64,000 nucleotides of DNA from Profundicola chukchiensis (GTDB lineage Bacteria; Bacteroidota; Bacteroidia; Flavobacteriales; Weeksellaceae). The stretch spans positions 1 to 64,000 of the forward strand of contig NZ_JANAIE010000005.1 in NCBI RefSeq assembly GCF_029664245.1, written 5' to 3'. Of this stretch, positions 1-64,000 are shown one piece after another; position 1 is the stretch's first letter, and each line of letters opens with the position of its first letter. The notes beneath the pieces were generated by a model that did no database searches, had not been told where the DNA came from, and worked only from the letters and a program-made list of their open reading frames with translations. The position numbers and the translations under genes were made by a program.

Positions 1-55
1 CGAATGCTATGGTACTGCAGAGCAGGGTGAGCATCCAGAAGTAAAAGTTCTTCAT
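1..55 (-). CDS. secreted protein, N-terminus only
   Basis: Reading leftward from an ATG at 55-53, the first 18 codons encode a Met-Lys start, a hydrophobic core and Ser-Thr-Ile-Ala-Phe, a typical export signal. The rest lies outside the window, so function cannot be stated. A strong Bacteroidota-type promoter sits just upstream at 99-129, which supports this as a real gene start. Confidence 0.6.
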   Translation of the reverse strand, partial: MKNFYFWMLTLLCSTIAF

Positions 56-98
56 GTTTATAAAGTTTTTAAAAGTATTATTTCATAATTGTTCTTAA

Positions 99-129
99 CA
101 AATTTAACCTTATTTAGCTAATTTGCAAA
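99..129 (-). promoter_or_regulatory. Bacteroidota sigma-A type promoter, leftward
   Basis: On the minus strand a TTTG box (126-129) is followed after exactly 19 nt by TAAATTTG (99-106), matching the known TTTG-N19-TAnnTTTG consensus. The predicted transcription start is near 92, giving a leader of about 37 nt before the ATG at 55. Confidence 0.75.
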
Positions 130-185
130 TATTCTATTAAATTAAATGCAGACTAAATAAAGGAATTAGGTGAATTTTATGAACT

Positions 186-1796
186 TCAGAAATAGCTTTT
201 AATACCGATATGAATTTTACCTTCAGATAAGCCTGTCGAGTTACCTTCACTCGAACCTAGAGCATAATTCAGTTGAAACCAACCAAAATTGGTTGAGAAT
301 TGCATCCCAAGGCCATATGATTTAAAAAAGTTGGTATTCTTACCTAGCTTATCTTCGATTAAGCCTAAGTCCGAAAAAGCCTCGAAGAATATATTGTTGT
401 TGGGGATGTAGCGATATGCTAATGATATTGTGTTAAAGCTTGGTGTTAATATAGAGTTCTGATTGAATCCTCTGATGCTATTGAAGCCGCCGATTTGATA
501 TAAATCATTTTCTAAAACTTCGCCTTGCTGGATTAGGTTATTTCCTTGAATAACGGAGTTTAAAAAGTGATTTTTGTATAGTCTTTGTTGTCGTTCGATC
601 CAATAAGAAATCTCGGTTTGGTTGTCTTTTTCAGCATCTCTATTTTTAAGATTCCTCTTCCACAGTGTAGAGGAGAGTTTAATCCAAGTTTTATTTTCTT
701 GTAATTTGTTAAATGAAAAGTCCTCATAAATATAATTAAAGCCAAAACCACTTTTGTTAAAGTCTGAATTATCATTCTTAATGTAATTAGAATTTGCTAG
801 GCTATAGTTGGCGCCGATATGATGACCTTGGTTGAGTTGATATAATAAACCATTTTTACATTCAAGTTTAAAATAAGTAGAATCTTGTTTGGTTAAGTTT
901 AAGTTGGTCTCGTAAGCAATTTTATTTTTAAATATATTAGGTATAAAACTTTCCAGTCTTAATTTTTGCGATTTATTTAATCCACTTTTCCAGTCTACAT
1001 TAATGCGTTCATTGGAATTAAAAGTATTAACTAAATTCAATTGAACATTTCCTTGAAGATTTAATTTGTTATCCTCATCAGTTTCGAATCCTAAAATTCC
1101 ATTGATGAAATTCTGACGCAGCTTTTTTGTATATACATATAATATAGTAGAGTCTTTAGTAAAGGAAATTCTGGGTGCTTCGGTTTGAGTTAAAAAAGTG
1201 TATTCATCGAGTTTATTACGAATATTGTTGATGCTTTGATCGTTGTAAACTTTATTTTCTTTTAATAATTCTTGTTTAACAAACTTTGGAACTCTTTTGT
1301 ATCCGATAAATTTGATTTTATCAATCTTTCGTTTTGTAGATTTAATAATATTAATATCTGCTTGAGCAAAATCTCCAATAAATCCATGGGGCTTAATTTT
1401 GATTTGATCGAAAACATGTCCTTGATTAAGTAAACTGTCTTTTACGCTTTGAATTAGATGCTCAATATCCTTGGTGTAATAAAGATGCTGAATAGAATCG
1501 AATTGACTTTGATTTAGAATTAATCTATCTGTTGAGTTAATAAATATTTTCTTAAACTGTTTGCCTTTTGAAATATATAAACGACAAGGCGATGTGCTAG
1601 TGCTATCAACATTTAATGTATAATATCCAATTTGATTTAATGAATCTAAATAGGCTTTACTATTAGGTCCGGTATATAATGTTTCAAATTTATTTTGATA
1701 AGTAGATTTTTGAAGGATATTACAATCTTGCCCTTTTAAGTAGAGCGCAGAGAAAGCTATTAGTAAGATTGTTGCAAATAATTTAACCTTCATCAT
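186..1796 (-). CDS. Omp85/BamA-like outer-membrane beta-barrel protein
   Basis: 536 aa with an N-terminal signal peptide (about residues 1-22). Residues of roughly 70-230 look POTRA-like, and the second half is rich in alternating beta strands typical of a 16-strand barrel. Near the C-terminus GGFNSIRGFNQN carries the RGF/RGY signature that Omp85 proteins place in loop 6, and the protein ends in an aromatic residue, the usual barrel-insertion signal. At 536 aa it is much shorter than BamA (about 800 aa or more), so it resembles the small Omp85-type assembly factors of Bacteroidota or a two-partner-secretion-like transporter rather than BamA. Two adjacent ATGs (1796, 1793) are possible starts. 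It is divergent from rpsL, and I see no clear promoter for it in the 150-bp spacer. Confidence 0.75.
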   Translation of the reverse strand: MMKVKLFATILLIAFSALYLKGQDCNILQKSTYQNKFETLYTGPNSKAYLDSLNQIGYYTLNVDSTSTSPCRLYISKGKQFKKIFINSTDRLILNQSQFDSIQHLYYTKDIEHLIQSVKDSLLNQGHVFDQIKIKPHGFIGDFAQADINIIKSTKRKIDKIKFIGYKRVPKFVKQELLKENKVYNDQSINNIRNKLDEYTFLTQTEAPRISFTKDSTILYVYTKKLRQNFINGILGFETDEDNKLNLQGNVQLNLVNTFNSNERINVDWKSGLNKSQKLRLESFIPNIFKNKIAYETNLNLTKQDSTYFKLECKNGLLYQLNQGHHIGANYSLANSNYIKNDNSDFNKSGFGFNYIYEDFSFNKLQENKTWIKLSSTLWKRNLKNRDAEKDNQTEISYWIERQQRLYKNHFLNSVIQGNNLIQQGEVLENDLYQIGGFNSIRGFNQNSILTPSFNTISLAYRYIPNNNIFFEAFSDLGLIEDKLGKNTNFFKSYGLGMQFSTNFGWFQLNYALGSSEGNSTGLSEGKIHIGIKSYF

Positions 1797-1871
1797 GGGT
1801 TTAAAACAACGAATTTAAACGAAAATAAGTATAAAAGATAGGTAAGTCATTAAAAATTAATATTCAAACAC

Positions 1872-1901
1872 TTGTGTAAAACTAAATTATTCTTAACTTT
1901 G
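1872..1901 (+). promoter_or_regulatory. promoter of the ribosomal protein supercluster
   Basis: TTG at 1872-1874, a 19-nt spacer and TAACTTTG at 1894-1901 match the Bacteroidota consensus. The start would be near 1907, leaving a leader of about 45 nt before rpsL. A short CAGG/CCTG inverted repeat lies in that leader at 1914-1927. Confidence 0.8.
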
Positions 1902-1950
1902 CACCCCTAAAATCAGGTAGAATCCTGTTTTTAAATTGAATATTAATTAT

Positions 1951-2325
1951 ATGCCAACAATACAACAATTAGTTAGAAAAGGTAGAAAAACACTCACTAA
2001 GAAGAGCAAATCGGCTGCTTTGGAGGGATGTCCACAACGTCGTGGTGTATGTACACGTGTATATACAACGACACCTAAGAAACCGAATTCAGCAATGAGA
2101 AAAGTTGCAAGGGTTCGTTTGACCAATGGTAAGGAAGTAAACGCTTACATTGGAGGAGAAGGACACAATCTTCAAGAGCACTCGATAGTATTGGTGAGAG
2201 GAGGAAGGGTAAAAGATTTACCAGGTGTGCGTTATCACATCGTACGCGGTGCTTTAGACACTGCTGGAGTGAGTGGTCGTTTGCAACGTAGAAGTAAGTA
2301 TGGAGCTAAACGTCCTAAAAAATAA
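1951..2325 (+). CDS. rpsL: 30S ribosomal protein uS12
   Basis: 124 aa, full length. uS12 lies at the decoding centre of the 30S subunit and influences accuracy. Lys43 (in PKKPNS) and Lys88 (in GRVKDLPG), the classic streptomycin-resistance positions, are wild type. The frame is open back to a TTG at 1936, but family alignment ([12 protein letters not shown]) fixes the ATG at 1951. It is the first gene of the supercluster, followed after 19 nt by rpsG. Confidence 0.98.
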
Positions 2326-2344
2326 CTTAAAACCTTAGAAAGAA

Positions 2345-2821
2345 ATGAGAAAAACAAAAGCTAAAAAGCGCATATTACTTCCAGATCCGAAATTTAACGA
2401 TCAGTTAGTTACGAGATTTGTGAATAATTTAATGCTAGACGGTAAGAAAAGTGTTGCTTTCAAAGTGTTTTATGACGCAATGGAAATTGTAGAGCAGAGA
2501 AAGGAAGATGCAGAAAAGCCAGCTATTGAAGTTTGGAAAGATGCATTAACTAATGTTATGCCACACGTAGAAGTAAGATCAAGAAGAGTCGGGGGTGCTA
2601 CATTCCAAATTCCAATGCAAATTCGTCCGGATAGAAAGATTTCAATGGCTATGAAATGGTTGATCAAATATTCTAGAGCTAGAAACGAAAAATCAATGGC
2701 ACAGAAATTAGCTGCGGAAGTTTTGGCTGCTGCTAAAGAGGAAGGTTCAGCTGTTAAGAAAAGAATGGACACGCACAAGATGGCAGAAGCAAACAAAGCA
2801 TTTTCACACTTTAGATTCTAA
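2345..2821 (+). CDS. rpsG: 30S ribosomal protein uS7
   Basis: 158 aa, normal bacterial length. uS7 binds the 3' major domain of 16S rRNA and nucleates assembly of the 30S head. The body ([16 protein letters not shown], the [10 protein letters not shown] helix) and the C-terminal [15 protein letters not shown] are standard. In E. coli uS7 is the translational repressor of the str operon. The rpsL-rpsG spacer here is only 19 nt, far shorter than the E. coli S7-binding spacer, so that control is unlikely to exist in the same form. Confidence 0.98.
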
Positions 2822-2829
2822 AACAGACG

Positions 2830-4962
2830 ATGGGAACAAGAGATTTAAAATACACAAGAAACATAGGTATCGCTGCGCATATTGATGCGGGTAAGACAAC
2901 AACTACGGAAAGAATTCTGTTCTATACTGGTAAGAACCACAAAATGGGTGAAACTCATGAGGGTACTTCTACTATGGACTGGATGGACCAAGAGGCTGAA
3001 AGAGGTATTACAATTACTTCTGCTGCTACAACTTGTACTTGGACTTTTCCAAAAGAAAACGGTCAGCCAACTGCAGATGCTAAAGGATACCACTTCAATA
3101 TTATCGATACTCCGGGTCACGTTGACTTTACAGTAGAGGTAAACAGATCATTAAGAGTTTTAGACGGATTAGTTTTCTTATTTAGTGCTGTTGATGGTGT
3201 TGAGCCACAATCAGAAACTAACTGGAGATTAGCTGATAACTATAAAGTACCTCGTTTAGGATTCGTAAATAAAATGGACCGCCAAGGTGCAGACTTCTTA
3301 GGAGTTTGTAATCAGGTTAAAGAAATGTTAGGTTCTAATGCAGTGCCTATCGTTATTAACATTGGTGACGAAGAAGATTTCAGAGGAGTTGTTGACTTAG
3401 TTAAAAACCGTGCTATTGTTTGGCATGATGAAAACTATGGATCAACTTACGATGAGATTGATATTCCAGAAGAATTAAAAGAACAAGCTGCTGAATTACG
3501 CATGAACTTGTTAGAAAATGTTGCTGAGTATGACGAGGCAATATTAGAAAAATATTTAGACGATACAGATTCAATCACTGAAGAAGAAATTCACAGAGCA
3601 TTGAGAGCTGCTACATTAGATATGGCAATTATTCCAATGACATGTGGTTCTTCATTCAAGAACAAAGGGGTTCAATTTATGTTGGACGCTGTATGTCGTT
3701 ATTTACCTTCTCCTTTAGATATTGATGCTGTTGAGGGAACTAACCCAAATACAGATGCACCAGAGAAGAGAAAACCTTCAGTAGATGAGCCATTTGCGGC
3801 TTTAGCATTTAAGATTGCAACAGATCCTTTCGTAGGACGTTTAGCATTCTTCCGTGCGTATTCAGGTAGATTAGATGCAGGATCTTATGTATTGAACAAC
3901 CGTTCAGGAAACAAAGAAAGAATTTCTCGTATTTACCAAATGCACTCTTCTAAACAAGAGCCAATCGATTTCATCGAGGCTGGTGATATTGGAGCTGCTG
4001 TAGGATTTAAGGATATTAAAACAGGTGATACATTATCTGACGAGAAAAATCCAATTGTTTTAGAAAGTATGGACTTCCCAGATCCAGTTATTGGTATCGC
4101 GGTTGAGCCTAAATCTAAAGCGGATATGGACAAGTTAGGTATGGCTTTGGCTAAACTTTCTGAAGAAGATCCAACTTTCGTTACTAAAACAGATGAGGCT
4201 TCAGGTCAAACAATTATTTCTGGAATGGGTGAGTTACACCTTGATATTATTGTTGATCGTTTAAAGAGAGAGTTCAAAGTAGATGTTAACCAAGGACAAC
4301 CTCAAGTAGAGTACAAAGAGGCTATCTTAGGAGAAACAGATCACAGAGAAACTTATAAGAAACAATCAGGTGGTCGTGGTAAATTCGCTGATATCGTATT
4401 TACATTAGGACCAGCAGACGAAGGAGTAGTAGGTTTACAGTTCGTTAACGAGATTAAAGGTGGTAACATTCCAAAAGAATTTATCCCATCTGTAGAGAAA
4501 GGATTCAAAGAAGCTATGAAAAATGGTCCATTAGCTGGATACGAAGTAGAATCTATGAAGATTACTCTTAAAGATGGATCTTTCCACCCAGTGGATTCAG
4601 ATCAATTATCTTTCGAATTAGCTGCTAAACTAGGATTTAGAAATGCTGCTAAGAAAGCTAAGCCAACTATTATGGAGCCTATCATGAAACTGGAAGTATT
4701 AACTCCAGAAGAAAATATGGGTGATATCGTAGGTGACTTAAACAGACGTAGAGGTATGCCTTCAGGAATGAGCGATAGAAATAACGCTAAGGTAATTAAG
4801 GCAACTGTGCCATTATCTGAGATGTTTGGATATGTAACTTCCCTAAGAACTTTATCTTCTGGGCGTGCAACTTCAACAATGGAATTTGAAAGATACGAAC
4901 CAGCTCCAACAAGTGTAGCTGAAGAGGTAATTGCAAAAGCAAAAGGAACTAGCGAAGATTAA
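2830..4962 (+). CDS. fusA: elongation factor G
   Basis: 710 aa translational GTPase driving mRNA-tRNA translocation and, with RRF, ribosome recycling. Domain I carries the P-loop [14 protein letters not shown], switch region [20 protein letters not shown] and NKMD. Domains II-V follow, including the domain [10 protein letters not shown] segment and the LNRRRGMP motif of domain V. A short acidic/polar insertion follows TTCTWTF in the G domain. It lies 8 nt after rpsG. Unlike the E. coli str operon, no tuf gene follows; rpsJ is next. Confidence 0.98.
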
Positions 4963-4973
4963 TTAGTTGAGAA

Positions 4974-5279
4974 ATGAGTCAAAAAATTAGAATAAAATTA
5001 AAATCGTACGATTACAATTTGGTTGATAAATCAGCTGAGAAAATCGTTAAAACTGTAAAATCTACAGGAGCGGTAGTTAATGGACCAATTCCATTACCAA
5101 CAAACAAAAGAATTTTCACAGTTTTGCGTTCACCACACGTAAACAAAAAAGCTCGTGAACAATTCCAATTAAATGCTCACAAGAGATTGTTGGATATCTA
5201 TAGCTCTTCATCTAAAACAGTAGATGCATTAATGAAGCTTGAGTTACCTAGTGGAGTTGAAGTAGAAATCAAAGTTTAG
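4974..5279 (+). CDS. rpsJ: 30S ribosomal protein uS10
   Basis: 101 aa, normal length, with the family core [15 protein letters not shown] at the start and [17 protein letters not shown] in the middle. uS10 is a 30S head protein and in other bacteria also forms the NusB-uS10 antitermination complex. The start is 11 nt after fusA, fusing the str and S10 clusters into one unit. It is followed by the longest spacer of the cluster (75 nt), which contains a strong hairpin. Confidence 0.98.
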
Positions 5280-5299
5280 TTAAAAAATAAAATTATGGC

Positions 5300-5334
5300 A
5301 GTGTAGCGCTCAGAATTTCTGGGTGCTGCATTTT
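5300..5334 (+). promoter_or_regulatory. strong RNA hairpin between rpsJ and rplC, possible attenuator
   Basis: Bases 5302-5314 pair with 5318-5330 without a bulge around a 3-nt loop, and two more pairs (5300-5301 with 5331-5332) extend the stem to 15 bp. Three internal pairs plus one outer pair are G.U, which form only in + strand RNA. Four Ts follow at 5331-5334. The layout resembles an intrinsic terminator or attenuator inside the operon. A minimal ORF (Met-Ala-Val-stop, 5295-5306) overlaps the 5' arm. Function is inferred; the structure is seen. Confidence 0.6.
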
Positions 5335-5354
5335 CATCTTATATCAAATAAAGA

Positions 5355-5981
5355 ATGTCAGGAATTATAGGAAAAAAGATTGCAATGACAAGCTTGTATG
5401 ACGAGAATGGTAAAAACATTCCTTGTACTATTATTCAAGCAGGTCCTTGTGTCGTTACGCAGGTCAGAACCCAAGACAAAGACGGTTACACAGCCGTTCA
5501 GTTAGGTTTCGATGACAAGAAAGAAAAGAATGTTGGCAAGGCCATGACTGGTCACTTCAAAAAAGCCGGCACTACGCCAAAATACAAATTGGTGGAATTT
5601 CAGGGAGAGTTTGTTAATGATTTATCATTAGGGCAAGAGATCAATGTAGACCTTTTCAAAGAAGGTGAATATGTTGATGTTACTGGTACTTCTAAGGGTA
5701 AAGGTTTTCAAGGTGTTGTAAAACGTCACGGTTTTGGTGGGGTTGGTCAAGCTACGCATGGTCAGCACAACAGATTGAGAGCACCAGGTTCTATTGGTGC
5801 AGGTTCGGATCCATCTAGAGTATTCAAAGGAATGAGAATGGCTGGTCAGATGGGTAACAAAAAAGTTACAATCCAAAACTTGCAAGTTATTAAAGTTGAT
5901 GAGGATAAGAATCTTTTGATTGTAAAGGGTGCAGTTCCTGGTCCTAAAAATTCATACGTAATTATAAGAAAATGGAATTAA
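5355..5981 (+). CDS. rplC: 50S ribosomal protein uL3
   Basis: 208 aa. uL3 is an early-assembly 50S protein whose central loop reaches the peptidyl-transferase centre. Recognisable segments are [17 protein letters not shown] at the N-terminus, the [20 protein letters not shown] loop and the [13 protein letters not shown]-type segment (here [14 protein letters not shown]). Its 3' end overlaps rplD by 10 nt, so the two are probably translationally coupled. It is the first gene after the rpsJ-rplC hairpin. Confidence 0.98.
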
Positions 5982-6601
5982 CAGTATTAGATAAAACAGG
6001 TAAGGAGACTGGTAAGAAGGTTACTTTAGATGCAAGCATCTTCGGAATCGAACCAAGTCAACATACAGTTTACCTAGAAGTTAAGCAACACTTAGCAAAT
6101 TTGCGTCAAGGTACGCACAAAGCTAAAGAGAGAGCTGAGATTACAGGTAGTACAAAGAAAATTAAGAAGCAGAAAGGTACAGGTACGGCTCGTGCAGGTG
6201 ATATCAAAAACCCATTGTTCAAAGGTGGAGGTAGAGTATTCGGTCCAAGACCAAGAAACTACAGTTTCAAATTGAACAAAGCACAAAAGAGAGCAGCCAA
6301 AAAATCTGCCCTAAGTCAGAAAGCTTTAGACAATGCAATTCGTGTAATGGAAGACATCACTTTTGATGCACCAAGAACGAAGGATTTTGGTCAAATTTTA
6401 GAGAATTTAAGTTTGACAAATAAAAAATCCTTATTTGTATTGGGGGATTCAAATAAAAACGTATATTTGTCGTCCCGAAATTTACAAGGAGTTAAAGTTG
6501 TAAATTTCTCAGAGTTAACAAGTTACGATATTATGAATGCGTCCGATCTTGTCTTATTCGAGAGTTCGATTGACAAGCTTCAGGAAAATTTAAGAAAGTA
6601 G
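5972..6601 (+). CDS. rplD: 50S ribosomal protein uL4
   Basis: 209 aa. uL4 extends into the nascent-peptide exit tunnel. The tunnel-loop residues [19 protein letters not shown] are standard, with no obvious macrolide-resistance deletion. In E. coli uL4 is the autogenous repressor and attenuation factor of the S10 operon, which makes the hairpin just upstream of rplC a natural candidate target here; that link is inference. Overlap with rplC is 10 nt, and rplW follows after 7 nt. Confidence 0.97.
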
Positions 6602-6608
6602 AACGAAT

Positions 6609-6899
6609 ATGAGTATCATTTTAAGACCTGTAATAACAGAAAAAGCAACCCGAGATTCAGAGATGAATAATCGTTATGCTTTTTATGTACATACCGAAGC
6701 AAATAAGATCCAAATCAAGAAAGCAATTCAAGATTTGTATGGTGTAGATGTTCTAGACGTTCGTACTATGATTTACGCACCAAAGATAAAGACGCGCAAC
6801 ACTAAGACTGGTTTCCAAATCGGAAAAACTAATAAGTTGAAGAAGGCTGTTGTGCAGATTGAAGAAGGTCAGGAAATTGATTTATACGGTAACATTTAA
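6609..6899 (+). CDS. rplW: 50S ribosomal protein uL23
   Basis: 96 aa. uL23 sits at the tunnel exit and docks trigger factor and SRP. The family pattern is present: [11 protein letters not shown] at the N-terminus, [18 protein letters not shown] and the GVDVLDVRT strand, then a basic loop ([22 protein letters not shown]). Length is normal and it lies 11 nt before rplB. Confidence 0.97.
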
Positions 6900-6910
6900 G
6901 AAGTAGAATC

Positions 6911-7732
6911 ATGTCAGTAAGAAAATTAAAACCAACAACACCTGGACAACGATTTAGAATCGTTAATAATTTCGATCAAGTTACAACCTCAAAACCAGAG
7001 AAGTCTTTGACTAAAGGTATCTCTAAGTCTGGTGGTCGTAACAATACCGGAAAAATGACGATGCGTTTCATTGGTGGAGGACACAAGAAGAAATATCGTA
7101 TAATTGATTTCAAGAGAGACAAAGCTGGTAGTGCAGAAGTGCTAAGCATTGAATACGATCCAAACAGAACCGCTTTTATTGCATTAGTGCAATATCAAGA
7201 TGGTGAGAAAAGATATATCGTAGCAACTAACGGTTTAAAGGTTGGACAAACTATCCACAACGGTGATGAAACAGCTCCAGATGCAGGTAACTGCATGAAG
7301 CTTAAAAACATGCCTTTAGGTACTGTTGTTTCTTGTATCGAATTGAGACCTGGACAAGGAGCTATCATGGCTCGTAGTGCTGGATCATACGGTCAATTAA
7401 TCGCTAGAGAAGGAAAGTATGCAACTATTAAAATGCCATCTAGCGAGATTAGATTGGTATTGGTAGAGTGTAGAGCTACAATTGGTGCTGTATCTAATTC
7501 AGATCACCAAACAGAAGTAAGTGGTAAAGCTGGTAGAACAAGATGGAAAGGGACTAGACCTAGAACTCGTTCGATGGTAATGAACCCTGTAGATCACCCA
7601 ATGGGTGGTGGTGAAGGTCGTGCGACTGGTGGAATCCCTAGAAACAAGAATGGCGTTCCTGCTAAAGGTTACAAGACTCGTTACAAGAAGAAGGCGTCTA
7701 ATAAGTATATCATAGAAAGAAGAAAGAAATAA
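6911..7732 (+). CDS. rplB: 50S ribosomal protein uL2
   Basis: 273 aa, normal length. uL2 is the most conserved 50S protein, needed for subunit association and the peptidyl-transferase region. The C-terminal signature [13 protein letters not shown], with its functionally important His, is intact, as are the N-terminal [23 protein letters not shown] basic region and the SH3-like core. rpsS starts 3 nt after its stop. Confidence 0.98.
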
Positions 7733-7735
7733 TTT

Positions 7736-8014
7736 ATGGCACGTTCATTAAAAAAGGGACCTTATATCCATTATAAGCTAGAAAAGAAAGTTAACGATAA
7801 CGTTGAGAGCGGTAAGAAGACTGTCATTAAAACCTGGTCGAGAGCATCAATGATCTCTCCTGACTTTGTTGGACAAACCATCGCTGTACATAATGGAAAG
7901 CAATTTATTCCTGTTTATGTAACAGAAAATATGGTGGGTCACAAATTAGGCGAATTTTCTCCAACACGTACTTTTAGAGGACACGCAGGAGCAAAAAATA
8001 AAGGTAAAAAATAA
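7736..8014 (+). CDS. rpsS: 30S ribosomal protein uS19
   Basis: 92 aa. uS19 lies in the 30S head and contacts the A-site finger and uS13. Family landmarks are [10 protein letters not shown] at the N-terminus, the [10 protein letters not shown] strand and [18 protein letters not shown] near the C-terminus. Full length, separated from rplB by 3 nt and from rplV by 8 nt. Confidence 0.98.
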
Positions 8015-8022
8015 TATAAGCT

Positions 8023-8430
8023 ATGGGAAGTAGAAAAAGAAATAGCGCTGAATTGTTGAAAGAGGCAAAGAAAGATTTAGCTTTTGCTAAATTAAATAAC
8101 TGCCCAACCTCTCCGCGTAAAATGAGATTAGTAGCCGATATTATTAGAGGAGAAGATGTGACTAAGGCATTGTATATTCTTAAATATTCTAAGAAAGAAG
8201 CATCAGAGAGACTAGAGAAATTAGTTTTATCTGCCATTGCTAACTGGCAAGCTAAGAACGAGGATATGGACATCGAAGATGCACAATTATATGTTAAGGA
8301 AATTAATGTAGATAGTGCACGTCAATTAAAGAGATTGCGTCCAGCGCCTCAAGGTAGAGCACATAGAATCCGTAAGCGTTCTAATCACGTAACAATAATA
8401 TTAGGTAGTAAAACCAAAGAGAATCAATAA
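8023..8430 (+). CDS. rplV: 50S ribosomal protein uL22
   Basis: 135 aa, slightly longer than the roughly 110 aa of E. coli because of an N-terminal extension ([18 protein letters not shown]). uL22 lines the exit tunnel. Core features: [19 protein letters not shown], the [11 protein letters not shown] helix and the beta-hairpin ending [17 protein letters not shown]. The hairpin shows no obvious deletion at macrolide-resistance sites. It ends 2 nt before rpsC. Confidence 0.97.
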
Positions 8431-8432
8431 TT

Positions 8433-9152
8433 ATGGGTCAGAAGACAAATCCAATAGGAAATAGATTAGGAATTATCCGCGGTTGGGATTCTAACTGGTA
8501 TGGTGGTAAAGACTATGGAGATAAATTAGCAGAGGATGCTAAGATCAGAAAATACTTAGGAGCTCGTTTACAAAAAGCTAGTGTTTCTAATATTTATATA
8601 GAAAGAACATTAAAGTTAATCACAATTACAATTACAACTGCCCGTCCGGGTATCATTATTGGTAAAGGTGGTAGCGAAGTTGATAAGTTGAAAGAAGAGT
8701 TAAAACAACTTACAGGTAAAGACGTTCAAATTAATATTTTTGAAATTAAAAGACCTGAAATCGACGCTAAACTTGTAGGAGACAGTATTGCTAGACAAAT
8801 TGAGAATCGTATCTCTTACCGTCGTGCAATTAAGATGGCAATCGCTGCAGCTATGAGAATGAATGCTGAAGGAATCAAAATCCAAATCTCTGGTAGATTG
8901 AATGGTGCTGAGATGGCACGTACAGAGACTTACAAAGAAGGAAGAATTCCATTATCAACATTCAGAGCAGATATTGACTATGCTTTAGTAGAAGCTCATA
9001 CTACTTACGGTAGATTAGGAGTGAAAGTATGGATTATGAAAGGTGAAGTTTATGGAAAACGTGAGCTATCACCATTAGTAGGCCTACAGAAAAAACAAAA
9101 AGGAGGTGGCGGAAGAAGAACAGATCGTCGTCGTGATCGTAAAAGATCATAA
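8433..9152 (+). CDS. rpsC: 30S ribosomal protein uS3
   Basis: 239 aa. uS3 forms part of the mRNA entry channel and helicase activity of the 30S subunit. It has the N-terminal [13 protein letters not shown], the KH-domain [11 protein letters not shown] loop and the C-terminal domain ([13 protein letters not shown]), then a basic tail ending [14 protein letters not shown]. Start spacing to rplV is 2 nt. Confidence 0.98.
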
Positions 9153-9172
9153 ATTTTAAAGAATTTTGAATC

Positions 9173-9595
9173 ATGTTACAACCAAGAAGAACAAAATATA
9201 GAAAGGCGCAAAAGAACGTTAAGAGAGGTATCTCACAAAGAGGGAATCAGTTAGCGTTCGGTCAGTTCGGGATCAAATCACTAGAGTCTAAGTGGATTAC
9301 TGCTAGACAAATAGAAGCAGCTCGTATTGCCGCAACACGTTATTTGAAACGTGAAGGTAGTATCTGGATTAAGATATTTCCAGACAAACCTGTAACGAAG
9401 AAACCTCAAGAGGTACGTATGGGTAAAGGTAAAGGTGCTCCAGAATACTTTGTAGCTCCAGTTTTACCAGGACGAGTTTTGTTCGAAGTAGGTGGAGTTT
9501 CGGAGGAATTGGCTAAAGAAGCATTGCGTTTAGCAGCTCAAAAACTACCGGTTAAAACCAAGTTTGTTGTAGCTAGAGATTATCAACAAGATTAA
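9173..9595 (+). CDS. rplP: 50S ribosomal protein uL16
   Basis: 140 aa. uL16 completes the A-site and EF-G binding region of the 50S subunit. Landmarks: [13 protein letters not shown] start, the [13 protein letters not shown] segment, [16 protein letters not shown] (the region bearing the arginine hydroxylated in E. coli) and a C-terminal helix rich in Ala and Lys. Complete and typical in length. Confidence 0.98.
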
Positions 9596-9605
9596 AAGAT
9601 AAGAG

Positions 9606-9803
9606 ATGAAGGCATCAGACATAAAAGAATTAACGGTAGAGGATATCCAAGCGAAGTTGGAGGAAGAAAAAGCCAACTACGAGAAATTGAGAATTAGCCA
9701 CAAAATGGCGCAAATTGAGAATCCAATCCAGTTGAGATACATGCGTAAAACCATTGCAAGGCTAAATACTGAGTTGAGTAGAAAATTAACTGAAGCTAAA
9801 TAA
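9606..9803 (+). CDS. rpmC: 50S ribosomal protein uL29
   Basis: 65 aa two-helix protein near the tunnel exit next to uL23. It shows [21 protein letters not shown] followed by [15 protein letters not shown]-type sequence (here [15 protein letters not shown]). Placement between rplP and rpsQ is canonical. Confidence 0.97.
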
Positions 9804-9810
9804 GACAACA

Positions 9811-10065
9811 ATGGAAAGAAATCTAAGAAAAGAACGTATAGGTTTGGTAAAGAGCAACAAAATGGATAAAACCATTGTTGTAGAAGCTACAAAACGCCAC
9901 AAACACCCAATGTATGGGAAGTTCATTTTGAAAACGAAGAAGTATACAGCTCACGACGAACAAAATGAATGTAACGAAGGCGATACAGTAAGAATTATGG
10001 AAACTCGTCCATTGAGTAAGAGAAAAAGATGGAGAGTTGTAGAAATTATAGAAAGAGCTAAGTAA
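9811..10065 (+). CDS. rpsQ: 30S ribosomal protein uS17
   Basis: 84 aa OB-fold protein binding 16S rRNA helices 7 and 11 early in assembly. Typical motifs are [19 protein letters not shown], the [15 protein letters not shown] strand and [12 protein letters not shown]-type C-terminus (here [12 protein letters not shown]). Canonical position, 7 nt after rpmC. Confidence 0.97.
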
Positions 10066-10072
10066 TAGAAAC

Positions 10073-10441
10073 ATGGTACAACAAGAATCAAGACTAAGAG
10101 TAGCAGATAATACTGGAGCTAGAGAAGCTTTAGTTATTAGAGTACTAGGAGGTACAGGAAAAAGATATGCCTCAATCGGAGACAAGGTTGTAGTTTCTGT
10201 CAAAGAAGCAACTCCAAACGGAAGTGCTAAAAAAGGACAGGTTTCTAAAGCTGTAGTCGTAAGAACTAAAAAAGAAATACGTCGTAAAGATGGTTCCTAT
10301 ATCCGATTTGATGATAACGCAGTTGTGTTATTAGATAATAACGGAGAGATGAAAGGAACACGTGTTTTTGGTCCTGTTGCACGTGAATTACGTGACAATC
10401 AGTATATGAAGATTATTTCATTAGCACCAGAAGTACTTTAA
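10073..10441 (+). CDS. rplN: 50S ribosomal protein uL14
   Basis: 122 aa, exactly the usual length. uL14 forms intersubunit bridges and is the docking site of silencing factor RsfS in other bacteria. It contains [19 protein letters not shown], the [15 protein letters not shown] strand and the C-terminal IISLAPEVL. Spacing is 7 nt from rpsQ and 13 nt to rplX. Confidence 0.98.
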
Positions 10442-10454
10442 AAAGAAGCAAATC

Positions 10455-10769
10455 ATGACGAAAATTAAAATTAAAAAAGGAGATCAGGTAATAGTGCTTG
10501 CCGGTGGAGATAAAGGCAAGACAGGAGAAGTGGTGAGAGTTATTCCTTCTAAGAACCGTGCAGTTGTTCAGAGTTTGAATATGATCAAAAAACACACAAA
10601 ACCGTCTGCAACAAGCCCACAAGGTGGAATTGTAGAAATGGAAGCTCCCATCCATATTTCTAACTTGGCGTTAGTTGACCCAGAAACTGGTAAAGCTACC
10701 AAAGTTGGATACAGAATGGAAGATGATAAAAAAGTAAGATTTGCTAAGAAATCAGGTAAAACCGTTTAA
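10455..10769 (+). CDS. rplX: 50S ribosomal protein uL24
   Basis: 104 aa assembly-initiator protein of the 50S subunit. The KOW motif is visible as [20 protein letters not shown], followed by [10 protein letters not shown] and [21 protein letters not shown]. Normal length, 4 nt before the chosen start of rplE. Confidence 0.97.
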
Positions 10770-10773
10770 AGAA

Positions 10774-11337
10774 ATGAGTACACAAAATTATATACCACGT
10801 CCGGCACAGGATTATAAAGATAAGATTGTTCCGGCTTTGAAAGAAGAATTTGGCTATTCATCTGTTATGCAGGTTCCTGTTCTAGAAAAAATTGTAGTAA
10901 GCCAAGGTTTAGGTGACGCTGTAGCTGATAAGAAGATTATCGATTATGCCTTAGAAGAAATGGCAATGATCACAGGTCAAAAAGCTGTACCTACCAACTC
11001 TAAGAAAGACGTTGCAAACTTCAAACTTAGAAAAGGAATGCCTATTGGTGTTAAAGTTACATTACGTAAAGAGAAAATGTATGAATTCTTAGATCGTTTG
11101 ATCTCTTCTGCATTACCTCGTGTACGTGATTTTAACGGAATTAGCGCTAATGGATTCGATGGTAGAGGAAACTTCAATTTAGGGATAACAGAACAGATTA
11201 TTTTCCCAGAAATAAACATTGACAAAGTAAAGAAAATCCAAGGATTGAATATTACTTTTGTTACTTCTGCACAAACAGATAAAGAAGCAAAATCATTGTT
11301 AGAAAAATTCGGTTTACCATTTAAAAAGAATCAATAA
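10774..11337 (+). CDS. rplE: 50S ribosomal protein uL5
   Basis: 187 aa. uL5 binds 5S rRNA and contacts P-site tRNA. The frame is open to 10741 inside rplX, but the start at 10774 ([10 protein letters not shown]) fits family length. Core segments: [45 protein letters not shown] and [15 protein letters not shown]. It is 2 nt from rpsN. Confidence 0.97.
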
Positions 11338-11339
11338 TT

Positions 11340-11609
11340 ATGGCTAAAGAAAGCATGAAAGCGCGCGAGCGTAAGAGACAAAGAATGGTAGCAAAGTATG
11401 CGGATAAGCGTAAAGCTTTAAAAGAAGCTGGAGATTACGAAGCATTGCAAAGATTACCAAAAAATGCATCACCTGTTAGATTACATAACAGATGTAAATT
11501 AACTGGTAGACCAAGAGGATATATGCGTCAGTTTGGAGTATCACGTGTTACTTTTCGTGAACTTGCACTAAACGGTTTAATCCCAGGTGTGAAAAAAGCA
11601 AGCTGGTAA
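11340..11609 (+). CDS. rpsN: 30S ribosomal protein uS14, zinc-free form
   Basis: 89 aa, the longer non-zinc type. The C-terminal core [20 protein letters not shown] retains one Cys, but the CxxC...CxxC zinc ribbon of the short form is absent. In many bacteria this type replaces the zinc form under zinc limitation; here it is the copy within the main operon. uS14 assembles late in the 30S head. Confidence 0.97.
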
Positions 11610-11633
11610 TTTATCAATTTTAAAACAAAGAAA

Positions 11634-12032
11634 ATGCATACAGATCCAATATCCGATTTTTTAACACGATTAAGAAATGCAATGATGGCAGGACACAAAT
11701 TAGTGGAAATCCCTGCATCTAACTTAAAAAAAGATATAACAAAAATTTTATACGATCAAGGTTATATCTTAAACTACAAATTTGTAGATGAGGGCTACCA
11801 AGGTACTATCAAAATCGCTTTGAAGTACGATAGAGCTACTAAAACTCCAGCTATTCGCAAAATAGAAAGAGCTTCTAAACCAGGTTTAAGAAAATATTCT
11901 GGTGCACAGGATCTTCCAAGAGTGTTGAATGGCTTAGGTATCGCAATAATTTCTACATCTCATGGCGTGATGACAGATAAGCAAGCTCGCCAGAACAACA
12001 TAGGTGGAGAAGTATTATGTTACGTTTATTAA
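11634..12032 (+). CDS. rpsH: 30S ribosomal protein uS8
   Basis: 132 aa. uS8 binds the 16S central domain early in assembly and in E. coli represses the spc operon by binding a site in the rplE region. Seen here: TDPISDFLTRLRNA at the start and the C-terminal GLGIAIISTSHGVMTDKQARQ loop with the Cys-containing final strand. Whether the E. coli feedback site exists cannot be judged by eye. Confidence 0.98.
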   Translation: MHTDPISDFLTRLRNAMMAGHKLVEIPASNLKKDITKILYDQGYILNYKFVDEGYQGTIKIALKYDRATKTPAIRKIERASKPGLRKYSGAQDLPRVLNGLGIAIISTSHGVMTDKQARQNNIGGEVLCYVY

Positions 12033-12051
12033 TCAACAAAAGTAAGAACCA

Positions 12052-12597
12052 ATGTCAAGAATAGGGCTAGCAACTATTACCATACCTGCTAACATTAATG
12101 TCGATGTTAAAGACAATGTAGTTACAGTTAAGGGTAGTAAAGCAGAATTAAAACAAGAATTAAGAGAAGGATTTAACGTAACCATCGATGATGGAGTTTT
12201 ATCCGTAGAAAGACCATCAGATAGTAAAGAAGATAAAGCTTTACATGGTTTATATAGAGCACTTATCAATAACATGATTGAAGGTCTAGATAAAGGATGG
12301 ACTAAGGAGTTAGAGCTTGTAGGAGTAGGTTATCGTGCCTCTAATCAAGGTCAAAGATTAGATTTATCCTTAGGTTTCTCACATAACATCGTTATGCAAT
12401 TACCAGAAGAAGTAACAGTTGAAACTGTTTCTGAAAAAGGTAAAAATCCAATCATCAAATTGTCTTCTTACGACAAACAATTGATCGGTAATATCGCTGC
12501 GAAAATTAGAAGTTTCCGTAAGCCAGAACCATACAAAGGAAAAGGAGTTAAGTTTGTTGGAGAAATCTTAAGACGTAAAGCAGGTAAGTCTGCATAA
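12052..12597 (+). CDS. rplF: 50S ribosomal protein uL6
   Basis: 181 aa, with the two repeated alpha/beta domains typical of the family. uL6 lies beside the sarcin-ricin loop and GTPase centre. Landmarks: [16 protein letters not shown] at the N-terminus, [31 protein letters not shown]-type centre and the C-terminal [17 protein letters not shown]. Confidence 0.98.
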
Positions 12598-12611
12598 TAA
12601 AAATTACAATT

Positions 12612-12968
12612 ATGGCACTAGATAAAACGGAAAAGAGATTAAAAATTAAACGTCGTGTTCGTAAGAACATTCAAGGAACACCAGAACGTCCACGTTTATC
12701 TGTATATAGATCTAACAAAGAGATATATGCTCAAATTATAGACGATATTAATGGTGTTACTTTAGCATCAGCTTCTTCTAGAGAGAATGATATTGCTGAA
12801 ACTAAAGGTACCAAATCTGAAATATCTACAATCGTAGGTAAGAAGGTTGCCGAAAAAGCAAAAGCAGCTGGAATCGAGAATGTAATTTTCGACAGAAACG
12901 GGTTTATTTATCATGGTAGAATAGAAGCGTTAGCTAAAGGCGCTAGAGAAGGAGGATTAAAGTTCTAA
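12612..12968 (+). CDS. rplR: 50S ribosomal protein uL18
   Basis: 118 aa 5S rRNA-binding protein. It has the basic N-terminus [35 protein letters not shown] and the C-terminal signature [24 protein letters not shown]. Canonical length and place between rplF and rpsE. Confidence 0.98.
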
Positions 12969-12977
12969 AAACAGATT

Positions 12978-13499
12978 ATGTTAGGATTCAATAATATAGA
13001 AAAAGTTAAACCAGGAGGTTTAGAATTAGTTGATAGACTAGTAGGTGTTCAACGTGTTACTAAGGTAACAAAAGGAGGTAGAACTTTTGGATTCTCTGCT
13101 ATTGTAGTGGTAGGAGACGAAAAGGGAGTAGTAGGATACGGATTAGGTAAATCTAAAGACGTAGCTACTGCAATTCAAAAAGCCATCGAAGACGGTAAAA
13201 AGAATTTAGTAAGAATTCCATTAGACGGACATACAATTCCACATACACAAGAATCTAGATATTCAGGAGCTCAAATCTTTATGAGACCAGCTTCAGAAGG
13301 TACTGGATTGATTGCTGGAGGTGCGGTTCGTGCGGTATTAGAGTCAGTAGGTATTCAAGACGTACTATCTAAGTCTAAAGGATCTTCTAACCCACACAAT
13401 GTTGTTAAGGCAACAATGAAAGCTTTATTGAACATGAGAAGTGTGAATGAAATCTCTAGATTAAGAGGTATACCTGTAAGTAAAGTTTTAAAAGGTTAA
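12978..13499 (+). CDS. rpsE: 30S ribosomal protein uS5
   Basis: 173 aa. uS5 contributes to the mRNA entry channel and decoding fidelity. The N-terminal dsRBD-like domain contains [21 protein letters not shown] (the loop where spectinomycin-resistance changes occur; no deletion seen) and the C-terminal domain carries [23 protein letters not shown]. Ten nucleotides separate it from rpmD. Confidence 0.98.
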
Positions 13500-13509
13500 T
13501 AAAAGAGAC

Positions 13510-13689
13510 ATGGCAAAGATAAAAGTAACACAGGTTAAAAGTTCGATCAACCGCAATAAAAGACAAAAGGCTACATTAGAAGCTTTAGGTTTTAGAAAGT
13601 TAAATCAAACGGTTGAACATAACGACACTCCTGAGATAATGGGGATGATTGAGAAAGTTAGCCATATGGTTAAAGTTGAAAAAGCTTAA
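13510..13689 (+). CDS. rpmD: 50S ribosomal protein uL30
   Basis: 59 aa, a normal small uL30. It begins [16 protein letters not shown] and continues with [22 protein letters not shown], the family core. The start (13510) and stop (13687-13689) are in frame with 59 intervening codons. Confidence 0.97.
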
Positions 13690-13707
13690 CCTAAAAAATA
13701 GTAAGGA

Positions 13708-14157
13708 ATGAAATTAAGTAATTTAAGACCTGCGAAAGGTTCAGTAAAAGGGAAATACCGTAAAGGTAGAGGTGAAGCTTCAGGAAACGCTGGTACATCT
13801 GGTCGTGGACACAAAGGAGCGAAGTCTCGTTCAGGTTATTCAAGAAAAATTGGTTTCGAAGGTGGTCAAATGCCATTACAGAGACGTGTACCTAAATTCG
13901 GTTTCACGAACATCAATAGAAAAGAATATACTGGAATCAATTTAGATACTATCCAAACATTAATCGAAGACAAAGGTTTGTCTGGTGAGATTAACAAGGA
14001 TACATTCGTACAACACGGATTAGCTTCTAAGAAGGATTTAGTTAAAATTCTTGGTAGAGGAGAGTTAACAGCTTCAGTTACCGTAGTTGCAGACAAGTTT
14101 ACCAAAACGGCACAAGAGGCTATCGAAAAAGCCGGTGGTAAGGCACAAACTATTTAA
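13708..14157 (+). CDS. rplO: 50S ribosomal protein uL15
   Basis: 149 aa. Late-assembly 50S protein with a long glycine- and arginine-rich N-terminal extension ([20 protein letters not shown]) and the [15 protein letters not shown] segment. The C-terminal globular part follows. Twelve nucleotides separate it from secY. Confidence 0.97.
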
Positions 14158-14169
14158 TATTATATTTGG

Positions 14170-15540
14170 ATGAAAGGCTTTTTTGATACACTAAAAAACA
14201 TCTGGGCAATCGAAGAGTTGAGAAACAAAATTCTGTTTACTTTAGCTATGCTATTAGTATACAGATTTGGTTCTTATATACCTTTACCCGGAATCGACTT
14301 GAGCGAAATAGATCATAACGTTTTAAGCGCTAGAGGTTCGGGTCAGGAAACCGGGATTTTGGGGCTTCTGAATGCATTTACCGGAGGTGGTTTTTCTAGA
14401 GCATCTATCCTAGCCTTGGGTATTATGCCCTATATTTCCGCGAGTATTGTAATTCAGCTGATGGGATTGGCTTTGCCATATCTACAAAAGCTACAAAAAG
14501 AAGGAGAATCTGGTCGTAAGAAAGTTACGCAAATTACACGTTATCTAACGATTGCAATTTGTTTGGTTCAAGCACCAGCGTATTTAACTTCAGTAACTAA
14601 CTATTTCTTACCTTATTCAGATCCTGCAATTTCTGCAGCTTACGTAATTAATCCAGCTAGCTTCTGGTTCTGGTTCCCATCTACTATTTTATTAGTAACG
14701 GGTACTATGTTCGCTATGTGGTTAGGAGAGAAGATTACAGATAAAGGTATTGGAAATGGTATTTCGTTATTGATTATGATTGGTATTATGGCTGACTTGC
14801 CTAATGCTTTCTTCTCTGAGATTACAACACAACCTGGTATTTTTGTTTTATTCGAAGTAGTTGGATTCTTACTTTGTATTTTAGCATGTGTGGTATTAGT
14901 AATGGCAGTTCGCCAAGTACCAGTACAATATGTGGGTAGAGCACAAGGAGGAAGTAGCAACTTCATGAAAACATTTACAAATACAGTTAGACAATATATT
15001 CCTTTAAAAGTAAACGCTGCTGGTGTAATGCCTATCATTTTTGCTCAAGCAATTATGTTTTTACCAGGTGTTTTAGCAGGTTTAATTTATGAGGAAGGAA
15101 AAGTTCCAGGATTTTTCCAAAGTTTAGGTGATCCATTTAGTCTTTGGTATTCAGTTATTTTCGGTATTTTAGTTGTATTATTTACATTCTTCTATACTGC
15201 TGTAACTATTCCAGTTAACCAGATGGCAGAAGATTTAAGAAGAAATGGCGGAATTATCCCTAGGGTAAAACCTGGTAAAGATACGGCAAACTTTTTAGAT
15301 GACATTTTATCAAAAATTACGTTACCTGGCGCAATTTTCTTAGCTTTGCTGGCAATTTTACCGGCGATTGTATATAAGTTAGGTGTTGGTGCTGGATTTT
15401 CGTACTTCTTTGGAGGTACATCACTATTGATTTTGGTAGGTGTAACATTAGATACGATGCAGCAAATCAATACTTACTTGTTGAATCACCATTATGATGG
15501 TATGATGCAGACAGATAGGGTAAGTAAAAAAATGGCATAA
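14170..15540 (+). CDS. secY: preprotein translocase channel subunit SecY
   Basis: 456 aa inner-membrane protein forming the SecYEG channel; ten transmembrane helices are apparent. Signatures: [13 protein letters not shown] in helix 1, [19 protein letters not shown] (plug region), [14 protein letters not shown] in helix 2, and [16 protein letters not shown] in the large cytoplasmic loop that contacts SecA and the ribosome. As in related genomes, adk and map do not follow; infA comes next after 20 nt. Confidence 0.98.
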
Positions 15541-15560
15541 AATCTGTACCTAATAAGACT

Positions 15561-15776
15561 ATGGCTAAACAAAAACATATCGAACAAGACGGAACAATTA
15601 TAGAAGCATTGTCAAATGCTATGTTCCGTGTAGAATTAGAGAACAATCACGTAGTAACAGCGCATATTTCTGGTAAGATGAGAATGCACTATATTAAGTT
15701 ATTGCCCGGTGACAAAGTTAAAATGGAAATGTCACCATACGATTTAACAAAAGGTAGAATTACCTACAGATATTAA
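15561..15776 (+). CDS. infA: translation initiation factor IF-1
   Basis: 71 aa OB-fold (S1-like) protein that occupies the ribosomal A site during initiation. The core [37 protein letters not shown] is essentially the family consensus. It is complete and lies directly between secY and rpmJ. Confidence 0.98.
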
Positions 15777-15792
15777 TAATTAGAAGGTTTCC

Positions 15793-15801
15793 AGAAAGGA
15801 G
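15793..15801 (+). promoter_or_regulatory. isolated 9-nt Shine-Dalgarno-like match in the rpmJ leader
   Basis: AGAAAGGAG is perfectly complementary to the conserved 3' end of bacterial 16S rRNA. It lies 25 nt upstream of the rpmJ ATG, too far for ordinary Shine-Dalgarno spacing (about 5-9 nt). Other starts in this cluster show only A-rich leaders. It may be a standby or regulatory site, or simply sequence conserved for another reason. Confidence 0.45.
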
Positions 15802-15826
15802 ATCGGAGTATATAAAAAACATTAAA

Positions 15827-15943
15827 ATGAAAGTTAGAGCATCTATTAAGAAACGTAGTGCGGATTGCAAAATCGTTCGTAGAAATGGTCGCTTATATGT
15901 GATCAACAAAAAAAACCCGAAATTTAAACAACGTCAAGGTTAA
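15827..15943 (+). CDS. rpmJ: 50S ribosomal protein bL36, zinc-free form
   Basis: 38 aa: [30 protein letters not shown] and PKFKQRQG in sequence. Of the four zinc ligands of the classical form (three Cys and one His) only Cys14 remains; positions near 11, 27 and 33 are Ser, Asn/Lys and Phe. This is a non-zinc bL36. The leader contains an unusual anti-SD match at 15793-15801. Confidence 0.96.
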
Positions 15944-15955
15944 TTCAAGAAAATT

Positions 15956-16333
15956 ATGGCACGTATAGCAGGAGTAGATTTACCAAAGAATAAGAGAGGT
16001 GTAATAGGTTTAACTTACATCTATGGTATCGGAAGAAGCACAGCAGAGAAAATTCTTGAAAAAGCTGGCGTTGACGAAAGTAAAAAAGTTAATGATTGGA
16101 ATGATGATGATATCAACGGTATCAGAAAAGCATTATCAGAAACTTACAAAGTAGAAGGGGAATTGCGTTCAGAAACTCAATTGAACATCAAACGTCTAAT
16201 GGACATTGGTAGTCAAAGAGGGATTCGTCATCGTTTAGGTTTACCTTTGAGAGGTCAGAGAACCAAAAACAATTCACGTACACGTAAAGGAAAAAGAAAA
16301 ACTGTTGCTAACAAGAAAAAAGCAACTAAATAA
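15956..16333 (+). CDS. rpsM: 30S ribosomal protein uS13
   Basis: 125 aa. uS13 forms intersubunit bridges in the 30S head and touches P-site tRNA with its basic tail. Landmarks: [25 protein letters not shown] at the start and the C-terminal [21 protein letters not shown]. First gene of the alpha part of the cluster. Confidence 0.98.
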
Positions 16334-16344
16334 TTTAATTAGCT

Positions 16345-16749
16345 ATGGCAAAGAAACAACAGAAAGGTGCTAAGGCAAAAGCTAAAAAGCGTAACGTTAA
16401 GGTAGAAGCTAACGGGGAAGCTCACGTTCAAGCGACATTCAATAATGTAATTATATCTCTAACTAATAAAAAAGGAGAAGTTATCTCTTGGTCATCTGCC
16501 GGTAAAATGGGCTTTAGAGGATCAAAGAAGAACACACCATATGCTGCACAAGTTGCTGCAGAGGATTGTGCTCAAGTGGCTTTCGAAGCAGGATTAAGAA
16601 GAGTGAAGGTATTTGTTAAAGGACCTGGAACAGGTAGAGAATCAGCGATTCGTGCTATCCATAATTCAGGGATCGAAGTAAGTGAGATCGTAGATGTTAC
16701 GCCACTTCCACACAACGGATGTAGACCTCCAAAAAGAAGAAGAGTTTAA
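16345..16749 (+). CDS. rpsK: 30S ribosomal protein uS11
   Basis: 134 aa. uS11 lies on the 30S platform near the mRNA exit. The N-terminus is a basic extension ([18 protein letters not shown]); the core contains [21 protein letters not shown] and the C-terminal [18 protein letters not shown] signature. Full length. Confidence 0.98.
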
Positions 16750-16791
16750 TTTTAAATTCTTAAAATTCTAATCCTTAAAATATAAAACATT

Positions 16792-17394
16792 ATGGCAAGA
16801 TATACAGGACCTAAAACAAAAATAGCCCGTAAATTCGGTAAAGCAATTTACGGTGATGACAAATCTTTCGAAAGAAGAAAGTATCCTCCAGGACAACACG
16901 GTCCAAACCGTCGTCGTGGAAAGAAATCAGAGTATTCTATGCAGTTGATGGAGAAACAAAAAGCAAAATATACTTATGGTATATTAGAGCGTCAATTCTC
17001 TAACATGTATAAAGCTTCTACAAGAGCTAAAGGAATTACTGGTGAAGTACTATTACAATTATGTGAAAGAAGACTAGATAACGTAGTATACCGTTTAGGT
17101 ATTGCTCCATCTCGTCCTGCAGCACGTCAATTAGTATCACACAAGCACGTAACCGTTAACGGGGAGTTAGTAAATATTCCTTCTTACCAATTAAACGAAG
17201 GAGATGTAGTAGCTGTTCGCGAAAAGTCTAAATCGTTAAATACAATAGAAGAGTCTTTATTACATAGAAATGATTATGAGTGGTTAACATGGAACGAAGC
17301 AACAAAATCTGGAACATTTCAGGCTATTCCTGAGAGAATTCAGATTCCAGAAGACATCAAAGAGCAATTGATCGTCGAGCTTTACTCTAAATAA
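16792..17394 (+). CDS. rpsD: 30S ribosomal protein uS4
   Basis: 200 aa. uS4 is a primary 16S-binding protein, part of the mRNA entry helicase and, in E. coli, repressor of the alpha operon. The S4 RNA-binding domain is visible as [22 protein letters not shown] and [16 protein letters not shown]. The 42-nt rpsK-rpsD spacer is one of the longer ones in the cluster. Confidence 0.98.
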
Positions 17395-17419
17395 TAACCC
17401 AAAAATATCTTTTCAATAT

Positions 17420-18412
17420 ATGGCTATTTTAAATTTTATAAAACCTGATAAGGTTGTTTTAATAGAAGCTGACCAGTTTTCTGGTGAGTTTGAATTCCGC
17501 CCGTTAGAACCAGGATATGGTTTGACAGTAGGGAATGCATTACGTCGTGTATTGCTTTCTTCTTTGGAGGGGTTCGCTTTTTCTTCTGTTAAGATAGAAG
17601 GCGTTGATCACGAATTCTCAACTATTACAGGTGTCGTAGAAGACGTAACAGAAATTATATTGAATCTTAAAAAAGTAAGATTCAAAAGACAAATAGAAGA
17701 TACCGAAAACGAAACAGTTAACGTAAGCATTTCTAAACAAAATCAACTTACAGCTGGAGATTTAGGTAAATTTATTTCAGGCTTTCAGGTTTTAAACCCA
17801 GATTTGGTAATAGCCAATATGGATAAATCTGTTAAGCTAGACATGACCTTAACTATCGAAAAAGGTAGAGGTTATGTTCCAGCTGACGAAAACAAACAAG
17901 CAAATGCACCTGTTGGTACTATTGCTATCGACTCTATCTTTACACCTATCAAGAATGTAAAGTATAATATCGATAACTATCGTGTTGAGCAAAAAACAGA
18001 TTACGAAAAATTGATTTTCAATATCGAAACTGATGGCTCAATCCACCCACAACAAGCGCTTACTGAAGCAGCTAAAATTTTAATCCACCACTTCATGTTA
18101 TTCTCTAATGAGAGAATTACACTAGAAGCTGAGGAAGTTGCTCAAAGCGAAACTTACGACGAAGAAGCATTACACATGCGTCAGTTATTGAAAACCAAAT
18201 TGGTTGACCTTGACTTGTCAGTAAGAGCATTAAACTGTTTGAAAGCAGCAGAAGTAGAAACATTAGGAGAATTAGTGTCTTATTCCAAAGGTGATCTAAT
18301 GAAATTCAGAAACTTCGGTAAGAAGTCATTAACTGAATTAGAAGAATTAGTCGGAAACAAAGGTTTAGGCTTTGGTATGGACATATCTAAATATAAATTA
18401 GACGTAGAATAA
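17420..18412 (+). CDS. rpoA: RNA polymerase alpha subunit
   Basis: 330 aa. The N-terminal assembly domain includes [22 protein letters not shown] and the C-terminal domain, from about residue 245, contains [19 protein letters not shown] and [14 protein letters not shown], the helix-hairpin-helix DNA- and activator-binding surface. Embedded in the alpha cluster between rpsD and rplQ. Confidence 0.98.
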
Positions 18413-18418
18413 GAAATC

Positions 18419-18880
18419 ATGAGACACGGAAAGAAATTCAATCATTTAAGTAGACAAAAGAGTCATAGACGCGCAATGTTAGCGAATATGGGAACCTCAC
18501 TTATAATGCATAAGAGAATCAACACTACAGTAGCAAAAGCTAAAGCGTTGAGAGTTTATATAGAACCGTTATTGACGAAAGGTAAAAACGATACTACAGC
18601 ATCTCGTCGTATGGTATTTAGTTACCTACAAGACAAGCATGCAGTTTCTGAATTATTCAGAGAAGTAGCACCTAAAATCGCTGATAGACCAGGTGGTTAT
18701 ACTCGTATCATCAAAACTGGATTCAGAAAAGGTGACGGAGCTGAAATGGCCATGATCGAATTGGTAGACTTTAACGAGTTATACAATCCAAACGATTCAG
18801 GTAAGAAAACTCGTCGTAGCCGTAGAGGTGGAAGCAAAAGTGCTGCAGCCGCTACAACAGCTAAGAACGAAGAAGAATAA
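18419..18880 (+). CDS. rplQ: 50S ribosomal protein bL17
   Basis: 153 aa, longer than the roughly 127 aa of E. coli because of a C-terminal tail rich in Lys, Arg, Ser and Ala ([14 protein letters not shown] then an alanine run). The conserved core is [20 protein letters not shown] and [21 protein letters not shown]. Last gene of the supercluster; a strong terminator follows. Confidence 0.98.
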
Positions 18881-18902
18881 AAATCTATTCTTGCTTAAAT
18901 AT

Positions 18903-18938
18903 AAAAAGCGATTACTGATAAGTAATCGCTTTTTTTTT
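18903..18938 (+). terminator. intrinsic terminator of the ribosomal supercluster
   Basis: Perfect 10-bp stem (18907-18916 with 18921-18930) around a GATA loop, preceded by As and followed by nine Ts. Confidence 0.95.
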
Positions 18939-19016
18939 ATATCTAATTTTAGTACAATTGATACTAACTATTTTAATTAAAACTAACCTAATTATTTCCA
19001 CAGCACAACTTAATTT

Positions 19017-19901
19017 TTACTTAGCATAAGTAATTTTTCTTTCTATTAATTGATAAGGTTTTCTCGCACCTTTTTCTAACATATAGCTACGTCTTTCTAT
19101 CCAGTTTCCTTTTTCATCTAGTTTGTAAACAAACTCCATTTCTGTTTCTTGTAATTTAAACTCTTCAATGAGACCATTTTTTGCATAGGTGTATTCCATT
19201 GAAACTAGTACAGGTTCTTCTTCTGGATTTTGATTTGGGTATACAATGATATCCTTAGTTTTTCTCATCATAGGTCCATAAACTATAGAATCCGTCATAA
19301 CCCAATTATTTTCTCTGTCATAACGCTGTTTTGAAGCAACTAAACCATTTGGGTAGTATGTTAGTCTAATTTCGTTTTTAAGTTTACCTGTGGGGCTGTA
19401 ATATATATCTTTTTGTCTTTGACCATTTTTATCCAATACAACATCAACCTTATATTCCAACGGAGGTGCATCTGTTAAATGTGTCGCAAATTCCTTTACT
19501 TGAATTTCTGTAATTAAATCTTCGTGTTCTTTGTCGTAGATATAGTTTGCTTGGTCAATTAATTGATTTTTGGCATCAAATATTTCTCTAGATTTAAATT
19601 TTGGAACATCCCCATCCATGTAGGTATAAACTTGCGTAAAGTTTTGCTTGAATTGTAGATCTTCTTGAGTCCATTTATGAATTAAATTATTTTTAAAAAC
19701 TAAAACATCCTTTTGCCATGCTTCTGTCTTCTCTTCTTTTTCATTCATTGAATAAGTAGTGGATTCAACTTCTTTAACTGTGCTTTTAAATTTAAAATCA
19801 ACATCGTTTAATAGTGGCCAATCAGCTGGATGATAATCGAAATTTTGAGCTTGAACAAATGCGTAGCTCATACAAATACAGAAAATAAATACTTTTTTCA
19901 T
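19017..19901 (-). CDS. secreted protein with YD/RHS-like repeat pattern, function unknown
   Basis: 294 aa. A Sec signal (MKKVFIFCICMSYAFVQAQ) suggests export to the periplasm or surface. The body has several strands of the type YYPNGLVASKQRYDRENNW, YTYAKNGLIEEFKL and YKLDEKGNWIERRSY, resembling the degenerate YD-type beta-strand repeats of many Bacteroidota secreted proteins of unknown role. No catalytic motif is visible. It stands alone, convergent with rplQ and divergent from sodC. Confidence 0.7.
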   Translation of the reverse strand: MKKVFIFCICMSYAFVQAQNFDYHPADWPLLNDVDFKFKSTVKEVESTTYSMNEKEEKTEAWQKDVLVFKNNLIHKWTQEDLQFKQNFTQVYTYMDGDVPKFKSREIFDAKNQLIDQANYIYDKEHEDLITEIQVKEFATHLTDAPPLEYKVDVVLDKNGQRQKDIYYSPTGKLKNEIRLTYYPNGLVASKQRYDRENNWVMTDSIVYGPMMRKTKDIIVYPNQNPEEEPVLVSMEYTYAKNGLIEEFKLQETEMEFVYKLDEKGNWIERRSYMLEKGARKPYQLIERKITYAK

Positions 19902-19998
19902 AGAGTATAAATTTGATTTTGAACTAATTTAAATAAATAAAACTGATTTTAGTCAATTGTGGAATATAAATTGTTGCAGATAGATCAAACAAATTATT

Positions 19999-20595
19999 AT
20001 GAACAAATTACATGTATTTTTGGGTATGGGTTTATTATTATTAAATATCGCCTGCGATAACAAAAATGAAACAGTTATCGTTCAATCCAATGAGGACTCG
20101 ATTGCAGTTATGGAAGATGATTTAAATGCCACTCAGGACCTTGAAACTGAAAAAGTTTTAAAATACGATTTTAGTTCTGCTAGTGATAGTAATTTATCTG
20201 GAACCGCAACTTTTACGCAAGTTAACAATGAAGTTACTTTAGAGGTAAATTTAGAAGGTATTACACCAGGCGAGCATGCTATTCACGTACATGAGAAGGG
20301 AGATTGTTCTGCGCCTGATGCAACTTCAGCGGGTGGACATTGGAATCCTACTGGAGCGGAGCATGGTAAATTCGATATGGATCCATTTCACATGGGTGAC
20401 ATCGGAAACCTTACTGCAGACGCTGATGGAAAAGCTAGTTTAACGTTTACAACTGATAAATGGTGTTTAGATTGTGAAGACGAAACCAAGAACTTAATGG
20501 GTAAATCTCTAATCGTACACGAAAGTGTTGATGACTTTACGACTCAACCTACAGGAGATGCAGGCGGAAGAATTGGATGTCTAGTTATTGAGTAA
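19999..20595 (+). CDS. sodC: lipoprotein Cu/Zn superoxide dismutase
   Basis: 198 aa. The signal peptide ends in a lipobox (LNIAC, lipidated Cys19), so the enzyme is anchored in the envelope. After an acidic linker of about 35 residues comes the SodC beta-barrel. Metal ligands are visible in HAIHVHEKGDCSAP, GGHWNPTGAEHGKFD and HMGDIGNL, and the disulfide partner Cys near the C-terminus in GGRIGCLVIE. It dismutates superoxide outside the cytoplasm. A WCLDCEDETK insertion with two extra Cys (CLDC) lies before the final strands. Monocistronic with its own terminator. Confidence 0.92.
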   Translation: MNKLHVFLGMGLLLLNIACDNKNETVIVQSNEDSIAVMEDDLNATQDLETEKVLKYDFSSASDSNLSGTATFTQVNNEVTLEVNLEGITPGEHAIHVHEKGDCSAPDATSAGGHWNPTGAEHGKFDMDPFHMGDIGNLTADADGKASLTFTTDKWCLDCEDETKNLMGKSLIVHESVDDFTTQPTGDAGGRIGCLVIE

Positions 20596-20623
20596 TTAAA
20601 ATATTTATAATTTTGATTTAAAG

Positions 20624-20652
20624 AAAAGCGATCTTATTAAGGTCGCTTTTTT
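20624..20652 (+). terminator. intrinsic terminator after sodC
   Basis: Stem 20628-20635 with 20639-20646 (8 bp with one G.U) around a 3-nt loop, flanked by As and followed by Ts. Confidence 0.85.
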
Positions 20653-20663
20653 AAATTTGTAAA

Positions 20664-21200
20664 ATGTATAGCGCTCTTCGCATTTCACTCAGCTTACTCA
20701 TTTTGTTTCTGTTTACTCAGATTCAATTTCATGTGCCTATTTTTGATATAGGAATTCCTATTACGGGGCAGAGTTTTGCGATCGTACTACTTCCTTATAT
20801 ATTTGGTTTGAAGGAAGGTGTTACCTCTATATTACTTTATTTGTTGCTCGGTTTAGTCGGAGTGCCTGTATTGGCACAGGGTGGATATGGTGTCGATGCT
20901 TTTTTGAGCAATAGCGGTGGATATTTGATTGGATTTATATTTGGTGGTGCATTTAGTGGCTTTATATCAGATAATAAAGTTAACAATCTTAAAAATGCTT
21001 TCCTTGCTATGTTTATAGGAACCATGATTATTCTAACCTTTGGAGTTTTAAAGTTAAGTTTTGATATCGGAATTTCTAAAGCCATTGAATATGGATTTAC
21101 ACCTTTCGTTTTAGGTGGAGTAATTAAAGTTGTAGTCGGAGCATTCGGAGGTTGGTTGATAAAGAAATATATTATGACATTAGATTTTAATTTTGATTAA
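20664..21200 (+). CDS. bioY: BioY-type biotin transporter (ECF S component)
   Basis: 178 aa integral membrane protein with about six hydrophobic segments. The BioY signature is visible: VPIFDIGIPITGQSFAIVL near the N-terminus, LYLLLGLVGVPVLAQGGYG and SGGYLIGFIFGGAFSGF. BioY is the substrate-binding subunit of biotin ECF transporters; no ATPase or EcfT gene is adjacent, so it would share an energizing module encoded elsewhere or work alone. A TAAATTTG box at 20652-20659 lies only 4 nt before the ATG, so the message could be nearly leaderless. Confidence 0.88.
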   Translation: MYSALRISLSLLILFLFTQIQFHVPIFDIGIPITGQSFAIVLLPYIFGLKEGVTSILLYLLLGLVGVPVLAQGGYGVDAFLSNSGGYLIGFIFGGAFSGFISDNKVNNLKNAFLAMFIGTMIILTFGVLKLSFDIGISKAIEYGFTPFVLGGVIKVVVGAFGGWLIKKYIMTLDFNFD

Positions 21201-21223
21201 AGCTTAAAGTTTCAAAGTTTACG

Positions 21224-21257
21224 CATAAAAAAAGACTCCTAATTGGAGTCTTTCTTA
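21224..21257. terminator. bidirectional terminator between bioY and pnp
   Basis: Nine-bp stem (21231-21239 with 21245-21253) with an A tract on the left and a T tract on the right, so it can stop transcription from both converging genes. Confidence 0.85.
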
Positions 21258-21276
21258 TTTTCAATCGATTGAAAGA

Positions 21277-23424
21277 TTAATCTTCCTTATCGTTTCTTTG
21301 CTTTTTATCTGGTCTTGGTAATAAAACTTTTCGAGAAAGTCTCATTTTTCCAGATTTTGGATCGTTTTCTAAGTACTTAACTTGAATTTCATCACCTACC
21401 TTAACAACGTCTTCAACGTCGTTCACACGATGCCATTCTAACTCAGAAATGTGTACCAATCCTTCTGTACCTTTTTTGATTTCAACAAAAGCACCGAATG
21501 GTTTAGTAGAAACAACTTTTCCAGTATAAACTGCACCAACTTCTGGTTCAAAAGTGATGTCTTTTACACGTTGAATTGCTTCGTCCATACCTGCTTGATC
21601 AACTCCACTAATCTCTACGATACCTTCGTTACCATCTTCCTCGATAGAAATGTTTGTTCCCGTATCCGCTTGAATAGCTTGAATCATTTTTCCACCAGGT
21701 CCAATCAATGCACCAATATAATCACTAGGGATTCTCATGGTAACAATCTTAGGAGCGTTTGCTTTCAACTGCTCATTTGGTTCAGAAATAGTTTTCATCA
21801 TTTCACCTAAAATGTGAAGTCTACCTTCTTTAGCTTGCATTAATGCTTTTTCAAGAATTTCATGCGCTAAACCGTCAACTTTGATGTCCATTTGACAAGC
21901 CGTGATACCATCTTTAGTTCCTGTAACTTTGAAGTCCATATCTCCTAAATGATCCTCATCACCTAAGATATCAGATAATACAGTCCATTTTCCTGATTCA
22001 GTATCAGTAATCAATCCCATTGCAATACCAGAAACTGGTTTTTTCAATTTAATACCGGCATCCATTAAAGCTAATGTACCCGCACAAACTGTTGCCATAG
22101 AAGACGAACCATTTGATTCTAAAATATCAGATACAACACGTACTGTATATGGATTATCTTCAGGAATCATTTTCTTTAAAGCTCTTTCTGCTAAATTACC
22201 GTGTCCAATTTCTCTTCTTGAAGTTCCACGAATAGGTCTTGCTTCACCTGTAGAGAATGGAGGGAAATTATAGTGTAAGTAGAATTTCTTAGAATATTCA
22301 CCTAATAAACTATCAACTCTATCAACATCTAAAGAAGATCCTAATGTGATTGAAGTTAAAGATTGAGTTTCTCCACGAGTAAATACCGCAGAACCGTGTG
22401 TAGATGGTAAATAATCTACCTCACTCCAAATAGGTCTAATTTCAGTTGGTTTTCTACCATCAAGGCGAATTCCTTCTTCCAATAGTAATTGTCTAACAGC
22501 TTCTTTCTTTGTGTTTGAGAAATAAACTTTTGCTAAAGGAGCAACTTCTTCTAATTCTTCTTCGCTATAGCTAGATAAGAACTCTTCTAAAACTGCATCA
22601 AACTTTTCAGCACGAACATGTTTGTCAGCTGGTTCTTTAGCAATATCATATAAAGACTGGAATAAGTCTGTATGGATTTTCTTTTCTAAATCACGATCAT
22701 GAGTTTCATGTTCGTAAACTCTTTTCTCTTTACTAACTCCAGCAGCTTCAGCTAATTCAATTTGAGCTTGAATTTGAACCTTAATAGCTTCGTGTGCATG
22801 TTTAATTGCATCAAGCATTTCTTGTTCAGAAACCTCTTCGAATTCACCTTCAACCATAACTACAGAATCTGCAGTAGCACCTACCATGATATCCATGTCA
22901 GCAGTTTTTAAGGTTTCGAAATCTGGGTTAATAATATATTTTCCGTCTACTCTTGCAACTCTAACCTCTGAAAGCGGAGCTTTAAACGGAATATCCGTTA
23001 ATGCAATTGCAGTAGAAGCGGCTAAACCTGCCAATGAATCTGGCATAGTAGTACCGTCATAAGAATATACACTGATAATAACTTGCGTTTCAGCGTGATA
23101 ATCGTCTGGGAACATTGGGCGCAAAACGCGGTCCACCAAACGCATGGTCAAAATCTCTTCATCTGTTGGGCGTCCTTCTCTTTTGAAAAAACCACCTGGA
23201 ATCTTACCAGCTGCGGTAAATTTCTCACGGTACTCAACAGTTAATGGCATAAAATCTACACCATCTCGGGCATCTTTCGCTGATACTACAGTAGCTAACA
23301 GCATGGTCCCACCCATCTTCACTACCACAGAACCATCAGCTTGTTTAGCTAACTTACCGGTCTCTAAGGTAATGGAACGTCCGTCTTCTAAACGGATTTC
23401 TTTTGTAAAAACTTGATTATTCAT
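21277..23424 (-). CDS. pnp: polyribonucleotide nucleotidyltransferase (PNPase)
   Basis: 715 aa, normal length. Two RNase PH domains flank an all-helical linker; the second contains [20 protein letters not shown] and [14 protein letters not shown], followed by the catalytic-region [20 protein letters not shown] domain ([20 protein letters not shown]) and an S1 domain ([18 protein letters not shown]) complete the protein. It degrades RNA 3' to 5' using phosphate and forms a trimer. The rpsO-pnp order is widely conserved, but here a terminator separates the two genes, so read-through or a separate pnp promoter must serve it. Confidence 0.98.
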
Positions 23425-23460
23425 ATATAAATTAATGTGTCTAAATTGGAGTGAACCAAA

Positions 23461-23495
23461 GAAAACAAAAAAGGCAAGTCAGTAATGACTTGCCT
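23461..23495 (-). terminator. intrinsic terminator after rpsO
   Basis: On the minus strand a perfect 9-bp stem (23473-23481 with 23486-23494) around a 4-nt loop is followed by six Ts. It lies between rpsO and pnp. Confidence 0.9.
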
Positions 23496-23513
23496 CGAGT
23501 TATTTTTCTTTGA

Positions 23514-23783
23514 TTACTTACGGATTCCTAACTTGGCAATAATCGCACGATATCTTTCGATATCTGTTTTGATTAAGTAGTCAAGGAAATCTCTTCTTTT
23601 ACCTACCAGATTTACTAGTGCACGCTCGGTGTTATAATCCTTACGATTTTGCTTTAAGTGTTCTGATAAATGCTTGATTCTGTAAGTGAATAAGGCAATT
23701 TGGCTCTCTGGAGATCCAGTGTCATTAGCGTTGATGCCATGCTCTTCAAAAATCTCTCTTTTTTTCTCTGGTGATAAATACAT
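23514..23783 (-). CDS. rpsO: 30S ribosomal protein uS15
   Basis: 89 aa, exactly the usual length. uS15 binds the 16S central domain and forms an intersubunit bridge. Signatures: DTGSPESQIALFTYRIKHLSEHLK and RALVNLVGKRRDFLDYL. In many bacteria it represses its own leader; the leader here is about 33 nt, short for a complex regulatory fold. Confidence 0.98.
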   Translation of the reverse strand: MYLSPEKKREIFEEHGINANDTGSPESQIALFTYRIKHLSEHLKQNRKDYNTERALVNLVGKRRDFLDYLIKTDIERYRAIIAKLGIRK

Positions 23784-23820
23784 TCAAATATTTGTTTAAT
23801 GATTATTATGTACGAAGTCG

Positions 23821-23850
23821 CAAATGTACGGATTATAAATAAGTTGGCAA
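23821..23850 (-). promoter_or_regulatory. rpsO promoter
   Basis: Minus strand TTG (23848-23850), 19-nt spacer, TACATTTG (23821-23828). Matches the Bacteroidota consensus and spacing. Predicted start near 23815. Confidence 0.75.
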
Positions 23851-24027
23851 GTTTTTTTTAAATTATTTACCTAATTTAATGAACTTTAAATCAAGCTTAT
23901 GAGCCTTTTTGCTTCTTATTTATATTTCTTGAGAAAGATTTTAAAGCTAAATTTTAAGTATTTTTAATAATTAATGTGAAAGAATCAATGTTATAATCGA
24001 GTTATCTTCTTTAATAAATACGCCTTT

Positions 24028-24267
24028 ATGGAACTGATTTTTGAAATTATTGTTATCCGATTTATCACTCGCTTTTTAGGATCAAATGTGCGATTTTTTG
24101 TGCTTTCAAATTTTAATAAGGAAATTTCAATCGAAGAAATCAGAGGGGAAGACGCTGATGGAACATTTGTATACAATGATATTATGAATGCATTGGTTGG
24201 CTTAATCAGTTTTGCAGTTCTCATAATACCTTTTATGTATTTAATATATTTAATTGGTTGGTTATAA
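24028..24267 (+). CDS. small membrane protein, function unknown
   Basis: 79 aa. A first hydrophobic stretch (ELIFEIIVIRFITRFLG), a polar middle with acidic residues (SIEEIRGEDADG) and a clear C-terminal transmembrane helix (LVGLISFAVLIIPFMYLIYLIGW). No recognised family. It stands alone between rpsO and the M16 genes; an overlapping minus-strand frame is less credible because this strand has the coherent membrane pattern. Confidence 0.5.
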   Translation: MELIFEIIVIRFITRFLGSNVRFFVLSNFNKEISIEEIRGEDADGTFVYNDIMNALVGLISFAVLIIPFMYLIYLIGWL

Positions 24268-24497
24268 AGTATATTTAATATTACTAAATCAGGAAATCGT
24301 ATTCACTTTTTATTTACCTATTTTATTAGCTGTATTTAGTTTATAAAACTTTGAAAAGCTTCTTTAAGATTATTTATTTCTTAATTAAACTTAAAACTAG
24401 AAGGAAGATAATTTTAAATTAATTTAAATCATTTGTAACTTTCCACACTTATATACGTCTTATAGACCAAACATTAATTAATATCAAAAATTTTTTC

Positions 24498-25805
24498 ATG
24501 AAAAAATTGTTATTGAGTGTGTTTGCTGCAGGAGCAATGCTAAGCAGCCAAGCACAACACATTGATTATGAAGAGTACGATCTGGACAACGGATTACACG
24601 TAATTCTTCATCAAGACAAGACTGCACCAGTGGTAATTACATCTGTAATGTACCATGTGGGAGCTAAAGATGAACAACCAGATAGAACAGGTTTCGCACA
24701 CTTCTTCGAGCACTTATTATTCGAAGGAACTAAGAATATCGAAAGAGGAGAGTGGTTTAAAATTGTTACTGCTAACGGAGGTATGAACAATGCTAACACT
24801 TCTGACGATAGAACTTATTACTACGAGGTATTCCCTTCTAATAATCTACAATTAGGTTTATGGATGGAATCTGAAAGAATGTTACACCCAATCATTAACC
24901 AAGTTGGTGTTGATACACAAAACGAGGTTGTGAAAGAGGAAAAACGTTTGAGAGTAGATAACCAACCTTATGGTAATATGCTTAAAGCATTAAAAGAACA
25001 AATGTTCAAAAATCACCCATACCGTTGGACTACAATTGGTGAGATGGAGCATTTAGATGCTGCTACTTTAGACGAGTTCATGGATTTTTATAAAAAATTC
25101 TATGTTCCTAATAATGCTGTTTTAGTTGTAGCTGGTGATTTCGATACGGCACAAGCTAAGACTTGGATCAACGATTATTTTTCTGAAATTCCAAGAGGTG
25201 CTGATATTCAAAGAACGATTGCTAAAGAAGATCCTATTACAAAACCAATCGAGGCAACTTGGGAAGATCCAAACGTTCAAATTCCAATGATTATTTCTGC
25301 GTTTAGAACTCCTTCTATGAAAACTAGAGATGCTAGAGTTTTAGATTTGATTTCTGCTGTATTAAGCGACGGAAAAAGTTCTCGTTTATACAAGAAAATG
25401 GTAGATCAGGATAAAACTGCTTTACAAGTAGGAGCTTTCAACTATAGCCAAGAGCACTACGGACAATATATTATCTATGGTTTGCCAATGGGTGATAACA
25501 CTAAAGAAGATATGTTGAATGCATACGATGCTGAAATCAAGAAATTACAAACTGAATTAATTTCTGAAAGAGAATATCAAAAACTTCAAAATCAATTTGA
25601 AAATAGATTCGTTTCTAGTAATGCAAGTGTAGAAGGTATTGCACATACATTAGCTACGAACTACTTATTGTATGGAGATACTAGTTTGACTAACAAAGAG
25701 ATTGATATTTACAGATCTATTACTAGAGAAGAAATTAGAGAGGTGGCTCAAAAATATTTGAACCCGAATCAGCGAGTGATCATCGAATACACTGGAGCAA
25801 AATAA
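24498..25805 (+). CDS. secreted M16 family zinc peptidase, catalytic type
   Basis: 435 aa with signal peptide (to about residue 19, SSQAQ). The inverted zinc motif HxxEH is intact at residues 68-72 (HFFEH), and the downstream Glu ligand lies in QNEVVKEEKRLR. This is the catalytic member of the two-subunit M16B arrangement: the next gene, 27 nt downstream, encodes a protein with the same fold but no zinc motif. M16B pairs form clam-shaped heterodimers that degrade short unfolded peptides, here in the periplasm. Confidence 0.92.
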   Translation: MKKLLLSVFAAGAMLSSQAQHIDYEEYDLDNGLHVILHQDKTAPVVITSVMYHVGAKDEQPDRTGFAHFFEHLLFEGTKNIERGEWFKIVTANGGMNNANTSDDRTYYYEVFPSNNLQLGLWMESERMLHPIINQVGVDTQNEVVKEEKRLRVDNQPYGNMLKALKEQMFKNHPYRWTTIGEMEHLDAATLDEFMDFYKKFYVPNNAVLVVAGDFDTAQAKTWINDYFSEIPRGADIQRTIAKEDPITKPIEATWEDPNVQIPMIISAFRTPSMKTRDARVLDLISAVLSDGKSSRLYKKMVDQDKTALQVGAFNYSQEHYGQYIIYGLPMGDNTKEDMLNAYDAEIKKLQTELISEREYQKLQNQFENRFVSSNASVEGIAHTLATNYLLYGDTSLTNKEIDIYRSITREEIREVAQKYLNPNQRVIIEYTGAK

Positions 25806-25832
25806 TTTTTCAACGAATTTTAAAAAATAGAA

Positions 25833-27941
25833 ATGAATAAAATAATATATAGCGTTCTTTTTGCATTCATACTTGGATCTTGTACTACAACACAAGTTCA
25901 GAATGCTGAGAGTCAACCAGAAATGGAAACAACTACACAAGGAATCGATAGAAGTATTAGACCAACACCTGGTCCAGCACCTAAAGTTAATATTGGTAAA
26001 CCACAAACTTTCACATTAGATAATGGATTGAAAGTGATGGTAGTTGAAAACAATAAGTTACCAAGAGTTAGTTTTAACTTAGTAATGGATAATCCTCCAG
26101 TTGCAGAAGGCGACAAAAAAGGAGTAAGAAGCATGCTAAGTAGCATGATGGGTAATGGAACTTCTAAAACACCAAAAGAAAAATTCAACGAAGAAGTTGA
26201 TTTCTATGGTGCAAATGTTAGTTTCCACGCAGGCGGAGCTTATGCTTCAACATTATCTAAGTATTTCCCACAAATCTTAGATTTAGTTTCTCAAGGAGTT
26301 TTAGATCCTTTATTAACTAAAGAAGAGTTTGAGAGCGAAAAAGCTAAAATGATTGAAGGATTAAAAGCAGATGAAAAAAGTGTTACTTCTGTAGCATCTA
26401 ATGTTCAAGACGCTTTAGTTTTTGGTAAATCACACCCTTTTGGAGAATTCTTAAATGATAAAACAGCTCCAAACATTACATTTAAAGATGTAAAAGATTA
26501 CTATGCTAAAAACTTCGTTCCAGGTAATGCATATATGGTAGTTGTTGGTGATGTTAGCTTTGATGAAGTTAAAAACTTAGTTTCTAAGAAATTTAACCCA
26601 TGGAAAAAAGCAACTGTAAAAGCACAAAACTATCCAGAGCCTAAGAACTTAGCTGCAGCAACTATCAACTTTGTTGATATGCCAAATGCAGTTCAGTCAG
26701 AAGTTTCTACATTAAATGTAACGAACTTAAAAATGAGTGACCCAGATTATTTCGCGGCACTTATGGCTAACCAAATCTTAGGAGGAGGTGGAGAAGGTCG
26801 TTTGTTCTTAAACTTAAGAGAAGCAAACGGTTGGACTTATGGTTCTTATTCTAGAATTAGAGGAGACAAGGATGTAAATCGTTTTATGACAACTGCTTCT
26901 GTTAGAAACGCAGTTACTGATAGTGCTATCGTTGAAATGTTAGGTGAATTAGGAAGAATTAGAACTGAATTAGTTTCTGAAGAAGAGTTGAAAAATGCAA
27001 AAGCAAAATTCGTTGGTAACTTCGTAATGCAAGTTGAGAAACCAGAGGTTATTGCTAGACAAGCTCTACAAATTGAAACTCAAAATTTGCCAGCAGATTT
27101 CTACGAAAACTATATTAGAAATATTAATGCAGTTACTAGAGAAGATGTTATGGCAGCTGCTAAAAAATACTTCGGTAAAGACAATGCTAGAATTGTAGTT
27201 GTTGGAAAAGCAGAGGATGTTTTACCTTCATTACAAAAAATGAATTTACCTATTAAGTATTACAATAGATACGCAGAAGAAATAGAAGCTCCTAAATTTG
27301 AAAAAGTTGCAGCGGATGTTACTCCAATGAGTGTTATTAATACTTATTTAGATAAAATCGGTGGTAAAGATAAAGTGAAAGCTTTAAAATCAGTAAAAGC
27401 AACTTTCTCTATGGAAGCAGGCGCGCCTCAACCACTTGAAGGTACATTATTGCAGTTAGCTCCAAACAGAGAAAAAACAGAAATGAAAATGAATGGTATG
27501 ACGGTAATGAGTCAATCATTTGATGGAACAACTTTAAAAGTTGCTGGAATGGGAGGATCTCAAGAATTATCTGGAGATGAAGTTGCTGATAAAGTAGCTA
27601 AGAAAGGAATCATCGACCAAGCTTTCTATACAGCAGATCAGTTAGAATTAGCTGGAATGTCTAAAGTGAATGGAAAAGATGCTTATAAGGTAAAAGTTAA
27701 AGTTGGTAAAACAACTCACGAAGAATTTTATGACAAAGCTTCTGGACTTTTAGTTCAAAGTGTTGCAACACAAGAAACTCCTCAAGGAGATATGCAAATG
27801 GTAACCAGATTTGAAGACTATAAAGCAGTTGATGGGATTAAAGTTCCTTTCAAAATGTTTCAAGAAGTAGGACCACAAACAGTAGTTATGGAAATTAAAA
27901 CTTACGAATTAAACAAAGGCGTTAGTCAATCAGATTTCTAA
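25833..27941 (+). CDS. M16 family lipoprotein, non-catalytic partner, with LolA-like C-terminal domain
   Basis: 702 aa. Lipobox LGSC predicts lipidation at Cys17. Residues of about 50-480 form the M16 fold, but where HxxEH is expected the sequence reads GVRSMLSSMM, with no metal ligands. The Arg/Tyr pair typical of non-catalytic M16B subunits is present (GRLFLNLREANGWTYGSYS). From about residue 495 an extra domain starts YLDKIGGKDKVKALKSVKA and ends near VSQSDF; it looks like the LolA/DUF4292-type lipoprotein-binding fold. A related domain ends the 1139-aa M16 protein downstream. Confidence 0.88.
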   Translation: MNKIIYSVLFAFILGSCTTTQVQNAESQPEMETTTQGIDRSIRPTPGPAPKVNIGKPQTFTLDNGLKVMVVENNKLPRVSFNLVMDNPPVAEGDKKGVRSMLSSMMGNGTSKTPKEKFNEEVDFYGANVSFHAGGAYASTLSKYFPQILDLVSQGVLDPLLTKEEFESEKAKMIEGLKADEKSVTSVASNVQDALVFGKSHPFGEFLNDKTAPNITFKDVKDYYAKNFVPGNAYMVVVGDVSFDEVKNLVSKKFNPWKKATVKAQNYPEPKNLAAATINFVDMPNAVQSEVSTLNVTNLKMSDPDYFAALMANQILGGGGEGRLFLNLREANGWTYGSYSRIRGDKDVNRFMTTASVRNAVTDSAIVEMLGELGRIRTELVSEEELKNAKAKFVGNFVMQVEKPEVIARQALQIETQNLPADFYENYIRNINAVTREDVMAAAKKYFGKDNARIVVVGKAEDVLPSLQKMNLPIKYYNRYAEEIEAPKFEKVAADVTPMSVINTYLDKIGGKDKVKALKSVKATFSMEAGAPQPLEGTLLQLAPNREKTEMKMNGMTVMSQSFDGTTLKVAGMGGSQELSGDEVADKVAKKGIIDQAFYTADQLELAGMSKVNGKDAYKVKVKVGKTTHEEFYDKASGLLVQSVATQETPQGDMQMVTRFEDYKAVDGIKVPFKMFQEVGPQTVVMEIKTYELNKGVSQSDF

Positions 27942-27966
27942 TTTGATTAAATTTCATATTCAATAT

Positions 27967-27993
27967 AAAGCACCCAATTCGGGTGCTTTTTTT
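27967..27993 (+). terminator. intrinsic terminator after the M16 pair
   Basis: Stem AAAGCACCC (27967-27975) with GGGTGCTTT (27981-27989), 5-nt loop, then Ts. Confidence 0.92.
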
Positions 27994-28107
27994 ATGCATT
28001 AAATTTAAAATAAAACTTGAATTTTATAGAATGCTTTAAAAACTTAAACCTAATAATAATCAATAATCTAACTTGATTTACTAATTTAGGGGAATTAAAT
28101 ATATGAT

Positions 28108-31100
28108 ATGAGAAAGCACATTTTACTTCTATGTTGTATGATGGGGATATTCTTGCTACAAGCACAAAATATCCCATTAAATCCTAATGTAGTTTATGGT
28201 AAATTAGACAATGGATTTACTTATTACATTGAAGAAAATACGAAACCAGAGAATAGAGTTGAGCTAAGGCTAGCTCTAAATGTTGGTTCTATTGTAGAAG
28301 ATGATGATCAATTAGGTCTTGCTCATTTTATGGAGCATATGAATTTCAATGGCACAAAGAAATTCCCGGGCAATCAGCTTGTAGATAGTTTGCAGTCGAT
28401 TGGCGTTAGATTTGGTCAACACTTGAATGCTTATACCAGTTTTGATGAAACAGTTTATATTCTACCCATTCCTCTAGAAAAGCCAGGAAATCTAGACATT
28501 GGAATGAAAATCATGGAAGATTGGGCTTTTAATGCAATTCTTTCGGATGAGGAAATCAACAAAGAGCGAGGAATTATCTTAGAAGAATTAAGGCTTGGCC
28601 TTGGCGCTGACAAAAGAATGCTAGATGAATACTTACCTAAAGTTTTATACCAATCTCGTTATGCTCAGCGTCTACCTATTGGTAAAAAAGAAATTCTAGA
28701 AAACTTCGACCCCGAAGTTATTAGAAGATACCACAGAGATTGGCATCGACCTGATTTAATGGCGATTATTGTGGTAGGTGATATCGATGCAAAAGAAATG
28801 GAGCAACGAATTAAATCACAATTTTCTAAATATAAAAACCCAGCCCAACCAAGAGAACGAATCTTTTATGATGTTCCAAATCATAAGGAAACTCTGATTT
28901 CGGTGGAGTCAGATCCGGAAGCTTCTTTTAGTAGAGTTCAATTATACTACAAAGATTTAGGTGAGCCAACTGCGGTTAAAACGGAGTCGGATTACAGAAG
29001 AATGTTGGTAAAATCATTGTTTGCTAATATGCTCAATAATCGCTTGAAAGAGTTGAGTAATTCCTCTAATCCTCCATTCACCATGGCGGGATCTTATCAT
29101 GGCGGAACTTGGGCAAGATCTAAAGAAGCCTATCAGTCTTACGCCATGACGCCAGAAGGTAGTCAATTAAAAGCTTTAAAGATTTTAATTGAAGAAAATG
29201 AGAGAGTTAAGAAATTTGGATTCAATGAAAGTGAATTAGAAAGATCCAAAACAGAAGTTCTTTCATGGATTGAAAAAGCTTATGAAAACCGAGACAAAAC
29301 AGAAAGCAGAAGAAAAATTAATGCTTATGTCAATCATTTCTTAGAACACACGCCAGCTCCTGGTGTAGAATGGGAGTTTTCAAAGTATCAAGAAATGCTA
29401 CCTGGGATTAGCTTAGAAGAAGTAAATAGTTTAATCCAAAATTTCATTAGAGATGAAAATAGAGTAGTGATAATTACAGGTCCTGAAAAGGAAACTATTA
29501 AACAACCAACAGAAGCAGAGGTGTTGGCTACTTTAAACTCTGTGGATTTAGCAACTCTAGAGCCTTATGATGACAAAATAAAAATCACTCAATTAGTTGA
29601 AAATATTCCAGCTAAAGGAAAAATTGTACAAACCAGTTCAGATGAGAAACTAGGTACGACTACTTGGGTTTTGAGTAATGGTGCTAAAGTTACTTTCAAG
29701 AAAACTGATTTTAAAAATGATGAAATACTATTTAAAGCCATGCGCTTAGGCGGAAGTTCAACTATTTCTGATGAGGTTTTTCTAGAAACACAATGGGCCT
29801 ATAGCGCCTTAGCCGAAGCCGGACTTAATGGATACTCAAAGACTGATTTAGATAAATATATGGCAGGAAAGCAAGTATATATAAGTCCATTCTTTGGGTC
29901 TACGCAAGTAGGTTTTAACGGACAATCTACACCTAAAGATATCGAAACACTTTTCGAACTTATCTACGCTAATTTCACAGGCTTGAACAAAGATAAAGAA
30001 GCTTATGAAGGCTATGTAAGTAAGCAAAGTAGTTTTTATAATAATCTAAGTTCTCAGCCTCAATTTTATTTTATGCTTGAGCATGCTAAATTTAGAATGC
30101 AAAACAATCCACGTTCGGGTAATATTATTCCTCTTGAAGAAGATTGGGCAAAAACCAATTATGAATTGGCATATCAAGTGTTTACAGACAAACTAAAAAA
30201 CGCTGGTGATTTTAATTTCTATTTCATTGGGAATGTAGATGAAGCAAAGCTGAAGGAGTTGAGTGAGAAATATTTAGCTGTATTGCCTGCAAAGGGTAAA
30301 AAAGAAATGTACAAAGACTTAGGTTATCGTTCAGTTTCTGGAACTCATAAAAAAGAGTATAAAAAAGGAACCGACCCAAAGAGTTTCGTTGAAATCACTT
30401 ATGAAGGAGAAACTGAATACTCAGAAGATGAAGATTTAGCTATGGATGCGCTGGCAGAGGTTATCGGAATTAAATTAGTAGAAAAGTTAAGAGAAGACGA
30501 AAGCGGAACTTATACTTCTTCTGTTAGCGGTGGCTTGAGCAGTATCCCATATGGAAGTTATAGTTTTAGAATTTTCTTCCCATGTGGACCAGAAAATGTA
30601 GAACGATTGATTCAAGTTTCAAAAGAGGAAATCGCACGCGTTATTGAAAATGGACCAGACGCTAATGATTTGAAGAAGTTCAAGGAAGCAGAAATCAATG
30701 ATTACAAAGAGAAAGAAAAAATAAATAGAACTTGGATGAACGTTCTGTCATCTGAAAACTTGAATCCGGGAGCTAAACAAAGATATTTGAGCTTTTTAGA
30801 TCGCTTGGATAAGCTAACCGCCAAAGATGTTCAAAATGTGGCGAAAAAATATTTAACAAGAGATTATATTCAGGCGGTTTTATATCCAGAAGAAATGGCA
30901 GAAATGCCTAAAGTAGAAGAGAAAACCAAGGTGAAAGCTAAAATCACTAAAGATGAAGTGGTTAAAAACTATTATCAAAAAATTGGTGGCTTAAAAACTC
31001 TTCAAAACATTAAATCAACCCAAATGGAATTAGATTTATTAATCAATGGTCTCAACATGGACGTGAAAATGTTGCAATCAGGAGAGGACAAGTTAAAATC

Positions 31101-31527
31101 TGTAGTGAGCGTAATGGGTCAGGAAATTATTGCTGTGGTCAATGGTGATGATGCCTATAAAATTCAAGGTGGACAAAAGATGGATATGGCTCCTGCAGAA
31201 GTAGAACAAAATCAGAAGAAATTCCCTGCTAAAATGTTGATGCTACCAGAACTTGAAAATAAAGTAGAGGCTTATCAAAAGGGGGATAAACTATACTATG
31301 TATTAGAAAGTGCAACGGAGAAGCTAACCTTTGGTGCTACGACTGGTTTACTAACAGAACGAGTAGACAGCTTGGCAAATACATCATCAAATTATGCCGA
31401 TTGGAAATCTTATGATGGAATTTTATATCCTAGCAAAACCAAAATTATAACAGCTGGTCAAACTTTAATTCAAAATGTGAAAATATTAAAGTTTAATAAA
31501 AATATTCCGTCCACTGAGTTTCAATAA
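28108..31527 (+). CDS. large secreted pitrilysin-like M16 zinc peptidase with extra C-terminal domain
   Basis: 1139 aa with a signal peptide (MRKHILLLCCMMGIFLLQAQ). The zinc motif is HFMEH at residues 73-77, with the Glu ligand in NKERGIILEELRLG. Four M16 repeats fill roughly residues 25-930 in one chain, as in pitrilysin and PqqL. From about residue 950, YYQKIGGLKTLQNIKSTQ opens a domain homologous by eye to the C-terminus of the preceding lipoprotein. Transcribed separately, since a terminator lies upstream. Likely degrades peptides in the periplasm or at the cell surface. Confidence 0.9.
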   Translation: MRKHILLLCCMMGIFLLQAQNIPLNPNVVYGKLDNGFTYYIEENTKPENRVELRLALNVGSIVEDDDQLGLAHFMEHMNFNGTKKFPGNQLVDSLQSIGVRFGQHLNAYTSFDETVYILPIPLEKPGNLDIGMKIMEDWAFNAILSDEEINKERGIILEELRLGLGADKRMLDEYLPKVLYQSRYAQRLPIGKKEILENFDPEVIRRYHRDWHRPDLMAIIVVGDIDAKEMEQRIKSQFSKYKNPAQPRERIFYDVPNHKETLISVESDPEASFSRVQLYYKDLGEPTAVKTESDYRRMLVKSLFANMLNNRLKELSNSSNPPFTMAGSYHGGTWARSKEAYQSYAMTPEGSQLKALKILIEENERVKKFGFNESELERSKTEVLSWIEKAYENRDKTESRRKINAYVNHFLEHTPAPGVEWEFSKYQEMLPGISLEEVNSLIQNFIRDENRVVIITGPEKETIKQPTEAEVLATLNSVDLATLEPYDDKIKITQLVENIPAKGKIVQTSSDEKLGTTTWVLSNGAKVTFKKTDFKNDEILFKAMRLGGSSTISDEVFLETQWAYSALAEAGLNGYSKTDLDKYMAGKQVYISPFFGSTQVGFNGQSTPKDIETLFELIYANFTGLNKDKEAYEGYVSKQSSFYNNLSSQPQFYFMLEHAKFRMQNNPRSGNIIPLEEDWAKTNYELAYQVFTDKLKNAGDFNFYFIGNVDEAKLKELSEKYLAVLPAKGKKEMYKDLGYRSVSGTHKKEYKKGTDPKSFVEITYEGETEYSEDEDLAMDALAEVIGIKLVEKLREDESGTYTSSVSGGLSSIPYGSYSFRIFFPCGPENVERLIQVSKEEIARVIENGPDANDLKKFKEAEINDYKEKEKINRTWMNVLSSENLNPGAKQRYLSFLDRLDKLTAKDVQNVAKKYLTRDYIQAVLYPEEMAEMPKVEEKTKVKAKITKDEVVKNYYQKIGGLKTLQNIKSTQMELDLLINGLNMDVKMLQSGEDKLKSVVSVMGQEIIAVVNGDDAYKIQGGQKMDMAPAEVEQNQKKFPAKMLMLPELENKVEAYQKGDKLYYVLESATEKLTFGATTGLLTERVDSLANTSSNYADWKSYDGILYPSKTKIITAGQTLIQNVKILKFNKNIPSTEFQ

Positions 31528-31552
31528 TTACATGAAACTTAATACTATAATC

Positions 31553-31587
31553 AACACCTTTACGTTAAGTCGTAGAGGTGTTTTTTA
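31553..31587 (+). terminator. intrinsic terminator
   Basis: Twelve-bp stem (31553-31564 with 31571-31582, one G.U), 6-nt loop, then TTTTTTATTT. Confidence 0.92.
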
Positions 31588-31676
31588 TTTAAAGTATAAT
31601 TAAATATTAGAAATAAGACTAAATTATCTTTTAATTTAGAAAATTAAATATTCATACCTTTGTACAAAATAAAAAT

Positions 31677-32003
31677 ATGTCATTAACAAACGAACAAATA
31701 CACGAATTAGGAGAAGAAATGGTAAAGGTTTTTAAATCCATTTACGATCCAGAAATTCCTGTTGATATTTACGAATTAGGTCTTATCTACGATGCTCATG
31801 TGAGTACCGAAGGAGAAGCAAAAATTCTGATGACGCTTACGTCTCCTAATTGTCCGGTAGCAGAAAGTTTGCCAATGGAAGTAGAGGAGAAGGTAGCGCA
31901 ATTAGAGTTAATTAAAAAAGCAAGAGTTCAAATTACTTTCGATCCACCTTGGTCACAAGAGTTGATGAGTGAGGAAGCAAAGTTTGAGCTAGGAATGTTA
32001 TAA
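31677..32003 (+). CDS. MIP18/DUF59 family Fe-S cluster assembly protein
   Basis: 108 aa, a single MIP18 (DUF59) domain: VFKSIYDPEIPVDIYELGLIY at the front, the conserved Cys in LTSPNCPVAESLP, and ITFDPPWSQELMSEEAKFELG at the end. Relatives (SufT, PaaD-like and SUF-associated proteins) help mature Fe-S proteins in the cytoplasm. sufE lies about 7 kb away on the opposite strand, and sufBCDS are not in the window. TACCTTTG at 31655-31662 is a plausible -7 box 14 nt before the ATG. Confidence 0.9.
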   Translation: MSLTNEQIHELGEEMVKVFKSIYDPEIPVDIYELGLIYDAHVSTEGEAKILMTLTSPNCPVAESLPMEVEEKVAQLELIKKARVQITFDPPWSQELMSEEAKFELGML

Positions 32004-32079
32004 TTTTTCCGTACATTTAAAATCGCTTTTACTGTAACTATACAGAATTCAATGCGACTTATATTTAAAACCCCTTATT

Positions 32080-33036
32080 ATGGAAATATTATTTAATTCA
32101 TTACCACTTATATTAATTGTAGGTGTGGTAGTCCTTAGTTTTTTTGGATTATGGTTTACGGTTAAACAACAAACTGCAGTAATTGTAGAGAGATTAGGAC
32201 GATTTCACTCGATCCGAAACTCAGGTTTTCACCTTAAAATCCCTTTTGTCGACCAAATTGCAGGTAAAATTTCATTAAAAATTCAGCAATTAGACGTTGT
32301 CGTTGAAACTAAAACTAAAGACGATGTATTCGTTAAATTAAAAGTCTCAGTTCAATATGTTGTTATTAGAGAAAAGGTTTACGATGCATTCTATAAATTA
32401 GATAATCCATATGCTCAGATTACATCTTATGTATTTGATGTGGTTCGTGCTGAGGTTCCAAAGCTAAGATTAGATGACGTTTTTGAGAAAAAAGATGATA
32501 TCGCCATTGCAGTGAAATCAGAACTTCAAGACGCCATGAACGAATATGGTTTTGATATCATTAAAACATTAGTTACTGATATCGATCCAGACGAGCAAGT
32601 GAAACATGCCATGAACCGTATTAATGCTTCAGAACGTGAAAAAGTTGCAGCTCAGTATGAAGGTGATGCACAACGTATTCTTATCGTAGAAAAAGCAAAA
32701 GCTGAGGCAGAAAGTAAAAGATTACAAGGTCAAGGTATCGCAGATCAAAGACGTGAGATTGCTAGAGGTTTAGAAGAGTCAGTAAATGTTTTGAATAAGG
32801 TTGGAATTAACTCACAAGAAGCTTCGGCTCTAATTGTAGTTACCCAGCATTATGATACGCTACAAGCGATTGGAAGTTTAAATAATTCGAATTTAATTTT
32901 ATTACCTAACTCACCACAGGCAGCTGGAGATATGTTGAACAACATGGTTACTTCATTCTCTGCGGCAAACATCATTGGTGAGGAGATGAAAAAATCAAAT
33001 GAAAAGAACCCTAGAATGGGGAATAAAGATCAATGA
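32080..33036 (+). CDS. SPFH/band 7 membrane protein
   Basis: 318 aa. One N-terminal membrane helix (LPLILIVGVVVLSFFGLWF) precedes a band 7 domain (TAVIVERLGRFHSIRNSGFH, FDVVRAEVPKLRLDDVF) and an alanine- and glutamate-rich coiled coil (REKVAAQYEGDAQRILIVEKAKAEAESKR). Similar to stomatin, QmcA and HflK/C-type proteins that form oligomeric membrane scaffolds and modulate proteases. The stop overlaps the next ORF by 4 nt (ATGA), implying translational coupling. Confidence 0.9.
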   Translation: MEILFNSLPLILIVGVVVLSFFGLWFTVKQQTAVIVERLGRFHSIRNSGFHLKIPFVDQIAGKISLKIQQLDVVVETKTKDDVFVKLKVSVQYVVIREKVYDAFYKLDNPYAQITSYVFDVVRAEVPKLRLDDVFEKKDDIAIAVKSELQDAMNEYGFDIIKTLVTDIDPDEQVKHAMNRINASEREKVAAQYEGDAQRILIVEKAKAEAESKRLQGQGIADQRREIARGLEESVNVLNKVGINSQEASALIVVTQHYDTLQAIGSLNNSNLILLPNSPQAAGDMLNNMVTSFSAANIIGEEMKKSNEKNPRMGNKDQ

Positions 33037-33533
33037 GAAATTTAATTTTAATCATATTATTTAGTTTAGGTATTTCAAGCTTTGCTCAAGAGAAAAAGTT
33101 TGAAGTTACAGAGACAGTTAAAGAGTTGCGCGCCAAAGGTTATCCACTGAATGTTTTAGAGGAATTACCTATGGTAAAAGGCTGCGAAAGTTTAGCTGGA
33201 CACAAAGGATACCTAGCCAAATGCATGAAAGACCAAATTAACTTCATTTTTGCACCTTTTATGGAGGGCGCAGAAAAGGTGTCTAAAGGAAATGGAGTTA
33301 GAGTGTATATTGAATTTGTTATCAATCAAGATGGAAGTATCTCTGCCGCAGAAAGAGTAAAAGTAAGTGAGCAAGATTTAGATGAATTTACGCGCGATGC
33401 TTTTGAGAAATTTAGAAAGAAAATCAACGATGAGAAGATTTTTGTATCACCTGGAAGAGTTCATGATAGAGATGTAAATACGCTCTATGGCGTTCGTTAC
33501 CTGAAGGCTTTTAAAAGAGCACAAAAGCAATAA
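33033..33533 (+). CDS. secreted protein with TonB C-terminal-like domain
   Basis: 166 aa with a signal peptide (MRNLILIILFSLGISSFAQ). The mature part has LPMVKGCESLAGHKGYLAKCM, in which two Cys flank the segment, and the strand GVRVYIEFVINQDGSISAAERVKV, the pattern seen in the C-terminal domain of Bacteroidota TonB-related proteins. It lacks the Pro-rich spacer and membrane anchor of a true energy transducer. Translationally coupled to the SPFH gene, which suggests a shared envelope task. Confidence 0.65.
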   Translation: MRNLILIILFSLGISSFAQEKKFEVTETVKELRAKGYPLNVLEELPMVKGCESLAGHKGYLAKCMKDQINFIFAPFMEGAEKVSKGNGVRVYIEFVINQDGSISAAERVKVSEQDLDEFTRDAFEKFRKKINDEKIFVSPGRVHDRDVNTLYGVRYLKAFKRAQKQ

Positions 33534-33554
33534 TATATAGCGTTAATATAAATT

Positions 33555-33590
33555 AAAAAGCAGCTTATCAATTGATAAGCTGCTTTTTTT
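33555..33590. terminator. bidirectional terminator, perfect palindrome
   Basis: A perfectly self-complementary sequence centred between 33571 and 33572 (at least 13 bp per arm, GC-containing) with As on the left and Ts on the right. It separates two convergent genes and can serve both. Confidence 0.92.
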
Positions 33591-33615
33591 ATGTTCTAAG
33601 GTTTTCTATTAAATT

Positions 33616-34461
33616 TTAATAATCACCGGAAGTATTAGATGGAACTTTACTCGGTAATTTATTCGAGTTGGTATTTGGGGTTGCTGAACCTCCATATTTC
33701 TCTATCGCCTCTTTTATCCTTTGAACTCTATTCTCTGGGCTTGGGTGTGTAGATTGAAACTCAGGTGGAGCTTGTCCGCCACTTGCTTCATCCAAAATTT
33801 CCATCACACGAATCAAGGCATGTGGATCATAACCCGACTGTACCATAAAATGAACACCAAGCTCATCCGCTTCTAACTCATCTTCTCGACCGTATTTCAT
33901 GTTTACCATGTTACCAATCATTTGTGCATATTGAGCCGAACTCATATCACCACCAACAACTCCTGCTGCACCAGCCAATCCTTGAGTTAAATCTTGTTTG
34001 GCCATTTGTTCTGCAGAGTGTCGTCCAGCTACGTGACCAATTTCATGACCTAATACACCAGCCACTTGATCCTCTGATTCTAATCTTTTATATAGGCCAT
34101 ATGTAATAAAAATCTGTCCACCTGGCATAGCAAATGCATTCACTTGATTAGGGTCAGCTAATACATGAAATTCATATTGATAAGATGTTTTGCTGGCTTC
34201 ACTGTTTTCTACGATTTTTCGTCCTAGAAGGTCAATATATTGTTGAACTTCGGCATCTTGATATAGTCCGCCAGACTCTTGTATCATATAATCTCTTCCA
34301 TCTAATCCAAGCTTAATCTCTTGCTCTAGTGAAATGTTAATATGCTGTTTCTTTCCAGTGATTTCATTGACTGAAGTAGATGAAAAAAAATTGAATAAAG
34401 CAAAGGCTGCAATGAGTAAGCCGATAATCAGCCTTAATTTAAAACCACTACTACTTCTCAT
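33616..34461 (-). CDS. M48 family zinc metallopeptidase (BepA/LoiP-like)
   Basis: 281 aa. An N-terminal hydrophobic segment (LRLIIGLLIAAFALFNFF) acts as signal or anchor. The zinc motif HEIGH is at residues 139-143, followed by AGRHSAEQ, and the third ligand lies in EDELEADELGVHFM. The STHPSPENRVQRI segment is typical of periplasmic M48B/M48C proteins that clean up misassembled outer-membrane proteins. The C-terminal tail is Ser/Asn/Pro-rich and probably disordered. Confidence 0.92.
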   Translation of the reverse strand: MRSSSGFKLRLIIGLLIAAFALFNFFSSTSVNEITGKKQHINISLEQEIKLGLDGRDYMIQESGGLYQDAEVQQYIDLLGRKIVENSEASKTSYQYEFHVLADPNQVNAFAMPGGQIFITYGLYKRLESEDQVAGVLGHEIGHVAGRHSAEQMAKQDLTQGLAGAAGVVGGDMSSAQYAQMIGNMVNMKYGREDELEADELGVHFMVQSGYDPHALIRVMEILDEASGGQAPPEFQSTHPSPENRVQRIKEAIEKYGGSATPNTNSNKLPSKVPSNTSGDY

Positions 34462-34577
34462 AATTTTTGAATTTATTAATTATAAATGTAAAGAATTATT
34501 AGCATATAATTGATTTTTAATTAAATGCGCTTATGAATTCTAATAAAATACATTACAATAATAATTCCAATTATTCA

Positions 34578-35231
34578 TTATAAGATGTCTTTGTCCTCTA
34601 ACATAGGCACGAATTGATAATCTCCAAATTCCATTTGCTCATATCGCCTTTCGTCTACACGTAGAAAAGTAAACATCTTTTGATTTGTTTCTCCAATCGG
34701 TACCACGCCAATTCCTCCAATTTTCAGTTGTTGCAACAAAATAGAAGGTAGAATAGGAGAACCAGCTGTTACAATTATTTTATCAAAAGGAGCAAAGGAT
34801 GGCAATCCTTTATAGCCATCACCATAAGTTTGATATCTTGGTTCTAAATTTATTTTCCTAAGCATTCTTCGACTAAAATCAACCAAGGATTTTTGTCTTT
34901 CAATGGTATAAACATCTGCTTGCATGGCTACTAATACCGCAGTTTGGTAACCACTCCCAGTTCCTACTTCCAAAACTTTGTCCCCTGGACTTATATCTAA
35001 TAATGAAGACTGAAATGCAACAGTGTAGGGATGAGAAATAGTTTGATCTGCCGCAATCGGAAATGCTTTGTCCTCATAAGCATGATCCTCAAAGGCTGAG
35101 GTTAAAAATAAATGTCTTGGCACTTTATTCATGGCCGTTAAAACATTTTCATCAGAGATTCCTTTAGATCTCAATAAATCTATCAACTTTCGTCTATTAC
35201 CACGATGCTTGAAGCTATCCATCTTATCCAT
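34578..35231 (-). CDS. pcm: protein-L-isoaspartate O-methyltransferase
   Basis: 217 aa from the chosen start. A SAM-dependent methyltransferase that repairs isoaspartyl residues: DKVLEVGTGSGYQTAVL is motif I, and the upstream DQTISHPYTVAFQSSLL and VPRHLFL segments are PCMT signatures. The frame is open to an ATG at 35249, but CACTTTTG, close to the -7 consensus, lies directly upstream of the ATG at 35231, so the shorter form (or one starting at 35222) is preferred. The message would then be almost leaderless. Confidence 0.88.
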   Translation of the reverse strand: MDKMDSFKHRGNRRKLIDLLRSKGISDENVLTAMNKVPRHLFLTSAFEDHAYEDKAFPIAADQTISHPYTVAFQSSLLDISPGDKVLEVGTGSGYQTAVLVAMQADVYTIERQKSLVDFSRRMLRKINLEPRYQTYGDGYKGLPSFAPFDKIIVTAGSPILPSILLQQLKIGGIGVVPIGETNQKMFTFLRVDERRYEQMEFGDYQFVPMLEDKDIL

Positions 35232-35306
35232 TTTGCAAAAGTGGAACATATATTTGAAATTTTCAATTAAAAAGAGTCTAATACTCGGCTTAAATATTTT
35301 CTAAAA

Positions 35307-35337
35307 TTGAGCCTTTATAATTTATGTTGTAAATTTG
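35307..35337 (+). promoter_or_regulatory. promoter of the Gfo/Idh/MocA-family gene
   Basis: TTG (35307-35309), 20-nt spacer, TAAATTTG (35330-35337). This promoter overlaps the upstream in-frame extension and so supports the ATG at 35364 as the real start. Confidence 0.75.
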
Positions 35338-35363
35338 AAATTCATACCATTAAAAATCATCGC

Positions 35364-36353
35364 ATGATAAAAGCGGGAGTTGCCGGAGCCGGACATTTAG
35401 GAAAAATTCACTTAAAGTTACTTCAACAGTCAGATAAATACGAACTTGTAGGTTTCTATGACCTTGATGTAGAGAATGCTAAGAGGCTGGAAGCTGAGTT
35501 TGGATATAAATTTTTTGAGAATTTAGATGATCTTTTAGCAGAAGTTGAAATGCTTGATATTGTGACACCTACATTGTCTCACTTTGATTTAGCTAAAAAG
35601 GCCATTGAGAATAAAAAGCATATTTTTATTGAGAAGCCTATTACAAATACCTTAGAGGAAGCTCAAGAATTAGAAAGACTTTTAGAGGAAAACAACGTAA
35701 AAGGTCAGGTTGGGCACGTAGAAAGATTTAATCCAGCTTTCAAAGCGGTAGCAGACTTGGTTAAAGAACCATTGTTCATCGAAACACATAGGTTAGCCGA
35801 ATTTAATCCTAGAGGAACAGATGTTCCGGTGGTGTTAGACTTAATGATCCACGATTTGGATGTTATTTTATCGGTGGTTAAGTCTCCTGTAAAAGAAATT
35901 AGAAGTAGTGGAGTCTGTGTTATTAGCGAAACACCAGACATTGCCAATGCAAGAATAGTTTTTGAAAGTGGTTGTGTGGCTAATATTACGACCAGTAGAA
36001 TTTCAATGAAAAATATGCGTAAAACCAGATTTTTCCAGAAAGACGCCTACATTTCGGTGGATTTCTTAGAAAAGAAATCAGAAATTATTCGAATGGAAGA
36101 CGCGACAGAGGATAACGTCGATGATTTTTCTATGATTTTAGAAAATGCAGAGAAAAAGAAAAAGAAAATCTATTTCGAATACCCTGATGTTTTAAATAAT
36201 AATGCCATTTTAGAAGAGCTTGAATCTTTTGCAGATAGCATTGAAAATAATGCTCCGATTCGAGTTACTATCAACGACGGAATCCAAGCTTTAAAACTTG
36301 CATTAGATATCATTGACAACTTCGAAGCGACGAAATTGTCAAGTATTAGTTAA
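35364..36353 (+). CDS. Gfo/Idh/MocA family NAD(P)-dependent oxidoreductase
   Basis: 329 aa. Rossmann nucleotide-binding start (KAGVAGAGHLGKIHLKLL), the family EKPITNTLEEA motif (Glu-Lys-Pro) around residue 93, and GQVGHVERFNPAF in the substrate domain. Substrates in this family are usually sugars or their derivatives; none can be assigned here. The start at 35364 is supported by a promoter at 35307-35337. A LysE-type exporter gene follows after 38 nt. Confidence 0.9.
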   Translation: MIKAGVAGAGHLGKIHLKLLQQSDKYELVGFYDLDVENAKRLEAEFGYKFFENLDDLLAEVEMLDIVTPTLSHFDLAKKAIENKKHIFIEKPITNTLEEAQELERLLEENNVKGQVGHVERFNPAFKAVADLVKEPLFIETHRLAEFNPRGTDVPVVLDLMIHDLDVILSVVKSPVKEIRSSGVCVISETPDIANARIVFESGCVANITTSRISMKNMRKTRFFQKDAYISVDFLEKKSEIIRMEDATEDNVDDFSMILENAEKKKKKIYFEYPDVLNNNAILEELESFADSIENNAPIRVTINDGIQALKLALDIIDNFEATKLSSIS

Positions 36354-36391
36354 TCGCAACAGCATGATGCACAACAAACAAACATTAAACT

Positions 36392-37069
36392 ATGATTGAA
36401 TTTGTACTATCTGCATTTGCACTAGGATTCATGTTGAGTTTGGTGTTGATTGGACCAGCATTCTTTTTGTTGATCGAAACAAGTCTTACCAAAGGTTGGA
36501 AGGCAGCTATTGCATTAGATGCAGGTGTGATTGCTTCTGATATTGTATGCATTGCGGTGGCTTATTATGGAGCTAAAGATTTAGCAACCTATATCGAAAC
36601 GCATCCATCCTTATTCAAAATTGGAGGTTTTATTATTATGATTTATGGAGCTTTTATGTTTAAATCTAAACCAGCTTTACACATAAATAATGCCGCCGTA
36701 GTGAGTCATAATTACTTCAAAACCTTTTTTAACGGATTCCTAATGAATATGTTGAATATAGGAATTGTCGTGTTTTGGTTTGTGATTGTTGGTTGGGTAA
36801 CAATAACGTATCCAGAAGATTATGAGTTTTTACTGTTTATGGGAATTGCACTGGCCACTTTCTTTTCCATTGATTTAAGCAAGATTTTTTTGGCTAAAAA
36901 GTTCCAAGAAAGGATGAGTGATAAACTCGTTTATAAAATTAGAAAGTACATTGGTATTGCTTTACTTATTTTTGGTTTTATCATCATTCTAAAAGGTTTT
37001 TTCTCATTTGATGGACTCGAAATAGAAGAGGTTTTGCCATCAACTCCATTTAATCTTATATCAAAATGA
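36392..37069 (+). CDS. LysE family exporter
   Basis: 225 aa with about six transmembrane helices. The N-terminal segment FALGFMLSLVLIGPAFFLLIETSL and the second GWKAAIALDAGVIASDIVCI match the LysE/RhtB pattern of amino-acid exporters. The transported compound cannot be told. The ORF overlaps the following one by 4 nt (ATGA). Confidence 0.85.
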   Translation: MIEFVLSAFALGFMLSLVLIGPAFFLLIETSLTKGWKAAIALDAGVIASDIVCIAVAYYGAKDLATYIETHPSLFKIGGFIIMIYGAFMFKSKPALHINNAAVVSHNYFKTFFNGFLMNMLNIGIVVFWFVIVGWVTITYPEDYEFLLFMGIALATFFSIDLSKIFLAKKFQERMSDKLVYKIRKYIGIALLIFGFIIILKGFFSFDGLEIEEVLPSTPFNLISK

Positions 37070-37299
37070 AATACGTTGTTATACTTAGTGCAGTAATTTC
37101 CTTTGGACTCATTGTAGCCGGAATTTATTTTGATTATCAAGATGACCCAATAAAACACAAATTGTATGGCTTTGGAACTATTTTTATGTTTCTAGTTACC
37201 TTTCCATTGTTTTTATATTGGAGAAGAAATAAAATGACCAGGGAAAAGTTTCTTTGGAAGAATCCAAATTCTCCAGAAAATAAAAAAACCGAAGAATAA
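37066..37299 (+). CDS. small two-helix membrane protein, function unknown
   Basis: 77 aa. Two hydrophobic helices (VVILSAVISFGLIVAGIYF and LYGFGTIFMFLVTFPLFLYW) followed by a basic cytoplasmic tail (WRRNKMTREKFLWKN). It starts inside the stop codon of the LysE gene and so is co-translated with it. No family recognised. Confidence 0.7.
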   Translation: MKYVVILSAVISFGLIVAGIYFDYQDDPIKHKLYGFGTIFMFLVTFPLFLYWRRNKMTREKFLWKNPNSPENKKTEE

Positions 37300-37308
37300 T
37301 CTTCGGTT
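37287..37308 (+). terminator. hairpin overlapping the stop codon, probable terminator
   Basis: Nine-bp stem 37287-37295 with 37300-37308; the stop codon (37297-37299) lies in the loop. The T tract after it is poor (GCTTTC), so termination strength is uncertain. Confidence 0.55.
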
Positions 37309-37503
37309 GCTTTCATAGTCTTAGGTTAGTGACTATAGGTTTAGTTTGTTAGTTGATAGTTATAATTCAAAGGATATGCCAAAAGAATGATTTTTAAAAA
37401 TTCCTTGGTGTTTCTAGTAAAAATTAAATTTAAGTTTACACTTAGGGGGTTGTATATAAGTCTTTTATGATATGTAAAATTTCTAAGAAAAATATTTTCT
37501 TGC

Positions 37504-37692
37504 TTAAAGACTTACTTGGGTTGAATCGATTTTAATTGAATCTTGCTCTACTATTGGAGTTGTTGGCTTAATAGTATCAGAAGGAATACTATCCATATAT
37601 ACATCACTCCAAATAACTTTGGGTTGTTGAGGTGCTGGTTTTTCACATGATGCGGTCAACAGAATGCCTGATATAATAAGTAGCTTTTTCAT
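37504..37692 (-). CDS. small lipoprotein, function unknown
   Basis: 62 aa. Lipobox LTASC predicts lipidation at Cys16. The 46-residue mature part is Pro/Thr/Ser-rich with several Asp (KPAPQQPKVIW, PTTPIVEQDSIKIDSTQ) and probably unfolded. It begins 5 nt after the glycosyltransferase gene, making it the third gene of sufE-GT9-lipoprotein. Confidence 0.65.
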   Translation of the reverse strand: MKKLLIISGILLTASCEKPAPQQPKVIWSDVYMDSIPSDTIKPTTPIVEQDSIKIDSTQVSL

Positions 37693-37697
37693 ACAAT

Positions 37698-38687
37698 TTA
37701 TTTATTCAGCATTTCATAAGTTTTATTAATAATCATTTCAGGTGTAATTCCCCCAAAACCAGTAGGGTTATCACTTGGTCCTAATTTATTTCCATAGACA
37801 GATGTAGGTCGCCATTGGCAATTTTCATCTTGAATGATTCCTTCCCAAGATTGACCATAACCCAAAAAACCTGCATTGGGATGGGTTACTCCCCAAATCG
37901 AAACCACTGGAACTCCTACTAAACTTGCCAAATGCATATTAGCACTGTCCATGCTGATCATCAACTGAAGCCCTGACATTTGTTTTAGCTCATCTTTTAG
38001 CCCGTTACCTTTACAGAACTCAATATTTCCAATGCTCTTCCAATCTTTCAAGTCATCTAATTCAGACTTATTCCCATAAATTTCAATTGGGTTGGTTTTG
38101 GAAAGCGCGACAACTACTTCCTTTAGCTTATCAATAGGATACATTTTGCCTTGATGACGAGCAAAAGGAGCAATTCCGATTTTATTAGTTCTAGGAATTG
38201 AATCAAACAAATAATTCTTTAAATGATGATCTAATTCAAGTTTAAAGCCTAATCTTCTAAAAACATCAGCGTATTTTTCGGTAGTTGGCTTTAATGGTTG
38301 AGAAGTTTCACCATTAATCAAAGCTTTCCTTGCTTTTCGGTCTTTTTTAATGCTAACAACTTTCTTTCCTTTTAAAAATGAAGCTGTAGCTAAAACCTTT
38401 GTCCTTAGTACTTCATGTAAGTCGGCAATAGCATTGTATTGTTTTAAATCTATACTTTTCAAAAGGCTTAAAAGACCTAAAATTCCTTGATGCTTACCTT
38501 TTTTATCAAAGTCGATAAATTTTAGACGATTATGTACAGGAAATAAATCATGCATAAATTTCGGCGTAACGAAATCAATGCTGAGCTCTGGATTTTGTTC
38601 CAATACATTCATTATAACAGGAACACACAAGGCTACATCACCCAAAGATGAAAGCCTAAAAACAAGTATGCGCTGTTGTTCTTTCAA
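37698..38687 (-). CDS. glycosyltransferase family 9 (heptosyltransferase-like)
   Basis: 329 aa. The N-terminus ILVFRLSSLGDVALCVPV is the GT9 signature, and the C-terminal domain has MISMDSANMHLASLVGVPVVSIWG, with the Asp and Gly-rich donor-binding loop. GT9 enzymes transfer heptose or related sugars onto lipopolysaccharide at the inner membrane. It lies 4 nt after sufE, so the two share a transcript although their functions are unrelated. Confidence 0.9.
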   Translation of the reverse strand: MKEQQRILVFRLSSLGDVALCVPVIMNVLEQNPELSIDFVTPKFMHDLFPVHNRLKFIDFDKKGKHQGILGLLSLLKSIDLKQYNAIADLHEVLRTKVLATASFLKGKKVVSIKKDRKARKALINGETSQPLKPTTEKYADVFRRLGFKLELDHHLKNYLFDSIPRTNKIGIAPFARHQGKMYPIDKLKEVVVALSKTNPIEIYGNKSELDDLKDWKSIGNIEFCKGNGLKDELKQMSGLQLMISMDSANMHLASLVGVPVVSIWGVTHPNAGFLGYGQSWEGIIQDENCQWRPTSVYGNKLGPSDNPTGFGGITPEMIINKTYEMLNK

Positions 38688-38691
38688 GGAT

Positions 38692-39117
38692 TTAAGAATT
38701 CATTTTTGCTTTAAAAGCAATGGCGTAGAACTTAATTTGTTTAACCATGGCCAATAAACCATTGGCACGTGTAGGTGATAAGAATTCTTGTAAACCAATA
38801 TCACTAATAAATGCTTCATTGCTTTGTAGAATATCCTCTGGTTTTTGTCCGCTATATAAACGAACTAAAAGCGCAGCAATTCCTTTTGGCAAAATAGCAT
38901 CACTATCTGCTTCGAAAACAATGTTATCACCTTCTATTTTAGCGTCTAACCACACATTTGATTGGCATCCTTTTACCAATTTTCCTGCAGATTTAGCCTC
39001 TTCAGACATAGGTTTTAAAGATCTACCTAAATCGATCAAATATTCATATCGTTGTTGCCAGTCATCAAAAAATGAAAACTCGTCTACAATCTCTGCTTGT
39101 CTTTCTTGAATTGTCAT
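38692..39117 (-). CDS. sufE: SufE sulfur-acceptor protein
   Basis: 141 aa. SufE takes persulfide sulfur from the cysteine desulfurase SufS and passes it to SufB. The active-site Cys is residue 51 in KLVKGCQSNVWL. Length matches the family. A TACCTTTG box on the minus strand (39122-39129) is only 4 nt upstream of the ATG, so the message may be leaderless. It is divergent from rnpB. Confidence 0.95.
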   Translation of the reverse strand: MTIQERQAEIVDEFSFFDDWQQRYEYLIDLGRSLKPMSEEAKSAGKLVKGCQSNVWLDAKIEGDNIVFEADSDAILPKGIAALLVRLYSGQKPEDILQSNEAFISDIGLQEFLSPTRANGLLAMVKQIKFYAIAFKAKMNS

Positions 39118-39121
39118 GGCA

Positions 39122-39129
39122 CAAAGGTA
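39122..39129 (-). promoter_or_regulatory. sufE -7 box
   Basis: Minus strand TACCTTTG, a full TAnnTTTG match, ends 4 nt before the sufE ATG. No TTG is found at the usual -33 distance. Confidence 0.55.
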
Positions 39130-39159
39130 ATAAATATGTCAAGATATTGAATAAACAAC

Positions 39160-39167
39160 TATCTTTG
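39160..39167 (+). promoter_or_regulatory. rnpB -7 box
   Basis: TATCTTTG, full match to TAnnTTTG, placed so that transcription would start at about 39172, where the P1 stem of RNase P RNA begins. A clear -33 box is not seen. Confidence 0.65.
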
Positions 39168-39170
39168 CAT

Positions 39171-39482
39171 TTCAGTCGGCTTGTCGCTTATTTCGATTTA
39201 GAATTAAGAGGAAAGTCCGGACACCATAGTGCGACGCAATGGGTAACACCCATCACTCTAAATCTCTGATTTTGGGGAGGACCAGTGCAACAGAAAGTAT
39301 GTACAGTTCGGCTGTAGTGAAACCAGGTAAACTCTGTGTGGTGCAATGCTATGTATATCAGCTGTTAAGAGTTGCACGCTCGATGCTGAGGGGTAAGCAG
39401 CTAGAGCATTGCAGTAATGTAATGCCCAGATAAATGACAAGCAATCGTTTCGACGAGAACAGAATCCGGCTTATAGACTGAA
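39171..39482 (+). ncRNA. rnpB: RNase P RNA
   Basis: About 312 nt. The ends pair (TTCAGTC at 39171-39177 with GACTGAA at 39476-39482, P1). The conserved core is present on both sides: GAGGAAAGTCCGGACACCA near 39210 and ACAGAATCCGGCTTAT near 39460, which together form P4 and the J elements. It is the catalytic RNA that matures tRNA 5' ends. Exact ends are set by the P1 pairing. Confidence 0.95.
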
Positions 39483-39498
39483 TTTTTTTTTAAAATCT

Positions 39499-39537
39499 AA
39501 CACTCATAACTTTCCATAGCTATGGGTGTTTTTTTTA
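39499..39537 (+). terminator. intrinsic terminator after rnpB
   Basis: Ten-bp stem (39499-39508 with 39521-39530, one G.U) with a 12-nt loop and a run of eight Ts. The RNA between P1 and this hairpin would be trimmed. Confidence 0.88.
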
Positions 39538-39696
39538 TTTAATTGAAACTAATCCTTTCAGCTAAAATCTTTAAAAATATGATAAAAGTTATGTTTTTAA
39601 TGATTACTTCAGGCTTTGATTGAATTTAATATAAAATTTAACACATAATTATTCTTATTTTTTGAAGTCTATATAAATTAAATCAAAATAAATCCT

Positions 39697-39704
39697 TAAT
39701 TTTG
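39697..39704 (+). promoter_or_regulatory. guaB -7 box
   Basis: TAATTTTG fits TAnnTTTG; the predicted start near 39710 leaves a leader of only about 12 nt. A short out-of-frame ATG at 39715 precedes the guaB ATG. Confidence 0.55.
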
Positions 39705-39721
39705 TTCGGCAAAAATGCACT

Positions 39722-41191
39722 ATGTCTTTAGCCGATAAAATTGTACAAGAAGGATACACATTCGATGATCTTTTACTTGTCCCAGCTTACTCCCAAACAC
39801 TTCCATCCGAAGTAAATATAGAAACGAAATTAACCGAGAGAATCCAACTGCAAATTCCAATTGTGAGTGCTGCTATGGATACTGTATCTGAATCAAAGCT
39901 AGCAATTGCTTTGGCAAGAGAAGGTGGTTTGTCTTTCATTCATAAAAACATGTCTATTAAGCGTCAAGCACAAGAAATTGACTTGGTAAAACGCTCGGAG
40001 AATGGAATGATATCAGATCCTATCACACTTCGTCCTGATCAAGTACTACAAGATGCAGAGGACTTAATGCGTAAATATAAAATTTCAGGTTTACCTGTTA
40101 TTACAGAAGATAACAGCTTGATTGGAATCTTAACCAATCGCGATATCAGATACCAAACAGACATGCAACAAAGAGTTGTAGATGTTATGACCAAAGAAAA
40201 TTTGGTTACTTCTGATTTCAATACTAGTCTGGAAGATGCTAAAGAAATTTTATTAAAAAATAGAATCGAGAAGTTACCTATTGTAGATAAAAACAATAAA
40301 CTTATAGGTTTAATTACCATTAAGGATATCGATAATTTAGCTGAATTCCCTAATTCTTGTAAAGACAGCCAAGGTAGATTGCGTGTTGGAGCAGGTGTTG
40401 GAGTAGGTGCAGATACGCTAGAGCGTGTACAAGCTTTAGTTGATAAAGGGGTAGATATTATTGCTATTGACTCGGCTCACGGACACTCACAAGGAGTAAT
40501 CAACAAATTAAAAGAAGTAAGAAATGCTTTTCCAGATTTAGATTTGGTAGGTGGAAATATTGTAACTGCTGAAGCTGCTAAAATGTTGATTGATGCAGGG
40601 GCAAACGCTTTAAAAGTTGGAGTTGGACCAGGGTCAATTTGTACTACACGCGTTGTAGCAGGTGTTGGAGTTCCACAACTTTCAGCAATTTATGATGTGT
40701 ATGAATATGCTAAACAGCACAATGTTTCAGTAATTGCAGATGGAGGAATTAAATTGTCGGGAGATATCGTAAAAGCTATTGCTTCAGGTGCCAACTGTGT
40801 TATGTTAGGTGGTTTATTCGCTGGAACAGAGGAAGCGCCAGGTGAAGAGGTTATTTTCCAAGGAAGAAAGTTCAAGATTTACCAAGGTATGGGATCTTTG
40901 GCTGCAATGAAACGTGGAAGTAGCGATAGATATTTCCAAAATAAAGGAGTTGAAGCTAAAAAATTAGTTCCAGAAGGAATTGAAGGTAGAGTTCCTTATA
41001 AAGGACCTGTTAAAGATGTTGTTTACCAATTATGCGGTGGGCTTCGTTCGGGAATGGGTTACTGCGGAACAGAAACGATTCAAGATCTGATCGAGAATTC
41101 TAAAATGGTGAGAATTACAAATGCAGGTTTACAAGAAAGTCATCCGCATGACATCACTATTACCAAAGAAGCACCAAACTATTCTATATAA
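39722..41191 (+). CDS. guaB: inosine-5'-monophosphate dehydrogenase
   Basis: 489 aa. Oxidises IMP to XMP, the committed step of GMP synthesis. Two CBS domains occupy roughly residues 95-205. The catalytic Cys307 lies in [19 protein letters not shown], and the mobile flap includes RGSSDRYFQ. The TIM-barrel start [13 protein letters not shown] is typical. Own promoter and terminator, so probably a single-gene transcript. Confidence 0.98.
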
Positions 41192-41222
41192 TATATAGGT
41201 GTAATAAATATAATTGAATTTA

Positions 41223-41252
41223 AATCGGCTTAGAAATAGGCCGATTTTTTTT
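41223..41252 (+). terminator. intrinsic terminator after guaB
   Basis: Stem AATCGGC (41223-41229) with GCCGATT (41240-41246), then a run of Ts. Confidence 0.85.
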
Positions 41253-41490
41253 GATTAAAATTTTAGCGTGATTCTTAAGAACTACAAGCTACCATAAATT
41301 GCAAATCCTTTATTTAATATTATATTTAGAAAGCACTTAGTTAATTAAAAGTGTCTCTAGAATTTTGGCTTGAGGTTAAATTAGAGAAGTACTTAAAAGT
41401 GTTAATAATATGTTAAGGTAGTCGTAATTTATCATAATTAAATAAAATTATTTATATGTTAGTGGTTGATAAACAAAAACTTAATGTATT

Positions 41491-42000
41491 ATGAAAAAAT
41501 TATTTCTATTAGTTGCAGCATTTTTTATGATGAATGCCATGAATGCACAAACAGGATTAGGAGTCAACGGAGGACTTCTAGTTGGAATGGCAAAAGCAGA
41601 ATTTGACGGATTTAGTTCGTCTAATTCAGAAGTCGGTTTCTATGCGGGAGTATTCAAGCAATTCCCTATGGGAGAAGGATTTGAACTTCAACCTGCATTG
41701 AACGCCACAGTTTTAGATGGTGAGTTTGGATTACAATTACCTATTATAGCAAAGTATTATGTTGCTCAAGGTTTTAATATTCAAGCAGGACCACAACTAA
41801 TGATGTTCTTCGAGGACGCAGGAGACGACTTTACTAATTTTAATTTTGCTTTAGCAGTGGGTGCAGGTTATGATATTACACCTAATTTGCTGGCTGAGTT
41901 ACGCTATGGACTACAATTAAACAATTATTATACTGGTAGCGCTAGCGATTTCTCTTATAAGATTAATACTCTAAACGTTGGAGTAGGATATAAGTTCTAA
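41491..42000 (+). CDS. small outer-membrane beta-barrel protein, first of two paralogs
   Basis: 169 aa with a signal peptide (MKKLFLLVAAFFMMNAMNAQ). The mature part is a series of amphipathic strands (GLGVNGGLLVGMA, VGFYAGVFKQFPMG, NTLNVGVGYKF) ending in Phe, the pattern of the OmpA/OmpW-like 8-strand family common in Bacteroidota. GFNIQAGPQL is nearly identical to GFNIQAGPQI in the next gene. Role unknown; possibly structural or a small porin. Confidence 0.82.
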   Translation: MKKLFLLVAAFFMMNAMNAQTGLGVNGGLLVGMAKAEFDGFSSSNSEVGFYAGVFKQFPMGEGFELQPALNATVLDGEFGLQLPIIAKYYVAQGFNIQAGPQLMMFFEDAGDDFTNFNFALAVGAGYDITPNLLAELRYGLQLNNYYTGSASDFSYKINTLNVGVGYKF

Positions 42001-42020
42001 ACTTACTGTTTTGAGTTTTG

Positions 42021-42056
42021 AAAAGCCGTTTTGATTTAGTCAAAACGGCTTTTTTA
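42021..42056 (+). terminator. intrinsic terminator between the two barrel genes
   Basis: Perfect 14-bp stem (42021-42034 with 42040-42053), 5-nt loop, flanked by A and T tracts. Confidence 0.95.
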
Positions 42057-42066
42057 TTATTCAACC

Positions 42067-42084
42067 ATGTAACATGAGTTACAT
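42067..42084. promoter_or_regulatory. 18-bp palindrome, candidate operator
   Basis: ATGTAAC (42067-42073) and GTTACAT (42078-42084) flank a 4-bp centre. The spacing resembles Crp/Fnr-family operators. It lies in the spacer upstream of the second barrel gene. No regulator is known, and the call is tentative. Confidence 0.35.
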
Positions 42085-42268
42085 TTTATTGAAGTTTTGA
42101 AAACTTTTTTAATAAAAATATTCTCCATTTAATCAGTTGTAAATTAATTATTTATGCATAGTAAAGGTTGTTTTTAAGATGGCGATCGTAAAATTTAACA
42201 CAAGTGATAAATTGGCTTTGGCACAGCAGTTGAATAATACCACAGCATAACTTAAAAAATTAAATACA

Positions 42269-42913
42269 ATGAAAAAGTTAGTTTTATCAGCTGCAGTTGC
42301 AGTAATGGGAATGATTGGAATGAATGCACAGAATGTAAATACGGAAGCATTACAGATTGGAGCAAGAGCTGGTTACAATATGTCGAACCTAAGAGGTGAT
42401 ACACCAGAAGGATTAGATACTAAATCTTTAAGTGGATTCCACGCTGGTTTATTTGTGGAGGTTCCAGTTTCAGAGAGATTCTCTATTCAACCAGAAGTTA
42501 TGTACTCTACACAAGGTGCAAAAACTGAAGGAGAATTTTTAGGAGTTAATGGAAGTACTGAATTAAAAACTCAATACCTTAACGTTCCGGTATTAGCGAA
42601 ATTCTATATCGCAGACGGATTTAACATTCAGGCAGGTCCTCAGATTGGATTCTTAACAGGAGCTGAGTACGAAAGTAAAGTTGGATCAATTAGTACTACA
42701 GTTGATGATGCAACAGATGGTATGAAAGGAACAGACTTTGGTCTATTGTTAGGTGCTGGTTATAAATCACCAATGGGTCTTACAATCGATGCTAGATATA
42801 ACTTAGGTTTATCTAACGTTTATGACGAAGATTCTGAAATGTTCGAAAACGTAGGAACTGACAACGATTTCAAAAACGGTGTATTCCAAGTAGGTATTGG
42901 ATACCAATTCTAA
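42269..42913 (+). CDS. outer-membrane beta-barrel protein, second paralog
   Basis: 214 aa with signal peptide (ending MIGMNAQ). Similar strand pattern to the upstream gene but with longer loops: LQIGARAGYNMSNL, FSIQPEVMYSTQGAK, GFNIQAGPQIGFL, GVFQVGIGYQF, again ending in Phe. It resembles the PorT/OMP_b-brl_2 family of Bacteroidota. It has its own upstream region and terminator, so it is regulated apart from its paralog. Confidence 0.85.
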   Translation: MKKLVLSAAVAVMGMIGMNAQNVNTEALQIGARAGYNMSNLRGDTPEGLDTKSLSGFHAGLFVEVPVSERFSIQPEVMYSTQGAKTEGEFLGVNGSTELKTQYLNVPVLAKFYIADGFNIQAGPQIGFLTGAEYESKVGSISTTVDDATDGMKGTDFGLLLGAGYKSPMGLTIDARYNLGLSNVYDEDSEMFENVGTDNDFKNGVFQVGIGYQF

Positions 42914-42941
42914 TATTATTTAGAGAAAAATAGAATAAATG

Positions 42942-42966
42942 AACCCACTTCGGTGGGTTTTTTTTA
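42942..42966 (+). terminator. intrinsic terminator with UUCG tetraloop
   Basis: Seven-bp stem AACCCAC (42942-42948) with GTGGGTT (42953-42959), closed by a C(TTCG)G tetraloop, then a long T tract. Confidence 0.95.
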
Positions 42967-43049
42967 TTTTTATACTTTTTATAAATAACGCAATAGAAAA
43001 TAGCTTTAACCTTTCAAGTTTTTCTATTCTTTATTTTCAATTAAAATAG

Positions 43050-43057
43050 TAACTTTG
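43050..43057 (+). promoter_or_regulatory. sucAB -7 box
   Basis: TAACTTTG fits the consensus and gives a start near 43063, about 26 nt before the ATG. The -33 region lacks a clear TTG. Confidence 0.6.
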
Positions 43058-43088
43058 TACTTATATTATAATTCGATTAAATTAAAAT

Positions 43089-45845
43089 ATGGATCGATTT
43101 TCTTTTCTAAATGCTGTGCATGCAGAATACATAGATAGCCTCTATGAAAAATACAAACAATTCCCTGATTCGGTTGATGCTTCATGGCGTACCTTCTTTC
43201 AAGGATACGACTTTGGCTCACAAAGCTATAATGGTTTTTCGGTCCAGGAACTTGTAGACAACCAATCTGGTGTAACCGGAGTTCCCGAAGAAATTCAAAA
43301 GGAATTCAAGGTCATTGACTTGATCAACGGATACCGAAAGAGAGGTCACTTGTTTACAAAAACAAACCCTGTTCGTACCAGAAGAACTTATACACCAACC
43401 CTAGATCTAGAGAATTTTGGACTAAGTCAAGACGATTTAGATAAAAAATTCGAAGCTGGAAACATTCTAGGAATAGGTGAAAAAGCTACTTTGAGCGAGA
43501 TTGTTCAACACCTAGAAGATATGTACTGCGATTCTATCGGGATCGAATATATGTACATTCGTGACCCAGAAATTATTTCTTGGATTCAGAATTGGTTGAA
43601 TAAAAACTTAAAGCAACCTATTCTTTCTAAGGAAGAAAAAAGACAGGCGCTTCATAAGTTAAATGAAGCCGTGGCTTTTGAACGCTTTTTACATACCAAA
43701 TTCGTTGGTCAAAAAAGATTCTCAGTAGAAGGGAACGAATCTATTATCCCAGCTTTAGATGAAATTATTCACCGAGGAGCTGAACAAGGAGTAGAGGAGT
43801 TTGTAGTAGGTATGGCACACCGTGGACGCTTAAACGTTCTTGCCAATGTGTTTAGAAAATCTTACTCTCAGATTTTCTCTGAGTTCGAAAAGAAAGATTT
43901 TGAAGATGAGTTCTTTGATGGTGACGTTAAATATCACTTAGGTTCATCTACCTTAACTAAAACCCCAAGTGGGAAAGAAGTTAAGATAAACTTAGCTCCA
44001 AACCCTTCTCACTTAGAAACTGTGAACGCGGTTGTTGAAGGTATCACAAGAGCTAAAATTGACCTTAAATATAATAATGACTACAAAAAGGCAATGCCAA
44101 TCCTAATTCATGGAGACGCTGCGATTGCTGGTCAAGGTATTGTATATGAGGTGATTCAAATGGAAGACCTAGACGGATATAAAACCGGAGGTACTGTTCA
44201 TATCGTATTGAATAACCAAATTGGATTTACAACCAATTACTTAGATGGTAGATCAAGTACATATTGTACAGATTTAGCAAAAGTAAACTTAAATCCAGTT
44301 TTACATGTGAATGCAGACGACGTAGAAGCTGTAATTCACGCTGTACGTTTTGCGGTTGATTTCAGAAATGAATTCCAATCAGACGTATTCATCGATTTAT
44401 TAGGATATAGAAAATATGGTCACAACGAAGGTGATGAGCCTCGTTTTACCCAGCCAAAATTATATAAAGCTATTGCTAAACATAGCAATACAAGAGAAAT
44501 CTATAAAGAGAAGTTAGAGAAAGAAGGTATTGTTGGAGATGATTTCATTGCTGAGATGGAAGAGGACTTCAAGAATATTCTAGAAAATCATTTTGAAGCT
44601 TCGAAAAAGATTGAGAAAAATGCTTTAGATCCATTTATGCCAGACTTATGGGAAGATTATACCATTCGTCGCGAAGAGGAAATGTTAGCTGAAATCGATA
44701 CTACTTTCCCGGCAGAAAAGATCAAGGAAATCTCTAAGAGCATTACGACACTTCCAGAAGGTAAAAACTTCATTAGAAAAGAAGTTCGCTTACATGATCA
44801 ACGCCACAAAATGGTGTTCGAAGACAACCAAATCGACTGGGGAATGGCAGAACTATTGGCTTATGGTTCGCTATTGTCAGAAGGATTTGATGTAAGAGTA
44901 TCTGGAGAAGACGTAGAAAGAGGTACATTCTCGCATCGCCACGCAGTTATTAAAACCGAAGACGCAGAAGAAGAGTTTATTTTATTAAATAATCTGAAAG
45001 GCGATCAAGGAAGAATGCAGATTTATAACTCACTATTATCTGAGTACGCTGTATTAGGATTTGACTATGGGTACGCTATGGCAGCTCCAAAAACTTTAAC
45101 GATTTGGGAAGCACAGTTTGGGGATTTCTCCAATGGAGCACAAATTGTTACAGACCAATACATCTCTGCAGCAGAAGATAAATGGAAAATCCAAAATGGA
45201 TTAGTTCAATTCTTGCCTCACGGTTACGAAGGTCAAGGTGCTGAGCACTCTTCGGCTCGTGTAGAAAGATACCTGCAAATGTGTGCACAAGGTAATATGA
45301 TTATTGCTAACTGTACTACACCAGCTAACTTCTTCCACTTGTTGAGAAGACAAATGAAAGCTGATTACCGTAAGCCATTGGTGATATTTACACCTAAGAG
45401 TTTATTGCGTCATCCAAGAGTGAACGCAACTATCGAAGAATTATCAGAAGGAGCATTCCAACCGATTATTCAAGATGAGGTTAAGAGCAAAAAGAAAGTA
45501 GAAAGAGTTGTATTCTGTACTGGTAAATTATATTATGATTTACTAGAGAAGAAAGAGGAAATTAAAGATGAAAAAGTTGCTTTAGTTAGATTAGAACAAC
45601 TATATCCTTTACATAAAGACAAAATGCAAGAAATTATTTCTTCTTATCCAAACGCAGATTTAGTTTGGGCACAAGAAGAGCCAGAAAATATGGGTGCGTG
45701 GTCATTTATTTTAATGCACCTAAGAGAACTACCTTGGAAGCTTATTTCGCCAAAAGCGAGTGCTGCTCCGGCTTCAGGTTCATATAAAAGATGGAGCGTA
45801 AACCAAGAAAGAGTGATCAATAACGTATTTAACTTAAACGAATAA
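43089..45845 (+). CDS. sucA: 2-oxoglutarate dehydrogenase E1 component
   Basis: 918 aa thiamine-diphosphate enzyme of the TCA cycle. N-terminal FLNAVHAEYIDSLYEKYKQF is typical; the active site includes VVGMAHRGRLNVLANVF and IHGDAAIAGQGIVYE, then GYRKYGHNEGDEPRFTQPKLY. The C-terminal transketolase-like domain has LPHGYEGQGAEHSSAR. It decarboxylates 2-oxoglutarate and passes the succinyl group to SucB, encoded 16 nt downstream. Confidence 0.98.
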   Translation: MDRFSFLNAVHAEYIDSLYEKYKQFPDSVDASWRTFFQGYDFGSQSYNGFSVQELVDNQSGVTGVPEEIQKEFKVIDLINGYRKRGHLFTKTNPVRTRRTYTPTLDLENFGLSQDDLDKKFEAGNILGIGEKATLSEIVQHLEDMYCDSIGIEYMYIRDPEIISWIQNWLNKNLKQPILSKEEKRQALHKLNEAVAFERFLHTKFVGQKRFSVEGNESIIPALDEIIHRGAEQGVEEFVVGMAHRGRLNVLANVFRKSYSQIFSEFEKKDFEDEFFDGDVKYHLGSSTLTKTPSGKEVKINLAPNPSHLETVNAVVEGITRAKIDLKYNNDYKKAMPILIHGDAAIAGQGIVYEVIQMEDLDGYKTGGTVHIVLNNQIGFTTNYLDGRSSTYCTDLAKVNLNPVLHVNADDVEAVIHAVRFAVDFRNEFQSDVFIDLLGYRKYGHNEGDEPRFTQPKLYKAIAKHSNTREIYKEKLEKEGIVGDDFIAEMEEDFKNILENHFEASKKIEKNALDPFMPDLWEDYTIRREEEMLAEIDTTFPAEKIKEISKSITTLPEGKNFIRKEVRLHDQRHKMVFEDNQIDWGMAELLAYGSLLSEGFDVRVSGEDVERGTFSHRHAVIKTEDAEEEFILLNNLKGDQGRMQIYNSLLSEYAVLGFDYGYAMAAPKTLTIWEAQFGDFSNGAQIVTDQYISAAEDKWKIQNGLVQFLPHGYEGQGAEHSSARVERYLQMCAQGNMIIANCTTPANFFHLLRRQMKADYRKPLVIFTPKSLLRHPRVNATIEELSEGAFQPIIQDEVKSKKKVERVVFCTGKLYYDLLEKKEEIKDEKVALVRLEQLYPLHKDKMQEIISSYPNADLVWAQEEPENMGAWSFILMHLRELPWKLISPKASAAPASGSYKRWSVNQERVINNVFNLNE

Positions 45846-45861
45846 AAAACCACATCAAAAT

Positions 45862-47097
45862 ATGAGTGTACTAGAAATGAAAGTCCCTTCACCGGGAGAG
45901 TCCATTACAGAAGTTGAAATTGCAACTTGGTTAGTCGAAGACGGAGATTATGTAACTAAAGACCAACCAATTGCTGAGGTAGATTCAGATAAAGCTACCC
46001 TAGAATTACCTGCAGAAGAAAGTGGTATTATTACCCTTAAAGCAGAGGAAGGTGATGTGGTAAAAGTAGGAGGCGTGGTTTGTCTTATCGACATGAGCGC
46101 AGAAAAACCTGCTGATGCCGACAAAGAAGCACCTAAAGCTAAAGAAGAAGCTCCTAAGGAAGAGCCTGCAAAACCTGCAGCGCCTAAAGAAGAGCCAAAA
46201 TCTTATGCAACGGGTTCAGCATCTCCTGCGGCTAAGAAAATTATTGCAGAGAAAGAAATCGACGCTTCTCAAATCAAAGGTACGGGCAAAGATGGTCGTA
46301 TCACTAAAGCAGACGCTGAGAGCTTTGTTCCTTCTATGGGAACTGCACCAGCCTACGCTAATAGAGGAGTGGAGCGCAAGAAATTATCTCGTTTAAGAAG
46401 ATCTTTATCAGAAAGATTAGTTTCTGTTAAGAACGAAACAGCGATGTTAACTACCTTCAACGAGGTTGATATGTCTGCTATCTTCGAATTGAGAAATAAA
46501 TACAAAGAAGAGTTCAAAGCTAAGCATGGTGTAGGATTAGGCTTTATGTCTTTCTTTACAAAAGCTGTTGTACGTGCGTTGCAAGCTTTCCCAGAAGTTA
46601 ACGCTATGATCGACGGAGACTACAAAGTTTCTTACGATTTCATGGATATTTCTATCGCCGTATCAGGTCCAAAAGGATTGATGGTACCAGTTGTTAGAAA
46701 TGCTGAAATGTTAACTTTCAGAGGAGTTGAGCAAAACATTAAAGATTTAGCAATCAAAGTACGCGATGGGAAAATTTCTATCGATGAAATGACTGGAGGA
46801 ACCTTTACAATTACCAACGGAGGAGTTTTCGGATCTATGTTATCAACACCGATCATCAACCCACCTCAATCTGCAATCTTAGGAATGCACAACATTGTTG
46901 AGCGTCCAGTGGTTAAAAACGGAGGAATCTCTATTGCGCCAATCATGTTCGTAGCACTTTCTTATGACCACAGAATTATCGACGGTAGAGAGTCTGTTGG
47001 ATTCTTAGTAACGGTTAAAGAAGCATTAGAAAACCCAGCAGAATTATTGATGGGTGGTACAGACGATGCTAGCATCAGACGTGCATTAGAGCTATAA
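45862..47097 (+). CDS. sucB: dihydrolipoamide succinyltransferase (E2)
   Basis: 411 aa. One lipoyl domain with the modified Lys44 in EVDSDKATLELP, a Lys/Pro/Ala/Glu-rich linker, an E1/E3-binding domain (ATGSASPAAKKIIAEKEID), and the catalytic domain ending with the acyltransferase motif SYDHRIIDGRE. Together with SucA and Lpd it forms the 2-oxoglutarate dehydrogenase complex. No lpd gene is adjacent. Confidence 0.98.
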   Translation: MSVLEMKVPSPGESITEVEIATWLVEDGDYVTKDQPIAEVDSDKATLELPAEESGIITLKAEEGDVVKVGGVVCLIDMSAEKPADADKEAPKAKEEAPKEEPAKPAAPKEEPKSYATGSASPAAKKIIAEKEIDASQIKGTGKDGRITKADAESFVPSMGTAPAYANRGVERKKLSRLRRSLSERLVSVKNETAMLTTFNEVDMSAIFELRNKYKEEFKAKHGVGLGFMSFFTKAVVRALQAFPEVNAMIDGDYKVSYDFMDISIAVSGPKGLMVPVVRNAEMLTFRGVEQNIKDLAIKVRDGKISIDEMTGGTFTITNGGVFGSMLSTPIINPPQSAILGMHNIVERPVVKNGGISIAPIMFVALSYDHRIIDGRESVGFLVTVKEALENPAELLMGGTDDASIRRALEL

Positions 47098-47125
47098 ACA
47101 GTATATTTTTAATATAAAATTAATT

Positions 47126-47166
47126 AAACTTTCAAGGTATGTATTTATCTTGAAAGTTTTTTTTTG
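47126..47166 (+). terminator. intrinsic terminator after sucB
   Basis: Perfect 11-bp stem (47126-47136 with 47149-47159), 12-nt loop, then nine Ts. Confidence 0.92.
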
Positions 47167-47236
47167 GGCGAATTTTCAGCAGGTTTTTTTCAATGGATGA
47201 AAAAAAACGGCAGAAAACCGCGCTTTCCCGCCAATA

Positions 47237-47330
47237 TTTGGCCTGTGTGCTTACAAAAAATCTCGTGGAAAGAGTTTGTGCAAGCACGCCACTTTTCCAC
47301 TTCGTTTTTTGTAGAAGCACACAAACCAAA
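47237..47330. repeat. long imperfect inverted repeat
   Basis: About 94 bp folding on itself with some 35 paired bases. Arms: 47237-47241 with 47326-47330; 47244-47252 with 47315-47323; 47253-47260 with 47305-47312; 47265-47272 with 47293-47300; 47274-47275 with 47291-47292; 47278-47280 with 47285-47287. Outside it, CAGAAA (47211-47216) can pair with TTTCTG (47334-47339). No transposase is nearby. It may be a MITE- or REP-like element or a structured RNA. Confidence 0.7.
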
Positions 47331-47502
47331 GGATTTCTGTACAATCGCTTTCGCGCTCTGAGTCTAACATATCTACCAAGCAAAAGCTTATTATATTTTT
47401 TAAAGAATCGAACTTCACTGATGGCTATTCTCCCGACTTTCTCTACCTAAAAATAGCCTAAGTTTAATAAAAACCTTATTTTTACATTATAAATTCTACA
47501 TT

Positions 47503-49629
47503 ATGTCAGAACGTAAAGATTTTTCAGGCATTTCACTTGATCTTAATATACTTAAAGAACAACCCAAAGTCCAAACACAGGAATTTGATGGTTTAAAAGT
47601 GCAGAATGCTTATGAAAACATCCCAGATCTAAGTGAAAGATTTGTTTCTGGATTTTCACCTTACTTGAGAGGTCCGTATACAACAATGTATGTAAAAAGA
47701 CCTTGGACTATTCGTCAATATGCAGGTTTTTCTACCGCCGAAGAATCTAATGCTTTTTATAGAAGAAACTTAGCTGCCGGACAAAAAGGTTTGTCGGTTG
47801 CTTTCGACTTAGCAACACACCGCGGATATGATTCAGATAACGAGCGTGTGCGTGGAGACGTAGGAAAAGCAGGAGTTGCTATCGACTCGGTAGAGGATAT
47901 GAAAATTCTTTTCGATCAAATTCCATTAGATAAAATTTCTGTTTCTATGACCATGAATGGTGCAGTTTTGCCAATTTTGGCATTTTACATCGTAGCTGGT
48001 GAAGAGCAAGGTGTTTCACAAGACCAACTTAGTGGAACCATTCAAAATGATATTTTGAAGGAATTTATGGTTAGAAATACGTATATCTATCCGCCAAAGC
48101 CTTCCATGAAAATTATTTCAGACATTTTTGAATATACAACCCAACATATTCCAAGATTCAACTCGATTTCCATCTCAGGTTACCATATGCAAGAAGCAGG
48201 CGCGACGCCAGCGTTAGAAATGGCGTATACCTTAGCCAACGGATATGAGTACGTGAAAACAGGATTAGAAGCAGGATTAGATATTGATGATTTTGCGCCA
48301 AGATTATCTTTCTTCTGGGCTATCGGAATGAACTTCTTCCAGGAAGTGGCTAAACTAAGAGCCGCAAGAATGCTTTGGGCTAAATTAATTTCTGAGTTTA
48401 AGCCTAAGAATAAAAAATCATTAATGCTGAGAACTCATTGCCAAACGAGTGGTTGGAGTTTAACAGAGCAAGAACCTTACAATAATATAGCTAGAACGGC
48501 CATTGAAGCATTAGCAGCGACTTTAGGTGGAACTCAATCTCTGCATACTAACGCACTAGACGAGGCAATTGCATTACCAACAGATTTCTCGGCACGTATT
48601 GCAAGAAATACACAGTTAATTATTCAAAATGAGACCCAAATTACGAGAACCGTAGACCCAATGGGTGGATCTCATATCATTGAAAACTTAACTCAAGAAA
48701 TCGCAGAAAAAGCTTGGGAATTTATTCAAGAGGTAAATGAATTAGGTGGAATGACCAAAGCTATCGAAGCTGGAATTCCAAAAATGAGAATTGAAGAAGC
48801 CGCTGCAAGAAAACAAGCCAACATCGATTCTGGAGAAGATATTATTGTTGGAATCAACGGATTTAAATCAAATTTAGAACAAGAGCAATTCGAGATTCTA
48901 TCTATTGACAATACGGAGGTTCGTAGAAAGCAAATCGAAAGATTAGAGCAAATCAAGAGTACTCGTAATCAAGAAAAAGTGGATGCAGCTTTAGAAGCTA
49001 TTAAAAAAGCAGCTAAATCTGGCGAAGGAAACCTTTTAGCTTTAAGCGTTACAGCAGCAAGAGAGCGTGCAACATTAGGAGAAATTTCAGATGCTATGGA
49101 AGAATCATTCGGAAGACATAAAGCCAAAATTCAATCGATTCAAGGCGTTTATGCATCGGCAGCAGCGGATGTAGATAGCTTTAAAAAAGCTCGAAAAATG
49201 GCGGATGAATTTGAGCAGAATGAAGGGCGTAGACCAAGAATTATGGTGGCTAAAATGGGACAAGATGGTCATGATCGTGGAGCAAAAGTGGTTTCGACTA
49301 GTTTCGCAGATATGGGATTTGATGTGGATATTGCACCGTTGTTCCAAACACCAAAAGAAGTGGCTAAACAAGCCATAGAAAACGACGTTCATGTGCTAGG
49401 AATTTCATCTTTAGCAGCTGGACACTTAACCTTAGTTCCTGAAGTTGTTAAGGAATTAGAAAAACTAGGAAACAAGGATATTTACATCGTAGTAGGTGGA
49501 GTAATTCCTCAGCAAGATTATGATTTCTTATACAAAAATGGAGCGGATGCCATATTTGGTCCAGGAACTAATTTAACACATAGTGCGATTAAAATTCTAG
49601 AGGAATTACAATCAGCTAAGACAAAATAA
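47503..49629 (+). CDS. methylmalonyl-CoA mutase, large (catalytic) subunit
   Basis: 708 aa. The N-terminal TIM barrel has [20 protein letters not shown] and [19 protein letters not shown]; the C-terminal B12 domain has the cobalamin-ligand motif DGHDRG with His590. It interconverts succinyl-CoA and (R)-methylmalonyl-CoA using adenosylcobalamin. Bacteroidota usually have a heterodimer; the small subunit gene is not adjacent, so it lies elsewhere or the enzyme is a homodimer. The neighbours sucAB and a 3-hydroxyacyl-CoA dehydrogenase fit propionate, odd-chain or branched-chain metabolism. Confidence 0.95.
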
Positions 49630-49659
49630 TTTAAACGAAAGAATAAAAAATAAATATAA

Positions 49660-50550
49660 ATGAAGAACATCACAGTTATTGGTGCAGGTACCATGGGTAA
49701 TGGAATTGCTCACGTATTTGCTCAAAAAGATTTCAACGTACATTTAGTAGATATTTCACAAGATGCTTTAGATAAAGCGGTTGCAACCATCGGGAAAAAC
49801 CTTGATAGAATGGTTGCAAAAGAAAGAATCACTGAAGATGATAAAAAGTCGACTTTAGCTAATATTACTACTTTCACTTCTATTGATGATGCCATCACAG
49901 AAGCTGATTTAATTGTAGAAGCAGCTACTGAAAATGTTGATTTAAAAATGAAAATCTTTAGAGAGCTAGATGAAAAAGCTCCTGAGAAAGCAATTTTAGC
50001 AACCAATACTTCTTCAATTTCTATTACACAAATCGCTGCTCAAACTAAAAGAGCTGATAAAGTAATCGGAATGCACTTTATGAACCCAGTTCCAATTATG
50101 AAATTGGTTGAGGTAATTAGAGGTTATAATACATCTGATGAGGTGACAAACCGCATTATGGAAATGTCTAAAAACCTAGGAAAAGTTCCAGTTGAGGTTA
50201 ACGATTATCCAGGTTTCGTTGCTAATAGAATTTTAATGCCAATGATTAACGAAGCAATTTATTGCTTATACGAAGATGTAGCGGGTGTAGAGGAAATCGA
50301 CACTGTGATGAAATTAGGTATGGCACATCCAATGGGACCACTTCAGTTGGCTGACTTTATAGGATTAGATGTTTGTCTATCTATCTTAAACGTATTGTAC
50401 GACGGATTCAAAAATCCTAAATATGCTCCATGTCCGTTATTAGTAAATATGGTAATGGCAGGTAAGAAAGGAGTGAAGTCTGGAGAAGGATTCTACGACT
50501 ATTCTGAAAGTAAAAAAGCAGAAAAAATAGCGGCACAATTCGCTAAATAA
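49660..50550 (+). CDS. 3-hydroxybutyryl-CoA (3-hydroxyacyl-CoA) dehydrogenase
   Basis: 296 aa. NAD-binding GAGTMGNGIAHVFAQ at the N-terminus, the catalytic His-Phe-Met-Asn-Pro segment (GMHFMNPVPIMKLVEVI), and the C-terminal domain FVANRILMPMINEAIYCLYE and GPLQLADFIGLDV. A single-domain enzyme of the Hbd/PaaH type oxidising 3-hydroxyacyl-CoA to 3-ketoacyl-CoA. It lies 30 nt after the mutase gene, so it is probably in the same operon. Confidence 0.94.
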   Translation: MKNITVIGAGTMGNGIAHVFAQKDFNVHLVDISQDALDKAVATIGKNLDRMVAKERITEDDKKSTLANITTFTSIDDAITEADLIVEAATENVDLKMKIFRELDEKAPEKAILATNTSSISITQIAAQTKRADKVIGMHFMNPVPIMKLVEVIRGYNTSDEVTNRIMEMSKNLGKVPVEVNDYPGFVANRILMPMINEAIYCLYEDVAGVEEIDTVMKLGMAHPMGPLQLADFIGLDVCLSILNVLYDGFKNPKYAPCPLLVNMVMAGKKGVKSGEGFYDYSESKKAEKIAAQFAK

Positions 50551-50569
50551 AAGCTTATAATTCCAATAG

Positions 50570-50615
50570 CCCACAAATTTTGAATCCTCGGATTTAAGCT
50601 TTGTGGGTTTTTTAT
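50570..50615 (+). terminator. intrinsic terminator
   Basis: Outer stem CCCACAAA (50570-50577) with TTTGTGGG (50600-50607), with an inner AATCC/GGATT hairpin, then TTTTTTATTT. Confidence 0.88.
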
Positions 50616-50715
50616 TTAAAATAAATCTTTAAAGCAAGTTAAAATTGATTTTGAAGCATTTTACACCAAAATCAATCACAAAATCTTTATTATATTTACC
50701 AAAATTGAATTAATT

Positions 50716-52845
50716 ATGATGACAACGTATTCGAAGTTGAGCATTGTTGCGTTATTCTTGAGTGTATTTACATTCGCCCAGCAAGGTGGTGGAATGTGGA
50801 TTCCAACAGAATTAAACGAACAAGAAATGAAAGAAATGGGAATGAATATTTCTGCAAAAGATATTTTCGACCCATCCCAACCTAGTATTAAAGATGCGAT
50901 CGCTCACTTTGGTGGAGGTTGTACCTCAGAGGTGATTTCTCCAAAAGGTTTATTATTAACTAATCATCATTGTGGTTTTGGTCAAATTCAATCACACTCA
51001 ACCGTAGAAAATAACTATTTAGAAGATGGTTTTTGGGCTGAGTCTTTTGAGAAAGAATTACCAAACCCAGGTTTAGATGCTACTTTTATTGTAGACATCC
51101 GCGAGGTTACTGATAAAGTATTACAAGGTGTTAGTTCAACGGATTCTGAAGTTGTTAGAAACGGTAGAATTAAAGATAATATCGACATCATTACAGCGAA
51201 TACAGTAAAAGAATCATATCAAGATGTAATGATTAAGCCTTTCTATAAAGGAAATAAATACTATTTATTCATTACTGAAACTTACAAAGATGTGAGATTA
51301 GTAGGTGCCCCACCAAGTAGCATCGGGAAATTCGGAAGCGATACAGATAACTGGATGTGGCCAAGACACACTGGGGATTTTGCTGTATTTAGAATTTATG
51401 CAGATAAGAACAATAAGCCAGCTGAATATTCAAAAGATAACGTTCCTTACACTCCAAAACACTACTTACCAGTTAATGTAGGTGGAATTAACGAAGGTGA
51501 CTTTACTTTTGTATTTGGTTTCCCAGGTATGACAGATGAGTATTTACCAGCTTCTTCTATCGAGCAAATTACTACGAAATTAAACCCAGCTAAAATTGAA
51601 ATCAGAGAAAATGCATTGAAAATTATTGATGGTTACATGAAGAGTGATCCTCAAATTAAAATCCAATATGCATCTAAATATGCAAGAGTTGCTAACTACT
51701 ACAAAAAGTGGATTGGTGAGAATCAAGGTTTAGCAAAATCTAATGCTATTGCTAAAAAGAAAGCTTATGAAGCTGACTTTAATGAAAGAGTACGCAAGGC
51801 ATGTATGACAGAAAAGAGCAAAAGATGTGTTGAGTATCCAAGCTTAGTTTCAGATTTAGACAAGCTAAATGGAATGATCGAGCCTTATAACTTTGCAAGT
51901 GATTATTTCGACGAGACAATTTATAGAAATTCTGAAACCTTTAGAGTTGCCCTTTTATTAAATAACGTATTGGCATTAGAGAAAAAAGAAGGTTTTGATG
52001 CGTATTACAATAGAATTGAAGGTTATTTAGATGGTTTATTTAAAGACTATAATGCAATGGTAGACAAAGAAGTTTCTTTAGCATTATGGGATATGTACAA
52101 AGAAAATATGCCTAAAGAATTTCAACCTAAAGATGTAAATATCACTGCTGATGACATTAAGAATTCTGTAATTGTAAAATCATTAGCAAAAGATACTAAG
52201 AAAACTTTCTCTAATAAGGCTAGCTTTTTAAAAGCTTTAAAATCTGATGCTTTAGTTGCTAAGATTGGAAAAGTGAAAGATGCTTACGAAAACAATGTTA
52301 CTAAGAATCAATCACAGCTTCAAGCTCAGATTAATAATAAAATGAGAACTTACATGAAAGCTCAGTTAGAATTTATGGATGACACTAAATTCTTCCCAGA
52401 TGCTAACTCTACTTTACGTGTAACTTACGGTAAAGTAAATGGTTATGAGCCTTCAGATGCAGTTTACTATGCGCCAACTTCTACTTTAAAAGGGGTAATG
52501 GAGAAATATGTTCCTGGTGATTACGAGTTCGACGCTCCAGCTAAATTAATTGAGTTATACAATAACAAAGATTATGGAGATTATGCTCAAGATGGTGAAA
52601 TTCCAGTTAACTTCTTAGCAACTAACCACACGACAGGAGGAAACTCTGGAAGTCCTGCTTTAGATGCTGATGGTAACTTAATCGGTTTGAACTTCGATAG
52701 AGTTTGGGAAGGAACTATGAGTGACTATAACTATGATCCAGAAATCTGTAGAAACATCATGGTTGATGCTCGTTATATCTTGTTCATCATCGATAAATAT
52801 GCTAATGCTCAGCGTTTAATCGACGAGATGACATTAGTTAAGTAA
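50716..52845 (+). CDS. S46 family dipeptidyl-peptidase, DPP11-like
   Basis: 709 aa with a signal peptide (cut near FTFAQ). The chymotrypsin-like catalytic His is His85 in TNHHCGFGQ, and the nucleophile is Ser644 in TGGNSGSPALD. Eighteen residues after the Ser is Arg662 (NFDRVWEG). In the Porphyromonas enzymes that position is Arg673 in Asp/Glu-specific DPP11 and Gly in DPP7. The exact offset suggests acidic P1 specificity. S46 enzymes release N-terminal dipeptides in the periplasm. Specificity is inferred from this one residue and from family knowledge. Confidence 0.92.
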   Translation: MMTTYSKLSIVALFLSVFTFAQQGGGMWIPTELNEQEMKEMGMNISAKDIFDPSQPSIKDAIAHFGGGCTSEVISPKGLLLTNHHCGFGQIQSHSTVENNYLEDGFWAESFEKELPNPGLDATFIVDIREVTDKVLQGVSSTDSEVVRNGRIKDNIDIITANTVKESYQDVMIKPFYKGNKYYLFITETYKDVRLVGAPPSSIGKFGSDTDNWMWPRHTGDFAVFRIYADKNNKPAEYSKDNVPYTPKHYLPVNVGGINEGDFTFVFGFPGMTDEYLPASSIEQITTKLNPAKIEIRENALKIIDGYMKSDPQIKIQYASKYARVANYYKKWIGENQGLAKSNAIAKKKAYEADFNERVRKACMTEKSKRCVEYPSLVSDLDKLNGMIEPYNFASDYFDETIYRNSETFRVALLLNNVLALEKKEGFDAYYNRIEGYLDGLFKDYNAMVDKEVSLALWDMYKENMPKEFQPKDVNITADDIKNSVIVKSLAKDTKKTFSNKASFLKALKSDALVAKIGKVKDAYENNVTKNQSQLQAQINNKMRTYMKAQLEFMDDTKFFPDANSTLRVTYGKVNGYEPSDAVYYAPTSTLKGVMEKYVPGDYEFDAPAKLIELYNNKDYGDYAQDGEIPVNFLATNHTTGGNSGSPALDADGNLIGLNFDRVWEGTMSDYNYDPEICRNIMVDARYILFIIDKYANAQRLIDEMTLVK

Positions 52846-52863
52846 TAATAACAACAACTATTT

Positions 52864-52905
52864 ACATAAATGAATTTCATTCCGGTGAAATTCATTTATG
52901 TTTTA
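52864..52905 (+). terminator. terminator with a 16-bp perfect stem after the S46 gene
   Basis: Bases 52864-52879 pair perfectly with 52886-52901 around TTCCGG, followed by TTTT. It also shows that the frame extending from 52870 into the next gene is not translated. Confidence 0.9.
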
Positions 52906-52923
52906 GGCCAAAAATCTTTCAAT

Positions 52924-53925
52924 ATGAATAAATTAATAATTTTAGCTGCTTTAGCTTTTGGATTTGCTTGCAAGTCTCAACAAAATGTAGCGGTAAAAGA
53001 TACCAGCGTTCAGGCTTATGAATTGAGTCAGTACATTGAGGAAAACGAGATCAAGGAAATGCTGTACACTTACGCCAGTGATGAATTCAAAGGTCGTGAG
53101 GCAGGTTCAGAGTTCGAGTATATCGCAACAGAATATATCCGTGATTTTTATAAAGATTTAGGAATTGCTGCAGCCCCTGGAACGCAAGACTATTATCAAT
53201 TAATTCCACAAGGAACTTATTCTAGATTGTCAGGTGACGCTAACAATGTGGTAGCATATTTACCTGGAACGGATAAAGCTGATGAAGTAATAGTTTTATC
53301 TGCTCATTTAGATCACTTAGGTGTTCATAATGGTAAAACCTATAACGGTGCTGATGATGATGGTAGTGGAACTATTGCTATAATGAATATTGCAAAGGCA
53401 ATGAAGAAAGCTTCTGATAAAGGAATTAAGCCTCGTAGAACAATTGTATTCTTACACGTAACAGGAGAGGAAAAAGGCTTATACGGATCTCATTATTATG
53501 CCGAAAACCCATTATTGCCTTTAGAAAATACCATTACGAATTTAAACATAGATATGATTGGTAGAGTGGATGATGAGCACAAAAATGATGAAGATTATCT
53601 TTATTTAATCGGTTCAGAAATGTTGAGCAAAGAATTAAAACAAGTTTCTGATGAGGTGAACAACAAACACTTCCAAATGAATTTTGATTATAGATTCGAT
53701 GCTCCAAACGATCCTAATAGATTCTACTACAGATCAGATCATTATAATTTTGCTAAAAATGGTATTCCTGTAATTTTCTATTTTAATGGAACACACGATG
53801 ACTATCACAAGGATTCTGATACTGCCGATAAAATTAACTATCCATTGTTGACTAAACGCACAAAATTAATTTTTGCTACAGCTTGGACTTTAGCCAATAG
53901 AGAAAACAAACCAGCTTTAGATTAA
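52924..53925 (+). CDS. M28 family metallopeptidase, lipoprotein
   Basis: 333 aa from the chosen start. Lipobox GFAC gives lipidated Cys16. Two-zinc aminopeptidase motifs are all present: SAHLDHLG, NGADDDGSG, TGEEKGLYGSHYY and NIDMIGRVD, then YYRSDHYNFAKNGIP with the last ligand His. The start at 52924 is chosen because the longer frame runs through the upstream terminator. It and the S46 peptidase form a secreted peptide-digestion pair. Confidence 0.92.
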   Translation: MNKLIILAALAFGFACKSQQNVAVKDTSVQAYELSQYIEENEIKEMLYTYASDEFKGREAGSEFEYIATEYIRDFYKDLGIAAAPGTQDYYQLIPQGTYSRLSGDANNVVAYLPGTDKADEVIVLSAHLDHLGVHNGKTYNGADDDGSGTIAIMNIAKAMKKASDKGIKPRRTIVFLHVTGEEKGLYGSHYYAENPLLPLENTITNLNIDMIGRVDDEHKNDEDYLYLIGSEMLSKELKQVSDEVNNKHFQMNFDYRFDAPNDPNRFYYRSDHYNFAKNGIPVIFYFNGTHDDYHKDSDTADKINYPLLTKRTKLIFATAWTLANRENKPALD

Positions 53926-53953
53926 AATTTTAGTTGAGTTAGATTTAAAACTT

Positions 53954-53997
53954 AAAATGCTTCTTTTATTGACGATATTAAAAGAAGCATTTTTTTG
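53954..53997 (+). terminator. intrinsic terminator after the M28 gene
   Basis: Stem AATGCTTCTTTTA-type (53954-53968) with its complement up to 53992 and a T run. Confidence 0.88.
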
Positions 53998-54021
53998 TAC
54001 ATTTAATTTAAATAATATTTC

Positions 54022-54489
54022 ATGCAAAAGATTTACATCCTATTAATAAGCGTTTTAATAACTTCATGTGCCAGTATTCCACAAGCTCAAGAAAAAGAAC
54101 AAATCGATAAAGTACTAAACGAATGGCATCATGCAGCCGCTGTGGCAGACGAAGATGCATTTTTTGGAGCTTTTGCTGAAGATGGAATTTATATCGGCAC
54201 AGACGCAACAGAACATTGGACAGCTAAAGAATTACAAGAATGGTCCGTAAAAGCATTTGCTAAAGAATCAGCCTGGGCATTTGAATCTTATAATCGGCAT
54301 ATATTCTTTTCTAAAGATGGCAAAACTGCTTGGTTTGATGAATTGTTAAACACTTGGATGGGGACTTGTAGAGGTTCAGGTGTTTTAGAGAAAGTTGATG
54401 GTGATTGGAAAATAGCCCATTATCACTTGGCGGTGGCTGTTCCCAATCAGAAAATTAATGACTATTTAGACTTACTAAAAGAGGACTAA
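54022..54489 (+). CDS. SnoaL/NTF2-like lipoprotein (DUF4440 type)
   Basis: 155 aa. Lipobox ITSC at Cys16. The mature part fits the cone-shaped NTF2 fold: an N-terminal helix ([24 protein letters not shown]), a short helix and sheet, and the final strands [14 protein letters not shown]. Proteins of this type are widespread and of varied or unknown function. Monocistronic by its surroundings. Confidence 0.8.
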
Positions 54490-54527
54490 GAAAACAGCTA
54501 TCTTAGGTTTTAGATTAATTTTCACAC

Positions 54528-54555
54528 TTTGGTTGTTTACGATTTCTTATATTTG
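54528..54555 (+). promoter_or_regulatory. accA promoter
   Basis: TTTG (54528-54531) and TATATTTG (54548-54555) with a spacer of 16 nt, slightly short. The predicted start near 54561 leaves a leader of about 17 nt to the ATG at 54578. Confidence 0.6.
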
Positions 54556-54577
54556 TTTTTACATTAAAATTCAACCC

Positions 54578-55531
54578 ATGGATTATTTAGATTTTGAAAT
54601 GCCAATCAAGGAATTGATGGAGCAGTATGATAAGTGCATTTCGATAGGAGAAGAAAGCGGTATTGACGTAAATGAAAGCTGTAAGCAGATCGATGCTAAG
54701 CTATTAGAAGTCAAAAAAGAAATATATAGTAACTTGACACCTTGGCAAAGAGTCCAAGTTTCGAGACACCCGAATAGACCTTATACTTTAGATTACATTA
54801 AAGGTTTGACCAATAACAATTTTATCGAGTTGCATGGAGATAGAGCTTATGCAGATGATAAAGCTATGATTGGTGGATTTGGTAAATTAAATGGTGAAAC
54901 CGTTATGTTTATCGGTCAACAAAAAGGAAAAAACACCAAAGAAAGACAATATCGTCGTTTTGGTATGTCAAATCCAGATGGATATAGAAAAGCACTTCGC
55001 TTAATGAAGTTGGCTGAGAAATTCAACAAACCTATTGTTACGTTTGTAGATACGCCAGGTGCTTATCCAGGTTTGGAGGCAGAAGAGAGAGGACAAGGTC
55101 AAGCAATTGCTTTAAATATCTCAGAAATGCTTCAATTGAAAGTTCCTGTGATCAGTGTAGTGATTGGTGAAGGAGCGAGTGGTGGAGCTTTAGGAATTGG
55201 TGTTGGAAACAAAGTTTATATGTTAGAAAACACTTGGTATTCTGTGATTTCTCCTGAATCTTGTTCTTCTATTTTATGGAGAAGTTGGGATTATAAAGAA
55301 ACCGCAGCCGATGCCTTGAAATTGACGCCAGATGATATGTTAAAACAAAAAATCATCGACGGAATCATTCCAGAACCTTTAGGTGGTGCACATTCAGATG
55401 AGGAACAAATGTTTGAAATTCTTCGTGAACATCTTACGAAGTCCATCAAAGAATTAAGTAAATTATCTGAAAAAGAATTAACAAAAACACGTCAGGAAAA
55501 ATTCCTAAAAATGGGTGTGTTTAAAGGTTAA
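54578..55531 (+). CDS. accA: acetyl-CoA carboxylase carboxyltransferase, alpha subunit
   Basis: 317 aa, family length. Crotonase-fold domain with [40 protein letters not shown] and [16 protein letters not shown]. It transfers the carboxyl group from biotin to acetyl-CoA together with AccD, which is not adjacent. The ATG at 54578 is chosen over the upstream TTG because a promoter (54528-54555) overlaps the extension. Gene order accA-dnaB follows. Confidence 0.96.
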
Positions 55532-55574
55532 TTTTTCGTATATTATATAGAATTCAAGTTTACAAATTAAAATT

Positions 55575-55604
55575 AGTCTGAAGAAACTAGAGTTTCTTCG
55601 GACT
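55575..55604 (+). other. strong stem-loop between accA and dnaB
   Basis: Fourteen-nt arms (55575-55588 and 55591-55604) pair throughout with one G.U, leaving only 2 nt between them, so the innermost pairs must open. No T run follows. It may be a weak terminator or a processing or stability element. Confidence 0.6.
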
Positions 55605-55762
55605 ACATTTGCCTTAAATTTTGATGGATTTATCCCATTGAAATTTTAACATCTTTGCAATCGCTTTTATAGTGTAAGCTTGCGAAGAGATTGTCGTCTT
55701 TGTTAATAAAACAAAGTGAATTTTTTAAAACCTATAAGCATTTTTTATACTTTTACCAGTCC

Positions 55763-57334
55763 ATGGAGAACCCTAGCGCAAATATTAAAACGAACTTTAA
55801 ACCACAGAAAATCAACACGGTAAATCGAGGTAAATTACCTCCTCAAGCGGTCGATTTAGAGGAAGCTGTGTTGGGAGCCATGATGATCGACAAAAAAGGA
55901 TTGAACGAAACGATCGAGATCCTTCAAGAAGAATTTTTCTATCGTCCGGAGCATCAATACATTTTTGCTGCCATCACAACTTTGTTCAATGAATCACAAC
56001 CAATCGATTTATTGACGGTTTCTAATCAGTTGAGAAAAGATGGTAAATTAGAGAGTGTGGGTGGTGACTTTTATTTAATCGGACTCACCCAAAAAGTATC
56101 AACCTCTGCACATATTGAATTCCACGCAAGAGTAATTCAAGAGAAATATGTTTTAAGAAAGTTGATTGAAATTTCTTCTAATATTATTGACAAGTCTTAC
56201 GACGATACATCTGATATTTTTGAGTTATTAGATGAGGCCGAGAGCGAGATTTTCAAAATTACCGATGGTAGTTTGAAATCGAGTTATATGGATTCTAAAT
56301 CATTAGTTTTCCAAGCTATTGAACAAATTAAAGCGATGTCTGAGAAAGAAGGTCTAAGTGGAGTTCCTTCTGGATTTACAGAAATCGATAAAATTACTTC
56401 AGGTTGGCAGGCTTCGGATTTAGTCATCTTAGCAGCTCGTCCTGGTATGGGTAAAACCGCTTTCGTATTGTCTATGGCAAAGAATATTGCTGTAGATAGT
56501 AAAATGCCGGTTGCTGTATTCTCTCTGGAGATGAGTAGTGTGCAGTTGATTACCCGTTTGATTGTAGGTGAAACCGGGATTAAATCAGATAAAATTAAAA
56601 AAGGTACCTTAACGGATGCCGAGTGGAAGCAGCTTTATACCAAAGTTAAAGGTTTAGAGAATGCACCACTTTATATTGACGATACGCCAGCCTTAAACGT
56701 TTTTGACTTAAGAGCTAAATGTAGAAGGCTAGTTTCTCAGCACGGAGTTAAGTTAATTATTATTGACTACTTGCAGTTAATGACCACTCGAGACAAGGGT
56801 GCTTCTGGTAACCGTGAGCAAGAAATTTCTACGATTTCTCGAAGTTTGAAAGCTATTGCAAAGGAGTTAAATGTACCCGTTATCGCACTTTCTCAGCTAT
56901 CGAGAGCGGTTGAAACGCGTGGAGGAAATAAACGTCCATTATTATCCGACCTTAGGGAGTCTGGAGCGATTGAGCAGGATGCGGATATCGTAACCTTTAT
57001 TTATCGTCCAGAGTATTATAAATTAGACCATTGGGATGACGAGGAGGCAACACCTTGTGCTGGACAGGCTGAGTTTATTATTGCAAAGCACAGAAACGGT
57101 GCCTTAGAAAATATTCGATTACGATTTATCGGTGATCAGGCTAAGTTTACCGATTTAGAAACTGAATCTTTTGATTTTGGTGAACCTGTAATGCTTCAAA
57201 GTAGTATGAATGATGGTGATGATTTAGGATTTACAGCATCTTCTGAAGAAGCATTTGGTAGTGGATTTGGACCAGAACAATTCGGAACGCCAGAGGATTT
57301 TAACACCGATGATGATGACGTAATGCCTTTTTAA
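55763..57334 (+). CDS. dnaB: replicative DNA helicase DnaB
   Basis: 523 aa. N-terminal domain (PQAVDLEEAVLGAMMIDKKG), linker helix, and RecA-type ATPase with Walker A ARPGMGKTAF, Walker B LIIIDYLQLM and LSQLSRAVETRGGNKRPLLSDLRESGAIEQDAD. The C-terminal 35 residues are acidic and Gly/Phe-rich. Hexameric helicase that unwinds the fork and loads primase. The ATG at 55763 (MENPSANIK) is preferred to an upstream in-frame start in the spacer. No intein. Confidence 0.97.
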   Translation: MENPSANIKTNFKPQKINTVNRGKLPPQAVDLEEAVLGAMMIDKKGLNETIEILQEEFFYRPEHQYIFAAITTLFNESQPIDLLTVSNQLRKDGKLESVGGDFYLIGLTQKVSTSAHIEFHARVIQEKYVLRKLIEISSNIIDKSYDDTSDIFELLDEAESEIFKITDGSLKSSYMDSKSLVFQAIEQIKAMSEKEGLSGVPSGFTEIDKITSGWQASDLVILAARPGMGKTAFVLSMAKNIAVDSKMPVAVFSLEMSSVQLITRLIVGETGIKSDKIKKGTLTDAEWKQLYTKVKGLENAPLYIDDTPALNVFDLRAKCRRLVSQHGVKLIIIDYLQLMTTRDKGASGNREQEISTISRSLKAIAKELNVPVIALSQLSRAVETRGGNKRPLLSDLRESGAIEQDADIVTFIYRPEYYKLDHWDDEEATPCAGQAEFIIAKHRNGALENIRLRFIGDQAKFTDLETESFDFGEPVMLQSSMNDGDDLGFTASSEEAFGSGFGPEQFGTPEDFNTDDDDVMPF

Positions 57335-57363
57335 GGGATTATATATTTAATAGAAAAAAATAG

Positions 57364-57402
57364 AAAGGTTTAACAATTGAAATATTTGTTAGACCTTTTT
57401 TT
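57364..57402 (+). terminator. intrinsic terminator after dnaB
   Basis: Thirteen-bp stem (57364-57376 with 57386-57398, one G.U), 9-nt loop, then Ts. Confidence 0.92.
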
Positions 57403-57498
57403 ATGTTTAAAATTTAAGTTTATAAAATATTCTACATAAATTATATCGAGGTCTGCGTAATTATTTCTAGATTTAATGTAATTCTTAACCTTGTCATC

Positions 57499-58197
57499 AT
57501 GAAAAAATTATTACTCGCTGGAATTTTACTATTCTTATTGCAATTAACCTTTGGGCAGACAAAGAATTTTATAGATAAACCATATTTGGAGACTTCTGCA
57601 TATGCAGATTCTCTTGTGGTTCCTGATCTTATTTACTTAGATATTCTAATCAAAGAATCTGATAGTAGAAACAAGATTTCTGTAGAAGAATTAGAAGCAA
57701 GGATGATTGCCAAACTTAAATCATTGGGAATTAATACTGAAAAGCAACTTAGGCTAACAGACTTAGGGAGTAATTACAAGAAATATTTCTTAAAGCAAAA
57801 AGATATCATGAAGTCTAAGGCTTATGAGCTCAAAGTTTTTGATTCACAAACAGCAGGACGTGCGATTGTTGCTTTAGAAGAATTCGGGATTGCTAATGTT
57901 GAACTGGGAAAAACAGAATATTCAAAAAAAGAGGAGCTTCTTTTGGCATTAAGATCTGAAGCTATTAAAAAAGCTAAAGCACAGGCTGAATCTCTTTTAG
58001 AACCGCTCGGTCAAAATCTTGTCAAAGCTATATTTATTGCTGATAGCTACGATGAAGGATGGGATTCTGTAGATGTAAATCAGATTGTTGTTCTAGGATA
58101 TAGTTCTACAGGCAAAAATACTTATACGCCACCAGAAATTGAGTTTAAGCCCAAAAAGTTTGTAGTTGCAGTGAATGTCAAATTTGAAATAGATTAA
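57499..58197 (+). CDS. SIMPL domain (DUF541) secreted protein
   Basis: 232 aa with a signal peptide (ending LQLTFGQ). The body has the DUF541/SIMPL pattern: a Tyr-containing start (AYADSLVVPDLIYLDILIKES), a central helix (KKEELLLALRSEAIKKAKAQAESLLEPLGQ) and a final strand VVAVNVKFEI. Members are periplasmic proteins of poorly known role, linked in some bacteria to oxidative or envelope stress. Confidence 0.82.
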   Translation: MKKLLLAGILLFLLQLTFGQTKNFIDKPYLETSAYADSLVVPDLIYLDILIKESDSRNKISVEELEARMIAKLKSLGINTEKQLRLTDLGSNYKKYFLKQKDIMKSKAYELKVFDSQTAGRAIVALEEFGIANVELGKTEYSKKEELLLALRSEAIKKAKAQAESLLEPLGQNLVKAIFIADSYDEGWDSVDVNQIVVLGYSSTGKNTYTPPEIEFKPKKFVVAVNVKFEID

Positions 58198-58222
58198 GTT
58201 AAATTTTATTTCTAAATAAATT

Positions 58223-58645
58223 ATGAGAACAATTACTTCATTATTAGACGAATATGGTGAAAGTCATCAAAATCATACCAATAAACTCATTCATTGGATT
58301 TGTGTGCCTATTATTTTTTGGAGTATTACAGCACTTTTGTGGTCGGTTAAATTTTCTGAAGTAATGGGAATCCAGCTCAATTTAGCTATTATCGCCATGC
58401 TCTTGGTTTGGATTTATTACATCCGACTATCCATTAATTTAGCTTTTGGAATGTTGATTTTCATCTTCTTATGCTTTGGTTTAAGCTATTTTATTGAAAA
58501 TCAATTCGGAACTGAAACCTTAGTATATACAGCAATAATAGTATTCTTTTTAGCTTGGGTCGGTCAGTTTTATGGGCATAAAGTTGAAGGAAAGAAGCCT
58601 TCGTTTATTAAGGATAAACAATTTCTGATGATTGGACCAGCTTGA
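58223..58645 (+). CDS. Mpo1/YGL010W-like membrane protein (DUF962)
   Basis: 140 aa with four hydrophobic helices. The N-terminal LLDEYGESHQNHTNKLIHWICVP carries the His pattern of the Mpo1 family (YxxxHxNxxNkxIH), and a second His lies in WVGQFYGHKVEGKKPSF. Yeast Mpo1 is an iron-dependent dioxygenase acting on 2-hydroxy fatty acids; activity here is inferred from the family only. It starts 25 nt after the SIMPL gene. Confidence 0.85.
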   Translation: MRTITSLLDEYGESHQNHTNKLIHWICVPIIFWSITALLWSVKFSEVMGIQLNLAIIAMLLVWIYYIRLSINLAFGMLIFIFLCFGLSYFIENQFGTETLVYTAIIVFFLAWVGQFYGHKVEGKKPSFIKDKQFLMIGPA

Positions 58646-58941
58646 TTGTTACTCAAACTGTAAAAAAATGGAAATAAGAAAAATTTATTCAGATTCTTAA
58701 AATTTAATAAAAAAATCATGTTAGAAATTTGTATATAAAAAATTTAATTAATAAATTTATGAAGAGATGATTATTTTTGTACAATTTAATCGGAAAATCA
58801 TTTATTGGAACTTTATTTTATAATAAGGAAAGTAGAAGAATTGTTTGTTAGCATTAATTTTAAAAAATGAAAGTCTGACTCGTATAAGCCGAAAAGCGAG
58901 CTAAAAAAAATGAGTAGGCATATTTTTTAACATTATTTATT
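58646..58941 (+). other. spacer with long leader before the Cys-rich lipoprotein gene
   Basis: AT-rich, no credible gene. TATTTTTG (58772-58779) is a good -7 box on the + strand, which would give a leader of over 150 nt for the gene at 58942. Two tiny ORFs lie in that leader: ATG-AAA-GTC-TGA near 58867 and a six-codon ORF (MSRHIF) from about 58909. Confidence 0.45.
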
Positions 58942-59424
58942 ATGAAAAAAATAATTATAATATTATTAATACTAATTCCTTTCGCAATTACTTTTAATTC
59001 ATGTAATGAAGACGATGAAGTATTAAGTAAAGAAAAAGTAGAATTAATATCTAAAAATGGATTTAAAGTAGCAAATTCCGTAAATGATTTGAGATCTGAA
59101 ATCTACATTCTTAAAGATCTTAATGAAGATGAACATTTAGAAATCACTAAAATAGAATATAGCTATTTTAAGAAATTTTCTTTTGCAGATATAAGTTATA
59201 AAACTAAAAATGGAAAAGAAAGTAATATTATTTATACAGATTATAATTTGAAAATGAATACAACCAAAGGATGTGAAGTAGGATGTGATTGTTATCAAGT
59301 CTCCTGTAGCGGTTCGGGTTGTTGTAGAGTAAAGATGACGGTGCCTGAAGATGGTGGAAGTCCTACATTCGAATGCACATGTAATGAATGTACTATGCAT
59401 GTATTCACCAAGCCTTGTCCATAA
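58942..59424 (+). CDS. orphan Cys-rich lipoprotein
   Basis: 160 aa. Signal peptide with a lipobox-like end (FNSC, Cys21). Residues of about 22-105 are Lys- and Glu-rich with short strands; then ten Cys within about 50 residues (GCEVGCDCYQVSCSGSGCC, followed by FECTCNECTMH and KPC). Cys pairs such as CxC, CC and CxCxxC suggest a disulfide-bonded or metal-binding surface domain. No family recognised. It sits alone in the accessory-looking patch, with its own terminator and a long leader. Confidence 0.7.
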   Translation: MKKIIIILLILIPFAITFNSCNEDDEVLSKEKVELISKNGFKVANSVNDLRSEIYILKDLNEDEHLEITKIEYSYFKKFSFADISYKTKNGKESNIIYTDYNLKMNTTKGCEVGCDCYQVSCSGSGCCRVKMTVPEDGGSPTFECTCNECTMHVFTKPCP

Positions 59425-59519
59425 ACAATTGCTGGTCATTTTAAGAAACTTTGAGAATTAGCTTTTAAATAGATGGTTTGTTTATTAACTCTTTTAATTT
59501 ATATTCTTAAGTACAAATT

Positions 59520-59558
59520 AAGCGGGATTCCTAAAACGGATTACCCGCTTATTTTATT
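59520..59558 (+). terminator. probable terminator after the Cys-rich lipoprotein
   Basis: Seven-bp stem AAGCGGG (59520-59526) with CCCGCTT (59544-59550) with partial inner pairing, then ATTTTATTTG. Confidence 0.75.
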
Positions 59559-59738
59559 TGTTGAAAACTTTTATTCTTAATTGAGAGTAAAGTAAAAAAA
59601 TAGTTATTCTGGTTTCCCATAACGAATCAATTGTCTAGGGTTTTTTTAAGTTTTTTTTCAAATTTGAAAATTAAGATTTTAAGCAATAATATTGAAAACT
59701 AGGACGTTGAGGTAGATAGTTTATAAAAAGCATATTAA

Positions 59739-60060
59739 ATGAAATTTACAATTCTTATCAGCTTATTATTTCTGGGAACTCTTTTCTTTGCCCAAAAAAG
59801 CACAGGATAATGCTATTCAAGCCCCCCCCCCCTCGAGTTAGCACCTGTCATTGCAAAAGGTCAATATGAGCGTTAGATTTTTACCCAATAAGTTTGGTGA
59901 TAAAAAGGTTAGACCTACTTTAAGATTAAAAATTTCGGACGAAGTACGTACTTTCAAGCAGATTAGATCGAATGGTGAATGGAGTACATTTGGAATTTAT
60001 CCAAATTCGCGTATTCATAGTAACTTCATGATTGGTATTGATACTTGGATGAGAAAATAA
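59739..60060 (+). pseudogene. broken gene for a small secreted protein, with an 11-C run
   Basis: An ATG at 59739 opens a good signal peptide (MKFTILISLLFLGTLFFAQ) but stops at 59808-59810, just after a run of six As. Dropping one A would read KAQDNAIQA into a tract of 11 C (59822-59832). After it, LELAPVIAKGQYER reads in the frame of the start, then stops. The next frame continues as RFLPNKFGDKKVRPTLRLKI to a stop at 60060. At least three indels are needed to join them. It could be a decayed gene, a phase-variable gene, or homopolymer assembly errors. Confidence 0.55.
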
Positions 60061-60301
60061 TATAAAATTGAAAGATAAACCACGGTTTAAAATTTTAGAA
60101 TTTTTATTAAACTCGAAGCGCGACAAGGATTGGTATAAAAATACTTTTTTTTGCCGAAAAGTTAAAAATAACATCGAAAGAGAGTGACCGCAGGAAGCTC
60201 CTCTGGCAAGCATATTTGTCTTTTTTGCGGAGAAAGATTGAAATGGAAAGCCTGTGTGTCGCCCAAATTTAACTTGCAGTTAAATCAATGCAAAAAAATC
60301 T
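60061..60301 (+). other. spacer before uvrC with a GC-richer segment
   Basis: The first half is AT-rich. From 60184 to about 60275 the sequence looks richer in G and C and can form a CCGCA (60188-60192) with TGCGG (60226-60230) pairing. The uvrC reading frame is open through it, but UvrC homology starts only at 60319. I cannot assign a function. Confidence 0.4.
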
Positions 60302-60309
60302 TATCTTTG
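60302..60309 (+). promoter_or_regulatory. uvrC -7 box
   Basis: TATCTTTG fits the consensus, with a TTG at 60274-60276 at a somewhat long spacing (25 nt). The start would be at about 60315, so the ATG at 60319 is practically leaderless, which supports that start. Confidence 0.55.
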
Positions 60310-60318
60310 TTTTACTAC

Positions 60319-62118
60319 ATGAAGATTTCAGAACACATTCAATTAATTTTAAAGACTTTACCGCGTAAGCCGGGTGTTTATCAGCATCTGGACAAGGACG
60401 GAAAGGTGATTTATGTAGGTAAGGCTAAAAATCTTAAAAAGAGAGTTTCTCAATACTTTCATAAGGTGCATGATGGAAAAACTCGTGTTTTGGTAAAGCG
60501 AATTGAGGATATAAAAACCATTGTTGTTGATAATGAATTCGAAGCTTTATTGCTTGAGAATAATTTGATTAAAAAATATCAGCCACGTTATAATATCATG
60601 CTCAAGGATGATAAAACCTATCCATGGATTTGTATTAAAAAAGAGCGTTTTCCTAGAATTATCTATACCCGACAACTTAAAAAAGATGGTTCCGAATATT
60701 TTGGACCTTTTGCAAGTCCTAAGATTGCAAAAGGATTGTTGAGTCTTTTTAGAGAGATTTATACCCTACGAACTTGTAATTATGATTTATCTCCAGAGAA
60801 AATTGATGCTGGAAAATACAGAGTGTGCTTAGAGTATCATTTAGGGAACTGTTTGGGACCATGTGAAGGCCTGCAATCCGAGGAGGATTACATGGAGATG
60901 GTAGAAAATGCTAGAAATATTCTGAAAGGTAATTTTAAAGAAACTAAACAGTATTTAACCCAAAAAATGCATCACTATGCCGAAAACTTAGAGTTTGAAT
61001 TAGCGCATAAGATGAAGGAAAAGATGAAACTCTTAGAGAATTATCATTCCAAATCCACGGTTGTTCATCCTTCTATTACACAAGTAGATGTGTATTCGAT
61101 TGTATCTGATGAAAGCTATGCTTATGTCAATTTCTTCAATATTGTCAATGGAGCAATCATCCGTAGTCATACGACAGAGATTAAGAAAAAACTAGACGAA
61201 ACGAACGAAGAAATTCTGGAGGAAGCTATTATTGAGCTTAGAGAAAGATTCCCATCGGATGCAAGAGAGATTTATCTTCCTTTTGAGCTGAGCATGGAAA
61301 TTCCTAATGTGAAATTGACTGTTCCATTGATTGGTGACAAAAAGCGCATCGTTGAATTATCTGAACGAAATGCCAAGTACAATCGCCTTGAAAAGTTAAA
61401 GCAAACCAAGATTGTGGACCCAGATCGCCATGTGAAAAGAATTATGGCACAAATGAAAGCTGATTTGCGCTTGCCAAAGGAACCTCGTCATATAGAAGGC
61501 TTTGATAACTCAAATATTCAGGGGACAAATCCAGTTTCGGCTTGTGTGGTTTTTAAAGATGGAAAGCCAAGCAAGAAAGATTATCGACACTATAATATCA
61601 AAACTGTTGAAGGTCCGAATGACTTTGCAAGTATGGAGGAGGTCGTTTTTAGACGCTATAAAAGATTGATAGAAGAAGGCGAAGACTTACCACAGTTAAT
61701 TGTGATTGATGGTGGAAAAGGTCAGTTGAGCTCTGCGGTTAAAAGTTTAGATGCATTAGGATTAAGAGGAAAAATTTCAATTCTTGGAATTGCTAAAAAC
61801 TTAGAAGAATTATTCTTTCCAGGCGATCCGATTCCGTTGTATTTAGATAAAACTTCTGAAACTTTAAAAGTAATTCAGCAAGTGAGAGACGAATCTCACA
61901 GATTTGGTTTAGAACATCACCGAAACCGAAGAAGTAAATTAGGTTTAACTTCAGAGTTAGATGGAATTCCAGGAATTGGACCGAAAACCATTCAAGATTT
62001 ATTGAAGAAATTCCGTTCTATTAAACGAATTAAGGAGGCTTCTTACGACGAAATTCAAGAGGTGATTGGTAAGAGTAGGGCGGAGAAATTGGTTTCTTAT
62101 TTTAAAGCGAATCCATAA
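60319..62118 (+). CDS. uvrC: excinuclease ABC subunit C
   Basis: 599 aa. GIY-YIG nuclease at residues of about 15-95 (KPGVYQHLDKDGKVIYVGKAKNLKKR), a Cys cluster LRTCNYDLSPE and YHLGNCLGPCEG, a UVR segment, the RNase H-like endonuclease (IEGFDNSNIQGTNPVSACVVF and VIDGGKGQLSSAV) and C-terminal HhH motifs (DGIPGIGPKTIQDLLKKF). It makes both incisions in nucleotide excision repair. The frame extends to 60184, but the promoter and family alignment favour 60319. Confidence 0.97.
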   Translation: MKISEHIQLILKTLPRKPGVYQHLDKDGKVIYVGKAKNLKKRVSQYFHKVHDGKTRVLVKRIEDIKTIVVDNEFEALLLENNLIKKYQPRYNIMLKDDKTYPWICIKKERFPRIIYTRQLKKDGSEYFGPFASPKIAKGLLSLFREIYTLRTCNYDLSPEKIDAGKYRVCLEYHLGNCLGPCEGLQSEEDYMEMVENARNILKGNFKETKQYLTQKMHHYAENLEFELAHKMKEKMKLLENYHSKSTVVHPSITQVDVYSIVSDESYAYVNFFNIVNGAIIRSHTTEIKKKLDETNEEILEEAIIELRERFPSDAREIYLPFELSMEIPNVKLTVPLIGDKKRIVELSERNAKYNRLEKLKQTKIVDPDRHVKRIMAQMKADLRLPKEPRHIEGFDNSNIQGTNPVSACVVFKDGKPSKKDYRHYNIKTVEGPNDFASMEEVVFRRYKRLIEEGEDLPQLIVIDGGKGQLSSAVKSLDALGLRGKISILGIAKNLEELFFPGDPIPLYLDKTSETLKVIQQVRDESHRFGLEHHRNRRSKLGLTSELDGIPGIGPKTIQDLLKKFRSIKRIKEASYDEIQEVIGKSRAEKLVSYFKANP

Positions 62119-62258
62119 TTACTTCAAGATTTTTTAGTTTAAATCATATTTCTTTAGATAGATTGATAATCAATTTATTGACTTTAATTCTATGATGAAT
62201 TTTAGGCTTAAAAGTGTTATGCTTAATTAGCTTAATTTATTTCTCGCAGAATATTTTA

Positions 62259-62266
62259 TATGTTTG
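62259..62266 (+). promoter_or_regulatory. thi operon -7 box
   Basis: TATGTTTG fits TAnnTTTG and lies just before the riboswitch, giving a start near 62272. No clear -33 box. Confidence 0.6.
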
Positions 62267-62277
62267 TCTCGTAAACT

Positions 62278-62355
62278 TTAGGGGTGTTCTAAATGTAATT
62301 AGAACTGAGAAATACCCTTTGAACCTGATCTGGTTAGTACCAGCGAAGGGAAAAG
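62278..62355 (+). promoter_or_regulatory. TPP riboswitch (THI element)
   Basis: The conserved TPP core is present: GGGGTG near 62281, CTGAGA with the AATACCCTT that closes the helix, TGAACCTGATCTGGTTAGTACCAGCGAAGGGA ending near 62352 (given here in two contiguous blocks: TGAACCTGATC, then TGGTTAGTACCAGCG). It binds thiamine pyrophosphate and lowers expression of thiS-thiC. It is located 121 nt upstream of thiS. Confidence 0.95.
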
Positions 62356-62358
62356 TGA

Positions 62359-62378
62359 AATGCGTTTGCGCATTCTTT
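62359..62378 (+). terminator. candidate expression-platform terminator of the riboswitch
   Basis: AATGCG (62359-62364) pairs with CGCATT (62369-62374) around a 4-nt loop, followed by CTTTTC. A plausible terminator that TPP binding could favour, though the T run is short. Confidence 0.5.
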
Positions 62379-62475
62379 TCATTTGTGTATGGCGGTTGCC
62401 AACACACTTCAAAAATTGTATTTCCCTCAATAGCCTTTTTAGAGTTTACAGAATATTTAAAAATATTGCTGTACA

Positions 62476-62679
62476 ATGATTAAAATTAAGGTTAACGACA
62501 AATCACTCGAAATCGAAAAGGATTTCACCATTCAACAACTTCTTTCAAAAATTGGCTCTCCGCAAGACGGTATTGCTGTGGCCATCAATGATTCCATTGT
62601 TTTTAAACATTTGTGGAGCAGTCAGACTTTGGTTGAAAATGATAAAATCTTAATCATTCAAGCAACCCAAGGAGGATAA
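62476..62679 (+). CDS. thiS: thiamine biosynthesis sulfur carrier ThiS
   Basis: 67 aa ubiquitin-fold carrier ending in the obligatory Gly-Gly (IIQATQGG), which ThiF adenylates and which then carries sulfur to the thiazole ring. Start MIKIKVNDKSLEIEKDF. First gene after the TPP riboswitch; thiC follows after 36 nt. Confidence 0.95.
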   Translation: MIKIKVNDKSLEIEKDFTIQQLLSKIGSPQDGIAVAINDSIVFKHLWSSQTLVENDKILIIQATQGG

Positions 62680-62682
62680 TAA

Positions 62683-64000
<1,318 letters not shown>

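Follow-up and report, generated by a model that had tools for sequence, protein, structure and literature searches.

Flavo-1 was described by Weinberg et al. in 2010, who count it among the probable RNAs (PMC2864571), and it is filed in Rfam (RF01705) as an sRNA; the literature we found on Flavo-1 gives it no function. In the F. psychrophilum transcriptome, Flavo-1 matches lie in either direction relative to transcripts, sense as well as antisense, and many are not transcribed (PMC9723704). Like REP sequences and REPtrons, Flavo-1 elements are dispersed extragenic hairpins with many copies in both orientations, but they are much longer and have neither a conserved GTAG foot nor a link to a Y1 gene. 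Like MITEs, they are short, non-coding, dispersed and present or absent at orthologous sites; unlike MITEs, their inner arms vary and exchange while the core ends alone are kept, and neither a target-site duplication nor a parent transposase was found (Y1_Tnp being the transposase sought). Integron attC sites combine a conserved folded base carrying bulges with a variable terminal structure, and one strand is recognised. The likeness of attC to the Flavo-1 fold is one of analogy, and inspection of Flavo-1 by eye revealed no attC boxes.

The locus studied here lies in a 64,000-nucleotide stretch of Profundicola chukchiensis DNA (the window), in the spacer between the end of sucB (47097) and the start of a mutase gene (47503). 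A terminator-like hairpin of sucB (47126–47159) and its T run occupy 47126–47165 (+); they directly adjoin the element described below and are not part of it. Beyond this terminator, an earlier note on the same DNA had seen a long imperfect hairpin with nested arms at 47237–47330, distinct from the terminator and richer in GC than its surroundings, and this description is borne out. The two arms (47237–47260 and 47307–47330; 24 nt, 79% complementary) enclose a nested pair (47252–47271 and 47294–47313), and the RNA fold of 47200–47370 has a minimum free energy of −50.5 kcal/mol (z = −4.2), with none of 200 shuffled sequences folding as well. GC content is 41–44% in the element region (41% at 47237–47330) versus 15% and 27% in the flanking spacer. 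An Rfam scan of the spacer gave sub-threshold matches alone, to unrelated families. In no relative that we examined, not even the congeners, was sucB found beside the mutase gene, and the spacer could therefore not be compared across genomes. The mutase has its nearest named match in Vaginella massiliensis, consistent with a place in Weeksellaceae.

Further copies were found when 47160–47400 was searched against its own assembly using BLAST, which rules out a sequence without a second copy; the best of them (L002) matched at 79% over 136 nt and the others were shorter. To describe the family we used two covariance models built without the window copies: R1, covering the distal arm and lacking the Flavo-1 core, and R2, a 154-position model from 25 copies that include Rfam Flavo-1 matches. 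At E ≤ 0.01, R1 listed at least 20 copies in the own assembly, at least 33 in the congener G002 and at least 9 in the congener G001, all genome-search copy counts being lower bounds. The pattern ACAAAAAA-N35-60-TTTTTTGT occurred at five sites in the 2.6-Mb genome (each read on both strands), compared to 0 for the reversed control. At the DNA level, the query gave matches in 2 of 59 relatives alone; these were short and fell outside the hairpin (query 21–61), and the family is therefore detectable between genomes by structure alone. Matches to R1 and R2 in other genera rule out a lack of conservation. The 11 own copies first examined were intergenic and of mixed orientation. In G002, four near-identical copies (L252, L260, L270 and L274) were preceded by degenerate AAACC-rich tracts (for example, CCTTAAACCTTAAACC), possibly a target preference or a piece of a larger unit.

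Several sister copies led to Flavo-1. Against the Rfam model (gathering score 42), they scored 56.4, 40.4, 40.3 and 29.7 bits in matches spanning the hairpin, with 64.9 bits for L020, and the paralogs L004 and L020 reached the gathering score. The Rfam model misses the window copy, giving no match at gathering across the window and none at E ≤ 1 in positions 46900–47700, which we read as divergence and not as non-membership. Held-out R2 matched the window copy over its full length at 47205–47360 (−), with 111.9 bits and an E-value of 6.5e-25 (rough, as for any of our custom models). This segment of 156 bp is almost certainly a long-form Flavo-1 element, made up of core, mid stem and apical domain, the long-form register being fixed at ~154 nt. 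The hairpin at 47237–47330 is its distal part alone. The long form shares with RF01705 the core arms, a series of small symmetric internal loops, hosts among Flavobacteria and many copies per genome; it differs in having a ~62-nt apical domain where the 76-position Rfam model has a variable, unmodelled loop. Flavo-1 does occur in Flavobacteriales, with matches in 54 of 99 relatives.

By alignment to R2, the 5' core arm of the window copy, GCGATTGTACAGAAATCC, lies at 47331–47348 (−) and the 3' core arm, AAATATTGGCGGGAAAGCGCGG, at 47218–47239 (−). This anatomy disposes of the near direct repeats CGCTTTCCCG and CGCTTTCGCG as candidate target-site duplications, both being internal to the element and in or next to the two core arms. 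An outer pairing of CAGAAA with TTTCTG, also proposed in the earlier note, does appear in the single-sequence fold but clashes with the covariation-supported structure, and we set it aside because TTTCTG is in the 5' core arm and CAGAAA in a 3' extension. That extension (47166–47217, −) holds a second hairpin (arms 47173–47192 and 47198–47217) and has a TTCGCCC end at 47166 by an A run; we infer that it belongs to the element. Comparable extra 3' hairpins with ends ATTCGCCC were present in L005 and L025, and a different hairpin occupied the same place in L271. Where copies have such an added hairpin beyond the 3' core arm, the ends were ATTCGCCC or GCCGCCC, and the sequence varied while pairing was always kept.

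The window holds a second long-form copy at 60114–60267 (+), matched by R2 with 100.7 bits (E = 3.3e-22, again rough) and by R1 with 46.7 bits, just upstream of an ORF named by eye from its sequence as uvrC. Elsewhere in the window are an RNase P class A RNA (39168–39489, +), a TPP riboswitch (62270–62368, +) and an S15 leader (23781–23828, −).

The apical domain of the first copy (47250–47315, −) was matched by R1, with the window copies held out, at 41.6 bits (rough E = 6.6e-8), and is made of an outer A/T stem, a CGAA/GAGA internal loop, a 7-bp stem, an AGU/ACU box and a bulged C. In copies from the genus, the loop of Flavo-1 is a conserved arm with the motif AGCGACC...GAAGCUC. It starts with an outer stem rich in A/T, followed in about half of the copies by a 4×4 internal loop of the CGAA/GAGA type; then come a stem of 7 bp, AGC/GCU, the GA/AA internal loop and, in most copies, CC/GG. 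The C bulged after GCU was present in 29 of 29 main-type copies; the window copy is one of the four members (L001–L004) of a subgroup in which the box is compensated to AGU/ACU. Exact AGCGACC-N2-7-GAAGCTC was concentrated in the genus, with 11, 21 and 2 copies, and controls were near zero (296 genomes). R1 matches extended to other genera and, within the order, to the family groups f2 and f3. We examined 14 R1 loci, of which 10 came from genera other than the own one and that of G016; among the 14, the Rfam model found Flavo-1 (E ≤ 0.1) in 8 and R2 matched full length in 13, at 51–114 bits; the one counted as a miss, L369, was not run against R2, had no Flavo-1 match and is probably a chance R1 match. 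Independent core and apical parts co-occur in a fixed register in different families; the long form is thus a true architecture, to which the apical domain genuinely belongs. Canonical short copies (~90–120 nt) scored 50–71 bits with R2, their apical part being absent or replaced. The Flavo-1 core was already known; the conserved, covarying apical domain is new.

Copy numbers were high elsewhere in the order, with at least 106 Flavo-1 matches in the complete genome G010 and at least 37–40 in three others. None of 39 canonical copies overlapped an ORF (ORFs being simple length-based calls); relative to their neighbours, 16 were antisense, 8 sense, 9 between convergent genes and 6 between divergent ones. 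Most copies had an A-rich 3' edge, CTAAAAA after AGCTCCT. No replication-strand bias was significant in the four complete genomes (G010 p = 0.06, others 0.5–1.0), a test that used the listed stronger matches and in which GC skew was too weak to place the origins. In one case (G027:C1:285502-286001), two opposed Flavo-1 copies lay within 500 bp, a BIME-like pairing.

Comparison of sites between genomes pointed to turnover. Downstream of mdh, an element was present in G000 and G001 in opposite orientations and none was detected at the G002 locus; upstream of tgt, the element had one orientation in G000 and G001 and the opposite one in G002, the spacers at both loci being too diverged to establish a common insertion. 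We also compared ten G010 sites, taken from the strongest matches, with the related species G061 and G077. Most were filled and in the same orientation, and movement is therefore slow. Empty-looking sites were seen for L186 in both genomes and for L187 and L195 in G077; their junctions did not align, and no target duplication, transposition event or enzyme was identified. At several of the ten sites the outer ends matched and the inner stem was entirely different; in one case it was identical to the stem of another site, L189 in G061 bearing the arm of the L187 site. Such swapped inner stems are the outcome of copy-to-copy exchange or replacement.

The covariation check proposed in the earlier note gave a strong result. 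In the arm, 15 of 20 pairs changed on both sides (covariation score 0.467 versus 0.134 for shuffled and 0.072–0.171 for slid controls), and in the whole element 33 of 39 did so (0.649 versus 0.175 and 0.105–0.139), the latter score being favoured by a structure that is the RNAalifold consensus of the same alignment. Compensatory changes could partly come from replication-template switching in hairpins, without selection. Read on the Flavo-1 strand, canonical stems contained 41 G.T versus 9 A.C mismatches (p = 6e-6 under a symmetric selection rule, optimistic because some copies are related), and apical stems 6 versus 0, under a selection rule that here favoured G.T. Recognition of double-stranded DNA predicts equal counts; the excess of G.T therefore indicates that structure is selected on one strand.

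To account for these patterns, we propose that Flavo-1 elements are non-coding repeats, dispersed within genomes by spread and turnover, and that selection would keep one strand's fold, which some factor would recognise in trans either during copying or exchange or, when transcribed, as RNA. Copies would survive where they are harmless, between genes and in either orientation, and mostly have no effect on their neighbours, while inner arms would be swapped among copies. The long form would be the complete version, and the short forms of other genera may have lost the apical domain or taken a simple hairpin in its place. We give about even chances to this reading, in which a putative partner acting in trans recognises the folded single strand of a dispersed element. 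The turnover of copies, the swapping of arms and the selection on one strand speak for a dispersing element over an ordinary sRNA gene, and the long form offers an RNA or single-stranded DNA bait for a partner protein as well as a better covariance model for annotation. A more specific version is unlikely as it stands: that Flavo-1 is a mobile element moving via a folded single strand (RNA or ssDNA), served by an enzyme unrelated to Y1/RAYT, with the long form as its complete substrate and the short forms as defective descendants. A possible SINE-like, RNA-mediated route would fit the one-sided tolerance of G.U and the A-rich 3' edge.

The strong conservation of the long form and its apical loop from one family to another is also compatible with a function as a host RNA. 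In this main rival reading, which we hold less likely, the long form could be a structured sRNA or part of an untranslated region, with an apical loop to which a protein or RNA binds; the reading draws on the covariation, the purine-rich internal loops, the invariant apical loop and bulged C, the tolerance of G.U far above A.C on one strand and the original listing as a probable RNA (PMC2864571). Signals of an independent transcript were scarce, however: the sense promoter TAnnTTTG was not clearly enriched upstream (8 of 69 elements versus 7% in random 120-mers), and at least six T within 40 nt downstream were found in just 2 of 69 elements. The rarity of the T run, together with the separate sucB terminator that precedes the element, also led us to reject an intrinsic (sucB) terminator. 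A host RNA is further opposed by an orientation neutral to genes, by 37–106 copies per genome (lower bounds) and by the many untranscribed matches in F. psychrophilum.

We think it unlikely that the element is a site, in duplex or cruciform DNA, for a protein that organises the chromosome or acts as a regulator, an explanation that high copy number and extragenic position would suit. The imbalance of 41 G.T to 9 A.C is unexpected for a symmetric site, and arm sequence changes freely while pairing stays.

That Flavo-1 is a REP which depends on a Y1 transposase (RAYT) for its mobility is very unlikely in our view, even though it is an extragenic hairpin repeat and the own genome has one Y1_Tnp gene. 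None of 20 Y1_Tnp genes had Flavo-1 within ~1.5 kb, no Y1_Tnp was found in the Flavo-1-rich genomes G061 (at least 42 copies) and G028 (at least 37), and GTAG or GGAG was present in 18 of 59 5' arms, which does not amount to a conserved foot; these results largely refute a RAYT-dependent REP. The earlier reading of the locus as a MITE- or REP-like element or structured RNA therefore survives in its repeat copies and selected structure and fails as a strict REP (RAYT/Y1, GTAG foot), the Flavo-1 identity having been missed; MITE identity is unproven. The idea of a single-copy imperfect palindrome that arose by chance has nothing in its favour except that hairpins are generally abundant in AT-rich spacers; it is refuted by the fold (z = −4.2), the homologous copies (at least 20) and the held-out model match (E = 6.5e-25, rough), and its probability is negligible.

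The survey of Y1_Tnp genes brought up, in two relatives, sub-threshold matches to another Rfam sRNA, Acido-Lenti-1 (RF01687; gathering score 37). One of 31.2 bits lay beside a Y1_Tnp gene at 1355–1402 (−) of L223 (G012:C2:436700-440100), and one of 35.5 bits beside a Y1_Tnp gene at 1944–1988 (+) of L224 (G041:C21:30300-33700). What is filed as the Acido-Lenti-1 'RNA' may instead be a hairpin at the end of an element with a Y1 transposase.
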